Origin: Gemmatales bacterium
GTDB taxonomy: Bacteria; Planctomycetota; Planctomycetia; Gemmatales; HRBIN36
Assembly: GCA_025060195.1 (NCBI GenBank)
Contig: JANXCQ010000021.1
Coordinates: 1-64,000, forward strand
Reading direction: 5' to 3'
Length of the DNA: 64,000 bases
Below are positions 1 to 64,000 of the stretch, in pieces; within the stretch, counting starts at the first letter, position 1; each line of letters opens with the position of its first letter. A program made the translations under genes and the position numbers. The notes beneath the pieces were generated by a model. It did not search any database. It saw only the letters and a list, made by a program, of their open reading frames with translations, and was not told the origin of the DNA.

Positions 1-99
1 GAATTCCAAACGCCTAGCCTAACGCAAGCTGAGTAGTAGAACGAAGCGGAGCCACTTCTCGGAAAGGCCTCCAGCGGCGCTGGTAATGTATTGGCTCGC

Positions 100-1287
100 T
101 CAGGCCCTCGAGGGGAACGAGGTTTCTGCGAGGAGCAAATCTTCGTCGGACCCCTGGCGTAGTTCGCGAACGATATCGGCGATCCGAGCGACCGCCCGCT
201 CTACTTCCTCGAGCGTGTTGAGATGGCTGAAGCTAAAACGCACAGCGGAACGCAGACGCTCCTCAGGAAGTTGCATTGCTTGCAACACGGGAGATGGCAG
301 GAGCGAGCCACTGGAACAAGCTGACCCCGCGGAACACGCGATGCCTGCCAAATCCAGACGCATCAAGAGGACTTCGGCACGACAGCCGGGAAAGGAAATG
401 TTCAGCGTGTGGGGCAGGCCATCGTGCTCGGGGCCGTTCACAAAAATCGGAGCGCAGCCGCGACGCAGGCCATCGAGAAAAACTTGGCGCAATTGCCGTA
501 CGTGATTGAATCGGCTTTGCCAGTCGCGATGAGCCAGTTCAATGGCCTTAGCGAGCCCGACGATCAGTGGTACGGGTTCAGTGCCTGGTCGGCGTCCGCG
601 TTCCTGATGCCCTCCGTGAAATAAGGGCGTCAGCCTGACCCCGCGACGCACCAATAGTCCGCCAATGCCTTTCGGGCCGTGGACCTTGTGCCCCGAAAAA
701 CTCAGCGTGCTGACGCCCAGTTCGTGAAAGTGCACGGGTATTTTTCCCACTGCTTGGACGGCGTCGCAGTGAACTGGAATGCGCCGTTCCTGACAGATGG
801 TTGCCAGTGCCTGGACCGGTTGGAGAGCGCCCGTTTCGTTGTTGGCCAGCATCAGGCACGCAAGCTGGACCTCGCCATGGCACAGTGAATCGAAAGCGTC
901 GGCATCCACGATACCGTCCGAGCCAACGGGAAACTCGCGCTGCGAAAAACCCCGCTGCACGAGAGCGGCCACGGCCTCGCGTACCGAAGGATGTTCGATA
1001 CCGCTCGCTAGAATCACGCCGCGGCTTCGCGGTAGGCCAAAAACGGCTAAGTTGTTCGCTTCCGTAGCGCCGCTGGTAAAAATCAATTCGTCGGGGAACG
1101 CCCCAAGATAATGAGCGATTTGTTCCCGAGCATCCTCGATAGCCTTGCGCGCTAATCGGCCAAAGCGGTGCGCACTAGAGGGGTTGCCGAAGTGCTCCGT
1201 CCAGAACGGTTCCATCGCGGCGCGCACTTCGGGCAGTAGAGAGGTCGTCGCGTTGTTGTCGAGATAAATCACAGTCTGTGTATTCAC
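100..1287 (-). CDS. Cysteine desulfurase, NifS/IscS-like class V aminotransferase
   Basis: N-term IYLDNNATTSLLPEV, ANNETGALQP, PLP-Lys motif SFSGHKVHGPKGIGGL, and SAGSACSSG active-site Cys loop. Confidence 0.95.
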   Translation of the reverse strand: MNTQTVIYLDNNATTSLLPEVRAAMEPFWTEHFGNPSSAHRFGRLARKAIEDAREQIAHYLGAFPDELIFTSGATEANNLAVFGLPRSRGVILASGIEHPSVREAVAALVQRGFSQREFPVGSDGIVDADAFDSLCHGEVQLACLMLANNETGALQPVQALATICQERRIPVHCDAVQAVGKIPVHFHELGVSTLSFSGHKVHGPKGIGGLLVRRGVRLTPLFHGGHQERGRRPGTEPVPLIVGLAKAIELAHRDWQSRFNHVRQLRQVFLDGLRRGCAPIFVNGPEHDGLPHTLNISFPGCRAEVLLMRLDLAGIACSAGSACSSGSLLPSPVLQAMQLPEERLRSAVRFSFSHLNTLEEVERAVARIADIVRELRQGSDEDLLLAETSFPSRA

Positions 1288-1673
1288 CGGCCGTGGCGCT
1301 CCGGGATTGAACGCTTCATAAGCGCAACTACTCTCATGGTGATTGTAAGCGTGAGAGTGTGGATGTCGCAGCGCCTACCGGCTATTCGTGCACAATCACC
1401 TTCCACGTCTATGCACAAATAGGTAATACAGGGCCGCGATGGCCAGCACGCAGGCGATGAGAATCAGCCAGGTGGTGTACATCGTCCATCCGTTGGATAG
1501 CGAGTGGTCGAAATAGGTAAGGGAGGCGGAAAAGCGATGAGGCTTGGTGCAGATCAGGTTGGACACCGAAGACGGGGGAAGATTGGAGGCAACTCCGAGT
1601 CGAGATGTGCAAAAAATGAAGGCTCAATGAGATTATACTGCCCAGGAGAAAAATGGCCAGGACAGTAGGAAAC

Positions 1674-2189
1674 TTAACACGGCATTCGTAACGGATGTAA
1701 GTGAAACTGACGCCGTAGCTCATTCGCCTGTTGCCAAACCTTATCGTTACTGGCCAGGAACCGAACGAGTTGTCCCGTGGAGACATGCAAGGCTTGTGCG
1801 GTGGCAGCGAGTTGACCGTGATGAGCGGCCAAGGCGTCGAGTACTAAGCCGACAGTGGGCCAGTACCGCGCGTCGCGTTGCCCCAGTTTCAAGTGATGCT
1901 GCCCAATCTGTTGCCACAGTTCAATAGCCACTGCGTCTTGCGGGGGAAACGGTTCGCGCAGCTGTAGGAAAAAGCGCTGCCGCAGGCGTTTCAGGGCACG
2001 TTGCTTGTTGTCATGTTGGGAGCGGCTTTCCTCGGCGATGGCGTGTAAACCGCTGGGCAGATGTCGCAGCCGCACCGCCGAGTCGGTCTTGTTGCGTTTT
2101 TGTCCGCCCGGGCCACTGGCCCGATACGTGTCCACGGCACATTGTGCTAACAATTGTTGGTCGGATAAGCTCGTCCACTGGGAGCGCAT
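1674..2189 (-). CDS. Peptide chain release factor-like protein (RF-1 GGQ domain)
   Basis: [27 protein letters not shown] is a class I RF/ArfB GGQ motif. Only 171 aa, no codon-recognition domain, with a C-terminal helical extension. Confidence 0.85.
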
Positions 2190-2302
2190 GCGAGGACAAA
2201 AATTTTTGGATAGCAGCTTGACCCTGACCTGGGAAATTTTACAATCGCCCAGCGAAGGGAATGTGCCTCACCCCGACTTTCCAGCCGAAGGGAGGAGTGC
2301 TC

Positions 2303-2932
2303 ATGAGCCAAACGCATCCACCCCCCGGTAAGCCCGGCATCTCCCGGCGTCAGTTTCTGACAGGAACTGGTTTGGGCGCAGCCGCCACCGCATTGCTTCG
2401 GACAAGCGAGGCGCCAACTCAAGCGAACCAAGCGCAGGCTCCGAAAACGGTAGGCTTCGGCCCGAATCCCGTAGCGTGCGAACTGTTGGTGAACGGAGCG
2501 CGAATTACGGTGCACATTGAACCGCGGGTGACCTTGCTCGATTGTTTACGGCATTACATGGACATCACAGGGCCGAAGCGCGTGTGCGATCGGGGCACGT
2601 GCGGCGCTTGCACAGTGCTCTTAGATGGACGACCGATCTACGCCTGCACCATGCTAGCCTTGGAAGCGCAGGGCAAGAAAATCGAGACGCCGGAAAGCCT
2701 CTATGAAGACGGCCAACTGCACCGCGTTCCTGCCGCCTTTGTGCAGTACGATGCTCAACAGTGCGGTTTCTGCACGCCCGGATTCGTCATGGCCATGAAG
2801 GCTTGTTTCGATCGGAATCCCAATGCTACGCCCGCTGAAGTTGAGCAAGGTCTGGCGGGAAACATTTGTCGCTGTGGCACCTATCAACAAATGCGCGACG
2901 CCCTGCGCAGCCTATGCAAGAAGGGAGGCTAG
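2303..2932 (+). CDS. (2Fe-2S)-binding small subunit of xanthine dehydrogenase/aldehyde oxidase family, Tat-exported
   Basis: Tat-like leader ISRRQFLTGTGLG; CDRGTCGACTVLLDG and CGFCTPGF...GNICRCGTY cluster motifs. Start placed at 2303 because GGGAGGAG precedes that ATG. Confidence 0.93.
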   Translation: MSQTHPPPGKPGISRRQFLTGTGLGAAATALLRTSEAPTQANQAQAPKTVGFGPNPVACELLVNGARITVHIEPRVTLLDCLRHYMDITGPKRVCDRGTCGACTVLLDGRPIYACTMLALEAQGKKIETPESLYEDGQLHRVPAAFVQYDAQQCGFCTPGFVMAMKACFDRNPNATPAEVEQGLAGNICRCGTYQQMRDALRSLCKKGG

Positions 2933-2935
2933 ACC

Positions 2936-5197
2936 ATGGCAGAGATTAAGTGGCCGGAAAAGCGTCGCCTTATTGGTACCAAAGTCCCGCGCGTGGATGG
3001 TCCCGACAAAGCCACGGGCCGGGCTCGCTATAGCCAGGACATCAATCGCCCCGGCATGTTACACGCCTTGATTCTTCGCAGCCCATATGCGCATTGCCGC
3101 ATTAAGAGTCTAGACCTTTCTGAGGCACAGAAAGCCCCTGGAGTGCGGGCTATCGTGACCGTTGGGCAGATCAATTACACGGCCGGAAAGAAAGAGGGCA
3201 TGCCCGGTTGGGAATTTCCGGTTAGTGTAACAGACGTGGGGCGAGAACTCTTTTATCACGGGGATGAAATTCTCGCCATCGCCGCCGATACCGAAGAACA
3301 TGCTCGCGATGCGTTGCGTTTGGTCAAAATCGAGTTTGAAGAGCTGCCTTTCATTGTGAAAGAGGAAACAGCGTTGCGAAGGCGGCAAGGACCTAGCACG
3401 GTGCCCGGAAAGGATGCCAGCAACGTTCTGGCAGGTGGCAGTCGTACCGAAGGCGATCCCGACGGTGCCAAGAAGGCGGCCGAGGTTTTGGTCAGGGGTA
3501 CCTACGGCGTACCTGTGATCACTCATTGCTGCCTGGAAACTCATGGTCTGGTGGCGGAGTGGGAAAGTCCGAGGAGCTTGACGATCTGGTGCACTACGCA
3601 GGCTGTACCCGCCACTGCTAATCAATTGCAAAACTTTCTCGCAGGGCACGGGATTACCTGTAACGTGCGTTGCATTACGCACCATATGGGCGGTGGCTAT
3701 GGCAGTAAGTTTGGCCCCGACATTCAAGGCTATCTCGCCGCGGTTTTGGCGTGGCTTGCGAAGGCGCCCGTGAAGCTCTTCCTGGAACGGGATGAAGAAC
3801 ATCTGGCCGCGGGCAATCGCCCCAGCGCCACGGCGACGGTAACCATTGGCGGAAGTCACGACGGGACAATTACAGTGTTCGAAGCGACTACTTACGGCAC
3901 GCCTGGGGTGGGACGAGCTGCGGGCGTGAACATTGGTATCCTGCCTTACGTCTACGACGTGCGCAACGTGCGGATCAGCACCGACATTGTGCGGCTCAAT
4001 CATGGCGCGGCTCGAGCCATGCGCGCCCCAGCCCATCCGCAGAACTGCTTTATTACAGAGTGCGCCGTGGACGACTTCGCCAATGCCGCGGGATTAGACC
4101 CGATGGAGGTGCGGCTGAAGAATCTGCCCCAGAACGATCCCGCCGCAGTGAAAAACACGCCTACCAGTTTCCTCGCGTTGCGGAACACCATTTACACCGA
4201 CGAAATTCGCATTGCCGCCGAATTGTCGCAGTGGAAAAAGAAATGGCATCCGCCCGGCAAAGGACCGACCAAGGGACCATGGAAGCATGGCATCGGCATG
4301 GCCCTGCATACTTGGGGCGGTGCCGGTCGCGCAGATAACGATGTTTTCGTCACTATTTCCAGCGATGGGTCGGTGGTAGTGCAATGTTCCACGCAAGACC
4401 TTGGCACAGGTGAACGCACGGTATTGGCCATTGTCGTAGCCGAGGTACTCGGGCTCGATCCGAAAGACCTCACCGTCGTCATCGGTGAAAGCCAAATTGG
4501 TCGCTCGACCGGCTCTGGCGGCAGCACGACTGCACCAGGGACGGCCCCGGCAGCCTTGGTAGCCGCGATTAACGCCCGCGACGAATTGTTCCGTAAGGTC
4601 GCGCCCAAGTTGGGTATGAAGCCTGAGAACCTGGTTCTGGAACCCAATAAGATTACCGACAAAGCCAGTGGAAAAAGCTTCACGTGGCGGCAATTCTGTG
4701 CCCGACTTGGGATGGATACCGTTCGCGGACAAGGCAATTGGATTCCGGGATTGTCGAATCTCGGAGTGGGCGGCGTGCAAGTCGCTGAAGTGTGGGTCGA
4801 CACGGAAACTGGCGTGGTGCGCTTGGAAAAAATTGTCGCCGTACAGGATTGTGGCATGGTAATCAATAAGCTGGCCTGTGAATCGCAAGTGGCCGGCGGT
4901 GTGATCATGGGCATCAACCTCGCCATGTTTGAGGAGATGATTGTGGACGAACAGACCGGCCGCATGGTCAACCCGGATTTCGAGTTTTACAAGCTCGGCG
5001 GCATGCTCGACATGCCGGAAATCATCGTGCATATGCACGACATGCCGGAACGCGGTGTCATTGGCATCGGTGAGCCGCCGACCATCAGCACTGCCGCGGC
5101 TATCGGCAACGCCATCTGCAACGCGCTGGGCGTGCGCGTCCCACGTACCCCGTTCAGCCCCGACCGCGTCCTCGCAGCCCTCCATGCTAAGAAATAA
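2936..5197 (+). CDS. Molybdopterin-binding large subunit, xanthine dehydrogenase/aldehyde oxidase family
   Basis: GTKVPRVDGPDKATGRARYSQDI, HHMGGGYGSKFG, GSGGSTTAPGTAPA, and C-terminal GIGEPPT with catalytic Glu. Directly follows the 2Fe-2S subunit. Confidence 0.95.
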   Translation: MAEIKWPEKRRLIGTKVPRVDGPDKATGRARYSQDINRPGMLHALILRSPYAHCRIKSLDLSEAQKAPGVRAIVTVGQINYTAGKKEGMPGWEFPVSVTDVGRELFYHGDEILAIAADTEEHARDALRLVKIEFEELPFIVKEETALRRRQGPSTVPGKDASNVLAGGSRTEGDPDGAKKAAEVLVRGTYGVPVITHCCLETHGLVAEWESPRSLTIWCTTQAVPATANQLQNFLAGHGITCNVRCITHHMGGGYGSKFGPDIQGYLAAVLAWLAKAPVKLFLERDEEHLAAGNRPSATATVTIGGSHDGTITVFEATTYGTPGVGRAAGVNIGILPYVYDVRNVRISTDIVRLNHGAARAMRAPAHPQNCFITECAVDDFANAAGLDPMEVRLKNLPQNDPAAVKNTPTSFLALRNTIYTDEIRIAAELSQWKKKWHPPGKGPTKGPWKHGIGMALHTWGGAGRADNDVFVTISSDGSVVVQCSTQDLGTGERTVLAIVVAEVLGLDPKDLTVVIGESQIGRSTGSGGSTTAPGTAPAALVAAINARDELFRKVAPKLGMKPENLVLEPNKITDKASGKSFTWRQFCARLGMDTVRGQGNWIPGLSNLGVGGVQVAEVWVDTETGVVRLEKIVAVQDCGMVINKLACESQVAGGVIMGINLAMFEEMIVDEQTGRMVNPDFEFYKLGGMLDMPEIIVHMHDMPERGVIGIGEPPTISTAAAIGNAICNALGVRVPRTPFSPDRVLAALHAKK

Positions 5198-5245
5198 CCC
5201 CGAGCAACTTCGAGGCTCGGCCCAGACCAGCCAGGAGTATCCCCC

Positions 5246-6265
5246 ATGAAAAACTTTACTTACTATCGTCCGCTCAGCCTGGAAGCTGCCGTCGCATTAC
5301 TTGATACCCGTTGGGGCACCACGGAACTATTAGCGGGTGGTACTGACCTGCTCGATTTGCAAAAGGAATACATCGCCCAGCCCGATAAAGTCGTCAGCTT
5401 GACCTTTATTCAAGATCCCGTTTTCACGCGGATTGAAGTACCACAGATTTTGCCCGGCACGAAGCCTACTGTGAGTATCGGCGCCGCGGTGAAAATTGCC
5501 GATATTGCGGAGCATGCGGAACTGAAGCACCTCTTCCCCGCGCTGACGGACGCCGCGGCCCAAGTCGGCGGGCCCCAAATCCGCAACATGGGCACGCTGG
5601 GGGGCAATTTGTGTCAACGCAACCGCTGTTGGTATTTCCGCGATGAACACGTGTTGTGTCTGCTTAAGGGGGGCCGACGATGCTTCGCTGCCGATGGCGA
5701 AAACCGTTATCACGCCATCTTCACCAAGGGGCATCCGTGCGTAATAGTCCATCCTTCGACGTTAGCGCCGGCCTTGATCGCACTGGGGGCCAGCGTAGAA
5801 GTCCTCGGCCCTAATGGCAAACGTACCATCGAACTGAGCAAGTTTTTCCAGGCACCCACTAAACCCGACCAACGCGAGCATGTGCTGGCGCCGAACGAAA
5901 TTGTGGTACGCGTTCTTATCCCCGTTGAGGGCTTGCGTAATGCCAGTTACGAAGTCCGACATAAACAAAGTTACGATTGGCCATTGGCTCAGGCGGCGGT
6001 GGCCTTTCGACTCATCGGAGGCAAGGCCACGGATGTTCGCATCGTTTTGGGTCATGTGGCTCCGACACCTCATGTCGCCACGGAAGCGCAAAAAGTCGTC
6101 GAAGGGCAAACGATCACACGCGAATTAGCCGAAAAAGCGGGCGAAGCTGCCACTGCGGGAGCCGTCCCCCTTAGCCAGAACGCCTATAAGGTTCATCTGG
6201 TGAAAGTCGCCGTCAAGCGTGCGCTGCTCCTGGCCAGCGGCGCCCAGCCCGATTGGGTAATTTAG
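5246..6265 (+). CDS. FAD-binding subunit, xanthine dehydrogenase family
   Basis: LLAGGTDLLDLQKEYI and GGPQIRNMGTLGGNLCQRNRCWYFRDEHVLCLLKGGRRCFA. Third gene of the operon. Confidence 0.93.
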   Translation: MKNFTYYRPLSLEAAVALLDTRWGTTELLAGGTDLLDLQKEYIAQPDKVVSLTFIQDPVFTRIEVPQILPGTKPTVSIGAAVKIADIAEHAELKHLFPALTDAAAQVGGPQIRNMGTLGGNLCQRNRCWYFRDEHVLCLLKGGRRCFAADGENRYHAIFTKGHPCVIVHPSTLAPALIALGASVEVLGPNGKRTIELSKFFQAPTKPDQREHVLAPNEIVVRVLIPVEGLRNASYEVRHKQSYDWPLAQAAVAFRLIGGKATDVRIVLGHVAPTPHVATEAQKVVEGQTITRELAEKAGEAATAGAVPLSQNAYKVHLVKVAVKRALLLASGAQPDWVI

Positions 6266-6288
6266 AATTGCCTCCCAGATTCAAATAG

Positions 6289-6352
6289 GTGTCGCCTAAG
6301 CATGAAACGATAGTCTCGCAGTTAACTGTCGTTTAGGCAACGAATTGACACC
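6289..6352. other. Bulged long stem-loop after the molybdoenzyme operon
   Basis: Nested complementary arms GGTGTC/GACACC, GCCTAA/TTAGGC and AAACGA-TAG/CTGTCGTTT flank a central loop. Confidence 0.5.
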
Positions 6353-6359
6353 CTTACAG

Positions 6360-6394
6360 AAAAAATAAGGCGGTCTGCATTAGCCGCCAATTTT
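6360..6394. terminator. Probable bidirectional intrinsic terminator between convergent genes
   Basis: AAAAAATAAGGCGG-loop-CCGCCAATTTT: GC stem with A tract before and T tract after. Confidence 0.6.
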
Positions 6395-6457
6395 GTACTC
6401 GTTTGTAAGTACGTAAGCTACGGGGAGTGCAGTTCCCGTGGTCTGCAGGCTAGTGCC

Positions 6458-7762
6458 TTACACCAGTTCAGCGATAACCCTGCCGTGCTCGACCGCATAA
6501 ACTGGCCGACCGCTTGGATCGCGGAATTGAATGTGGGGATCGATTCCCAGGACATGGAAAATGGTCGCCATGAGATCCTGAGGCGTGATGGGCGTAGTCT
6601 TAGGCACTTCAGCTTTGGCGCTCGATTCACCGATGACTTGTCCCATCTTTAACCCGCCCCCTGCTAACGCCAAGGTACTAAGCGGAGCCCAGTGATCCCG
6701 GCCTGCATCGTTGTTAATACGCGGCGTGCGCCCAAACTCGCCCGTAATGACCAAAAGGATTTGCTGGTCTAAACCGCGAGCGTAAATGTCTTCGACGAAC
6801 GTGGCCACAGCATGATCCAGCTGCGGCGCTTGCCGTTCCAGTTCTTGCTTAATGTTACCGTGATGATCCCAACCACCGTAAGTAACGGTCACAAAACCGA
6901 CGCCTGCCTCGCACAACCGACGTGCCAGGAGCAATTGCTGACCTAACCCTGGACCATACCGATCGCGCACCCGCGGATCTTCCTTGCTCAGGTCGAAGAC
7001 GTCCTTCGCTCGACCGAGGATCAAATTGAAGGCCTGCTGATCAAAGCTATCCAAACCCGCCATCAGGCCGCTTTGATCAATCTCACGGTTGATTCGATCC
7101 AGCGAACGCAGCAATGACCGACGATCTTCCAGTTGCTGTAGGCTCACTTTTAGATTCATATTGTTGCGGGCGTTCCCTGTGGTATCAAATGGCGCGTAAG
7201 CCGGGCCCAACCACGCGGGACCGTCAGCATAAATGCCTCCCAAGCGCACGTACGTCGGCAGACCCGACACCGGATGATTCGGTCCGCGCACCCGCGCCAC
7301 GATGGAGCCAATGCTCGGTCGAATTGGCGGCGCCCCGTTATCTGCAGGGATATGGTCGTAACCGGTCATGACAAAATGGGTGCCACCTGCATGGCCGGAG
7401 TTGGTGTGGGCAAACGAACGCACGAAGGCCATGCGGTCAGCCACTTGGGCTATCTTCGGAAAAATCGCCCCCAACTCGATACCGGGCACGCAGGTTTTCA
7501 CGGCGCCCACCACGCTGCGGTACTCGGCAGGCGCGGTCATCTTTGGGTCGAAAGTTTCAATGTGTGTCGGGCCACCGGGGAGCCAGAGCCATACCACGGA
7601 CGTGTTTTTCACCGGCTGTCCCTGTTGAGCGGCATGAGCACGTGCTCGTAACAAATCACTCAGTGTCAAGCCGGTCAAACCTAGCACCCCGGCTTTGAGA
7701 AAATCCCGGCGGCGAATACCCGCACAGTTGCCATGCACGCGGTTCGCGACGACTTTCAGCAT
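6458..7762 (-). CDS. DUF1501 domain-containing protein, Tat signal
   Basis: GIRRRDFLKAGVLGLTGLTLSDLLRARAHA, VWLWLPGGPTHIETFDPK, ITGEFGRTPRINNDAGRDHW. Start moved to 7762 because AAGGAG precedes that ATG; the ORF extends to 7882. Confidence 0.92.
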   Translation of the reverse strand: MLKVVANRVHGNCAGIRRRDFLKAGVLGLTGLTLSDLLRARAHAAQQGQPVKNTSVVWLWLPGGPTHIETFDPKMTAPAEYRSVVGAVKTCVPGIELGAIFPKIAQVADRMAFVRSFAHTNSGHAGGTHFVMTGYDHIPADNGAPPIRPSIGSIVARVRGPNHPVSGLPTYVRLGGIYADGPAWLGPAYAPFDTTGNARNNMNLKVSLQQLEDRRSLLRSLDRINREIDQSGLMAGLDSFDQQAFNLILGRAKDVFDLSKEDPRVRDRYGPGLGQQLLLARRLCEAGVGFVTVTYGGWDHHGNIKQELERQAPQLDHAVATFVEDIYARGLDQQILLVITGEFGRTPRINNDAGRDHWAPLSTLALAGGGLKMGQVIGESSAKAEVPKTTPITPQDLMATIFHVLGIDPHIQFRDPSGRPVYAVEHGRVIAELV

Positions 7763-8057
7763 GGTAAGCTCCTTCATCGTCCCTGCGAAGCCGGCTTCGG
7801 AACGCCCCAAGGCGGGATTTGGGCCTGAAGCACAGTGCAGGTTCCCATGGAATGTAAGAAACGGCAGCGTGGCATTGATCATACAAACTCCCCACTAGTG
7901 CGTCAATCGCGGCGACAACTTTTTATCTCTCGGTCTGAGCCATAGGCCCACTTCGCTGCGAGCCCTCGGCGTTCTAATTTTGCTGTTACCGACTAACGCT
8001 CTCTTTCATCCCTTTGTGTGAACGAATTGCGTTGTCAACGAAGTTCTTACTCACAGC

Positions 8058-8146
<89 letters not shown>

Positions 8147-8301
8147 CTATTGCGGATTAGCCACTAAGTCGGGTCGACTCACCTCCATTATATAAGCCAC
8201 ATCCAAGTTCGTTCACCTGCCATTATTGTACTTTATTCAGACAAGTCTCCTTGACATTTCTTGCTGTGAATGGTAAGGGCCAAGCCGAGGAGGGAGTGGT
8301 T

Positions 8302-9516
8302 GTGCAGGTGCTGCTCAATACTTGGACTGGATTCGGGCCGCCTGCTGGTATTGGACATTACGCTCAACAACTGGCTCAGGCACTCCAGCAAACCGCGACG
8401 GACGAAGATCACATTCACATATTCCCTCCGGATGAGCTGGCACAACTCTCTCGTCAACTGACATCGCCGTTACGCTCAACCCGAGCGCAGTTATCTCATC
8501 CGGCGATGGCTAAGCCCATGGTCCGCCTCGTTCCCAGGTCAGCGTCGCGCTGGCTTCGAACCTGTGCAACCCCCATTCGCGATGCTTTCCGTTGGACACT
8601 CGGCCAATGTTTACGCCGTTATTGCCGCCGAGTTCATGCTCAGCTTTATCACGAGCCGAACTTCGTACCCCTATGCTGGGACCTTCCCACGATTATCACT
8701 GTGCACGACCTTTCGCCTTTGTTGTTCCCGCATTGGCATCCGGATTACCGCGTACGCTGGCTTGAAAAGCATTGGCCACGCTGTGTAAGCCACGCCCACC
8801 ACATTCTTACTGTTTCCCAGTTCACCAAAACAGAGCTTACGCGCCTCGGGGGCGTCAGTCCCGAACGTATTACCGTTACCTACCCGGGAATTCGCGCCTG
8901 CTTTCAGCCCCAAAAGCGGCCAGACGCCCGACGGAAAATCGCCAAGCTGGGGCTACCCACGAACTTCCTGCTTTATGTTGGCACCTTGGAACCCCGGAAA
9001 AATCTGGAAACGGTGCTACGTGCTTATTTGCATCTACCGCGCTCTCACCGTCAGCAGGTGCCGTTCGTTCTAGCAGGTAAGTACGGTTGGGGAGCTGATT
9101 CCCTTCTGGAACTCCTCGCCACGACGGGCGTCCAAGAAGGCGTCTATCACCTAGGCTATGTTCCCGAGGCTTGGCTGCCCGTTCTCTATAATGCGGCGCG
9201 AGCCCTTGTCTATCCATCTCACTATGAAGGCTTCGGTTTGCCTCCAGTCGAAATGTTGGCTTGCGGCGGCCGGGTGATCGTTTCCGACCTGGCGATCTTC
9301 CGCGAAACGCTCGGCCCTCACGCCACGCGCATCGCCCCGAACGACCCTGATGGTTGGTACCGTGTGCTCTATCGAATTGTTGTCCAGCATGAGTTTCCCA
9401 CTGAACCAGACTGGAACGCCGTCCATTGGGCGCGCCGGTATAGTTGGCAAGCTTGTGCACAGCTGACTTGGCAGACTTACAAGTCGCCGCCTCTGGCCAT
9501 TCCCTTAGCCGCCTGA
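8302..9516 (+). CDS. Glycosyltransferase family 1/4 (GT-B)
   Basis: LLYVGTLEPRKNLETVLRAY, VYPSHYEGFGLPPVEMLACGGRVIVSD. GTG start with upstream AGGAGG; ORF track starts earlier at 8251. Confidence 0.9.
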   Translation: MQVLLNTWTGFGPPAGIGHYAQQLAQALQQTATDEDHIHIFPPDELAQLSRQLTSPLRSTRAQLSHPAMAKPMVRLVPRSASRWLRTCATPIRDAFRWTLGQCLRRYCRRVHAQLYHEPNFVPLCWDLPTIITVHDLSPLLFPHWHPDYRVRWLEKHWPRCVSHAHHILTVSQFTKTELTRLGGVSPERITVTYPGIRACFQPQKRPDARRKIAKLGLPTNFLLYVGTLEPRKNLETVLRAYLHLPRSHRQQVPFVLAGKYGWGADSLLELLATTGVQEGVYHLGYVPEAWLPVLYNAARALVYPSHYEGFGLPPVEMLACGGRVIVSDLAIFRETLGPHATRIAPNDPDGWYRVLYRIVVQHEFPTEPDWNAVHWARRYSWQACAQLTWQTYKSPPLAIPLAA

Positions 9517-9837
9517 TTTGCCTTCTGATCCTCGCTTGCCATCTTCTTGCCGCGGCACACGCTCCTGTAACAAGTCCTGCACCACCTCAGCCAATAACTT
9601 TGGATCACGTCGGCTTACGATGTATTCGATCCGCGGCTCCGGAATTCCTAACTGGGTCAATACCTGACGCGCCCTCGTCCACAACCGCTCCAGCTTCTTA
9701 CCTTCCGCCAAATAAATGTCTCCCACCAGTTCCTCTAGACGCTGGAATAACGTATTTGGTAAGTTTTCGTAATACCGACGAATCACTTTCAACTGGTAGG
9801 GCGTATAATCGCGTGGCTTCTGCGAAGACTCGGCCAT
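9505..9837 (-). CDS. Conserved hypothetical protein (110 aa)
   Basis: Compact charged ORF (TPYQLKVIRRYYENLPNTLFQRLEELVGDIYLAEG) between a GT gene and rpsU. Not assigned to a family. Confidence 0.6.
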   Translation of the reverse strand: MAESSQKPRDYTPYQLKVIRRYYENLPNTLFQRLEELVGDIYLAEGKKLERLWTRARQVLTQLGIPEPRIEYIVSRRDPKLLAEVVQDLLQERVPRQEDGKRGSEGKSGG

Positions 9838-9966
9838 CAGTTTCTTCCTTGCACTTATGAGTTAAAGTTCCAGCCACATACTCAGTTTCCAGTGCGAGCA
9901 AAAGCTTAGCGCACGTCATAACAGCGCCTTTAGAGTTCCTCGTTTGGCTCGCGCAACACGGCCGGA

Positions 9967-10170
9967 CTAACCTTCGGCCATCTGAGCCTGCCGCTTCCGT
10001 ATCGCTTTAAGTCTGCGCAACCTTTGGCGCCGCCTTTGCTCGCTGGGCTTTTCATAATACTCATGGCGGCGCACCTCCTTAGGAATTCCGCTTCGTTCGA
10101 GCAGCTTCTTGAAGCGTTTAATAGCTTGTTCGATACTTTCATTAGGGCGCAATTTCAGCTTCAGCGGCAT
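9967..10170 (-). CDS. rpsU: 30S ribosomal protein bS21
   Basis: [49 protein letters not shown] is a typical S21 sequence. Confidence 0.93.
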
Positions 10171-10412
10171 TCGTCCTCCTTATACGTTGACCCAGGAAGC
10201 AGGCTCGGCACATGTCCCCAATATTTTTCGACCATCTGGTCCCGAATTTGCACCTCAACCAGGTGATTTATTATAAGGGCCACCAACGAAATCGCCACCA
10301 CCCTCACCTCATACCAAGACCAACTTAAACGAGCAAGGCTGGCCAGTGGAGCATAGCACAAAATGTCCTCTGGCTAGGCGCCAATTCCAACAACCGCCCC
10401 CGCGTCCGTGTC

Positions 10413-11048
10413 CTAACAGATGGGGGCCAAAACTTCCAACAACTCTACGGCGGGCCGAGAGTCCCAATGAATTAGCGCCAAACGCCCAAAGGTTTCCCGA
10501 GGCTCTGACAAGCCGAACCACACGCACATCATCTCGTCGGGCATGAGCCGTAAAAACGCACACGGCTCGATGTTACGCAAAACGTTGTGTTCGATGAGAA
10601 CGGTTCCCAAAGGCATCGCTTCCCGCAAAATCGCATCGCGCACACCAGGGGAACAGAGGTCTAGATCGATGCGCGATATTCCAAACTGAACCACGCGCGA
10701 AGGCCGGGATAGCAAAATCTTCCGCCCATACCAAGAATTCTCCCGTCTACGTGCCAAGACCCGCAAACGCACAGGCCCACCATAATAGTTCTCCAACGTC
10801 ACCGTCATATGGTCGTGATGTACCAGCAACTGATAATAAGGCGGCGGCACAGCTTCCGCAGCCACCACCTCATAACTCGGCCAAGTCCGGTCTCCAAACC
10901 ACTGATACAGCGATTCGACAGTTAAAGGCCGAAATGACTCCTTCACCTGAGCCGGTTCCCGGAAGCGGTACTCTCCGAAATTCGCCAAAACACTCAGCTG
11001 ATTCGGAGATTCGGCGGACGGCTTGGCTTTCTTTGAAGTGCTACGCAC
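10413..11048 (-). CDS. Chorismate lyase (UbiC/DUF98)-like protein
   Basis: PPPYYQLLVHHDHMTVTLENYYGGPVRLRVLARRR and REAMPLGTVLIEHNVLRNIEPCAFLRL resemble UbiC/DUF98-type proteins. Lies 37 bp after fliS. Confidence 0.55.
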   Translation of the reverse strand: MRSTSKKAKPSAESPNQLSVLANFGEYRFREPAQVKESFRPLTVESLYQWFGDRTWPSYEVVAAEAVPPPYYQLLVHHDHMTVTLENYYGGPVRLRVLARRRENSWYGRKILLSRPSRVVQFGISRIDLDLCSPGVRDAILREAMPLGTVLIEHNVLRNIEPCAFLRLMPDEMMCVWFGLSEPRETFGRLALIHWDSRPAVELLEVLAPIC

Positions 11049-11085
11049 TTCCCAAACTAATAGTTCGCCCGAACACCAACCCGTC

Positions 11086-11511
11086 CTAAGCGGTTAGCTC
11101 CCACGACGAGGTCGCCCATAACGGGGGCAGCAGCCCTTGCCGCTCCAAGTTCACTGCCTCGTGACGGATTGACTCGAATCCACTGTGGATTGTTTCCAAG
11201 ATCCGCACCGCACCCGCTAACTCCCCAACCTTCCGATTTTGCACTACGTAGTGGACATATTCATACAATCGAAGGCAGGAAATAGCCACTTCCCCCAGTG
11301 CGGGATTTACTCCACTAATCAATGCCGCTACCAATAGTTGGCTTCGATGCCAGAGCCATTGCGTTTCCTTGCGGACCTCCTTGGTTTGCTCATTATCCTC
11401 TAGCCGCAGTAATTCCTTCAACACGCGGATGGTCTCCTCTAATAAAGCCAACAACATATCTATACGCGTCCACTGCACGCTGGCCTGTTGCGCCCACTGA
11501 TACGTCACCAT
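11086..11511 (-). CDS. fliS: Flagellar export chaperone FliS-like protein
   Basis: Helical protein with GVNPALGEVAISCLRLYEYVHYVVQ...AVRILETIHSGFESIR. Positioned after fliD and flagellin. Confidence 0.8.
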   Translation of the reverse strand: MVTYQWAQQASVQWTRIDMLLALLEETIRVLKELLRLEDNEQTKEVRKETQWLWHRSQLLVAALISGVNPALGEVAISCLRLYEYVHYVVQNRKVGELAGAVRILETIHSGFESIRHEAVNLERQGLLPPLWATSSWELTA

Positions 11512-11747
11512 GGGTTTTTACCTCGCACGAGTGCTTTCGATCTTGATCTGCCTATATCTATCTAAGTCAAGGAAATCCTGCGGTTACTTTTCGGGCCTAT
11601 CTTATAGCTCACTAAGTTATGAACCGGGCTGACGCGGCGCAGAGTTCTCTCTTAGCTTGGCATGATGTCCGCGAGAATGCCGCACTTTGGCACTAACATA
11701 TATCATTAGCGATCCTTAGTAGATCTCCACCACGCTTCCCTCTGGTG

Positions 11748-14072
11748 CTAACGCCGGTTTGGACGACCATGATTTATCAAGGCCTGAAACTGCGCGGTGA
11801 GTATCTCTCCTAGACCCCGCAATCGGGACACGGCATGCTCTAAGTCGCGAAATCGCTTTTCCAAGGTTTGGCGTTGCTGTCGAACTTGTTCACTAATCCG
11901 ATCGATACTCTCCTGAAGTCGCTGTGCCTCACTTTGCAAAACCTGGCGACCGGTTCGAATCAGCCCATATTGAGGATCGAAAAGAGTATGCAAGTATTGA
12001 TCTAATTTAGCAGCCATGCCCCGAGTTAAAACTATTTCCGCCTCCGGTCCTGACACTAACTGGCTAGGGGTCAAGCTGACGCGTACTTGCAGACCCGAAG
12101 TGGCTCGATTATTTTCATCACCGACAAGCAGCTGGCCCACTCCACGTGCAGGTTCGGTTTCTCCCTGAACCAAGAAGACACCCGCCACATCCTGACCAAC
12201 TCCCCGCTGTCCCACGGTGAATCCCAGCGAGGCCAACGCATTGCCCCCTACTAAATGTACTTCCGAATGCGAGCCGTAACTGTCCGAGCGGATTCGTAAT
12301 CGGTTTCCCTCTAAAGTTACTGTAACCTGTCGGCCCTCTTGTCGAGCGACGGCGTTCACGCGGGCCTGCAACTCCTCAGCTAACGCCTGTCGACTGTAGC
12401 TCCCCGGTGTTAAGGTGAGGTGATATAATTTACCATCTAATATCAAGCTTAGCTGATTATTGCTGTCGCTTAGTATGACATTAGTTGCCAAGTCCTGCGC
12501 GGCTAGAACACTAGCTTGCTCGGCCACTTGGGTGATGTCAACCTGTATAGGGGGCCCTGGGCTCACCGTTTTTAGACTTCCTGCCACAAACTTTACTCCG
12601 GCGTGATTGGACTGCCCCACGAAGGCAAAAAGTCGGCGAACATCGTCTAAAGTGATGCCGGGTACTTGACTAGTCAACACCCGATTGAGCCGCTGGTTAT
12701 CTATTTCCAAAGTTCCCTGTTGAGTCAGGCTAATACCCAAAGCACTCAGGCGATTAAGCTGGCTCGGCAGGCCTGGAATGGCCTCTGAAACCAGCCGCTG
12801 TAGTTCCCCCCTAATCTGTCTGGCCACTCGATTGCCGAACAAGGGACCCACTTGCTGCGTTTGAGCATCATAAGTCATATGTTGGTTGAGATAGCTTATC
12901 AACTCGTTGTATTTGTCGACAAATGCTGAGATCGCTTGGCGCATTTTTTCTATGTCTGGTACCACCTGCAATTGCACATTACGGTTCACATCGGCTCCAT
13001 GGATGGTAACTTGCACTCCTTCAAACAGATTGTTCCACGTATTATTGCCTGATTCCAGAAGCAGCGCACCGTCCCCGGAACCTAAACGGAGGCGAGCATT
13101 GGTTGGCGCCTGAATTTGTGGAGCAAACACATCTATAGTGAACTTGTCCCCCGTATTTAGGACGCCTGAAGAAAACTTAATCATCACCCCCTCGGCCAAA
13201 TTTTTGTAAACATCGGTGTCTCCAGCCCCTAATGTTATCAGGCCATAGTTGTTGCCCGTACTATCTTCGTAGCGCAGCGTAATGGTATCAGAGCCAACGG
13301 TGCCTCCCTGAAGCACGGTTAGATAGTAACTTTTTGATGTCGCACCAGTGTAGGCGCCGGGGCCCTGGTTACTAGTGGCGAAAGAGGTACTAGTATTGGA
13401 AGAGTGAGCCAAAGCAGGTCCGATATAACTGGCGTCGAACACAGGTTTGCGGGCCGGACCGGTGTCCGAGGCAAGCTGATTCGTTATCTGAATAAAGTTA
13501 TTAGCTCCTGCCTCTTGTGCTGTAACCAGAAGCCTGTAAGGTTGCGTGTGATTGGGCGAACCGTCATGAATCACGGCGGCGGTTACCCCGGCCTGCGCTG
13601 CATTAATGGCTGCAGCTAATCCCCGCAACGTGTTATTAGTTTGGTCAATGGTAAGAGTAACGGCATTCGACTGGCCCATACGAATAGTTAGTGTTCCTGT
13701 AGTAATTGGGCTATCTGGAGAGTCAAATCCTTGGCTCGCCAGTTGGTGGGGTCGAGCTATGCTAAGTACTTGAAATGAATAAGTCCCTGGAGTCGCCTGC
13801 GACGAGGCAGTCGCACTGGCTAGCTCAGGATAGTTCACGCGAACTTGGCGTTGTTCGAAGACGGTATTATGAGACCGAGCTAAGGCAAATAAACTATCCT
13901 GCAGAGCACGTAAACGATTTTCTACCTCCGCCAGCGCGTTTTGCCGCACCAGAACTTGATCCTTGCGAGCGTTCAACTTCTGAATTCGGCGCTGCTGCAT
14001 ATCCAGCAGGCCTTGGATGATCTTATCGGTGTCTAATCCTGTGACTAACCCACTGAAATGAATACTGGCCAT
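11748..14072 (-). CDS. fliD: Flagellar filament-capping protein FliD
   Basis: N-term FSGLVTGLDTDKIIQGLLDMQQRRIQKLNARKDQ; AFVDKYNELISYLNQHMTYD; C-terminal coiled coil. Confidence 0.93.
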   Translation of the reverse strand: MASIHFSGLVTGLDTDKIIQGLLDMQQRRIQKLNARKDQVLVRQNALAEVENRLRALQDSLFALARSHNTVFEQRQVRVNYPELASATASSQATPGTYSFQVLSIARPHQLASQGFDSPDSPITTGTLTIRMGQSNAVTLTIDQTNNTLRGLAAAINAAQAGVTAAVIHDGSPNHTQPYRLLVTAQEAGANNFIQITNQLASDTGPARKPVFDASYIGPALAHSSNTSTSFATSNQGPGAYTGATSKSYYLTVLQGGTVGSDTITLRYEDSTGNNYGLITLGAGDTDVYKNLAEGVMIKFSSGVLNTGDKFTIDVFAPQIQAPTNARLRLGSGDGALLLESGNNTWNNLFEGVQVTIHGADVNRNVQLQVVPDIEKMRQAISAFVDKYNELISYLNQHMTYDAQTQQVGPLFGNRVARQIRGELQRLVSEAIPGLPSQLNRLSALGISLTQQGTLEIDNQRLNRVLTSQVPGITLDDVRRLFAFVGQSNHAGVKFVAGSLKTVSPGPPIQVDITQVAEQASVLAAQDLATNVILSDSNNQLSLILDGKLYHLTLTPGSYSRQALAEELQARVNAVARQEGRQVTVTLEGNRLRIRSDSYGSHSEVHLVGGNALASLGFTVGQRGVGQDVAGVFLVQGETEPARGVGQLLVGDENNRATSGLQVRVSLTPSQLVSGPEAEIVLTRGMAAKLDQYLHTLFDPQYGLIRTGRQVLQSEAQRLQESIDRISEQVRQQRQTLEKRFRDLEHAVSRLRGLGEILTAQFQALINHGRPNRR

Positions 14073-14273
14073 AGTTGGAGGCGGCTGGCAATGATTCTGC
14101 TGGAAAAATGAGCGTTTTTTGCAAGCATAGCATATAAAGAGCTTGGTCGGAGCGAGTAATCAAAAGATCCGCAACTAACAGTTTTTAGGCAAATGCGGGA
14201 GTAAACTGCATTTCTCGGAGTTGGGTCGAGGGGCGGAAGAAAATTAGATATTAGCCGTGAAAGCCCGCATAAC

Positions 14274-14301
14274 GGTAGGGGGAGTCAAGCCCACCCCTAC
14301 C
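14274..14301. other. Stem-loop downstream of flagellin
   Basis: GGTAGGGG...CCCCTACC 8-bp inverted repeat just past the flagellin stop. No clear U tract. Confidence 0.45.
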
Positions 14302-14367
14302 AACTTCATCCTACGGAAGCTAAGTCGCACTCGAAAGACTAGACTCGACGCGATTTGCCAGTCAATT

Positions 14368-15804
14368 TTAGCGCTGAAGTAAAGCGAGCACCAATTGAGG
14401 AACCTGATTAGCGTTCGCTAGGACGCTGATACCGGTCTGGAGCAGGATTTGTTGCTTAGTAAAGTTGGCGATTTCCTGGGCATAATCCGTATCGCGGATA
14501 GTGGACTCAGCAGCTACGGTGTTTTCCAAGGTCGCGCGGAGGTTGTTCGCAGTGGCCTCGAGGGTATTCTGTTGGAAGGCACCGAGCATGCCGCGCAAAT
14601 TGGTTACGTCATCAATGGCCTGATCGATGACTTTAATGGCGTCGGTGGCGCCGCTAACTGTCCGGACATTAATCTGGCTAAGGCTACTAAATTGCACGCC
14701 TGCGACGTTTAGCCCCAAAGCTGAAGTGGCCATATTGCCTATGGCTACTTTGGCGGTTTGCCCAGCGTTAGGACCGATCTGGAATTGCAAGGAGTTGTCG
14801 GTAACGGTAACCGTGCCCACGTTGCCACTAAACGTATTACCGACTAAGTTCGTGGCCGCGGTGTCGGTCTTGACGGCGACGCTAAGTCCTTTGGGAGCAC
14901 CGCTTACGGCAGTGAGTACATTTCCCGAGCCCACAGCGGCTTGCCCGCCGATCGTCCCAGCAATGTCCACGCCCGTGTCAGTCTGGATCGTCGTGGTAAA
15001 GCCCGCGCTGCCTGCGCCTTGGCGCGTGGAGACAACACTTATGCTTGCCGCCGAACCAAACTGCAATGTGCGTAGCACGATGCGATCGTTGTTGTCATCA
15101 TCTACCGCTTCCACCCCAGTTTGATTCGTATAGGAATTAATTCGAGAAATAATTTGAGCGCGGGTCATGCCGGCAGTTAGAGTGATGTTGACGCCGTTGA
15201 CAGTCAATACTTCATCGTTACTAATAGTATCATTGTCTGCCAAGGCCGTGGTGGAGATGATATAAGCCCGTTGCGCCGCAGTGGTTACGTTAACGGTGTA
15301 GGTCCCCGCTAACGTGTCGCTCGTACCTCGTAAGAAAACGGTCCTCGCAGGATCGCTGACGGAACCAGAAATTCCCGCGGAACCATCTAATAGTTTTTTC
15401 GTGCCGAACTGGGTGTTCGCGGCGATACGGTCAATGGTAGCCAAAATATTATTAATTTCGGCCTGGTTAGCGGCCAAGGCGTCAGCGTCGTGGACACCTG
15501 CGTTGGCGGAATCAAGGGCCAGACTGCGTGCCTTCAACAAAAGGCGATTGATTTCGTCCAGAGCGCCTTCAGCAGTTTGGACGAGCGAAACGGCCTTGCT
15601 CGCATTCTCGATCGCAGTTTGCAGACCGACAATTTGCGCACGCTGCTGTTCGCTAACCACCAAAGCAGCGGGGCCATCGGCACCGCGATTGATCCTTAGC
15701 CCCGAAGACAAGCGTTCTAAGGAACGCTGCAGTGCTGAATTCGTGCGTTTTAGGTTGTGCTGGCCAATCAAGGACGTGACGTTGTTGGTGATGACGAGAC
15801 CCAT
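14368..15804 (-). CDS. fliC: Flagellin
   Basis: MGLVITNNVTSLIGQHNLKRTNSALQRSLERLSSGLRINRGADGPAALVVSEQQRAQI; C-term QEIANFTKQQILLQTGISVLANANQVPQLVLALLQ. Confidence 0.96.
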   Translation of the reverse strand: MGLVITNNVTSLIGQHNLKRTNSALQRSLERLSSGLRINRGADGPAALVVSEQQRAQIVGLQTAIENASKAVSLVQTAEGALDEINRLLLKARSLALDSANAGVHDADALAANQAEINNILATIDRIAANTQFGTKKLLDGSAGISGSVSDPARTVFLRGTSDTLAGTYTVNVTTAAQRAYIISTTALADNDTISNDEVLTVNGVNITLTAGMTRAQIISRINSYTNQTGVEAVDDDNNDRIVLRTLQFGSAASISVVSTRQGAGSAGFTTTIQTDTGVDIAGTIGGQAAVGSGNVLTAVSGAPKGLSVAVKTDTAATNLVGNTFSGNVGTVTVTDNSLQFQIGPNAGQTAKVAIGNMATSALGLNVAGVQFSSLSQINVRTVSGATDAIKVIDQAIDDVTNLRGMLGAFQQNTLEATANNLRATLENTVAAESTIRDTDYAQEIANFTKQQILLQTGISVLANANQVPQLVLALLQR

Positions 15805-15866
15805 AGTTGCGGCTCCTCCCGTTTATAGTTATGCTGCGCTGGTGCTAAACTCACGTGTCATAGTCT

Positions 15867-15893
15867 TTATCGAGACTAAATTCGGAAAATTGC
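15867..15893 (-). promoter_or_regulatory. Candidate sigma-28 (FliA) promoter of flagellin
   Basis: Minus strand GCAATTTT-N11-CTCGATAA versus consensus TAAAGTTT-N11-GCCGATAA (5/8 and 6/8), about 63 bp upstream of the ATG. Confidence 0.5.
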
Positions 15894-15950
15894 TCTTAGG
15901 TTCCTGAAATAAGTGAGCAATTCTGCATCGAATCTGCGGACTAAAAGAAC

Positions 15951-16274
15951 TTAACCACATGAAGGGATTGTCTCGTTTATAGGTAAACCTACTAGCCAGT
16001 CTAAATCTTGAACTAAATGTTGCGCTACTTCCTCAAAGGCAGCGGTGGAATCATAATAACCATTTCGCAACCGTTGTTGAATAATTGCTAACAGAGTTTT
16101 GCGATCTTCCGTCAATTCTACAAGTCGGGTCCGTAACTGGTTCAATTGACTAAGTTCCACCGCTTGAGTATCAGCTTTCCGCGCAAATGTGTCTGGTCGC
16201 GCACTGTGAGCAGGTATGCGGTTCAGTCGATGGTCCCCGCAAATCCTAGGCGTTGGCTGGGGTTCTATCCGCAT
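15951..16274 (-). CDS. FlgM-like anti-sigma-28 factor (putative)
   Basis: C-terminal DRKTLLAIIQQRLRNGYYDSTAAFEEVAQHLVQDL resembles the FlgM C-terminal pattern (D-R-v..i...i..G.Y..d...iA..L). Upstream of flagellin. Confidence 0.55.
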   Translation of the reverse strand: MRIEPQPTPRICGDHRLNRIPAHSARPDTFARKADTQAVELSQLNQLRTRLVELTEDRKTLLAIIQQRLRNGYYDSTAAFEEVAQHLVQDLDWLVGLPINETIPSCG

Positions 16275-16523
16275 AGCTTTGGTCTCGTAGTCCGAAACAG
16301 ACTATACCAACTTATTTTTCGAAGGCTCTTGCGAAAACTTGCCTCAAAGGTAGCTTAGTTACTAACAGTTGTCTAGGAAGGGAACTTTAGGAGATGCCAT
16401 TTTGCCCTATAATATCGGGAAATGTCATTAACCAAACTAATGCGTGAGTCTCGAGGTCTAACACGATCAGAATAGGTCCGGATGAGGTTAAGCCATTTCC
16501 TGATGGACCGAACCAGATTTATG

Positions 16524-17930
<1,407 letters not shown>

Positions 17931-18172
17931 TTATTTCCGCACGGAAAACCCAACTTTGAGCGTAACGACTGAGTGGGAAGTTGTTGCCAGAGGAGCTTTG
18001 GCGTAGATTAACGGCAAACACTGGGAGACTCAAGAGAGCCTAATGTTGGTCAGTTCTGCCACAGGCTTAGATTTCAGGGGGTAGCTTAGGCAGCCCATGC
18101 GGCCACTAAGCTGAGCTAGGGTGGTGTCAAAGTACCTCAATACCCTAACAGGTAGGGGCAGGATTTTTGCAG

Positions 18173-18673
18173 TCAGAGCGTGGGAACATCGCATACTAAG
18201 GCCTCTTCGTTGCAAATCGGGAACGTCGGGCAGCGGATGCATTCGCCCCAGATAAAACGAGGAAGGCTGTTTTTGCCCACGCGGCGGTAGCCAATTTTTT
18301 CGAAGAATTCGGGAACGTTGGTCAAAGTGAAAACTTGTTTCACGCCCAGGCGGGCTAAGTCGCGTAAACAGGCGTCGCAGAGGGCGCGGCCGATGCCTTT
18401 GCCTTGCCAAGCGTCATGAACGGCGAGGCACTTGAGTTCGGCCAGGTCGTGCCAAAATACGTGGGCCGCGGCACAACCGACGATCTCGCCCTGAGCGTTC
18501 TCAGCGACGTGAAATTCACGAATGTTAGCGTACAACTCGTCCAACGTCCGCAGAATCATTTTGCCGCGTTCGGCGTGGACACGAATCAGGGCATGAATCG
18601 CTGGAACGTCAGCGACACGTGCGGGGCGGACGATTACATGCTGGTCGGTACTGGCTGATAAGTCTGCTCCCAT
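18173..18673 (-). CDS. GNAT N-acetyltransferase (N-acetylglutamate synthase-like)
   Basis: VIVRPARVADVPAIHALIR, LAELKCLAVHDAWQGKGIGRALCDACL, FFEKIGYRRVGKNSLP. Confidence 0.85.
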   Translation of the reverse strand: MGADLSASTDQHVIVRPARVADVPAIHALIRVHAERGKMILRTLDELYANIREFHVAENAQGEIVGCAAAHVFWHDLAELKCLAVHDAWQGKGIGRALCDACLRDLARLGVKQVFTLTNVPEFFEKIGYRRVGKNSLPRFIWGECIRCPTFPICNEEALVCDVPTL

Positions 18674-18676
18674 GGG

Positions 18677-19030
18677 TTAGGAGGCTGAGAGGGAGCTCAT
18701 TTCAGCAGTGCTAACAATCAGGGGCTCGGTTGACGCTCTCCATTTTTGGGCCGATGTATGGTCGCGGTGGCGCTGTCGGTGAACCATCCAGTAGCAGGCT
18801 AGCCCGAAGGATGCCGTGAGCAGGTAGGGCATGCTCAGCATAAAGTAGATGCTGTAGTTGTATGCTTTAGCCAGCTGACTTGGATTATACACGTCGGAGT
18901 CGGATTCGATGTCCTGAGCGGCGACCGCTTCTTTACAACCAGGGCATGCCAATGCGGGCTGCGGGGCGAGCACAAGGATTATCGCGATAGCAAGCACGGC
19001 GAGCGCCGCGAGATACTGCGTCAGGCGCAT
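18677..19030 (-). CDS. Small secreted/membrane protein with CPGC motif
   Basis: Signal-like MRLTQYLAALAVLAIAIILVLAPQPALA then CPGCKEAV and a TM segment. In-frame start at 19030. Confidence 0.6.
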   Translation of the reverse strand: MRLTQYLAALAVLAIAIILVLAPQPALACPGCKEAVAAQDIESDSDVYNPSQLAKAYNYSIYFMLSMPYLLTASFGLACYWMVHRQRHRDHTSAQKWRASTEPLIVSTAEMSSLSAS

Positions 19031-19140
19031 GGCGAAATCCCCTCCTCGATGAATTTTCAGCTTACCACCGTTAAATGCTACGGCTGCGGCATCGCGGAAA
19101 CAATGGGAGTTAACGCGTAACAAGCCAAGTTCGGACCATT

Positions 19141-20334
19141 TTATCGTCGTAGAGCCAGCCAACCTACGGCGAAGAGAACCAGACAACCTAGCAACAAAAT
19201 GGGTATCAAATACAGGGCTTGCGGAACCAGTGGAGAGATCATGGCCAGTACGAGGATGAGCCAGATTATGCCGCAGCCTAAACTGGCTGCTTGGCTCTTG
19301 AACACGGCAGATTCGGTGTATTCCTGGCGCAACAAAGAAACGGCTTTGCGGCTGCGGAGGCTTTCCTCGATGGCCTGGACGATTTCTGCAGCGGCAACGG
19401 CATCGACCCATTGGGCGGGTGTGTATGTGCAATTGTTAGCGTCAAGCAACCAAGCTGCATAGTTTTTCCAGACGGATTCGCCGCTGCTTTCGACAATTTG
19501 CCGTTGCCCTTCGCGTTCATATTGGCAGACATGGCGCCCTGGTTCCACGGTGGCACCGAGCCAGGTGATGATGCCCTGGGCCGTTTGCAAGCGAAAACCT
19601 TCGGTCAAGCCTGGGGCCTGGCGCCAAATGAAATGACCGCCGCTTTCCCAGCGGCCAGTAACTGTCAAAGGGGCGTGAAGCACACTCAGGGAAGTGGCTT
19701 CGCCGACGGCATAGATTTCGGCGATCTCACCTCCTAAGCAGCGGAGCCAATCGGCCCAGAACCATAAGGGATGACACCGATCAGTTTCCAGCGTTGGGCG
19801 TTTTCGAGCTGGGGCGATTTCCAGCGACTTGAGTTCGTTGATGGGTATGTTGACTTCTAAGTGCCAGGATGGACTCTGCCCGATTCCTTGAAGCCAGGTT
19901 CGTATTCGAGCTAAACCGTCGAAGAAGCGGTGGGGGATGATAGGCCAGACAGGAAAGCGGCGTTCCTCGAGAGCCAATTGCACGACGTAGTAACGCTCCA
20001 GGGCCTGGTCGGCGGGATGTATTACGAACACCGAGCGGTCTAACTGAATCGCTTGCGCGAGCAGTTCGCCGCGAAATGGCCAAGTGTCAGCGAGTACCAG
20101 AACATCTACTTCGGGATGGCTAAGCCCCTGAGCAGCGTCGCGGCTTACGGAGACTGTCGGCGACCAGCGCATGGCCCAGGCTAATAACGGTTCAGGGCCG
20201 GCACAGGCTATTAGCCGGCACCCTTGCTGTTGCAGTGCTTCGACTAAAGCACGCGCCCAGGGATGGTCACCGATGAGTCCGACGCGATAGGTAAATGTCT
20301 TTGCGGATGTTGGTGAGGACATGGCTCCGTACAA
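19141..20334 (-). CDS. Gfo/Idh/MocA-like oxidoreductase with C-terminal TM segments
   Basis: N-term Rossmann-like YRVGLIGDHPWARALVEALQQQGCRLIACAG, EVDVLVLADTW; C-term hydrophobic helices. Confidence 0.6.
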   Translation of the reverse strand: MYGAMSSPTSAKTFTYRVGLIGDHPWARALVEALQQQGCRLIACAGPEPLLAWAMRWSPTVSVSRDAAQGLSHPEVDVLVLADTWPFRGELLAQAIQLDRSVFVIHPADQALERYYVVQLALEERRFPVWPIIPHRFFDGLARIRTWLQGIGQSPSWHLEVNIPINELKSLEIAPARKRPTLETDRCHPLWFWADWLRCLGGEIAEIYAVGEATSLSVLHAPLTVTGRWESGGHFIWRQAPGLTEGFRLQTAQGIITWLGATVEPGRHVCQYEREGQRQIVESSGESVWKNYAAWLLDANNCTYTPAQWVDAVAAAEIVQAIEESLRSRKAVSLLRQEYTESAVFKSQAASLGCGIIWLILVLAMISPLVPQALYLIPILLLGCLVLFAVGWLALRR

Positions 20335-20400
20335 TGTTCTATAAAACTAGTCGCTTCGAACAGTCTGCATCTCTAAATTTGCAACCAGGTGCCAGTGCCT

Positions 20401-21687
20401 ATGCGCGACGTAGTATGCATGATTTTGGGTGGTGGGCGGGGCACGCGTCTATATCCGCTAACCAAGCACCGCAGCAAGCCGGCCGTACCTTTGGCGGGGA
20501 AATATCGGCTGATTGACATTCCCATCAGTAACTGCATCAATAGCGGGTTGAACCAGATTTACGTTCTCACCCAATTTCTCAGCGTGAGTTTGCATCGTCA
20601 TATTTCGAACACGTACAAAATGGATCAATTTCACGGCGGCTTTGTGGAAATCTTGGCGGCTCAGCAAACCATGGAGTCTGCAGATTGGTATCAGGGGACT
20701 GCCGATGCTGTGCGGCAGAATTTGCGTTATTTGCAGGATGAGCATATCCAAGACGTGTTGATTTTAGCAGGCGACCAGCTGTATCGGATGGACTTTCGCC
20801 GCATGCTCGAGGTGCATCGTCGGTCCCAGGCCGATATTACCATTTCGGTTTTGCCAGTGCACGAGGAGCAAACTAGCGGCTTGGGCATCGTGCGCCTTGA
20901 TGCCGAGGGGCACGTCGTGGACTTCGTTGAAAAGCCCACCAAGCGGGAGCACCTGGATCGGCTTCGGACTGAACCAGCCTGGATGGAGCGGTTTGGCATC
21001 AAAGCTCAGGGTCGTTCGTACCTCGCCAGCATGGGTATTTATTTGTTCCGCAAGTCGGTGCTATTTGAGGTCCTGAGCGTACGGCCCCCCTACACAGACT
21101 TTGGCAAAGACGTTTTCCCCAATAGCTATCGCAAATATCGGGTAATGGCATATCTGTTCGATGGTTACTGGGAGGATTTAGGGACGATTAAGGCGTATCA
21201 TCAGGCGACGTTGGCTTTATGTGGGCCGAATCCGCCCTTCGAGTTCCACAGCCCCGAGGGGGTCATTTATACCCGCATGCGTTTTTTGCCAGCGTCGCGA
21301 GTCTTAGGCGCCAGCGTGGAGCACTGTCTCATCAGCGATGGTTGTCTGGTGCAAGAAGGGGCTAAGCTGGTTCGTTGCGTGATCGGGGTGCGCACGCAAC
21401 TGGGACGGGACGTTTTTTTACGAGATACGATTGTCATCGGCGCAGATCGTTATGAGACCGAGGAGGAAAAACGCCGTAACCAGGAGCTGGGCATTCCGAA
21501 TATTGGCATCGGCGAGGGGTCGGTGATCGAAAGGGCGATCATTGACAAAGATTGCCGCATCGGTCGCCACGTGCGGATCGTCAACGAGCGAGGTTTACAA
21601 GAATATGAAGCCCCGCAGTACGTGATCCGCGATGGGATCGTGGTCATTCCCAAATCAGTGGTTATTCCAGATGGCACCGTCATTTAG
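20401..21687 (+). CDS. glgC: Glucose-1-phosphate adenylyltransferase
   Basis: [68 protein letters not shown]. Confidence 0.95.
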
Positions 21688-21764
21688 TTGCGACGCTCAC
21701 GGTGAACAATTGGCAACACGATTGCAAGTTGACCACGACGACGTGGCCAGTGGCAGTTTCCAAG

Positions 21765-24700
21765 CTATTTGGGTGGATCACCTTCAAGAAAAGCGAGTAA
21801 TTCGGCGATCTCCTCGACTGTGAAGTTGTCCAACAGCTTATCGGGCATCGGTGAGATCGTAGAAGCGACCATTTGTTCAACTTCATCTTTGCGAAGCGTA
21901 ATTCGCGTACCATCCTGTTGTAGCACGGTGATCGTATCACCTTGAACGGCCGCTAAGCCTGTGAACGTCTGACCGCTCGTGGTCAAGATGACACTGCCGC
22001 GATATTGGTCGCTTATCACCTTGGAGGGGTAGAGAATTGCTTCGAGGATGTCGCGGCGAGTGAATCGGCCCTTGAGCGTAGTCAAGTCGGGACCGATACC
22101 TTCCCCGAGCGTGCCGAAACGATGACATTTAGCGCAATTGGCTTTTTCAAACAAGATTCGGCCACGGCGTACGTCCAGTCGATCTCTCGGCACCTTATCG
22201 AGCAGGCTCAACAGCTCTTCGAGTTTCCACTTGCTTTCGCTGGGCGGGGCGGTGACATTAGGCAAAGGCGGCTCCTTTGGAAACGTTTGCGCGAACCATC
22301 GGGCCCAGGCCTCTAATTCTGTCTTCCAGTCGCCGTCGTCGATAGTGAACTGACGGCCTGTCCATCGTCGTAGCACCAACACCGCCTGCCAACGGTCTTT
22401 TGGCTCTAAGCGTCCGGCGGCCAGTAGCACCGCACGGAATGGAGCAGCATGTTCGGCACGCGGCTCGGGCGGAATCGCAGGCTTATAATCGGCTTTTTGC
22501 AGAGCTAGCAAAATTTCCCGTGCCACTCCGGGAACGGGCGCATCGAGACCCCGCAATAAATAGGGAATATTCTCCGCATGCGGCGCACGGGCTAACGTAC
22601 GCGCCACAGTGTAGCGCTGCTCTGCATCCAATTCGGCAATCTGGCGTAATGCCGCTTGCGCATCGGGAGTTAGCCGACGGCTTATTGCCCCAACGATGGT
22701 CGCTTTTAGTTCACTCGACTTAGGCAACTTGCTGAAGGTATGCAAACGCCGATAGAGTTCCGCCAACTCCGATGGCGCCGGCAACTCGCTCTCAGGTAAG
22801 TGCCGTAACACCACTTCTGCGGGTAACCACAGCTCATCGCCCCGTAGCACGATCTGACGTTGTTCCTCAAATGAGAAGGCAGGAAGCAAATCGCGGAAGA
22901 TGTTCGCCAGGTACGGCGTGAAACTATGCCCGCCTGTCCAGCTATAAGTATTCTGGTACCAACGGAGAATCTGTTCCTTCTGTTCTGCCGTCCAGCCGCG
23001 GTGCACCAATCGAAGGCAATAATAGTAGTGGATTTGTTGTGGCCGATCCGTGCTCGCCTTGGTCATTTCAGCCAGTAACTTCGCCTGCACCGATTCTGTC
23101 AGCAGATTTTCGCGGGCAGCCCAGACGAGGACAATCGCTAATTCTCGATTGACCAGGGCATCGGTATGTGGGAAACGATGCCAAGCTATTCGGCCGATCT
23201 GCTTGGCCGACTCAGGGCGTAGGCTACTATAAAGCGCCACCAATTGCGTGGCACGTAGCAAGTCGAGCACCCGTTGACGGTCCTGCCAGGACGATTCTTC
23301 TTCTAAGCGCTCAGCCAACCAAGGAAAAATTTGCTCCGCACGTTCCGAGACTTGGCCAATTTTCACTAGGGCGGCGATACCTTCTAACACCGCTTGAGGC
23401 GACTGCTTGAGTAAATCTGGCCACCAAGTCTCGACGGGTAACCGCTGTAACAGCAGACGAGCCGCCGTGCGCACGAAACGATCTGATTCGCTCAGCACCG
23501 GCCAGAGGTCGCGCGCCTCTGGGAGCCAGCCCGCTCGGAGGCAAGTCTCGCACGCCAAACGTCGCACCCGAGGGTCGCGGTCGCGCAGGGCTAATCGTAG
23601 CAACGACTCCAATTCCGTATTCCCAGACAAACTCAGACCAGTGTCGTCTGCCCAAGCTCCTAGAAGCTGCAATGCCAGACCGCGAATCTCAGCTTGCTCA
23701 TCGTGGAATAATTGCCGTAAAGTTTCCGTGTGGGGACGCCAACCATGTTGCCATAACACCCAAGCAATTTTCACCCGCTTCCCTGCCGCCTGGTTACGAT
23801 CGGTCAATAGGCCCAGCCAGTGCTGCCGCAGCGACTTGCCCCCTACAGGCTCGGCCAATGCTCGCGCGATTCGCTCCCGCCCAAACGCCGAGTAAGGTTG
23901 CAGCTCCAATAAGCTGTCCGCCAACGCGCGAATGTCAGTTGATTTCGGGCTGCCAGGCGGCTGAGCACCCTCCGCAACGATGCGAAACACACCTCCCTGC
24001 GTCCCACGCCCACCGAGACTGAAGTAAAGCGCTCCGTCGGGACCGACCGCAATGTCCGTGACATTCATTGGAGCTCCCGTGCAGAATCGATCGGCTACGC
24101 CGCGATAACTTGCCCCCTGTTTTTCCAAGTGCACCGCGTAAATGATCCCCAACGACCAATCGGAAACGTATAACGTGCGATATTTCGGCGGGAAAGCTGC
24201 GTGATCGTGCCACTCCACGCCCACGGGCGAACCGCGACCCACATCAATGACCCCAGGCAATGTGTCATAATAATACGCGGGCAATTTCGATGAGCCCGTT
24301 CGCCAGCCGAACTCTGAACCCGCCGTCACGTGACAAATCCGCACCGGCCGATACCAGGGCAACCCTTCGTCCCATTCCATGTCGCTGTCGAATGTAAATA
24401 TTTCCCCGTCGGGAGAAAAAGCCATGTCATATTGATTGCGAAAACCTGCCGACAACAAGGCCATACGCTTCCCTGTTCGATCTAATCGCCAGATAGTACC
24501 GCCTGGGGCGCGAATATTAGCCGCATGTCCCCGCGCATCATTCTGACGAGGAAGCAGTACGTCCTCCGTATGGCCCCGCTCAAACTGCTGCGGGGTCTGC
24601 CGACCGGTGGACCAACGCAACAGCGGAGAATTGGCCGCGATTTTCTCTGGATTCGGCCAGCGCTTGGCCACGTCGGGGCCAATCTGACACCATGCATGAT

Positions 24701-25880
24701 TCCCAACCACGAGGTAAAGAAAATTATCAGGACCTTGTACAATGGCATGCGGGCCATGCTCAGCCATACCCCCCTCAAACCGATGCACTAATTCAACTTG
24801 GTCCACGCGGTCATGCCCCTTGACATCGCGGCAGCGATACAGCCCCGTGCCTTGCGGTCCATCCCCCACTAACCATAATGCGCCCTCCGCCCAGCACATG
24901 CCCTGACAATTCCGCACCTGATCGCAGTAAACGCGAATCCGCGTCACAGGCCGCGCCGAAACATTAGTAGGCCCCGACACTGGAGTCGGCCGGGGTGGAC
25001 CGTTCTCTTCCGTGGTACACAAGAGGATTGGCCCGCGCTCTTGGGCCACCAGCAAGCGACCGCGATTATCGAAGCACAAGTTGACCAGAGAAAAAGGTAG
25101 TTTTTCGTCCAGCCCTTCCGTGTGAATTCCGGGTACGCTGAGCTGCCCAGGCACCACCTCCTCAACACGGAAGCCATCCGCCACCTGAAACCGCTCACTG
25201 GCTCCCCAACTCACCTGCCGCCACGGCTCGGTCGTTCCATACGGACCTAAGACGCGCACGGCTTGCCACTTGGAATCGTCGTAATCAACACGCTGCCAAC
25301 CCTCACTCACTTGCTGGGCAGACTTCCATGCGGAGTCGCTATAAAGCACCAAGCGCGTCTGACCGTTTGGCGTATAAGTGAGCCGAACCAGAAGTCCCGC
25401 GGGCCCCCCGTCATTGCGCGCCTCGACAGCGATGACATTGCGACCATGAACCAAGTAGGGTTTCACATCGAAATGGTACACCTGAGTCCAATTTTCCCCC
25501 TGCCCCACGCGACGACCGTTAATCCACACGATGAAGCGATTATCAGCCGTGATGTCTAACGTGGCCTCATCCACCACGATGTCGAATGGCCGATTGATCT
25601 CCCAAACTCGGCGGAAATAACGGGTCTCCGCAGGGGCCTCGCGTGTCGGCTCCCCTTCATCATGCCATATCCAATACGCGCCTCCCGGGGTCGCTGGTCG
25701 CGGCTTTGGCTTTCCTCCCTGGGCCAGCAAACTAGCGACTATCGCCGAGCACACCACCGCACCGAGCACTCTCCTGACACCGGCCCTGGGTAAGTTGCCG
25801 AGCCATCCCACCACGTCGTCAAGACTGCCCGTCCTGCGGAATTCGCCGCGGCTGTGCAATGCTAGCCCCATCATTGCCAC
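21765..25880 (-). CDS. PVC-type haem-binding CxxCH protein with membrane-bound dehydrogenase (beta-propeller) and HEAT-repeat regions
   Basis: 1371 aa; VEARNDGGPAGLLVRLTY, beta-propeller section, HEAT-like middle, C-terminal CAKCHRFGTLGEGIGPDLTTLKGRFTRRDILEAILYPSKVI. Confidence 0.88.
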   Translation of the reverse strand: MAMMGLALHSRGEFRRTGSLDDVVGWLGNLPRAGVRRVLGAVVCSAIVASLLAQGGKPKPRPATPGGAYWIWHDEGEPTREAPAETRYFRRVWEINRPFDIVVDEATLDITADNRFIVWINGRRVGQGENWTQVYHFDVKPYLVHGRNVIAVEARNDGGPAGLLVRLTYTPNGQTRLVLYSDSAWKSAQQVSEGWQRVDYDDSKWQAVRVLGPYGTTEPWRQVSWGASERFQVADGFRVEEVVPGQLSVPGIHTEGLDEKLPFSLVNLCFDNRGRLLVAQERGPILLCTTEENGPPRPTPVSGPTNVSARPVTRIRVYCDQVRNCQGMCWAEGALWLVGDGPQGTGLYRCRDVKGHDRVDQVELVHRFEGGMAEHGPHAIVQGPDNFLYLVVGNHAWCQIGPDVAKRWPNPEKIAANSPLLRWSTGRQTPQQFERGHTEDVLLPRQNDARGHAANIRAPGGTIWRLDRTGKRMALLSAGFRNQYDMAFSPDGEIFTFDSDMEWDEGLPWYRPVRICHVTAGSEFGWRTGSSKLPAYYYDTLPGVIDVGRGSPVGVEWHDHAAFPPKYRTLYVSDWSLGIIYAVHLEKQGASYRGVADRFCTGAPMNVTDIAVGPDGALYFSLGGRGTQGGVFRIVAEGAQPPGSPKSTDIRALADSLLELQPYSAFGRERIARALAEPVGGKSLRQHWLGLLTDRNQAAGKRVKIAWVLWQHGWRPHTETLRQLFHDEQAEIRGLALQLLGAWADDTGLSLSGNTELESLLRLALRDRDPRVRRLACETCLRAGWLPEARDLWPVLSESDRFVRTAARLLLQRLPVETWWPDLLKQSPQAVLEGIAALVKIGQVSERAEQIFPWLAERLEEESSWQDRQRVLDLLRATQLVALYSSLRPESAKQIGRIAWHRFPHTDALVNRELAIVLVWAARENLLTESVQAKLLAEMTKASTDRPQQIHYYYCLRLVHRGWTAEQKEQILRWYQNTYSWTGGHSFTPYLANIFRDLLPAFSFEEQRQIVLRGDELWLPAEVVLRHLPESELPAPSELAELYRRLHTFSKLPKSSELKATIVGAISRRLTPDAQAALRQIAELDAEQRYTVARTLARAPHAENIPYLLRGLDAPVPGVAREILLALQKADYKPAIPPEPRAEHAAPFRAVLLAAGRLEPKDRWQAVLVLRRWTGRQFTIDDGDWKTELEAWARWFAQTFPKEPPLPNVTAPPSESKWKLEELLSLLDKVPRDRLDVRRGRILFEKANCAKCHRFGTLGEGIGPDLTTLKGRFTRRDILEAILYPSKVISDQYRGSVILTTSGQTFTGLAAVQGDTITVLQQDGTRITLRKDEVEQMVASTISPMPDKLLDNFTVEEIAELLAFLEGDPPK

Positions 25881-27549
25881 TCCGATGTCTCGCGAGCCTT
25901 GACCATAATGTTACGCAAACGACTTTCATTCTAGCGTTTCCGCCGCCTGTTGACCTGATGCTGCACTGGTATGCCCCATTACTTGAACAAGGCTGCATCT
26001 CCTGATTTCAGCGTGTTACCACGAAGTTCGGAAAGCAGGCCATAGGCCTCGAGCTTTCATGCAGGCTCGAAGCGCACCAGCCGACCCAGCTGCGCATTGT
26101 CCATCTCGTTAGGGCGCGGCCCCACTCCCCAACTTCTTACCTTCCATGCCAGACACCCCTGCGGCCTGGCCATCAGCGGATTTTTGCTCCGTAGCTATTC
26201 CACCCGCACTGCCAAAATTCCTTAGCATTGCGGGGCAAATCTGCGCTCTTAGAGCCAAATGCGTTAGGCATGGTATCGGAGGTGTCAATACTTGTTGCCG
26301 CGTCCTTTGGGAGCCGCTTTACCCAGTGCAATGGCGCGTCAATCATTTTTGGACCTAATTACTGATGGGTCTTCAAGCCGGGAGAAAGGAAGCGCTTCGC
26401 CCCGGCGTAGTGGCACACAATATCAACGGCCCAAGCTGCCCATCCTTGGACGCATCGTTAACGCAACTAGTTCCTTAGACCAGCGCTACGGTCGTTATGG
26501 CCACCTCAAGCCGCCACGTAATTCTGTGCTAACATAGTTTATGCTACTCATGGGCGAGGTCGTGAATCCGCGGCCAGGTAATGCATGTCATTTTTTCACG
26601 TGAAATGTCCGCCGACGATCCGGGGGTAGGCTGTTCACAGGCCGATGGGCATAGGGGGCTACCATCGCATACTTCACCAAGTACCCCTGGGACTCAGTTT
26701 ACTAACGGATTCAAAAGGGTAGTGCGCCGATGCTTAAGCAGCGCTTCAGATGCGCTCAACACAAACAGAGCCATTAAGAGACCTACTCCCTGGCTGGTAG
26801 CTCTGGTCGCGACGTAAGCGCCGGCAACAGATAACCCACCACTTTCCAACAGAAATGGTACCTATGTCTCATGAACCCGATGGCCACTGTGCCTGTCTTT
26901 GCTACGACGCGAAATAAGAATCAGCTGACTCCGTTATGCAATGAATCGCAAAAGTCGCAAATTAGCTAAGTGAGGGAGCAGATACGATTAACGCTAGCAA
27001 TCTAGTAACGTTCCATCTCAGGTCGCCAAGGTAGCAGAGGCGACGGTGCTGTCACGTCCCCGCCAAATCGTGCTTTTGCGTTGGGTTGAACTCCTCAGAT
27101 TCGTCAATTTGCCCGCGCGTTTGCCCTAGGGGGTGGCAAGAATCGGTATGTCCCTTAGCAATAACGGTTTGAAAAAAGCTTACCGCCCTCATTCGGAAGC
27201 CTTGCCACGGCCAGATGGCACACCTAAAAACGCGCTGCCGCGCTTGATTTCCTCAGGGGTACTGTTATCCGCATCATCGGTAAGAAAGCAGCCGTGGGCG
27301 ATTGGGCCGTGTTGCGCGACATAAGGTTAGCTCGGAATTGTTACGTGTTATTGGCTCCGTGGGAAATTTCCGCCCCTGGTGCTGGAATCTCGGGCCGTTG
27401 TGCGCTAAGGAAAACGTGCCATACCTTCCAGGCGACGGGCCGATAGTTTAAGAGTTGGGTCAAAGCAATCGCCCCGTGTTACAACGAGGATCGCTGCGGC
27501 CTAAAACGCCAGGGTAAAGCTAACAGTCAATAAGTACCGCGGAACGATG

Positions 27550-28329
27550 TCAATCGACCTCGTATTTGTGGGCTACGTGCTTTCGTTTATTGGTCGGTCG
27601 AACGATGATGTAGCCGTTGTTAGGACCTGGTACTGCACCTTTGACTACTAAGAGATTGTGTTCTGGATCCACACGAACCACCGCCAGGTTACGAATGGTA
27701 ACGCGTTCGTTCCCGTAACGGCCCGCCATGCGTTTGCCTTTTTTCATGCGGCCACTGTTACCGCGGTCGGTGGCATGACCGCTGAGGCTCCCTGGCGCTC
27801 GGTGGTGCCGCTTGACGCCGTGCGACGCGCCGAGTCCCGAGAAGTTCCAACGTTTCATAACACCTGTAAATCCGCGTCCTTTTGTCCAGCCCACGACATC
27901 CACCGCTGGCACTCCTTCAAACAGACTCACAGTCAGATTGTCTCCGACCTTGAGTTCAAGCTTGTTCGCTAAGCGAACCACTGAGTGGCCATTTTGCTTC
28001 ACGACGCTGCCTGGTTCCAAGCGAAACTCCTTGATGAACCGCTTAGGTTCGCAGTTGGCCTTAGGAGGCGGCGTAATACCTGCAGCGAGCAGAGCGCGTC
28101 GGCGCTTCGACTCGAGCACCGCCACATGGCCACGCTCGGCCCGAGTGGCGCGTTTGCGTGGCTTGTCATCAAAGCCTAATTGCACTGCCTCATAGCCGTC
28201 GCGGTCAGGCTCACGAACCTGCAAAACGGTGCACGGGCCCACCTCGAGCACGGTCACGGGGATGGCCACGCCCGTGGCATCGTAAACCTGCGTCATGCCG
28301 ATTTTTCGCCCTAAAAGTCCGATGGCCAT
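27550..28329 (-). CDS. rplC: 50S ribosomal protein uL3
   Basis: MAIGLLGRKIGMTQVYD, GWTKGRGFTGVMKRWNF, HRAPGSLSGHATDRGNSGRMKKGKRMAGRYGNERVT. Confidence 0.96.
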   Translation of the reverse strand: MAIGLLGRKIGMTQVYDATGVAIPVTVLEVGPCTVLQVREPDRDGYEAVQLGFDDKPRKRATRAERGHVAVLESKRRRALLAAGITPPPKANCEPKRFIKEFRLEPGSVVKQNGHSVVRLANKLELKVGDNLTVSLFEGVPAVDVVGWTKGRGFTGVMKRWNFSGLGASHGVKRHHRAPGSLSGHATDRGNSGRMKKGKRMAGRYGNERVTIRNLAVVRVDPEHNLLVVKGAVPGPNNGYIIVRPTNKRKHVAHKYEVD

Positions 28330-28437
28330 AGCTAAGGCTCCACGCGTTCATCAGTGTTGTTATGCGCAGGTTGGTTTCGACTTCGGGTATGCCTTTGATC
28401 GCTTCTTTCAACTTACTCGAAGCCGGAACACATGATT

Positions 28438-29220
28438 CTACGATGCTTGAGATGGATCGGAAAGAGCAAACTGAGCTGCCGATAGCGGGCGTTGTAACAG
28501 TGCTACTACGACCGCCACAATGCGTTGAATAATCGCCTCCAGCATCTTGCGTCCCTTGTCGGCGTTAGCTCGGCGGGGATAACCGAACGAACCGCGTCGA
28601 GTTCGTTGCTGAAAGTCCTCGATGATGACCACGCCGCGCAATTCGGGCGCTTCGACCCGACAATCGTCCTCAGCTTCTTCGAGACGCACCAGTTCTGGGC
28701 GAAGGGCGAGCATCATCGAGGTCTCCATCTCGCAAGCATGGCCCATGCGCTGACGGGGACCTTCGACCAAACTGGCCAGTTCGGCGTCAGCCGTTTCCCA
28801 GTAAGACGCAGCAGCCAATAGGCGGTCGGGAAACTCTGGCTGAAGACGGCGTAAGGCCACTTGCATGGTATCGATATTTCCGCCGTGGCCGTTGAGTATG
28901 AACACACGCCGAAATCCTTCGCGGAGAACGGGACGCAGTAGGTGGGCCAATAAGGCCGCGTGGTCGAGTGCGTCGAGCGAGAGCGTAGCGCCGAAGGGGA
29001 GGTGATGGTGACTTGCCCCGAGCCATAAAGTCGGCAGTAACAGCACACGGTCTGGTAGGCGGGCTTCTACACCTTCTGCGACGGCGGTACACAGGATGGT
29101 GTCCGTCAACGTGGGCAAATGCGGACCGTGTTGCTCACATGCTGCGATCGGTGCCACGACCACGACCTGGTCGCGAGGAACCGCACGTAATTGCGGCCAA
29201 GTCATTTCGCCCCAGCGCAT
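28438..29220 (-). CDS. Creatininase family protein
   Basis: APIAACEQHGPHLPTLTDTIL, LILNGHGGN-type FILNGHGGNIDT, GHACEMETSMMLALRPELV. Confidence 0.92.
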   Translation of the reverse strand: MRWGEMTWPQLRAVPRDQVVVVAPIAACEQHGPHLPTLTDTILCTAVAEGVEARLPDRVLLLPTLWLGASHHHLPFGATLSLDALDHAALLAHLLRPVLREGFRRVFILNGHGGNIDTMQVALRRLQPEFPDRLLAAASYWETADAELASLVEGPRQRMGHACEMETSMMLALRPELVRLEEAEDDCRVEAPELRGVVIIEDFQQRTRRGSFGYPRRANADKGRKMLEAIIQRIVAVVVALLQRPLSAAQFALSDPSQAS

Positions 29221-29246
29221 GCGAAAGTTCTCCCGATGTGGCGCGG

Positions 29247-30605
29247 TTATCTCCCCAACAAGTTGAGCACAGCTGTGGACAGGGCCAGAACGCCAGTTTT
29301 GATGGTCGGTTCAGGAATCGGGTAATACTCATCCGAGTGGAGTGAAGGAAGGGGGCGTCCCCCTTTCTGGGCTTCCTCCACCCGCTCAGGTTCAACTGTG
29401 CCAATACGGAACATGCAAATGGGCACCCCAGCCTGAGCGTAACGGCTAAAGTCCTCTGCGCCCATAACCGGAGGCCGCGGCACTACTTTGTCTTCACCAA
29501 GGACGCTTTTCAGGGCGGCCACTGTACGCCGGGTCAACGGAACATCGTTGACTAGCGAGGGCGTAAACTCCCCGGGATTGACGCGCACTATCGGTTCGGG
29601 GGCACGAGCCGCATGGGCGGCAGCTTTCGCGATACGTTCGATGGCCTCAAGCACATGTTTCCGCGTCGCGTCTTTGAATGTGCGCACGGTGAGTTGTAAA
29701 TGCACTTCCGACGGAATGATATTATGCTTTGTGCCACCGTGGATCGAACCGACGGTGACCACCACGGCGTCGAGCGGATCAGTTTCGCGGCTCACGATGG
29801 TTTGTAAGTCGAGGATGATGCGGGCCGCGATGACAATTGGGTCAATGGCTTGGTGAGGGGCAGCGCCGTGTCCGCCTTTGCCACGAACGATGATGTCCAC
29901 GGCATCCGCGTTGGCAAGACTAGGGCCTTCGGTGTAACTCACCGTACCACACGGCGCTTGACCGTCGCAATGCAATGCTAGCGCATAGTCAGGCTTGGGA
30001 AAACGCGTGAAGAGACCGTCTTCGATCATGGCCCGAGCGCCGCCACCGATTTCTTCCGCAGGTTGCGCGATGAACAACAAGGTTCCCTTCCAGCGGTCTT
30101 TCAAGTGAACCAGTACACGAGCGGTGCCCACCCAACAGGTCATATGTACGTCGTGGCCGCAGGCATGCATCACACCTACCTCGCGGCCTTCAGCGTTACG
30201 CACGCGCACCTGGCTCGCGTAAGGTAAGCCGGTGCGTTCGACGATGGGAAGCGCATCCATGTCCGTTCGCACCATGACAACGGGACCGGGTCCGTTTTTG
30301 AACACACACACCAACCCCGTCTTGCCGACGTTCTCGGTAACCTCAAATCCGAGTTGGCGCATTTCCTTGGCCAAGCGTTGGGCTGTTTGCACCTCCTGAA
30401 ACGAAAGCTCCGGATTAGCGTGGAGGTGTTTGTAGAGAGCGTCAAGGTAAGCATAATCCTTGTCCAGGAAGGTGCGAATCACTTTGCCCAGTTCGGGTAA
30501 ATCCCCGGCGGGAGGTGGTTCCGCACCGTAGCAAAAGAAGGTCGTTGTTACAGCTGCGGCCCAAGTCCAAAGGATGACGTACCCGGTTGCTGACCGTACT
30601 TGCAT
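29247..30605 (-). CDS. M20 family amidohydrolase/carboxypeptidase, signal-bearing
   Basis: LHANPELSFQEVQT, VMVRTDMDALPIVERTGLPYAS, MHACGHDVHMT, AEEIGGGARAMIEDGLF, MGAEDFSRYAQAGVP. Confidence 0.93.
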   Translation of the reverse strand: MQVRSATGYVILWTWAAAVTTTFFCYGAEPPPAGDLPELGKVIRTFLDKDYAYLDALYKHLHANPELSFQEVQTAQRLAKEMRQLGFEVTENVGKTGLVCVFKNGPGPVVMVRTDMDALPIVERTGLPYASQVRVRNAEGREVGVMHACGHDVHMTCWVGTARVLVHLKDRWKGTLLFIAQPAEEIGGGARAMIEDGLFTRFPKPDYALALHCDGQAPCGTVSYTEGPSLANADAVDIIVRGKGGHGAAPHQAIDPIVIAARIILDLQTIVSRETDPLDAVVVTVGSIHGGTKHNIIPSEVHLQLTVRTFKDATRKHVLEAIERIAKAAAHAARAPEPIVRVNPGEFTPSLVNDVPLTRRTVAALKSVLGEDKVVPRPPVMGAEDFSRYAQAGVPICMFRIGTVEPERVEEAQKGGRPLPSLHSDEYYPIPEPTIKTGVLALSTAVLNLLGR

Positions 30606-30840
30606 GCATTTCCTCCCAGTCTACATGGTACCTAAGTTGAGCAGTGCTCGAATGAAACTTCCTTTTACCGCTCACCGCTACACAACTTGATACCAAAAGG
30701 TATTGGGGTCGGCGATAGCTTCCTGGAAAAGTTGCAGAGCAACCTAAAGAGGTACCGGGACCGTCTTGCCTTGCGTTTCTGAAAGTCCTCAGCCAATCAA
30801 AGGCGGACAGGCGACTACGAAGGCATAGTTGAAGTAGCTT

Positions 30841-31971
30841 TCAGGCCGAGCTTCCATGGGCGACTTTCGAGTTGCCATAACGGTCGAGTAGCCAGGCAGC
30901 GGCGTAGGCACAGGCGCAGCGAGAGATGGCACTGCCGAAGATTTCTTCCAGCGAAATGATTCGTCCATCATAGCGCACCTGCCCCAAGCCATGACGGGCT
31001 AATATTTCACCCTCGCCCGCAAGGATGACGCCACGCGGCGGAGTGGAGAAAGTCCGGAGGACTTGTTGCCAAGTTTTACGAAAGCGTTCTTCCCAGGCCG
31101 AAAGGGCAGCTTCCGCCAACGCGACCAATACTTCGTCGCTCACCTCGTGAGCATCGGCACACAGCATACGGGCCAGGCGTTGTCGCGCCGCAGAAAAAGT
31201 GGCTGGGCGTCCATCGGCCGTGAGTATATAGTCGGGTTGCTCAGGCACTAAACGGAGCATGAGCAAGGCGTCGTAGAAATCGGCGAAGTATTCCGCTGCG
31301 GTGTAAATCAGCGTGTCCTTCCATCTGAAGCATGGGACAAGCGCACAGAGAGGCGTGCGGCGTGCTCCTAGGTAGAGTAATTCGCCGCGTTGGATGCGCT
31401 CCCAGTCGCTGCGGCTGTTTGTGGCCAATTCGCCTTCGCGCAGCGGGATCAGGTCGGTCGTAGTCGAACCAACGTCCAACAGCAACTCCCATTGCCCATG
31501 GGGCGGCGCAACGCTTGTGCGCTTAGACTCTGATTCACCGTCGGTATACTTGGGCGAAGATCGGTCAGGCCAGTCGGTCGGCAGAACGTCTTGCACTACC
31601 CGCGCCGCGAAGCGCGCTAAGGCGCGCCAATTGGCTGCCGCAACTAAGTGTGGTCGTTCACACGCGTGGGGGACGGAGAAAAACTCATCCGTGTGAGTCC
31701 ACACCTGGATCTCAGATTGCGGTAGCGCTCGGCAGACGTTGTCCAGAATGTGGCGAACCCCGGTCGATTTGTCGGGGAAACAATCGCACAACTCGGCGGT
31801 CATAGTCACGGCGACGCGTGGGCATGTTGGAAACTCGGCTAGCAACTCCCGCAGTTGTTCTGCCAAACCAACGGGATGACGCCACAAAGGCCATGCGAGC
31901 GAGCGTGCCTGTCCGCTCAAACTGGCCGCCTTGAGATTAGCCCCCCCGATGTCTAAGCCCAGCACATCCAT
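30841..31971 (-). CDS. H4MPT-linked C1 transfer pathway protein (MfnF-like, hydantoinase/oxoprolinase fold)
   Basis: MDVLGLDIGGANLKAAS, RVAVTMTAELCDCFPDKSTGVRHI, LLLDVGSTTTDLIPLREGE, LYLGARRTPLCALVP. Matches this family's recognised pattern. Confidence 0.75.
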   Translation of the reverse strand: MDVLGLDIGGANLKAASLSGQARSLAWPLWRHPVGLAEQLRELLAEFPTCPRVAVTMTAELCDCFPDKSTGVRHILDNVCRALPQSEIQVWTHTDEFFSVPHACERPHLVAAANWRALARFAARVVQDVLPTDWPDRSSPKYTDGESESKRTSVAPPHGQWELLLDVGSTTTDLIPLREGELATNSRSDWERIQRGELLYLGARRTPLCALVPCFRWKDTLIYTAAEYFADFYDALLMLRLVPEQPDYILTADGRPATFSAARQRLARMLCADAHEVSDEVLVALAEAALSAWEERFRKTWQQVLRTFSTPPRGVILAGEGEILARHGLGQVRYDGRIISLEEIFGSAISRCACAYAAAWLLDRYGNSKVAHGSSA

Positions 31972-32144
31972 ATGCGAAGTTCGCGACAAATCGAGCTGAT
32001 GGCTCATCATTAGCTCCGAGTCTTGGACTGTGGTAGTGAAGAACCTTTATGAGATGGCCGCCTGCTAAGACAGCTTTTACCATACACTTACTAGGGGTCG
32101 GTTCGGGAGGCGGAAAGTACAACTTAAGACGGGCGAGGAGCTGC

Positions 32145-32627
32145 ATGATGGGTCAGCAACCAGAAGTGGGGAGCGAAGTTCATACTGGTGCATGTGAGCT
32201 GCCGCAAGGCAATCCATCCGAGGAGGAAATTCGTCGAATCTTGAACGATATTCGGGTCGTGGCTATCGTGGGCCTTTCTGATAAACCTGACCGAGATAGT
32301 TATCGCGTAGCTGCCTACTTGAAGCAACAGGGCTATCGGATTATTCCCGTGAACCCGAACATTGCGGAGGTCTTAGGAGAGAGGGCCTATCGCGACTTGC
32401 GTGAAATACTTGAGCGGCCCGATGCCGTAGTTGTGTTTCGCCGGCCCGAGGTGGTTCCCGAAATTGCCGAGCAAGCCATACAAATCGGGGCAAAAGTCCT
32501 TTGGCTGCAATTAGGAATCGTGCACAACGCCGCGGCGGAACGAGCCCGCGCCGCTGGAATAAGTGTGGTGCAAAATCGTTGCATCATGCAGGAGCATCGA
32601 CGGTTTCTGGGTCCGTCTGCGTCCTAG
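32145..32627 (+). CDS. CoA-binding (Rossmann) domain protein, YccU-like
   Basis: VVAIVGLSDKPDRDSYRVAAYLKQQGYRIIPVNPNIAEVLGERAYRDL; VVFRRPEVVPEIAEQAI; LWLQLGIVHNAAAERARAAGISVVQNRCIMQEH. Confidence 0.9.
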   Translation: MMGQQPEVGSEVHTGACELPQGNPSEEEIRRILNDIRVVAIVGLSDKPDRDSYRVAAYLKQQGYRIIPVNPNIAEVLGERAYRDLREILERPDAVVVFRRPEVVPEIAEQAIQIGAKVLWLQLGIVHNAAAERARAAGISVVQNRCIMQEHRRFLGPSAS

Positions 32628-32680
32628 CTGTGAGGTAAAATAATGTAGGTGCACCGGGACTACATCTACGCCAACGCATC

Positions 32681-34666
32681 ATGGGCATGGAGCGATCCGC
32701 ATATCTCGTGGTGCGCCGACATGACGGCTTAGGGAACGTTTACCCTCTAGAGCCAACGCATCGGCACTTAATCGGGCGTGCCAAGACGAGCGAGATCGTC
32801 TTGGCCGACGATCTGTGCAGCCGACAGCACGCGGAAGTTTACTATCGCGAAGGTGCTTGGTGGATACGGGACTGCGGTAGCCTGAATGGCACCCGGGTCA
32901 ACGGGCAATTAGTGACCTCGGAATGTACGCTGTCACCCAACGACGAAGTGCTGATCGGCCGTACGCGGCTGGTCTTCGTGGAGCGGTTGGACCAACTCGA
33001 GCAGACCCGCGAAATGCCCGTGCCCGTTGGCGAAGAACGTTTGCTCATTCGAAAACGTTTGGGCCGCACGCGCTATGAAATGACAGATCTGCCTGACTTG
33101 GCTGAACAAGACATTACGGAACCGCCGACCGTTTTAGTCAATCGCCAACGCATTAGTCGCGATTTATCGCTTCTGTATCGGTTGGCGTTGGAAATGGGGT
33201 TGGTGAGCAGCGACACGGAATTGGCCCGTGTCGTCCTGAATGGTCTCTTAGAAGCGACCCTCGCAGATGCTGCGCTATTGTGCGAACTTCATGAGGGACG
33301 TGCCAGTGTTTTGGCGCACCAGGAGAGGACCCTGGGCGGGGTAACTCCCAGGGTTCCTGATTTCGTTATCCAAGAGGTCATCAAGACCCGAGAGGCCATA
33401 TTCGCGGAACATCCGCGGCGTTTGCAATTCTCGGAACGAGACAATCCGCGTACCTTACTCACGCGAAGCGGCCACGGGATGATTTCCGCGCTCATCTGTG
33501 CGCCGGTGGTCATTCACGACCGCGTCGAATTGTTGCTCGCGGTTTGCGTTTTAGACCCGCTCAAATCGCTCACGAGTGAAGACCTCGACGTTACGGTTGC
33601 GCTCGCTAAACAGCTGGCTGTCTCCTGGCAGGCAGTCCGTCGGCAACAGGAATTAGCCCAGGAAAATAAGAGGTTGCGCGACCAAATTCTGCAAGAAGTG
33701 CGGTTAGTGGGCGAAAGCGCAGCGATGCAGGAGGTCAAGCAGAAAATTCAGTTAGCTGCTCGCTCTGATGCCACCGTGCTAATTCGTGGCGAAACTGGGG
33801 TAGGCAAAGAACTGGTCGCCCGGGCCATTCACTTGTGTAGTCCTCGTGCGGGGAAACCCTTTGTATGTTTGAACTGCGCTGCTTTAGCAGAGTCGCTTTT
33901 AGAGAGCGAGTTATTTGGCCATGAGAAAGGCGCTTTTACGGGCGCTACCGAGCGGAAGATTGGTAAGTTTGAATCAGCTCACCAAGGCACGATCTTCTTG
34001 GATGAAATTGGCGAAATGACTCCGAGCGCCCAGGCTAAGTTGCTACGCGTCCTTGAAGGCCATCCCTTCGAGCGCGTCGGAGGTTCGCAGCCTATTCGTG
34101 TGGACGTTCGCGTGGTGGCCGCAACCAATCGTCCCTTAGAGGAAGCCATTCGAGCGGGACGCTTCCGTATGGACTTGTATTATCGTTTGCAGGTCATCGA
34201 GATTTATGTACCGCCGTTGCGGGAACGGCGCGAGGACATTCCACTGTTGGCCGAGTTTTTCCTCCGACAGTTCGCCCAGCAAATGGGCCGACGCCTGCGC
34301 GGGTTTACTCCTGCGGCGATGAAAAAACTTCTCGAGCATCCTTGGCCTGGCAACGTCCGTGAGCTCCGCAACGTCATCGAACGTGCCGTGGTCCTGAGCC
34401 AGCATCACACCATTGACGCCGACGATATTTGGCTAGCTCCCGTACGCCCGGAAGGCGCCGTCGGGGAAACGCAAAAGCCGACCTATGAACCAATTTCCCT
34501 CGAAGAATTAGAAAAACGGCATATCCAGGCGACCCTGGAATACACCAAATGGAACAAAAGCCAGGCCGCTCGCATTTTGGGTATCGAACGTTCCACTTTA
34601 GACCGAAAGATTCACGCCTATGGTCTGAACAAGGAGGCAGGCAAAGAGTCTCCAGGCGACTCTTAA
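32681..34666 (+). CDS. FHA-GAF-AAA+ sigma-54-dependent transcriptional activator (Fis-type HTH)
   Basis: [53 protein letters not shown]+: [43 protein letters not shown]-terminal [27 protein letters not shown]. Confidence 0.96.
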
Positions 34667-35274
34667 TGCAGAAATTCGAAATCGTCCAACGAAGGCGGCG
34701 GATACAGTCTATCCCAGTACATTTCGAGATACGATCGTCGTTCTGGCTGATCCAATCCCAGGTACTCCGCTAAACGTTCCAGAGCCTCTCGCGCTTTGTC
34801 TAGTTTCGTCGCGGATACCTGTGTTTCGAGCTCGACAAACATACCCACAGACGGCACCTGATCCAGGGAAACTTTCACCTCATAACCTTCCCAGTGCAGA
34901 TGAAAATAGGTGCGCTCTTTATAAAGCGAGGCGATTGCCCGATAACCGAGGTGCTCCAACAGCGCGCAGGCCTGATCAAACATAGCAGGGGAGCGCAGTT
35001 CAACCTCGACCTCACGACGTGTCTTGCTCTGCGGGTCGCAACGAGGTCCTTTGTAGGTAATCCAAAGGCGCTCTGAAGTGCGACGTAACCGCAATGCCTC
35101 ATCGGTTTGCTCGAAGGGACGATCGGGGGCTGCGTAGTAGACATCAGTTTCGCACACCAACGGACAGCTTTTCGCTCCCAGTGCCTCTAATCTCTCCCGC
35201 ACTCTTATTAAGTCGCTTACAGCATACTTCAACTCCACCTCAAGATTGTCAGCTGGTCCGGCCTCTTGAGTCAT
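34663..35274 (-). CDS. Class IV adenylate cyclase/CYTH domain protein
   Basis: EVELKYAV (ExExK), [47 protein letters not shown]-type segment, ELETQVS. Confidence 0.88.
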
Positions 35275-35429
35275 GGTTAGACCTCAGGTATGATTTGGCG
35301 GAAAAAGCCCGTGCCCGTTAATCCGTTGTATCTCTGGGATCAAAAATCCTTTAATAATGTGGTGCGTCTATTGATAATCCTAAGGTCAGCGTCGCTTGGA
35401 AGCCAATCGCACTTCGCACGACTAGCAAA

Positions 35430-36089
35430 TTGGGGAAAGTAGCCATGTTCGAGCAACTACAGTACTGGGCCCAGCGTTGGGGTTGGCGTTCCGAAGGAGT
35501 CGAACTGAAGCAACTGCAAGAGGCAGGAAGGCGGGGAGCGCGCATCGGTGTGTTTCAAGATGCGGGCCGTACCGAGTGGTGGCAGCCTGAGGACAAACTT
35601 CCCGATACATGGCTACCGTTGACCCATTGGTCGGAACCTGCCGACGTGGACGCTCTGATCCTTATCACGGATCGTTTGTTGCCGACGAGCCGGTTGTCCA
35701 TGACGGCCATTTTGCGGCCACGCACCTTGACATTAGGTATTACGGGCCCCGACACAGGAGATGTCGAAGAGTTGCAGGAAGCGGTCTATGAAGTGTGTGA
35801 GGCACACGGCTGGGCTGTGAATAGTCTAACCGCAGTGGCTACCGTCCAAGGCGATGCAGGCACGGCACTCTTTGAGGAGTGGGCGGAACGGAGGGAAATC
35901 CCCTTGCTGGCTTATCCACCAGCCCGTCTGTCGATTTTGCCTGGGACTGCCCAGGTCAAGGTCGAGGATAACACGGCATGGCACACTCAAGTGGTGGCTA
36001 TGCTTGCTGCCGGGGTTTCGCATTGCGTTGTGCCTGCCACTCGTTGTGGCGCGTGGTGCTTGGCACTAGCCCGCCGGCGAACCGGTTAG
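35430..36089 (+). CDS. CbiG/CobE C-terminal-like protein (cobalamin biosynthesis family homologue)
   Basis: LTLGITGPDTGDVEELQEAVYEVCEAHGWAVNSLTAVATVQGDAGTALFEEWAERREIPLLAYPPARLSIL...HCVVPATRCGAWCLALARR follows the CbiG C-terminal layout; preceded by a CbiG-mid-like linker. Confidence 0.55.
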   Translation: MGKVAMFEQLQYWAQRWGWRSEGVELKQLQEAGRRGARIGVFQDAGRTEWWQPEDKLPDTWLPLTHWSEPADVDALILITDRLLPTSRLSMTAILRPRTLTLGITGPDTGDVEELQEAVYEVCEAHGWAVNSLTAVATVQGDAGTALFEEWAERREIPLLAYPPARLSILPGTAQVKVEDNTAWHTQVVAMLAAGVSHCVVPATRCGAWCLALARRRTG

Positions 36090-36277
36090 GCAGAAGCCTG
36101 AAAGTCTGTTGACTTTTTGGGAAGTATCGGACATAGGGTCTAAGCCAATTACATCGCAGTTACTAGGCTCTGCAGCAGTTGCACGCCTTCCTTTTCATCT
36201 TACGCTAAACGCTTTAAGGCCGATTAATGCACCGCAGGGAAGTCCAGCGTCGGTGTGGCGCGGGAGGAGTAAATTAC

Positions 36278-37627
36278 ATGCATGGAACCCCGAAGCAAAG
36301 TTTAGCCTTGTTCCTGGCCATTATGGCGATAGCCGCACCGTCCGAGGCAGAGGCGCAAGGCACCGCGACTTTGGGTGTGCCACGCCAAGGACGTATTGTT
36401 CCCGCTTCCCAAATTACCACCTTAGCATCGCCGGGTCCTTCCTCGCCGAGTCCCACGCTGCCTAAAGCCACGCTCGGAACACCACGTAAGACGCCAGCGA
36501 GTTGCACTCATGTGGAGACGAATTGTCTTGAGAAACGATTCGCTGCGACAACTCAACCGGTTTGTTACGCGCAAGCAAGGGAGGCACTACAGCTAAGTCG
36601 GGAGGTCCCGATTTATCATGACGTGTACAAACCTCAATCCTGGGAGCCATATATCGTGCGTGGATCGGTAGATGAAAGCTACCTCCAGGGCGTTCCTGGG
36701 TCAAATTCATTCCATACCGCGGGAACGGGACCGGCGCCGCCTTGGGATTGGTTCAACCGTACTGTGCATGATACTGGGCTGGGGCAATACTTTGAATGGT
36801 TTCAAATCAGAAACACTTTCCAAAGTGACCATGCTTTTGATGAGTTTGTTTCTCCAGTTACGAATCCGTTTTTCTTCGAAGACCCGCGTGCATTAACAGA
36901 GCTTCGTCCCGTCTTCATTTTCCAGAACACACCGAGAGGAAATCCGCTGTTTAGGGGTGGCAATATTCAAATGTTTTCATTGCAAGGTCGTTTAGCCCTG
37001 AACGAGCGTTTGTCCATTGTTGTGCCGAAACTAGGCTTGATTGCCTTTCAACCTGACCCGCCTTCACCTTTAGGCGACGAAATTGGCTTCGCCGAAATCA
37101 TCGTTGGGCCCAAGCTCACCTTCTGGCGCGATGACGCTGCTAACGTTCTCGCAGCGTTCGGCGTTCACTTTGAGATTCCCGCGGGCGGGGGCGATGTGTT
37201 CCAAAACACAGGTAGCGGCGCTGTAGTGCCTTACCTTACCCTTGGTAAAGAACTGCTCGATAATTTGCATTTCCTCGGCGCTATCGGCTATCGCGCGGGC
37301 TTCGACTCCGACCGCAGCGACTCTTTCTTCGTCAGCCTCCACGCCGACTACGAGTTTTATCGGATCATTTATCCGTTTATTGAAGTCAACTGGTTCCATT
37401 ACACCAGTGGAGGAAACGTCTTGGCCGGTAACTTTGAGGGAGGCGACCTGTTCAATTTCGGCAGCACGGGCGCTAGCGGGGAAGATATTGTAACCATGGG
37501 CGTCGGCGGGCGGGTGAAAATTCTTGGCGAGGAATTGCAAGCGGGTGCGGCCTTCGAATTCCCGCTGACTAAAGGCAAAGACATCATGGACTGGCGAATT
37601 ACCATAGATCTAATCTGGCGTTATTAA
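36278..37627 (+). CDS. Secreted hypothetical protein, putative outer-membrane beta-barrel
   Basis: Signal peptide MHGTPKQSLALFLAIMAIAAPSEAEAQG; alternating aromatic/polar strand-like segments ending in aromatic IWRY. Confidence 0.65.
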   Translation: MHGTPKQSLALFLAIMAIAAPSEAEAQGTATLGVPRQGRIVPASQITTLASPGPSSPSPTLPKATLGTPRKTPASCTHVETNCLEKRFAATTQPVCYAQAREALQLSREVPIYHDVYKPQSWEPYIVRGSVDESYLQGVPGSNSFHTAGTGPAPPWDWFNRTVHDTGLGQYFEWFQIRNTFQSDHAFDEFVSPVTNPFFFEDPRALTELRPVFIFQNTPRGNPLFRGGNIQMFSLQGRLALNERLSIVVPKLGLIAFQPDPPSPLGDEIGFAEIIVGPKLTFWRDDAANVLAAFGVHFEIPAGGGDVFQNTGSGAVVPYLTLGKELLDNLHFLGAIGYRAGFDSDRSDSFFVSLHADYEFYRIIYPFIEVNWFHYTSGGNVLAGNFEGGDLFNFGSTGASGEDIVTMGVGGRVKILGEELQAGAAFEFPLTKGKDIMDWRITIDLIWRY

Positions 37628-39099
37628 GACTCAGACAGTTCCGATGCCTGGTTCGATTGTGCCGAAGTCGTCTCGGGATTCCCGTCGCTAACCGCGGCAG
37701 ACTGCCTTAGCACAGGCGTGATCGCGACTGGTGCTTCAGGTTCAGTTGAGCCAGCGGCAACTTGACCAAGGGCCGACAAGTTACTCGTGCTTTTCGCCTT
37801 GTCACTCACCGTCGGAGTACTGTTTGGCGCTTGGCTCGCTTGCTCCGCATCCGCCAGGAGCGATTCTCCTTCCTTTGTGCTTACGTCTTCCTTCACAGTC
37901 GAAGGCGACATGAGTTGAGCGGGGGGCAAATCGGGTGCGGATGTGCTCGACGCTATGGCTTTTGCCTGACGCGCCTTCCATTCGCTCACTCGCTGAGAAA
38001 TCCGCCGCAGGATTGCCTGTGGATCTTTCCTTTTGGGAGGCATCTCTGCCTCGCTCGGAGGCGGAATGGGCGCCCAAGTCCACGCCGACAGGGCACCGAT
38101 AACTTCCTTAGGCGTCTGAAACCGCTCCAGCCGCGACTTCGCCATCATCTTTTCTACCACCGCTTCCATCTCCGGCGGCACGTCCGGGCGGAACGAACGA
38201 ATGGGCGGCGGCTTGCGGACTTGGTGCCATAACAATTTCTGGGCCACCGTTCCTTCCTCAAACGGCGCTCGTCCAGTCAAGAGAAAATAGAACGTTGCCC
38301 CCAGGCTGTAAATGTCCGAACGAATATCTACCTCATAAGGCGTGGTCGCCTGTTCAGGGGAGATGTAGTCAGCGGTTCCGATCACAGCGTTTTCGTCATA
38401 ACGTTTCGTCAGCTCGTACCGCTCTTCAAAAAAGCGGGCTAACCCCATGTCCAAAATTTTCACCACTCCCTGCCGACTAAGCAATAAGTTACCTGGCTTG
38501 ATATCCCGGTGCACCCAACCGGCTTCGTAAGCATGCTCCAAACCCGCGGCAGTTTGCGCTATGTAGTGCGCTGCGCGGCGAATCTCGAGAGGCCCGTGTC
38601 TTTTCACCAACTGATGCAAACTCACTCCATCCACGTACTCCATGACCAGAAAATGCACCTTATCGTTGCGATCAACATCATAAGCCCGAACAATGTTGGG
38701 ATGATCAAGGGCGGCAATAGCACGGGCCTCTCGGTAAAACCGCTCCACCGCCTCGGTGTCATTTGCATTGATGGGCAAAATTTTCAGCGCTACCAACCTA
38801 CCCATGTAAACGTGTTCGCACAACAAGACGCTGCCCATGCCACCCGAACCCAAAAGCTCCAATAGCTTATATTTGCCAGCCACTAAAAAACCGCGATATT
38901 TACCCTGCAGCAGCTGATTAGCTTGCAACTTGGTCAGCACACCATCCTGCACCATGCGCTCAGCGAGCGCTCTCGCCGAATCAGGAGCTGCCTGTTGCAA
39001 CTGAAGATACTCCCAGTACGCATCGAGGAGCTCTTCCCCGATCAGGCCGCTCCTACGCACTAGCAACAAAAAATCAGCACTGCTAGTCGGCGGGGACAT
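37624..39099 (-). CDS. Serine/threonine protein kinase
   Basis: YKLLELLGSGGMGSVLLCEHVYMGRLVALKIL, HRDIKPGNLLLSRQGVVKILDMGLAR, GTADYISPEQ. Confidence 0.95.
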   Translation of the reverse strand: MSPPTSSADFLLLVRRSGLIGEELLDAYWEYLQLQQAAPDSARALAERMVQDGVLTKLQANQLLQGKYRGFLVAGKYKLLELLGSGGMGSVLLCEHVYMGRLVALKILPINANDTEAVERFYREARAIAALDHPNIVRAYDVDRNDKVHFLVMEYVDGVSLHQLVKRHGPLEIRRAAHYIAQTAAGLEHAYEAGWVHRDIKPGNLLLSRQGVVKILDMGLARFFEERYELTKRYDENAVIGTADYISPEQATTPYEVDIRSDIYSLGATFYFLLTGRAPFEEGTVAQKLLWHQVRKPPPIRSFRPDVPPEMEAVVEKMMAKSRLERFQTPKEVIGALSAWTWAPIPPPSEAEMPPKRKDPQAILRRISQRVSEWKARQAKAIASSTSAPDLPPAQLMSPSTVKEDVSTKEGESLLADAEQASQAPNSTPTVSDKAKSTSNLSALGQVAAGSTEPEAPVAITPVLRQSAAVSDGNPETTSAQSNQASELSES

Positions 39100-39236
39100 A
39101 ACTAAAGATGAGCCTCACCATGGTATCTCTTGCCTTCGGCAAGAAATCTCAGTAGCCTCAGCAGGTCTTGCATACCCTGGGCGCAAACCCCATTCTTATC
39201 ATAATGAAATTAGGTATTGAAAGCGATAGGCCCACC

Positions 39237-39905
39237 ATGTGGAAGCAATGTCTGCGCCATGTTCTGTTCCTGCATTGGCCCCTAGAAGCTGCGATCATTC
39301 GCAAGCATATTCCTCGTCCGCTTGCGGTGGATCAATACGAAAACCAAGCGTGGCTGAGCCTAGTTGTGGTGCGTTTGGAGATAGCGCTGGCAAGTATTCC
39401 GTGGCCTCGCCTACGATTCCCGCAGGTAAACTTACGGACCTATGTGCGCTACCGCGATCGTCCCGGCATTTGGTTTTTCAGTCTCCACCCTCACCACCAG
39501 TTCGCCTCCAACGTAGCTCGCTGGATGACTCCTTTGCCGTTTCGGCACGCGCATGTCCATTATCAGTTGGGTCGGCACGGTGGTCGCATCCACGCCGTAT
39601 GTCGGCATCGTTGTTACTTGGAATTGGACATAATGTTTACCATCACAAGCTCCACGGCCACATGCGCCACGCTCGAAACCTGGCTGTTGGAACGATACCA
39701 TGTCTTCGCGGTGAACCGACGGGGCACGTTGCTGGTCGGTAACTTTCAGCATGAACCGTGGCAAACGTTTCAGGCCCAGGTGGATAATTGCCGCTTCAGC
39801 GCAGCGCCTCTTTTGGGTCTGAACTTCCCAGCACCGCCAGTCGCGAATTTCTCCCTGGGCGTAGATGGACAATTTGGTTCCTTCCAGCCCCTCATTGGCG
39901 CCTAA
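39237..39905 (+). CDS. DUF2071 family protein
   Basis: LFLHWPLEAAIIRKHIPRPLAVDQYENQAWLSLVVVRLE, NLRTYVRYRDRPGIWFFSLHP. Confidence 0.8.
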   Translation: MWKQCLRHVLFLHWPLEAAIIRKHIPRPLAVDQYENQAWLSLVVVRLEIALASIPWPRLRFPQVNLRTYVRYRDRPGIWFFSLHPHHQFASNVARWMTPLPFRHAHVHYQLGRHGGRIHAVCRHRCYLELDIMFTITSSTATCATLETWLLERYHVFAVNRRGTLLVGNFQHEPWQTFQAQVDNCRFSAAPLLGLNFPAPPVANFSLGVDGQFGSFQPLIGA

Positions 39906-40074
39906 TTATGCTGACCATGTGGACTATTAGAGTAAATAGCGGTTGAGAAGCTTTTGAGCTTGAAGCCTTCCTCCAACGTGTTTAAGGGCGTCCACTAGCT
40001 CGCCGATACTCCGTATGACTCGTCGGGAGGACGAAAGCCACGGGAGCTGCCGCCTAGAGCCAAGGAGGGTGCTG

Positions 40075-41346
40075 ATGTCGCGTCTCCGAACAGCCCAACA
40101 TATAAATTCCGTTTCTCGCCCGTTGAAACTCGGACTCTACGCCCTGCTCGCGGGGTGGTTTTGCTCAACTTCCGCTCATGCGCAAACTTACGAAGAACTG
40201 CTACGCGAAAATGCCGTCCTCAAAGAGCGCATTCGCCAGCTGGAAAAACAGCTATCAGAGATTTCAGCCTCTGGTCCAACTGCACAAAACACCCAGCATC
40301 AACACACGCATGACGCGAATCACCAACATAGTCCGCCACCTTTTGGGCCTCACTGGGGGCCTCAGGACTTGACCTATACTCCGCCAACCCGTTATCGCTA
40401 CGTCGATCCGTTTCACCCTAACTGGTGGAAGCCACAAGACCATTATCGGCCTTATTCCTGGTATCCACCGCCCAGCCAGGGATTCTTCCGCGACCTTTTC
40501 TTTGGTCCGGTCATTGACACTCACCGCAGTCCCCGAGGTACCCCCTGGGTCCACCCCTTCACTATCGAACCGGCACAAATCCACCGCGACCTGTTCTTCT
40601 TCTATAAATTCACAAAAAACGCCGAGGGTTCTCCGGTAGATGAACATGAACTCGAAGCCCATCTCGACTGGGGACTTACACGCCGATTTGGTTTTGTCCT
40701 GGCCGCTCCCTTCCTCGGTTTGGAAGACCCTGCGGGCCATCAGACAGGCTTCAGCGACATTGAGTTCGCCCCTCGTATCGTTTGGATTGAGAGCGAAACT
40801 TTCTTCCTGGCCAGTAACATCTTCTTCACCTTCCCCACTGGCGATGCCGACCGCGACCTCGGTCGCGGAGAAGTTACTATTGCTCCCTTCGTTACCACAT
40901 GGCACGATATAGGCAGTTGGCGCTTCCTCCCCTGGCGCAACTGGAACCAGATTCAACTTAACTTTGGTCCTGAAGTCGGCCTGGAAAGCGGCGATACCAG
41001 TCTCCTTTATACGGTGATGTACGCTCATTCCTTTCTCGGTCCTCGTATCATCCCGCCGCACTTTCACCATTTCCACCATCATCATGGCAATCACCACCAT
41101 CACGATGAAGGCATTATTTCTCCCGTGGGCCCCGCTTATCCAGAGGGACTTATCAGCCTATTACTTGAGTTCAATGGTCAATCCGAACTATTCGGCGACC
41201 GCATCACCTACTTACAACTTTTAACAGGTGTCAACTACGCGCTCACTGAAACCTCCGAACTTCGCTTCGGTGTAAATTTCCCCCTCAACCAGTTTGACCG
41301 CCAAATGGACATCCAATACATCTTTGCCTTCACCTGGGTTTATTAG
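40075..41346 (+). CDS. His-rich secreted protein, putative outer-membrane beta-barrel
   Basis: Signal LKLGLYALLAGWFCSTSAHAQ, coiled coil YEELLRENAVLKERIRQLEKQL, His clusters QHQHTHDANHQH and HFHHFHHHHGNHHHHDE, barrel-like C-term ending FAFTWVY. Confidence 0.65.
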   Translation: MSRLRTAQHINSVSRPLKLGLYALLAGWFCSTSAHAQTYEELLRENAVLKERIRQLEKQLSEISASGPTAQNTQHQHTHDANHQHSPPPFGPHWGPQDLTYTPPTRYRYVDPFHPNWWKPQDHYRPYSWYPPPSQGFFRDLFFGPVIDTHRSPRGTPWVHPFTIEPAQIHRDLFFFYKFTKNAEGSPVDEHELEAHLDWGLTRRFGFVLAAPFLGLEDPAGHQTGFSDIEFAPRIVWIESETFFLASNIFFTFPTGDADRDLGRGEVTIAPFVTTWHDIGSWRFLPWRNWNQIQLNFGPEVGLESGDTSLLYTVMYAHSFLGPRIIPPHFHHFHHHHGNHHHHDEGIISPVGPAYPEGLISLLLEFNGQSELFGDRITYLQLLTGVNYALTETSELRFGVNFPLNQFDRQMDIQYIFAFTWVY

Positions 41347-41709
41347 TCCGCCCGGTAGGGCAATCCTTACAATATCTTCCCATACCGGATAATCCCCTAG
41401 TGCGCGGCCGAAAAGCTAAACATTCTCTGGCTCGGTCTTGGCATATCTAAGCATATGGATTGTTTTGTTGATGTTGTCAAACGAGACCGTCTCCGAGGGA
41501 AACTAAGCAACTAATTGGCGACGGAATTATCGAATTCAGTTCATGACTAAAAAACTCACACCGCCGCACTGCCAGGAATGCATCCACTAATAACTTATCA
41601 AACTATGGGCCAATTTAGTTGAACATATCGCCTTGCCTCACTGCAATTTCAACCTAATAGTTGTATAATGGCATCCGCTGTCGGACCTAAGCAAGTGGGA
41701 GGCAACCAG

Positions 41710-43182
41710 ATGTCCCGACACAACTATATCTGGCTAATGACTATCTTATCAATAAGTGCAGCATCCTGGATATTCGCGCGTTCCAGTATATTACCGCCTC
41801 ACGGCCCACTACAATATATCCGCGGTTTTCCCGGGTCCGACGAAACCATGGCTCCTCAGCTGGCTGTCGTAGCTCAGAGTTTTCGCCTTATTGAAGACAA
41901 CTATGTTCGTGAACTCGACGACAAAGACCGCCAGCGTCTCCTCGAGCACGCTCTCCAAGGCGCTCTAGAAGCATTAGATGAACATAGCTCCTATATTCCT
42001 CCCGATGCCTTTGGAAGATTACGGGAACTCGAACAGGGACATTTCGGTGGTATAGGCATACAATTAGGCACCCATCCTCTCACGGGAGAACTGATGGTTC
42101 AATCTCCCATGCCTGATTCGCCCGCTCTCCGCGCTGGCTTGCGTAGTGGCGACATTATCCTGGAAGTTGATGGCGAAAAAATTCGCAACATAGAAGATGC
42201 CGTACGTCGTATTAAGGGTCTTCCGAAAACTAAAGTCCGTCTCACTCTGCGACCTTGGGGCGCCTCTGAGCCACGCATGGTCGAACTAGAGCGCGGCGAC
42301 ATCCCAATCGAAAGCCTACTAGGCCTCCAGCGTCAGCCTGACGGTCAATGGTTATTCTGGCTCAGCCAACCCCAAGCCTTAGCTTATATTCGCTTAGAAG
42401 CCTTTAATCCCACGACTTCGAGTGAATTATATCAAACTCTCGTGCAACTTACCCAGCAAGGGCTCCAGGGGCTAATACTCGACCTGCGGGGAAACCCTGG
42501 TGGCCGCCTCGAAACAGCTATTGAGATTGCGGAGTTATTCTTAGCTAAAGACAGTCCCATTGTCACCGTGCGAGGACGAAGGCGCAATTATGAAACCTAC
42601 CGCGCGGGTCACAGCCGTGACAGCCTTTGGCGGCAAATGGGCGTCGAGCCGGGAGCCTTCCGCAACCTGCCTCTCGCCATCCTCATCGACGGACAAAGTG
42701 CCAGCGCCAGCGAAATCCTGGCCTCCGCACTTCAGGATAATCAAAGGGCCACGCTTTTCGGGCAACGCACTTTCGGCAAAGCCAGTGTCCAGACGGTTAT
42801 CCCCCTGCCCCCTAGTAACCATGCTCTCAAACTCACTACCGCAGAATACCTGCGACCTTCAGGAAAGAATATCCATCGTTTCCGTACGGCTCGGGAAGAC
42901 GACTCATGGGGAGTTATTCCCGACCGTATCATCCCCCTAAATCCCGAGCGGCAACAAGAGCTCCTCCTGAGTCGGCGCTTGCGCGACATGCTTTGGCAAG
43001 ATCAGCATTTCCAGTTCATGGAGCAACGTTTTCATCTAAGTACTACTCTCTTCGGTTCCGCGGGCTGTACCGTTGACCCTGACAATTACCTCTATATTCG
43101 CACACTCACAGTTCGAGAAGAATCCGACCCTGTTTTAGAGGAAGCACATCGCCATTTGGTACATGAGCTTCTAACAAAGTAA
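41710..43182 (+). CDS. S41 family C-terminal processing peptidase (PDZ)
   Basis: HFGGIGIQLGTHPLTGELMVQSPMPDSPALRAGLRSGDIILEVDG PDZ; LDLRGNPGG; DGQSASASEILASALQDNQRATLFGQRTFGKASVQ. Start 41710 preceded by GGGAGG. Confidence 0.94.
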   Translation: MSRHNYIWLMTILSISAASWIFARSSILPPHGPLQYIRGFPGSDETMAPQLAVVAQSFRLIEDNYVRELDDKDRQRLLEHALQGALEALDEHSSYIPPDAFGRLRELEQGHFGGIGIQLGTHPLTGELMVQSPMPDSPALRAGLRSGDIILEVDGEKIRNIEDAVRRIKGLPKTKVRLTLRPWGASEPRMVELERGDIPIESLLGLQRQPDGQWLFWLSQPQALAYIRLEAFNPTTSSELYQTLVQLTQQGLQGLILDLRGNPGGRLETAIEIAELFLAKDSPIVTVRGRRRNYETYRAGHSRDSLWRQMGVEPGAFRNLPLAILIDGQSASASEILASALQDNQRATLFGQRTFGKASVQTVIPLPPSNHALKLTTAEYLRPSGKNIHRFRTAREDDSWGVIPDRIIPLNPERQQELLLSRRLRDMLWQDQHFQFMEQRFHLSTTLFGSAGCTVDPDNYLYIRTLTVREESDPVLEEAHRHLVHELLTK

Positions 43183-43506
43183 TCTTAGCATCCCTATATA
43201 TGCAAATTTTGCACATGATCGGCAAATATTACCTCTAAATACTCATATAGCCCCCTTCCCCTAAAGAGCAGCTAATTTCCTCCAGTTACCCTCATTAGAA
43301 ACAATTTTACCTACTAGTTTGCCAACTGTTAAGGGTCAAATGGCGCCATACATCTTTTCGGCAACGTCAGCCCACACGCTTTTGTCCCTAAAGAACAACT
43401 GGTTTAACTATTACTCTATTCCGGCCTAATGCATTTGACATTTCTAATCCTTTCTTCAAACGTATCTGCGAGTCCCCTTTGTATCCAAGTTTTATGGGAG
43501 TCAGAA

Positions 43507-43522
43507 TGGCACGCCGCTTGCT
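43507..43522 (+). promoter_or_regulatory. Sigma-54 (RpoN) promoter upstream of fliK
   Basis: TGGCACGCCGCTTGCT is an exact match to the -24/-12 consensus TGGCACG-N4-TTGCW, 38 bp before the fliK ATG. Confidence 0.9.
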
Positions 43523-43559
43523 CTTTATTTTGTGAGATACCTAGATGACTTAACCAGCT

Positions 43560-44918
43560 ATGAGTCTTACATCTACATCAACCTTAGATGTTATCCCGAC
43601 CTCTCAGATTACGGTGTCAGACATTCTGCCTTCAACAGCGCCGCAGACACCTAAGGCTCAGGAATCCGAGCTTCTACCGTTTATCGCGGCATTGTTTCAG
43701 TATTTGCAGACTGACTTGCTCCAACAACCATTCGTGAAAAAGTTTGAGGAAAATCAGTCAGAAAAGAATGATCACTTGTCTGAGGTACTACCCGCAGAAG
43801 TTACTCATCTCGTAAACGCTTCTAGTCGCCGAAAAGAACTTTTGGCCGTTACCCCAGTGGGATCTCATGCTACCAAGACAACTCCCGAGTCATGTTCGTG
43901 CATCCCATTAGACCCAATTCCAGTTTGTATGACTTTTGATGGGAACAATAATGCAATCCTAAATTCAAGGTTTTTTCGATGCGGTACGCTAGACTATACC
44001 GCCACTATAGCCAAGGCTAATTACGCCCTATCCGGATACAGCATGGATACCTATACTAGCGGTATCATTAATCAAAGAACCAGTGCAGTCAGACCCGCCA
44101 TCTCGACTACCAGTCCGGTGCCGACGGACACTTCCTGCGACGGTCCAAGTTTTTCCCTCTCCCTTAGCGCTATTCCGTTCGTGAACAGTGCAATTTCACC
44201 TAATAACAATACGGCCAGCGCTGGAATCAAGTATGAAATTCCTGCGAATCAAACGGATTATACCAACAAGACGTTTTTCAGCCAAAATATGCAGTCTACT
44301 AATTCCAATAATTCGTCAGCTAGACAAGATTTCATTCGATTCGGTTCCTCTTTATCTGAATCTTTATTTGCGGCATGGGATAACTCCCTGTTTTTTTCAA
44401 GCGATGCTCTAGTGAATGTGGCCGAGGAACCTGATAACCCTCTGAGACACAAGCCTTTGACGCAAGTTCCAGCCACGCTCGGAACCGAGGAATTATTTTA
44501 CACTAAGCCTCAATCAGAAAACTCACCCGTTTATCGGCAGACAGCTCAGGCAGTCAAGGAATGCCAAGACCTTGCTGCCTCTAAGAGTCCCATACATATT
44601 CATTTACGTTTAGAACCGCCTGAATTAGGTCATGTGATCATTCATGTTCGGATGCTAGGTAACAGCTTAGAGGCTCATTTCAGGGCAGAGCACTTGAGCA
44701 CTCATACTCTCCTAGAGCAGCAACGGTCACTATTACAGGAACATCTGACCGAGCTTGGCATAAACGTCAAGACGATAGTTGTTAGTTACGATCCCGAACA
44801 ACAACGCCGGTGGCGCAGTTGGTTCGAGGCGCCGATAATGAAAACAAAGCCACTAACTCGCGTGGCCAACGAATTAGCCTCCAGTAGCGAAGACGTAATA
44901 GTCAACATGACTGCCTAG
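43560..44918 (+). CDS. fliK: Flagellar hook-length control protein FliK
   Basis: C-terminal IHIHLRLEPPELGHVIIHVRMLGNSLEAHFRAEHLSTHTLLEQQRSLLQEHLTELGINVKTIVVSY is the FliK C-domain; flgD and flgE follow. Confidence 0.9.
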   Translation: MSLTSTSTLDVIPTSQITVSDILPSTAPQTPKAQESELLPFIAALFQYLQTDLLQQPFVKKFEENQSEKNDHLSEVLPAEVTHLVNASSRRKELLAVTPVGSHATKTTPESCSCIPLDPIPVCMTFDGNNNAILNSRFFRCGTLDYTATIAKANYALSGYSMDTYTSGIINQRTSAVRPAISTTSPVPTDTSCDGPSFSLSLSAIPFVNSAISPNNNTASAGIKYEIPANQTDYTNKTFFSQNMQSTNSNNSSARQDFIRFGSSLSESLFAAWDNSLFFSSDALVNVAEEPDNPLRHKPLTQVPATLGTEELFYTKPQSENSPVYRQTAQAVKECQDLAASKSPIHIHLRLEPPELGHVIIHVRMLGNSLEAHFRAEHLSTHTLLEQQRSLLQEHLTELGINVKTIVVSYDPEQQRRWRSWFEAPIMKTKPLTRVANELASSSEDVIVNMTA

Positions 44919-44939
44919 GTCATTGCTAAGCTAGGATGG

Positions 44940-45353
44940 ATGCCCATGAACATAGCACCTCTTACCTCTTCTCATGGTCTTCGCGAAAACCAATCATCGA
45001 CCAGAAGAAGGCCCCTGGGGCGAGATGAATTCTTGCAATTATTGGTGGCTCAATTGAAGACTCAGAATCCGATGAGTCCGTTGGACGGGGCTGACTTTGC
45101 AGTGCAGTTGGCACAGTTTTCACAATTGGAAAACTTAATGCAACTTAATCGCAGCATGCAGCAATGGTTACAGTTGCAACAGTTAGTTCAAGCCGCCAGT
45201 CTAGTGGGCCGACGTGTTCAGTATCAATCCCTGGACAGTCAGCAGCTAAAATCCGGCATGATTACCGCAGTTCATCTCGTAAATAATGAGCTCAGGCTCC
45301 AAGTGGATAGCGAGATGGTTAGCCTGACGCAAATACGCGCCTTTTTGGCCTAA
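44940..45353 (+). CDS. flgD: Flagellar hook assembly protein FlgD
   Basis: LGRDEFLQLLVAQLKTQNPMSPLDGADFAVQLAQFSQLENLMQLN. Confidence 0.95.
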   Translation: MPMNIAPLTSSHGLRENQSSTRRRPLGRDEFLQLLVAQLKTQNPMSPLDGADFAVQLAQFSQLENLMQLNRSMQQWLQLQQLVQAASLVGRRVQYQSLDSQQLKSGMITAVHLVNNELRLQVDSEMVSLTQIRAFLA

Positions 45354-45414
45354 ATTACCCTACTGACGAGACGGAGTAAAGGAACCTTAGGATGCAACCA
45401 TCGGGAGATGAGGC

Positions 45415-47472
45415 ATGTCCCGGGCTTTACTGGCGGGCGTTTCCGGATTACGCGTACATCAGCAAATGCTCGACGTGGTCGGCAATAACTTAGCCAATGT
45501 GAATACCACGGGTTTCAAAGCCCAAAGAATACGTTTTCATGAGCTGTTATATCAGACGTTAAAGCGAGCTACGGGCGTAGTATCGCAGGCGGTGGGCGGT
45601 ACTAATCCGATTCAAATCGGCTTAGGCGTCGGTGTGGCCGCAATCGACACCGTTTTAGAACAGGGTAGTCTCGAGGCCACAGGACGACCTTTAGATTTAG
45701 CCATTCAGGGGGATGGATTTTTCGTGGTGCATGACGGCGTGCAGCAATTATATACTCGGGCTGGGGCCTTTAGCATCGATAAAGATAATTATCTGGTGGA
45801 TTCAGCCACGGGTTATCGGGTTCAGCGTTTCGGTACTATAGGCGAGGGAGACGCGTTATTACCTCGTTTTCAGAATCCTGGGGATAACAATATTCGCATT
45901 CCTTTCGGTACCACAGTGCCTGGCCGGGCAACAACTTCGATAGATTTTCGGGGCAATCTTAGTGCAGGCGCCTCAGGTCCTATTCAGGAAGTCCTCACAT
46001 CAGCGACGCCATTTAGGGATACTCAATACCTTGTAACGCAGCCTTTCATCACCAATGCGTCGGGTAATCCGCCCGCTAACGCTGCGACTTTACTAGTGGA
46101 CTTACAAGGCTTCGCTTTTGCTAACGGCGATGTCATCACTATCAATGGCACCCGTGCCGACGGAACGAGCGTGCCGACGCAAGTTGTTGTCGTGAACACG
46201 GCTGTAACCACTTTGGGCGATATAGTGAATGCCATCCAAACGGCCTTTGGCAACAGCGCAGAGGTAACTCTCGACAATGTCACCGGTCGCATAACTGTGC
46301 GAACGGAGCAGAACGGAGCGTCGAATGGTTTGAGCCTTAACATCACGGACACCGCTGGGAATAATACTGCATGGATGAGCCTCGTGGGCGCGGGAGCCGC
46401 TACTTTAGGAGGCGGTAGCTTAGCTACTGCAAGTACCCCTTTGAATCATTTGGCCACTAATACCGCCAATTATCAAGTAGGAGACACCATTCGTATTCAA
46501 GGGACCGACGCCGACGGTACAGTTATTAGTGCGCTGTTTGTTTACGGCGTGGATGGAACGACTCTCGGTGATTTGGTGGCCCGAATTAGCTCCGTGTTTC
46601 CACAGGCCACTGCTAACTTGGTAAATGGAAATTTAGTTCTGACTGCGAATAATCCAGGGCCGGCAACCTTGACGCTGAATCTCTACGATGGGCCTACTAA
46701 TGTCGGTTCGACTAACTTTGCCACTCATGGCATGAATTTGACTGTGGATGGTAGACATGGAGATACTGTGCGTAATGCAATTCAGTTTTATGATCTTCAG
46801 GGCCGAGCTCACACCATTACTTTTACTTTTCAAAAGCAAGGGCCGAATCTTTGGGATATGTATGCCAGTGTCGATCCCTCAGAGGGCGTGTTGCTGGATG
46901 ATAGAGTAACTCAAATTCGCTTCAACAACGATGGCTCGTTCCAGCAGGTAACCGGGGCAGGCCATGGCGATTCTAAAATCGTAGTGCTCGTTCACGGAAT
47001 TAGCGTGCCGCAAGAAATTCGCATCAATTTAGGCGAGTCGAATTCCTATACGGGTGTAACGCAATTCGGGGGCAGTTCTTCGGCATCAGCGGTGCAGCAA
47101 GACGGTTATGGCGCGGGCTTTCTTTCCGGACTATCCGTGTCGCAGAGCGGCACAATCGAGGGAGTGTTTACAAACGGCCGAACCTTACCCATCGCTCAAC
47201 TTGCTATAGCTAATTTTACCAATCCCGGAGGTTTGAACCGCGAGGGTAAGAATTATTATAGTCTGAGCAACAACTCTGACTTGCCCATGGTCGGGCCTGC
47301 AGCGAGCGGGGGACGTGGGATTATAACCCAAGGCACCCTGGAGAACTCGAACGTGGACGTGGCTTTCGAATTCACGAGGTTAATCTTAGCGCAGCGAGGA
47401 TTCCAGGTGAACGCCCGCACCATCACAGTTAGCGATCAGATGTTGCAAGAGTTGGCTAATATTATTCGCTAA
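45415..47472 (+). CDS. flgE: Flagellar hook protein FlgE
   Basis: MSRALLAGVSGLRVHQQMLDVVGNNLANVNTTGFKAQRIRFHELLYQTLK; C-term GTLENSNVDVAFEFTRLILAQRGFQVNARTITVSDQMLQELANIIR. Confidence 0.96.
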   Translation: MSRALLAGVSGLRVHQQMLDVVGNNLANVNTTGFKAQRIRFHELLYQTLKRATGVVSQAVGGTNPIQIGLGVGVAAIDTVLEQGSLEATGRPLDLAIQGDGFFVVHDGVQQLYTRAGAFSIDKDNYLVDSATGYRVQRFGTIGEGDALLPRFQNPGDNNIRIPFGTTVPGRATTSIDFRGNLSAGASGPIQEVLTSATPFRDTQYLVTQPFITNASGNPPANAATLLVDLQGFAFANGDVITINGTRADGTSVPTQVVVVNTAVTTLGDIVNAIQTAFGNSAEVTLDNVTGRITVRTEQNGASNGLSLNITDTAGNNTAWMSLVGAGAATLGGGSLATASTPLNHLATNTANYQVGDTIRIQGTDADGTVISALFVYGVDGTTLGDLVARISSVFPQATANLVNGNLVLTANNPGPATLTLNLYDGPTNVGSTNFATHGMNLTVDGRHGDTVRNAIQFYDLQGRAHTITFTFQKQGPNLWDMYASVDPSEGVLLDDRVTQIRFNNDGSFQQVTGAGHGDSKIVVLVHGISVPQEIRINLGESNSYTGVTQFGGSSSASAVQQDGYGAGFLSGLSVSQSGTIEGVFTNGRTLPIAQLAIANFTNPGGLNREGKNYYSLSNNSDLPMVGPAASGGRGIITQGTLENSNVDVAFEFTRLILAQRGFQVNARTITVSDQMLQELANIIR

Positions 47473-47576
47473 AGCCTAGGCTGTTCCTTAGGTATTTCGG
47501 CTCGTATAAAATAGGTTAGGTCATCTAAAGAAATCGATAAGGTACACATCTCACTTACTACTGATTGGAGCGATAA

Positions 47577-48269
47577 ATGCTTCTCCTGGTGAAAGTATTG
47601 ATACTTTATGCCGTATTAGTGGGCCTGCTTTGGCTCGTATCGCTATTTTTGCACTATTATCTATATACGCAACAGCCGGAAGGCTTAGTTTGGCGTGTGC
47701 CATTAGCTGCAGGGGTTATTGTCGTCGTATGCCTGATTTTCCCATTAGTCATGGCGCAATGGTGGGATCAGGTCGTGCCTATCACCATGGGTCAAATTTT
47801 TCTGGATACTACGCCGCCTCACGTCATAGAGTTCGATCAAATCGAAGTCATGGAAGCGGGGCGCAAAGTAATCTATCGCAGGGAAGGAAAGGGTATAGGG
47901 CCTGATAATTTTGTTGCTCCCGATCGGCGTAGGTTTCCTCGTGATATCGAGGAGTTTACAGCTGTAACTCGGGACGAGGAACAAAGAATCAAGTTCCAAG
48001 CTATGCGAAGGAATCAGGATAATGCCAGGTTAGGCGGTACTAACCAAGTTTATGTTTCCGAACAAGGACATCGTATGGGGCTGGGAGAATTGGGACGTAT
48101 AGAATTAGGCTCGCCTGGCACGCGAGCTTTGTCTCTGTTAGTGGTTGTATTGGGCCTAGGTTCTTGGATCGGCTCGTTTCTCTTGTTGCAGTTTAATTTC
48201 GGTCATGCCCTTGGTTTGGGGATAGGTTTATATTTGGCTTGGTTATTTTTGATGGGATTCGTCTTTTGA
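47577..48269 (+). CDS. Conserved hypothetical membrane protein
   Basis: Two N-terminal and two C-terminal hydrophobic segments around a soluble middle. Confidence 0.65.
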   Translation: MLLLVKVLILYAVLVGLLWLVSLFLHYYLYTQQPEGLVWRVPLAAGVIVVVCLIFPLVMAQWWDQVVPITMGQIFLDTTPPHVIEFDQIEVMEAGRKVIYRREGKGIGPDNFVAPDRRRFPRDIEEFTAVTRDEEQRIKFQAMRRNQDNARLGGTNQVYVSEQGHRMGLGELGRIELGSPGTRALSLLVVVLGLGSWIGSFLLLQFNFGHALGLGIGLYLAWLFLMGFVF

Positions 48270-48336
48270 ACGAAAAGCGGCTTAATTACCTAAGACCTCT
48301 ATATATATATCGCACGGTGAAGCAACTCAGAGCAGA

Positions 48337-49557
48337 GTGGGTATGATGCAGGATCGAAACACAACAGTCAGGATATATGCCGAATGGATGTTTGATGGGG
48401 ATGACGTGGTACCGGGTTCTGGCATTTTATTAGGCGTGAGCGGCTCTCATATCGCGGCGGTGCGTGCTGGAGCCAATCCTGAGGAGGCTGACTTGCAATT
48501 TAGTGGGTGCAGTGTGCTGCCAGGATTGATAGATAGTCATGTGCATTTGTGTTTTAGTGCTGGACGGACCCATGCTGAGGTAGTCGAGGACTTACTGAAA
48601 TCGGATGGCGACCAATTGTTGCAAAGGGCGATAAAACATGCTCAGCAAGCGCTAAAGGCAGGAATTACAACTTTACGGGATTGCGGGGGACCGACCCAGG
48701 TACTGTTGGCATTACGAACCTTAGTAAATCAAGGTAAACTTCCTGGGCCTGAGGTTTTGGTGAGTGGTTCGCCGATTACTACACCGAAAGGCCACTTGTA
48801 CTATGTAGGTGCGCCTGCGACAGGTGCCGAGGATGTGGAACGTCGAACGGACGATTTGTTGGAGGCGGGGGTGGACTTCGTGAAGCTAATAGTCACTGGC
48901 GGAAACATGACGCCAGAGTCGAACCGTTTGGGGTGTCAATATAGTGCAGAAGAAATCAAGCGTGCAGTGCGATGTGCGGAGCGGGCCAATAGATATATAG
49001 CTGCACATGTGTTGAATCGTGAGGGGTTGAGGCGGGCAGTGCTGGCGGGCGTAAGAACGTTAGAACATTGCAGTTGGCGTACGGGTTTGGTGCATCACGA
49101 ATTTGATGAGGGATTAGCACGACTAATGCGTCAGCAAGGGCAAATCGCTTCGCTGACCATGAGTGCTCCGACCTGGCGTAAGGTATGGCCTGAAATGGGC
49201 AAGCTAGACCCAGAGCTATTTCGCGATTTAGAGGATAGGTTTGCCAGCGAGCGGCAGATGATTGAAAGCGGCGTGCGGTTTATTTTGCATACTGATGCAG
49301 GAGTTAGGCAAACGCCGGTGGGGATATCGCTCATTTATGGACTGCGAGCCGCACAATTAGAGTTGGGGCTGAGCAGCGTGGAGTGTTTGCGCGCGGTCAC
49401 TGGGCATGCGGCTGATGCTTTAGGTTTAGTGGACCGAGGCCGCTTACGCGTTGGACAACGTGCCGATATTGTGGTGGTAAAAGGTCGGCCTTGGCAGGAC
49501 TTATCAGCGTTGCATGAGATACGCGGAGTGTGGTGTGGCGGTAAACGATGTGTGTAA
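48337..49557 (+). CDS. Metal-dependent amidohydrolase (imidazolonepropionase-like)
   Basis: VLPGLIDSHVHLCFSAG, AGITTLRDCGG, FVKLIVTGGNMTPES, HVLNREGLRRAVLAGVRTLEHCS, LHTDAGVRQTP, ADALGLVDRGRLRVGQRADIVVV. Confidence 0.92.
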   Translation: MGMMQDRNTTVRIYAEWMFDGDDVVPGSGILLGVSGSHIAAVRAGANPEEADLQFSGCSVLPGLIDSHVHLCFSAGRTHAEVVEDLLKSDGDQLLQRAIKHAQQALKAGITTLRDCGGPTQVLLALRTLVNQGKLPGPEVLVSGSPITTPKGHLYYVGAPATGAEDVERRTDDLLEAGVDFVKLIVTGGNMTPESNRLGCQYSAEEIKRAVRCAERANRYIAAHVLNREGLRRAVLAGVRTLEHCSWRTGLVHHEFDEGLARLMRQQGQIASLTMSAPTWRKVWPEMGKLDPELFRDLEDRFASERQMIESGVRFILHTDAGVRQTPVGISLIYGLRAAQLELGLSSVECLRAVTGHAADALGLVDRGRLRVGQRADIVVVKGRPWQDLSALHEIRGVWCGGKRCV

Positions 49558-50277
49558 TCAGCGTGGTTTCTTGGAGAATGAAACCGTGTTCAGCGAGTGT
49601 TGGGCGTTTTGTCGGGCCGTTGGGCAGTATTGCCGTAGATTACATTTGCTGCACCCAGGTTCGGGCAGACAATATTGGTGAGCAATGGCGGAGAGGATTT
49701 CGTACACGGGCGGAGCGTCAGCCTTACGTACTTGACGTTGTAGCGCAGCCTGAGCCCCGGGTAAGGAGGAGTCCGTAACCATGCCGAGCCGGAGCACGAC
49801 CCGATGAGTGGACTCGTCGAGGGGGAGAGCGTGTGCTCCTAAACTGTATTGACAGACCCAGGCAGTGATAAAGTGGTCCACATGGCGCCAGCGCGCCAAT
49901 TGTTTCATCGCCTGAAGGAGCGGTTTATGCTTCAAGCCTTCCAGGTCAAAGGAGAACTGGGAATTAAAGACGTCGTCGAGCAGGCCCGTGATCTGCTCGG
50001 CTCGAGCGAAAGCATCTGGGAGTGGCACAAGCACGTCCGCAACTTCGCGAATGGCGGAAACCCGGATTTCGTTCCAGTCAAAGAAAGCCCGTCGGAGTCG
50101 CTCAAAGGCCGCATCAGCGCTATCGCGCGGGCAATTGCGTCGGCAGATAGCATAAACCATCTGATCTAAAACGGGCCGCGGTTCGGGCAGGCGAATTTGG
50201 AATTGTTTGGGCAACGAACCCAGAAGGCGACGCCAAATTTGCGCTTTGCTAATCAAGGCAGGCATATACTCCCTCAC
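49558..50277 (-). CDS. Endonuclease III/HhH-GPD-like protein with C-terminal Fe-S cysteines, atypical active site
   Basis: LPLDESTHRVVLRLGM (Asp region) and HQYCLPEPGCSKCNLRQYC (C-x5-C-x2-C-x5-C). Canonical LPGVGxKTA segment not recognisable. Confidence 0.75.
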   Translation of the reverse strand: MREYMPALISKAQIWRRLLGSLPKQFQIRLPEPRPVLDQMVYAICRRNCPRDSADAAFERLRRAFFDWNEIRVSAIREVADVLVPLPDAFARAEQITGLLDDVFNSQFSFDLEGLKHKPLLQAMKQLARWRHVDHFITAWVCQYSLGAHALPLDESTHRVVLRLGMVTDSSLPGAQAALQRQVRKADAPPVYEILSAIAHQYCLPEPGCSKCNLRQYCPTARQNAQHSLNTVSFSKKPR

Positions 50278-50732
50278 TCTAGGGAGGAAGGCGGCGAGGA
50301 TCCTTCCTCAGCAAGCGATCCTTCTGACCTGCTGGCAGCCGGCACCACTGCACTCGCCTCGGATGGCGCCTTAGTGGCCGATTGCCCATAAGCTTCTTGC
50401 TCTTGGCGAAGAATCGCAGCCACCCGTAGACTATTCTTTACGCCCTTATCTAAGCGGAATTGTAAGGCGGGAACGTAGCGTGTAGTCAGTTGCTCGCCGA
50501 GTTTTCGCTGGATGTAGCCCCGTGCCCGGTTCAAAGCGTCCAGGCATTCGCGTTGCTCTTGCTCCGAGCCCATAATGGAAACATAAACTTTAGCATGTTG
50601 CAAGTCCGGACTGACTTCAGCTCGGGTAACGGTGACGTTGCGAATGCGCGGGTCATTGAGTTCCAGAAGTACAGTCTGACTTACCACCCTGCGCACCACC
50701 TCAGCGACGCGTTCTAAACGAAACGGTTTCAT
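50274..50732 (-). CDS. rbfA: Ribosome-binding factor A
   Basis: RLERVAEVVRRVVSQTVLLELNDPRIRNVTVTRAEVSPDLQHAKVYVSIMG. Confidence 0.94.
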   Translation of the reverse strand: MKPFRLERVAEVVRRVVSQTVLLELNDPRIRNVTVTRAEVSPDLQHAKVYVSIMGSEQEQRECLDALNRARGYIQRKLGEQLTTRYVPALQFRLDKGVKNSLRVAAILRQEQEAYGQSATKAPSEASAVVPAASRSEGSLAEEGSSPPSSLE

Positions 50733-50734
50733 CG

Positions 50735-51013
50735 CTAAACTTCCAATTGATAATCGAGGAGCTGGGCAACGGGATGGCAGCGCACGAACTCGACCACTTG
50801 GCTGAGAGCCTTGCGCAGATGCACCGATTCATTACTGACCATAGCCACGCCGAGCACTGCCAACTGGCGATGGTCTTGCGCGTCCACCTCGGCAATGGAA
50901 ATGTTGAAGTGATTGCGCAGACGATCTTTGATGCTGGAAATCACTTGCCGCTTTTCCTTCAAGCTGCGCGACTCTGGTATCATCAAGTGCATGCGCAGAG
51001 TACCGATGAGCAT
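50735..51013 (-). CDS. DUF503 family protein
   Basis: MLIGTLRMHLMIPESRSLKEKRQVISSIKDRLRNHFNISIAEVDAQDHRQLAVLGVAMVSN. Confidence 0.93.
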   Translation of the reverse strand: MLIGTLRMHLMIPESRSLKEKRQVISSIKDRLRNHFNISIAEVDAQDHRQLAVLGVAMVSNESVHLRKALSQVVEFVRCHPVAQLLDYQLEV

Positions 51014-51048
51014 GGCCAGACCCTGTCAGGCGACAGATGATTTGCCTG

Positions 51049-54000
51049 TTAATTCGGGGATGGGTGAGATGCTTTTTCGTCGAGCGTGCGCTGCACTTGC
51101 ACAATGCGAAAGATTTCGAGCACATCATCCACTTTGACATCGTCGAAATTGCTGATCTTGATACCACACTCGAAGCCTTCACGAACTTCGCGTACGTCTT
51201 CTTTGAATCGCCTCAGGGATTCGATAACGGCAGAACGATCAGCGGGTGGATAAATTACGCGACCTTCGCGGATGACCCGTACCTGAGCGCCACGTTCCAC
51301 GACTCCTTGAGTCACATAACAACCCGCCACAGTGCCCACTTTGCTGATTTTGAAGACCTCACGCACCACGGCACGTCCCAAAGGAACTATTTCTTCCCGC
51401 GGCTTGAGTCGGCCTTCCAAAGCCGCCTTCAAATCTTCGGTAAGCTGATAAATGATGTTGTACAAGCGAATGGATACGTTGCGTTGCTCTGCTAACGACT
51501 GAGCGCGATGATCAGGCACCACATTGAAGCCGACAATCAAGGTGTCTTTTGGCGACGCCAAGGCCAATTGAACGTCTCCCTCGGTAATAGCGCCGACACC
51601 AGCATGAATGATCGTCAACTTAATTTCCGGGTGCTGGAGTTTCTCGAGCTCTTTCCGGATGGCTTCGATGGAACCCCGGACGTCGGCCTTGAGGATAATC
51701 TTTAGTTCCTGAACTTCTCCCTTAGCCAGGTCTTCAAGTCGGAAGGTAGCTGGGCGGACAGGGCCGGAAAAACGAAGGCGCTCGCGGCGCTTTTCCACGA
51801 TGGTCCGAGCGGTTGCCAGATCGGGCACCCCAAAGAACTTGTCCCCTGCCTCAGGCACTTCATCCAGTCCTGCTACGGCAACCGGGGTGGCGGGGCCCGC
51901 TTGCTGAATCGGTCTGCCATTGCAATCGAGCATGGCGCGCACGCGACCGTAACTGGTGCCACAAACAATACAGTCGCCGACATGTAACGTGCCGTTCTGT
52001 ACCAGCAAGGTAGCAACGACTCCTTGCCCTTCCGTGACTTTCGCTTCCAAACATGTGCCCAAGGCAGGTTTTTTCGGGTTGGCCTTGAGCTCGCGGAGCT
52101 CTGCCAGGACGGAGATCATGTCAAGCAGTTCTTGGATGCCGCGGGCACGGTCCTTCGCGGCTACGGTTTCGACGAACGGTACGTCACCGCCCATGGTGTC
52201 GGGGATCAACCCGAGGCTGTATAACTGATTTCTTGTCCGCAGCACGTTGGCGTTGGGTAAGTCCACTTTATTAATGGCGACGATAATGGGAACGTTAGCG
52301 GCGCGGGCATGGCTGATGGCTTCCTCCGTCTGGGGCATGACACCATCATCGGCGGCGACAACCAGGACGACAATGTCGGTTACGTGAGCGCCCCGCGCTC
52401 GCATGGCGGTAAAGGCTTCATGGCCGGGAGTGTCCAAGAAGGTGATTGGCCGTCCCCCGTGTTCGACCTGCCAAGCACGTAGGTGTTGGGTGATGCCTCC
52501 AGCTTCGGTACTGGCAATGTCGCTTTCGCGGATGCGATCGAGCAAGCTGGTCTTACCGTGATCCACATGCCCCATCACGGTCACTACCGGCGGACGAGGC
52601 ACCAAGTCTTCCGGCCGATCCGGCGCCTGCAGCTGCTTGAGGATTTCTTCTTCGGGATCGGCCGGCTTTTTGATCTCCAGCTCTAGGTTATACTCAATGG
52701 CCAACTCTTCCGCGAGTTCGTCAGGAAGAGTGGCATTGACGTTGAGCATTTGGCCTCGCTGCACCAATTTTCGCAACAGATCCTGAACCGAGACTCCTAA
52801 TGCCTCGGAAAGCGAACGCACGGTAATAGGGGGCTCGATGGGAACCTTTCCTTTCCTGGGTTGGGTAACAGGCCGCGGTGCAGGGGGTTTTCCCTCGGCG
52901 CGAACGCGGCGAGCGACAGGCCTGGCTTCCTCGGCCTCTGCTTCCGGCTCGACCAAGGTGTCGGCAGCGGTTTGGGTAGCGCGCAAACGTGCCTCTTCCC
53001 GGCGACGCAGACGTCTTTCCTCGCGGCCAATAAATACACCAGGCCGCCGTTTGCCTATGGGCCGCAGTTCATCTTCTTCGTCGGCCTCGATGCTTAAGTC
53101 AACATGCTCCTTGGTAAGCTTTATTTGCGTATCAGCCTTAGACTTCTCGGGTAACTGTAGTTGCTTATCCGGCGGCGACGGGATCGGCTTAGGTTGCTGC
53201 TGTTGTTGTTTGATAATTTCCTCTAACGTGGCCAGCGGTTTTTGTTCTTGCGGCGCTTTAGAAGGCTTATCCTTTTCCTTCTCTTTGGCCGACTTTTGGG
53301 TGGGCTTACGAACAACAAAAGCGACCGGAGGCGTGGTGGAGGTCTTTTGAGGCGCGTGGGTAGCTGCAGGTGCAGAGGGCTTCACTTTTTGAAGAACAGG
53401 GATTGGGCCACTTGTCGCAGTTTTACCCGAAAGGGGAGTCGGTTGCATCGGGGCACTCGGCGGAGAACTTGGCGCGGCAGGAGCAGTCGGACTAGTAGCG
53501 GGCGGAGTAGTAGTTGTGGGCGGCTGCGGCCGCGTGGGCGTGGTTACCACGCCAGGGCCCAGACCTGCCTGCTGCTGGGCTTGTTGTTTGAGTTCCTGTT
53601 GACGCTGCCGCAACTTGTCCAAGTTGACTATGTGTTTTACTTGCTTAGGAACATTCGGGGAGGCGGGCATGCTTGGTCTTGGCGAGGTCGCAGTACTCGC
53701 ACCAGGTTTAGCACCGGGGCTCACCTCCTCTTTGGCCGGCTCTCGACTCGATGTCCCCAAACTTGCTGCGGGCGTACTGATAATTGGCTTTTCCTTACTG
53801 CCGGGTTCGGTAACTGATTCCGCACTCGTGTGTGCAGTCGCGGACGCGACGACGGTAAGCTCCTGAGGCGTAGGCGGCGGCGTTTCGATTGATGCTAAAG
53901 TCTTTTGGTCAACTGCTGGCCGAGTTGCCTCTGGTGGACTCAATTCGGGCGACGTTGCCGCAACGACTGGTGAGACCTCTTGTTGTAACGCTTTCTCGTC

Positions 54001-54288
54001 AGTTCGGGGTGCGCTGACAGGCAAAGCCGCACCCTCTTGTTGTCGGCGATGCGCTCCGCGCAAAATGTTCGCTTCTTCCTCGGTTAACCCACACAACTGA
54101 TTCCGAATGTGGAGCCCCTCACGCTGGGCTAACTCTTGCAAATCGCGCCAGGCAATCCCCAGTTCGCTCGCCAACTGATGCGCGCGAATCTTCGTACCTC
54201 GACGCGATGTCGGGCGTTGTTCACTAATTCGCTCTGTTGCCGTTGCCAAACCTGTCTCCCTCCGTCTGGCCATGCGTGATCTAAGCAC
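51049..54288 (-). CDS. infB: Translation initiation factor IF-2
   Basis: [64 protein letters not shown]; long Pro/Ala-rich N-terminus. Confidence 0.97.
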
Positions 54289-54649
54289 CGCCAGACTTGC
54301 CTAATCGGATTGCAAGTACTCACATAGATAGCCCTCCCCCAAAGAGTTCCAATTCCCCTTCCTGGCCGCGATGCCGACGCATACAAATCGGCTTTGGGGG
54401 TAGGTTAGCATGCGTTGTTCGTAATATTTTACGCTATTGCTCTATCTCGAAAAGTCCGATTTTGTCATGGTTTGGACGGCCCCCAGCGATCCGATCGTTT
54501 CCGTGTAAGAAGCGAACGTTGAGCAAAGCTAGAGCTTGGTCTTGCCTTGGCCATGTTGATATGGCATAAGCCAAGCTTCCCGATGGTCAGCCCTGAACAT
54601 CTGACCACGCAGAATACCGCCCCCATTCGCGTGGGAGACGACTTTCTGT

Positions 54650-55264
54650 ATGCCGGCACGGAAACCGATACCGCGGCGTGGAGTCCTTATGGCCGCATGC
54701 GGCTGTGGGTGGATACTGGCCGTGACAGGATGCATGATGTTCCCGCATTCTTGGTCCACATGGCTAATTCCCGAAATGAGCGTTGAAAATCCCCTGTTTA
54801 TTCCTCAGGCACACGAATCTCAGGCTTACGAGCTGGTCTTCCGCAAAACGACCGACGCCATCGCTGCTTTTTTTCCGATCGCTTATTCCAACCGCTATGA
54901 TGGGCGAATTGAGACGGATTATCTAGTCTCCGCGGGCTGGCTCGAACCATGGAACCCACTGCCCTACGACAAATACGAGGTTACCGAGACCACGCTGCAA
55001 AGCGTGCGCAGACGCTGTGTCGCTACCATAGTGCCTGCGGAGGCCGGGGGATATTATGTAGAAGTCAAGATTTATAAGGAACTGGAAGACTTAGCCCGTC
55101 CTGCCTACGCTGGGGCCGGTGCTGTAGTTCCGCGTCTGGAGGAAACGCCTGGTCGCATCTACGTAACGACCACTGCAACGCCCGCCCCCAAACAATGGAT
55201 TCCCGTAGGCCGCGACTATGCTTTCGAACAGGTCATTCTCTTACGCTTGAAAAAGTGGCTTTAG
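54650..55264 (+). CDS. Putative lipoprotein of unknown function
   Basis: Hydrophobic leader MAACGCGWILAVTGC with lipobox-like VTGC. In-frame start at 54689 also possible. Confidence 0.6.
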   Translation: MPARKPIPRRGVLMAACGCGWILAVTGCMMFPHSWSTWLIPEMSVENPLFIPQAHESQAYELVFRKTTDAIAAFFPIAYSNRYDGRIETDYLVSAGWLEPWNPLPYDKYEVTETTLQSVRRRCVATIVPAEAGGYYVEVKIYKELEDLARPAYAGAGAVVPRLEETPGRIYVTTTATPAPKQWIPVGRDYAFEQVILLRLKKWL

Positions 55265-55286
55265 CGCTAAGGGTTCTTGCTGAGCA

Positions 55287-56405
55287 CTAAGTAGCGACCG
55301 AAGTTGCGGCGACCGAGAGCGAGTCGCTGCCATTAGAAGCAAGCGACTGCGCTGGCAAGCCGAGCATAGGCATGTCCACGTCGTAGGGGGGACGTTCCAA
55401 TGCGGCTTTTATGATGAGCTTCAACAGTTCGGGGAAGGAAATGCCCGCACGTTCCGCCTGACGGGCAATGCCGATGCCTTCATCTAAACACGGATTACAA
55501 TTGACATCTAAGACGTGGGGCCGGCCACTTTCGTCCAGGCGCACGTCCACGCGTCCATAGCCCCAACCGCCAACAGAGCGAAACGCTCTCACGGCCATCT
55601 GATTGATTTCCTGGAGCAGCGCAGGCTCTACTTCAGCGGGACAAATCACGGAGGTACGCTGATACTCCTCAGTGTTTTCGAGCCACTTTGCCGCATATGA
55701 CATGATAGGCGGAATAGTTGGTGGTAAACGGGAGTAATCCACTTCCGCTAAGGGAAGCACGCGTAGTCGCTGACCACCAACTAACGCGACATTAAATTCT
55801 CGTCCCGTCAAAAAGCGTTGCACTAAGGCAGGTTGGTTGAATTCGCGGAGGATGTAACTAACCTGCTGGCGCAGTTGCGTCTTGTTATACACCACCGAGT
55901 TGCGCCCCAGACCAATGCCGGCGTGTTCTTGGCTGGGCTGAACAATCAGAGGAAACTGCCACTTATGTTCGCGGACCGCCTTCACTGTCTCCAATAGCGC
56001 GGTGTTGGGTGGCACGGGAATACCTACGCCACTCAACAGGCAAGCGGTCATATACTTGAACCGACACAACCCTAAGGCTAACGCTGGCGAACCGGTCATG
56101 GGGAAGCCCATCATGCGTACCAATGCGGCCACACGCATTTCGTATTGAGCCCCGTGGACGACGTCGTCGTACTGGTTGAAAACCACATCCGGTCGCAGCC
56201 GTTTGAGCAGGCGCTGGAAGCGAAATAGGTCATGGGCCAGCGCTACCACAGTCACCGTGTGGCCAATCCTGCGCAGCGTGCGCGCCAATCGACGTATCTG
56301 CGCTCGCAGGTCGCGCATGCTGGCGCGATCTTCCGGGAGATCTGGCGGCGCTACCCGCGCCGCGTTGTACACTAATGCTATGTGTAACCGCCTCATGCTC
56401 GACAT
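55287..56405 (-). CDS. ATP-grasp ligase, D-Ala-D-Ala ligase-like
   Basis: FPLIVQPSQEHAGIGLGRNSVVYN, ALVQRFLTGREFNVALVGG, GWGYGRVDVRLDESGRPHVLDVNCNPCLDEGIGIARQAERAGISFPEL. Confidence 0.83.
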   Translation of the reverse strand: MSSMRRLHIALVYNAARVAPPDLPEDRASMRDLRAQIRRLARTLRRIGHTVTVVALAHDLFRFQRLLKRLRPDVVFNQYDDVVHGAQYEMRVAALVRMMGFPMTGSPALALGLCRFKYMTACLLSGVGIPVPPNTALLETVKAVREHKWQFPLIVQPSQEHAGIGLGRNSVVYNKTQLRQQVSYILREFNQPALVQRFLTGREFNVALVGGQRLRVLPLAEVDYSRLPPTIPPIMSYAAKWLENTEEYQRTSVICPAEVEPALLQEINQMAVRAFRSVGGWGYGRVDVRLDESGRPHVLDVNCNPCLDEGIGIARQAERAGISFPELLKLIIKAALERPPYDVDMPMLGLPAQSLASNGSDSLSVAATSVAT

Positions 56406-56575
56406 TTTTCCGTCGTGAGATTACCTGTTATTAATCGGCAACAAGAGAAAGTCTCTATCACTGAGCTCGTTTAGGAGTTTCAATAGGCGGTGTGTAGATC
56501 GTGCCTTCTTAGTTTCTTTGGCCATTATAATTTAGCGTAGTGGCACCAAGCAGGCATCATTAGGCATTTTACGAC

Positions 56576-58912
56576 ATGAAGCGTGTCGCAGAATCTTGGC
56601 GCCGAATTGCAAAAGCCTGGTTGATACTGTGTTGGGGACTTGCATTCTTGCCTGACGCACATGGACAAGTACGCATTGAGGCAGTACACGTCGGCTTTGT
56701 GGATAAGTACACTGGCGTTAGTTACGGACGTTTTGGACACTGGTTACCCGTTCGAGTGGTTGTGGCTAGTGGCGGCGTGGCGGAGTTCCAGGGCTACGTT
56801 ACGGTTAGCATGCCCGACGCGGATGGCATCGTTCACGAAGCAAAGGCTGAGGAACTGATCCAACTCTCTCCAGCGAAACCGCGCCAGGCCGTTTGGGCGT
56901 ACGTGCCCTGTGGACATGGGAAGTTGCGCGTTCAGGTGCGCGATGCGCAGGAGCGAACTGTCGCCAGCCTGACTCACCCAGACGATTTGGGGCAAACGCA
57001 CTTATGGCACTTAATAAGGCCTGCAATCTCGCACATCCTGGCTTTAGGGGACCCAGCGGGATTGCATGAAAACGCTGCTGCCCAGGAATCTGGTCCTGAC
57101 CCCGGTTATCGGGTTTGCCATCTGGACACACCACAGTATCTGCCTGAACGCTGGTTTGGTTACGACAGCGTTCAGGCGATTGTGCTAGCGACAGGTGGGT
57201 CAGCTGGCGAGCCGTGGTTGCAGGCTTTACGCGACCGCCCAGCTTTAGCTCAAGCGCTACGCCAATGGGTGCAACAGGGCGGACACTTAGTGGTGAGCGT
57301 GGCCGAGCGTGCGAATTGGCTTGCCCAAGCGGGACGATTTCCGTTGGCTGACATGTTACCTGGTGATTGGCCCCTAGGTCGACAAGTATATCCGGAATTA
57401 CTAGTTGGCATACGAGAAGTGACCGCCACGAGGCATCGAGAACCGACTGCTTTGCCCACGCTCCGTACAGACTGGGCGGAATTCCGTAAGAAGCCCACGG
57501 CGACACAACGGGCTTTCGCAGCCGACCCGCTTAAGCCCGCAGTATTGGTTTGGCCCTATGGTTTGGGTCAGGTGACGTTGCTCACCTGGGACACAAATGT
57601 CGGCCCATTCACGCGATGGAGTGGACGAAAGGAGTTTTGGGAGTGGCTCCTAGAAACCGAGCCCCTGCCTGCCCGTCAAGCGTTTCGCACTACTCTGACC
57701 ATGCAACGAGAGCCCGAGCCCCTGACCCAGCTGATTCATCCCTTAGAACAATTTCAGACCGAGGAAATCCCTTTTTCTCACGCGGCCGGGTTCATGTTTT
57801 TGTATCTCCTCTTAGCTGGCCCGGTGGACTACCTCATTACTGTGCGGTGGTTACGACGGCCCGCGTGGGCCTGGCTGACTTTTCCCCTGATGGTGATGGC
57901 GGTTACACTGGCGGCATGGTTATCGGCTTGGGCGATCCACGGCGATCAGTTGGCTGTGCATGAATTGGTGGTCTATGACTTGGAACTGGAAGCGTCTTCG
58001 CGCGGAGCCACTAGAGTGGTACGCGGTAGTGCTTCTGCTTGGCTGGTGCTGAAGAGTCCCCAGCTAGCCGCTTATTCACTGGGCATTGGCAGTTCAGCAT
58101 CCGATGCCACTGCGACGATCTCAAGCCAGCCCGCCAAATCTTTCCCCGCCTCTGTCCGTGAAGCTGTCCTTGGCTGGGCAGTGCGACCGGATGACGATGC
58201 ATTGCAGCGCGGCCAACGCGAGAGCTTGGTGCAAGGTGCGGTGCGAATCGCACCGGGGCAGGGCCGACTGACTCATTTGCCCATGCAAGCATGGTCGGTC
58301 AAAACGTTGTTCGCCCGCTGGTTATTGCACTGGGATGTGCCGCCCACCTTAGCTGAAGCCCGCTTGCGGGCACCTGACTTGAACACAATACGAGGTGAAC
58401 TGGTCTGGCACGGCGCTTGGCCCTTGCTGGGAAGCGAACTTACCTTTGGCATCCGCGTCTGGCCTTTGGGAGACTTGCAACCTGGTCACAAAGTTCAGGT
58501 CCAACGAAACGATGTTGCCTTATTAGATCGGCAGCGTTTACAGAGTGCTCAGATAAGTCGCGTTGAGGCCGAGGTAGTCACACCAGCCACTGCAGTCGAT
58601 CCAAATAAAAAGGGCTTCGATAGCCTAACGTTGGTCGAAACCTTACGTCGGCTCACTTTTCAACGGTTGTTTATGGCCAATCGCCGTCAGGCAGCGCAGC
58701 CTTATTTACCTTATCTCGATCAGAGCAAACGACTGCGCCAGGGACAAGCTGTACTTTCTGGCTATTTGCCTGTTGAGGAGATGCCTCTGAATCAACTATC
58801 GCACAGGCCCAGTCTTAGTTCTACCTTAGGCTTTTTGGAACCTGCATTGCCCGGCAAGCTCCGACGCTTGGTTTTCGTACGCTTGTATATTCCTCTAGCC
58901 GAACAAGACTAA
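56576..58912 (+). CDS. Large secreted/membrane hypothetical protein (GATase1-like central region)
   Basis: Signal-like N-term, Rossmann-like VQAIVLATGGSAGEPWLQALRD...LRQWVQQGGHLVVSV, TM segments near FMFLYLLLAGPVDYLITVRWL. Confidence 0.65.
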   Translation: MKRVAESWRRIAKAWLILCWGLAFLPDAHGQVRIEAVHVGFVDKYTGVSYGRFGHWLPVRVVVASGGVAEFQGYVTVSMPDADGIVHEAKAEELIQLSPAKPRQAVWAYVPCGHGKLRVQVRDAQERTVASLTHPDDLGQTHLWHLIRPAISHILALGDPAGLHENAAAQESGPDPGYRVCHLDTPQYLPERWFGYDSVQAIVLATGGSAGEPWLQALRDRPALAQALRQWVQQGGHLVVSVAERANWLAQAGRFPLADMLPGDWPLGRQVYPELLVGIREVTATRHREPTALPTLRTDWAEFRKKPTATQRAFAADPLKPAVLVWPYGLGQVTLLTWDTNVGPFTRWSGRKEFWEWLLETEPLPARQAFRTTLTMQREPEPLTQLIHPLEQFQTEEIPFSHAAGFMFLYLLLAGPVDYLITVRWLRRPAWAWLTFPLMVMAVTLAAWLSAWAIHGDQLAVHELVVYDLELEASSRGATRVVRGSASAWLVLKSPQLAAYSLGIGSSASDATATISSQPAKSFPASVREAVLGWAVRPDDDALQRGQRESLVQGAVRIAPGQGRLTHLPMQAWSVKTLFARWLLHWDVPPTLAEARLRAPDLNTIRGELVWHGAWPLLGSELTFGIRVWPLGDLQPGHKVQVQRNDVALLDRQRLQSAQISRVEAEVVTPATAVDPNKKGFDSLTLVETLRRLTFQRLFMANRRQAAQPYLPYLDQSKRLRQGQAVLSGYLPVEEMPLNQLSHRPSLSSTLGFLEPALPGKLRRLVFVRLYIPLAEQD

Positions 58913-58997
58913 GCTATAAAAGTAATCTGGCCTAAGTCATCCACATGCAATTATTGGGTTCAGCCAATCGCACGAAGGAACCCCTTAACTCAACCAA

Positions 58998-60884
58998 TCA
59001 TTTGGGAAGTGGTTGACCGGGTATTCCGCCGCCCAATGAGGTTGCCAAGAATTGTAGAGCCTTGCTGATGGCTGGGTAGGATGCGGCAAGTGTAATCCGA
59101 GCCACTTCCTGTTCTGCAGCAATCTGCAAGGATTTTTGCAAATCTTGCACCAGTTCGGGGGCGAAGGCAGCAAGCTGCAGCAAAATAGGCTGAACATGGC
59201 TCTGGTAAAGCGTTTGTAGAAGCGAAGCGACCTGCTTAGCAGATTCCGCATCCGGGAACACTCCTTGCAGCTGTAACTCGATGGCTTTTGGGGTCATTTC
59301 GACTTTGAGGCACGCGTGTCGTATTTTTTCAAGTAAAGACAGGTAAAGTTGCACTTCGGCGGGTGGCGGGCCGAGAGCCTTCAGTACTTCGTTCAGCCGA
59401 ATATCGCGAATTAGCACCGCCAAATGTGCATTGCCCACCCGGTGTGCCAACGCTTCCCAAGCTGTTGGTACGCCCGAAGGCAAGCTGCCAAATAAGCCAG
59501 GCACCGTTTTGTGGAGCGCTTCCGTTCCCGCGATGACCACGTCGGGGGACATGAGACAAGCGAACCACTCGAACATTTGACCGTCCTTGCCAAACAACAC
59601 AGTCCGTGTTCCGATTGTCTCCTCCCGCATTTCCGTGCTCTCAGATGCCAACAACATTCGCAGCTCTTGTTCGTTTATGGGCTTGTGAAGGCGAACGATC
59701 GCCGCGCCGGGGGTTCGTCTTAGGTCTAAGGAAAAGTCAGACCAATTTACTGAAACGCAGAGCATGGCTTCAGCGATGTTCTCGGGTTCGAACGGAAACG
59801 AGCGCACAGGATTGAGAGGGGTCGGAACCTTCTTACGTTGTTCCTGGACAAATTGCCGGAACATGGGATGTTGGCTCAGTTCTGCGACATTCAAGCAAAA
59901 GATGAAATTGGCCTCTGCGGGTACGTAGCGCCAACATTGCATTTCGGCTAAGGGGCGGGGTGGAGCCTCGCTGACAACTTGACCAACAAGGGCAAACCAA
60001 TCTGTTACCGGAGGAGTCAACTCCGGCTTCCCCGCGGTGGAAGTAGGTTTACTTGCTGAGGTGTTCGTTCCGCCTGACAAATTACCAGTGATACCTGAAC
60101 CCCCAGCCTGTGCTCTCGGCGATGTATCAGATTGCCCCGCAGTCGGTTTCACGGTAGGCAGTCCCAGCATTTCCAAAACAGGATCAAGCCAACCCATGTA
60201 CCAGGCTAAGCCGAGGCCGCCAGCCATTAGCAGCAGTAATAACAGCAGTACAATCCAAATCCATCCGGATGACTTCTTCCGGGGCTCTTCGCCGCTTAGC
60301 TCCAAAACTTCAGGTTCCGCCTCACTAGCCATCGTTGGCTCGGGTTCGACACCCGCTGTCTCAGCGTCCCGAGCCTCCGTAGGCGGGACTTCGTCAGACG
60401 GTCCGACAAGCTCAGAGGGAAGTGGCGGAGCTCCAGCTTCCTCCTCAGGAGGCAGGTCAGTCCAATCGCGCGGCACGGTACTTTGGCGACTTTGGGGCGA
60501 AGATGTCGCTGGACCGAGTTCCTCCTCCCAAGGCTCTGGCTCTGCCTGGGCGCGCGGGGGTGCAGGAGTTGGTGACTGAGCGGGCGCTTGAGGTGTGGGG
60601 GATCGCGCCGGTGCTGACGCGCTCGATGGTTCTGAATCCGCCGGGCCAAGTATACCTTCCATGTCCACCAAGGACACGCGGGGCGATTCGGCAGCGGCAC
60701 TGCTAGCTGAGTCCGCACCCATACGAGGCGCCACGCTTGGTGTCACGTTGCCGCCTAAAAGATGGGCAGGAACTGGAAAGATTGCTTCGCAACGTGGACA
60801 CTGGATCCGCTTGTCCGGAGTTAAGTCTGCTGTAGTCTTGAGAGGTGCGCCACAGCGGACACACTCAAACCGCGCCACTGGCAT
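58998..60884 (-). CDS. Membrane-anchored hypothetical protein with N-terminal zinc ribbon
   Basis: FECVRCGAPLKTTADLTPDKRIQCPRCEAIFPV (two CxxC), Pro/Glu-rich linker, single TM WIWIVLLLLLLLMAGGLGLAWYMGW. Confidence 0.7.
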   Translation of the reverse strand: MPVARFECVRCGAPLKTTADLTPDKRIQCPRCEAIFPVPAHLLGGNVTPSVAPRMGADSASSAAAESPRVSLVDMEGILGPADSEPSSASAPARSPTPQAPAQSPTPAPPRAQAEPEPWEEELGPATSSPQSRQSTVPRDWTDLPPEEEAGAPPLPSELVGPSDEVPPTEARDAETAGVEPEPTMASEAEPEVLELSGEEPRKKSSGWIWIVLLLLLLLMAGGLGLAWYMGWLDPVLEMLGLPTVKPTAGQSDTSPRAQAGGSGITGNLSGGTNTSASKPTSTAGKPELTPPVTDWFALVGQVVSEAPPRPLAEMQCWRYVPAEANFIFCLNVAELSQHPMFRQFVQEQRKKVPTPLNPVRSFPFEPENIAEAMLCVSVNWSDFSLDLRRTPGAAIVRLHKPINEQELRMLLASESTEMREETIGTRTVLFGKDGQMFEWFACLMSPDVVIAGTEALHKTVPGLFGSLPSGVPTAWEALAHRVGNAHLAVLIRDIRLNEVLKALGPPPAEVQLYLSLLEKIRHACLKVEMTPKAIELQLQGVFPDAESAKQVASLLQTLYQSHVQPILLQLAAFAPELVQDLQKSLQIAAEQEVARITLAASYPAISKALQFLATSLGGGIPGQPLPK

Positions 60885-61085
60885 GAGATTTCTCCCGTTA
60901 TGCGATCATTCCCCGCTTTCTACCCGGCTGAGCCGACTTCGCTTCGCTATCAATTTAGTCCTCAGTTTGCGAGATCGCAAGCGTCGAGCGGACTTAGCCA
61001 ACCAACTCGATTTCCTGTTATCTTACTTTACATACCTGGTATAATGAGCATCCATCGCAGCACTACAGCCGCAGGAGTAAGCAAA

Positions 61086-61994
61086 ATGGCGAGGATACTC
61101 GTCAGTGGGTCTTCGGGTTTGATAGGTTCGACGCTGGTACCCAAATTTCAAGAGGCGGGCCATGAGGTCGTCCGTTTGGTACGCCGCCCTGCTCAAACGC
61201 CTAACGAAATCTTTTGGAATCCCGACTCGGGTGAGATTGATCGTGCAGCCCTAGAGGGATTTGACGCCGTGATTCACCTTGCCGGTTATGGTATCGCCGA
61301 GCGGCGTTGGAACGATGAGATTAAGGCCTTGATCCGTAATAGTCGTGTACAAAGCACCAAGTTGCTCACGGAAACCCTTGCAAGCCTGTCAGTTAAGCCA
61401 CGAGTGCTAGTGTCGGCATCGGCAGTCGGCTACTATGGCGACCGCGGCACGGAAGAACTTAGTGAAGAAAGCCCGCCGGGGAATGATTTCCTGGCTCAGG
61501 TATGCCGGGAATGGGAAGCGGCTACCCAACCTGCGATGCAAGCAGGGATTCGCGTGGTTTGCTGCCGACTGGGCGTGGTACTCAGCGACCGCGGGGGGGC
61601 CTTAGCTAAGATGCGAATGCCGTTTCTCCTCGGTCTGGGAGGACGCATCGGAAAAGGGCAACAATATTGGAGCTGGATTCACATCAGCGACGCCGTGCAG
61701 GCTTTCATGTTTGTGCTCGAACAGGAAACTCTCGCAGGGGCCGTCAACTTCACCTCGCCTAACCCGGTCACCAATGCTGAGTTCACCCGCACGTTAGGGC
61801 GGGTGCTACGCCGACCCACGATCTTTCCCATGCCCGCATTCGCTGCCCGGCTCATATTTGGCGAGATGGCCGACGCTCTCTTTCTCAGCAGCGCTCGCGT
61901 TGTGCCCAAAAAACTTACCCAAGCAGGATTTTCATTTGAATATGCAGAACTAGAGTCAGCTCTTCGTCATCTATTGCAACGGCCGGCTGGTTAG
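61086..61994 (+). CDS. TIGR01777 family NAD-dependent epimerase (YfcH-like)
   Basis: MARILVSGSSGLIGSTLVPKFQEAGHEVVRLVRR, VIHLAGYGIAERRWNDEIKALIRNSRVQSTKLL, SASAVGYYGDRG, WSWIHISDAV. Confidence 0.94.
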   Translation: MARILVSGSSGLIGSTLVPKFQEAGHEVVRLVRRPAQTPNEIFWNPDSGEIDRAALEGFDAVIHLAGYGIAERRWNDEIKALIRNSRVQSTKLLTETLASLSVKPRVLVSASAVGYYGDRGTEELSEESPPGNDFLAQVCREWEAATQPAMQAGIRVVCCRLGVVLSDRGGALAKMRMPFLLGLGGRIGKGQQYWSWIHISDAVQAFMFVLEQETLAGAVNFTSPNPVTNAEFTRTLGRVLRRPTIFPMPAFAARLIFGEMADALFLSSARVVPKKLTQAGFSFEYAELESALRHLLQRPAG

Positions 61995-62192
61995 TGCCTG
62001 GAAGTTGGCGCAGGGTTTGCAACAGTATCGTCTGATGCCGATGTCTCAACCTATGCTGGGGCCTGCTGTTGTCAAGGCTATGTCAGTTGTCACTGAGCTT
62101 TCCTATAATCCTTACTGTATCGCCTTAGGGTGTGGGGGAGGGAGAAGCGAGTAACGTGCAGCCAGCGTGAACAGCATCTCTCCCAGGAACTC

Positions 62193-63620
62193 ATGAACCG
62201 ACAGGAATTCTTCTATCATTTACGCCGGAGCCAACTCCTTTCGGAAGAGCAGATTCGTGCCCTGGAAAATCGTTTACGCGATGACGACCCTGTACTGGTG
62301 GCCCAAACTATTGTTGCGGAGGGTTTACTCACTGCCTTTCAAGCCGAACAAATTCTTCTAGGGCGGTCGAAAGGTTTTTGGCTGGGGCCTTACCGCATCC
62401 TCGACCGCCTCGGGCAAGGTGCGACGGGCACAGTTTTTAAGGCCGTTCACACCGGCATGGGACGCATCGTCGCACTTAAGGTAATCAAACTCAAGAATGT
62501 TCGAGACAGGCAACGGCTGTTGCAGTTCGAACGAGAGATCCGTGTGTTAGCACAATTGCAGCATCCCAACATCGTTATGGCCTATGATGCGAACCGCGGT
62601 CGGGGCGTGCATTTTCTAGCGATGGAATATGTGCCGGGTAAGACCTTACAACAGTTGGTCGAAGAGAAAGGTCCGTTGCCGGTCGGCTTGGCCGCGGATC
62701 TGCTTCGTCAGGCAGCTTCAGCTCTCGATTATGCCCACGAGCGTGGTCTAGTACATCGCGATATCAAGCCCTCCAATTTGCTCATCACTCGCGGTCGTTC
62801 GGGGAAATCGTCAGGAACCTCGTCCTCCTGGCGTAAGGGTGGGGATTACGTCTTAAAAATCCTAGACTTCGGCTTAGCGCATTTGCGCGACGGTCGGGTC
62901 TCTCGGTGGGTGGAACATGTTATTCGCCAGAGCCGGGCAGGACATATTTACGGCACGGCTGATTTTATGTCACCCGAACAAGGTCGGGACTTTCACCAAG
63001 TTGACATACGGTCTGACCTGTATAGCCTCGGTTGTACGTTTTACTACGGTTTGACTGGGCAAGTACCCTTCCCAGGAGACACCGCTATGGAAAAACTGGT
63101 CAAACATCTCACAGAAGAACCTCGGCCCATCCGGGAACTGCGTCCGGAAGTTCCCGACCCACTAGCACACATTATCCATCGTCTCATGGCCAAAGCGCCA
63201 GAAGAGAGATTTCAAACCCCGTCCGAACTTTTGATCGCATTAGAACAACTAGGCACGCCTAGTCCGCGGAGTTACTCCAATATTGAGACCGCAATTGTCC
63301 CTTCCCGCGCCACGCTAAGCGATCCTGAACTGGGCAGTGGTTGGCTCATCGTTGCCTCAGATTCCCCCGTGGCCTCATCCTCAATACTGAGCCCCTGTTT
63401 GGCGCCATCAATTAGCGACTCTAAAATCAGCTCTCAGCCGATTAGCGCCGCAAAGACCTCGCTTTGCGTGGCCTATACCTCTAGGCTCCAAGATCTGCCT
63501 GCGAACCAGTTGGCGCCGTCATCACGACGGCTTTGGTTAGAGAGGTGCGTTTTCCTGGTTATGGGTTTGTTTCTAGGCGTGTTATTGGCCGCAAGTTGGT
63601 TTCTTTTCTGGGCACGATAA
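62193..63620 (+). CDS. Serine/threonine protein kinase with C-terminal TM
   Basis: YRILDRLGQGATGTVFKAVHTGMGRIVALKVIKL, HRDIKPSNLLI, LKILDFGLAHL, GTADFMSPEQG; C-term CVFLVMGLFLGVLLAASWFLF. Confidence 0.95.
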   Translation: MNRQEFFYHLRRSQLLSEEQIRALENRLRDDDPVLVAQTIVAEGLLTAFQAEQILLGRSKGFWLGPYRILDRLGQGATGTVFKAVHTGMGRIVALKVIKLKNVRDRQRLLQFEREIRVLAQLQHPNIVMAYDANRGRGVHFLAMEYVPGKTLQQLVEEKGPLPVGLAADLLRQAASALDYAHERGLVHRDIKPSNLLITRGRSGKSSGTSSSWRKGGDYVLKILDFGLAHLRDGRVSRWVEHVIRQSRAGHIYGTADFMSPEQGRDFHQVDIRSDLYSLGCTFYYGLTGQVPFPGDTAMEKLVKHLTEEPRPIRELRPEVPDPLAHIIHRLMAKAPEERFQTPSELLIALEQLGTPSPRSYSNIETAIVPSRATLSDPELGSGWLIVASDSPVASSSILSPCLAPSISDSKISSQPISAAKTSLCVAYTSRLQDLPANQLAPSSRRLWLERCVFLVMGLFLGVLLAASWFLFWAR

Positions 63621-63820
63621 CCTAAGAAGCCAACTTCCGCGTTATATAAACCTCGCACCCACGTCCCAATCGATTGAAAAGGTCTAGCCTATTCGGCGTA
63701 TCAAATATTCTCAAATGGCTGTAGGCAAATTTCTCGGCAATTGGTAAATTGCTATCGTCAGTATCTAGCGTACCAGGGCCAGAAAAGTTACGAGATATGA
63801 AGCCAAGATTGGAGCACATT

Positions 63821-64000
63821 ATGACTCAAACGGAAACTGGTACATTAAAACGGCGGCGATTATGGTCGAGGTTTAATCGCTGGCTGGAGTCGAAACTGCT
63901 CGAGCGTGTAGACCCTGTCCGATATAACCAGCTGGTGCGTGCGACTTACGATGGCCCGGCCGGTTGGTTCACGCTTATCACTGGCTATCTCACGGGCCAT
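63821..64000 (+). CDS. Truncated CDS at window edge, function not assignable
   Basis: Open frame MTQTETGTLKRRRLWSRFNRWLESKLLERVDPVRYNQLVRATYDGPAGWFTLITGYLTGH runs off the end. Confidence 0.55.
   Translation, partial: MTQTETGTLKRRRLWSRFNRWLESKLLERVDPVRYNQLVRATYDGPAGWFTLITGYLTGH

Follow-up and report, generated by a model that had tools for sequence, protein, structure and literature searches.

The dependence of hook genes on RpoN is classical in several Proteobacteria (PMC3930126). In the middle operons of Campylobacter, Helicobacter, Vibrio and Pseudomonas, a -24/-12 element lies before the hook and hook-length genes, genes for RpoN and for AAA+ activators are present, and FliA is found as well (PMC3930126); all of these components were also found in the planctomycete genome described here. 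The resemblance to these Proteobacterial systems (PMC3930126) ends at two points. First, the sigma-54 site was found at the hook operon only, and a sigma-28 promoter of the flagellin gene is not evident. Second, the likely activator carries no receiver domain, and no kinase of the FlgS/FleS type was identified. For the Planctomycetia, Carrera-Reyna et al. (2025; PMC12316311) predicted in silico that sigma-54 controls some motility and basal-body genes; in the portions of that article drawn on here, hook genes are named for other classes, not for the Planctomycetia, and a dedicated flagellar activator module does not appear. In the open-access papers that our search found, no flagellar activator module like the one reported below is described for a planctomycete. 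A role of sigma-54 in the motility of the Planctomycetia had already been predicted; what may be new is its restriction to the hook operon, together with the activator module.

The window, that is, the whole stretch of 64,000 nucleotides analysed, corresponds to positions 1 to 64000 of contig C40 in a genome (G000) of 3.94 Mb and 126 contigs. A preliminary description, made from the letters alone, had assigned it to a probable planctomycete. This assignment agrees with the closest named record for FlgE, the MAG 'Gemmatales bacterium SKYG129', at 92% identity. In planctomycetes, flagella are a feature of the swarmer stage and, to our knowledge, little is known about flagellar gene control outside the Proteobacteria. 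The present locus bears on whether the hook checkpoint is RpoN-based there, and on how it runs without a two-component pair. The features considered are the following.

43507..43522, plus strand: predicted sigma-54 (-24/-12) promoter, an exact consensus whose position is conserved in the same-genus genome G003 and in other planctomycetes
43533 (about), plus strand: transcription start as predicted from sigma-54 promoter geometry, 12 bases past the C of the -12 element
43560..44918, plus strand: fliK, hook-length control, first gene of the operon (Pfam Flg_hook, 6.4e-16)
44940..45353, plus strand: flgD, hook cap (Pfam FlgD, 8.3e-18)
45415..47472, plus strand: flgE, hook protein (Pfam FlgE_D2, Flg_bb_rod, Flg_bbr_C; 92% identical in SKYG129)
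47577..48269, plus strand: small protein of 230 aa, probable fourth gene of the operon (co-directional, 104-bp gap)
14368..15804, minus strand: flagellin gene fliC (Pfam Flagellin_N/C), used for comparison in the promoter scans
11748..14072, minus strand: fliD, filament cap (Pfam FliD_N/FliD_C)
32681..34666, plus strand: sigma-54 activator with FHA, GAF, AAA+ and Fis domains (Pfam)

The 230-aa protein had no Pfam match; in G003, an ORF of like length (229 aa, L044:9361-10050) follows flgE. Within family f1, FlgD was not found in five of the seven members (G001, G002, G004, G005 and G006), and flagella appear to be confined to the window's genus.

The sequence TGGCACGCCGCTTGCT, at 43507-43522 of the plus strand, is an exact match to TGGCACG-N4-TTGCW (here TGGCACG-N4-TTGCT), which confirms the observation that drew attention to this locus. 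Its GG lies at 43508-43509 and its GC at 43520-43521, and the dinucleotides are spaced by 10 bp, as a sigma-54 promoter requires. The motif sits in a 377-bp intergenic gap between an S41 peptidase gene and fliK; it begins 53 bp upstream of the fliK ATG (43560), from which its last base is separated by 37 nt. When GC 43520-43521 is taken as -13/-12, the geometry gives the same start, near 43533, as had been proposed earlier, and predicts a leader of about 27 nt. Near this promoter we saw no inverted repeat with exact arms of at least 7 that might serve as an enhancer or activator site.

Such a match could arise by chance, with transcription of the hook operon coming from a promoter of the sigma-70 family or running on from the S41 peptidase gene. 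The genome-wide counts are compatible with this reading: base counts predict about one exact match in the genome, where three are found, and at 0 or 1 mismatch there are 46 matches versus 52 for the backwards pattern used as a control. Therefore, the motif by itself is no proof, and the information lies solely in its position; genome-wide enrichment was dropped as evidence, as there was no excess over the control. Within the window, this is the sole match at 0 or 1 mismatch, and the 19 matches at up to 2 mismatches, against 13.2 expected, show that the loose motif is not enriched there. The position, however, speaks against chance. The match stands 53 bp before a flagellar operon, and in shuffles of a 400-bp stretch around the start of fliK the site was significant at p=0.005, the floor for 200 shuffles. 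We found no sigma-70-type promoter on the plus strand before fliK, and a gap of 377 bp separates the operon from the upstream gene. To this is added the behaviour of the site in relatives. In the same-genus MAG G003, the sequence TGGCATTGCACTTGCG, which departs from the consensus in its CG and W positions, stands 52 bp ahead of the fliK ATG; the spacing is thus kept within DNA that does not align beyond chance (local score of 18 upstream of fliK, against a shuffled mean of 21). Moreover, as shown below, such sites are enriched across planctomycete hook operons. A fortuitous match thus appears very improbable.

We compared 34 fliK loci using a matrix that approximates the published consensus frequencies, with start codons left uncurated. 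The best forward site upstream of fliK had a median of 10.8 bits, versus 6.3 on the reverse strand (p=4e-5) and 7.0 in gene bodies (p=1e-4), these p-values being optimistic because the loci are related. Sites of at least 13 bits occurred upstream of fliK in seven of these loci, as compared to one on the reverse strand and one in a gene body. In family f4, another planctomycete family of the same class, hook operons that begin with fliK often carry such a site, and in many f4 genomes it is located 50-90 bp before the start codon. For example, G207 has TGGCACGCCGCTTGCA 64 bp before the ATG, with 15 of 16 bases as in the window site. In family f2, a sister family within the order of the window's genome, no comparable sigma-54 site was found before fliK (L077, L078, L081 and other loci), which is generally embedded in a longer run of co-directional genes; regulation therefore seems to differ within the order.

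The genome carries one RpoN, with the AID, core-binding and DNA-binding domains and the RpoN box ARRTVTKYRKLLRIPSSRQR, so that the absence of rpoN, which had been named as a result that would overturn the proposal, was not observed. With FliK, FlgD and FlgE identified by Pfam, rpoN present and the site conserved, the proposal that the hook operon is under RpoN is very likely on sequence grounds, and the element at 43507-43522 is, on the same grounds, very probably a functional sigma-54 promoter.

We then asked how far this type of control extends among the flagellar genes. In the same genome, no convincing sigma-54 site was found upstream of flgB, flgF, flgG, flgK, fliD, fliC or the flhA cluster, and of the operons examined, only that of the hook therefore carries the signal. 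Likewise, the regions upstream of fliC in 15 f4 genomes contained no strong sigma-54 site (median 3.6 versus 2.7 on the other strand, highest 9.2); G003 stood outside this flagellin comparison, as a contig break falls inside its gene. The preliminary description had also regarded the flagellin promoter as sigma-28-like, which was not supported. Upstream of fliC in the same genome, no sigma-28 consensus was present at fewer than 3 mismatches, the best match having 3, and no shared consensus was seen before fliC in the 15 relatives, the levels being no better than on the reverse strand; a divergent planctomycete consensus may apply.

These results bear on a fuller scheme, in which a two-tier hierarchy as in Vibrio and Campylobacter would place the hook genes under sigma-54 as middle genes and flagellin under FliA as a late gene. 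One part of it stands, at the level of sequence: the hook operon has its sigma-54 site, and FliA-type sigma genes are present, so that a second tier is possible. The gene at C50:33616-34281, away from known flagellar genes, scores 262.9 bits against a curated cut-off of 189.6, and a second FliA/WhiG-like gene, at C71:171354-172019 just downstream of flhA, scores 166.7 bits, below that cut-off. The other part was not supported. Neither fliC nor its counterparts in the 15 relatives show an evident sigma-28 promoter of the kind that the late tier would call for, and sigma-54 sites, which precede the middle genes of the model systems, were not found before the flgB, flgF and flgK operons. We consider the complete hierarchy possible but doubtful. 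The analogy with Vibrio and Campylobacter is in any case a loose one, since the site is found at the hook operon only and the likely activator has no receiver.

Which activator could serve the hook promoter? The genome encodes eight true sigma-54 activators, as judged from strong Sigma54_activat matches. In G024 and G070, the gene directly before fliK encodes a sigma-54 activator composed of an AAA+ domain and a Fis-type HTH. Among 150 f4 genomes searched, 28 had orthologues of this activator. Most of these loci have fliC and fliD at a distance of about 4 kb and in divergent orientation; the activator gene is followed directly by fliK-flgD-flgE in G190 and G226, and by flgB-flgC-fliE in G239. 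The median fliK site was 11.5 in f4 genomes with the activator and about 5.5 in those without it (p=0.005), a comparison in which the negative group comprises only 4 genomes and p becomes 0.011 when one search region is left unadjusted. Some relatives, such as G076, have the activator and no good fliK site.

In f4, the activator is the last gene of a module that first encodes two TPR proteins, one of about 720 aa with a middle part that we read as STN-like and one of about 320 aa, and then a small protein of about 140 aa. The same order is found on contig C11 of the window's own genome (L148:5987-10844, minus strand), with proteins of 710, 311 and 232 aa and a 419-aa activator. Among 400 ORFs of this genome, profiles of the f4 proteins matched only the 710-aa (2.8e-53) and 311-aa (3.4e-20) proteins of C11, and the middle part of the large TPR protein matched by itself at 1e-6 (shuffles, 0.46 at best). 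Homology of the 232-aa protein to the small f4 proteins was considered and set aside, as it was not significant and shuffled controls scored higher. No receiver domain (Response_reg) was detected in the activators of C11, G070 and G024. In the tree, the C11 activator branches beside the flagellum-linked clade, on a long branch; no reciprocal best hit linked it to the f4 clade, and no flagellar gene was recognised among the C11 neighbours examined. Because the same module exists in this genome, the 419-aa activator of C11 is probably, by module synteny, the most likely partner of the promoter at 43507. This call is weaker than that of the promoter.

One could also imagine that the sigma-54 promoter answers to a different activator, for example the window protein (32681-34666) or a receiver-bearing protein of the NtrC type, of which the genome has three. 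With eight activators in the genome there is no shortage of candidates. Moreover, the window protein is encoded 9 kb from fliK and is the best BLAST match in this genome for the flagellum-linked f4 activators, at 48-53% identity over the AAA+ domain. However, it groups in the tree with other activators of its own genome, apart from the flagellum-linked clade, and its FHA and GAF input domains are absent from the flagellum-linked proteins. It was rejected as the preferred partner, since it falls outside that clade. The C11 module, for its part, agrees with that of f4 in gene order and in two further proteins. Control by another activator is therefore unlikely in our opinion, and the C11 protein is retained.

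The C11 protein has features in common with FlgR, FleR, FlrC and FlbD, namely the AAA+ sigma-54 interaction domain and the Fis-type HTH; in relatives, the genes of its counterparts are linked to flagellar genes. Unlike them, the C11 protein and its f4 counterparts have no receiver domain, and the C11 protein is far under the NCBIfam cut-offs for FlgR (224.6 versus 750) and FlbD (278.3 versus 750).

Since the site recurs in relatives and is tied there to an activator that has a counterpart in this genome, hook building is probably switched by RpoN. Altogether, we think it likely that the promoter at 43507-43522 drives fliK-flgD-flgE, possibly together with the 230-aa gene, that the C11 protein is its most likely activator and that the hook step is separately gated. 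In this scenario, RNA polymerase carrying RpoN would bind GG(-24)/GC(-12) as a closed complex, which the AAA+ activator would open, and RNA would start at about 43533. The C11 activator, if it is indeed paired with this promoter, would presumably be under the control of the TPR proteins of its module, and not of phosphorylation, in response to some putative signal. Hook assembly would then be a separately gated step, distinct from the transcription of flgB, flgF, flgK and flagellin.

We speculate, more tentatively, that planctomycetes may place hook construction alone under sigma-54 through a dedicated activator without receiver, and that the module partners may sense the state of assembly in place of a FlgS/FleS kinase. 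These partners are the large TPR/STN-like protein, which seems to be anchored N-terminally, the other TPR protein and the small protein, whose kind is uncertain and possibly chaperone-like. From this analysis come a defined promoter and candidates for both the activator and its partner proteins, which can be looked for in culturable relatives.

As a minor observation, a second exact intergenic consensus is present in this genome at C30:44569-44584 (L042:10569). Its first base lies 178 bp before a large NAD(P)H nitrite-reductase-like gene (Pyr_redox_2, NIR_SIR), and nitrogen metabolism is a plausible target of this site.
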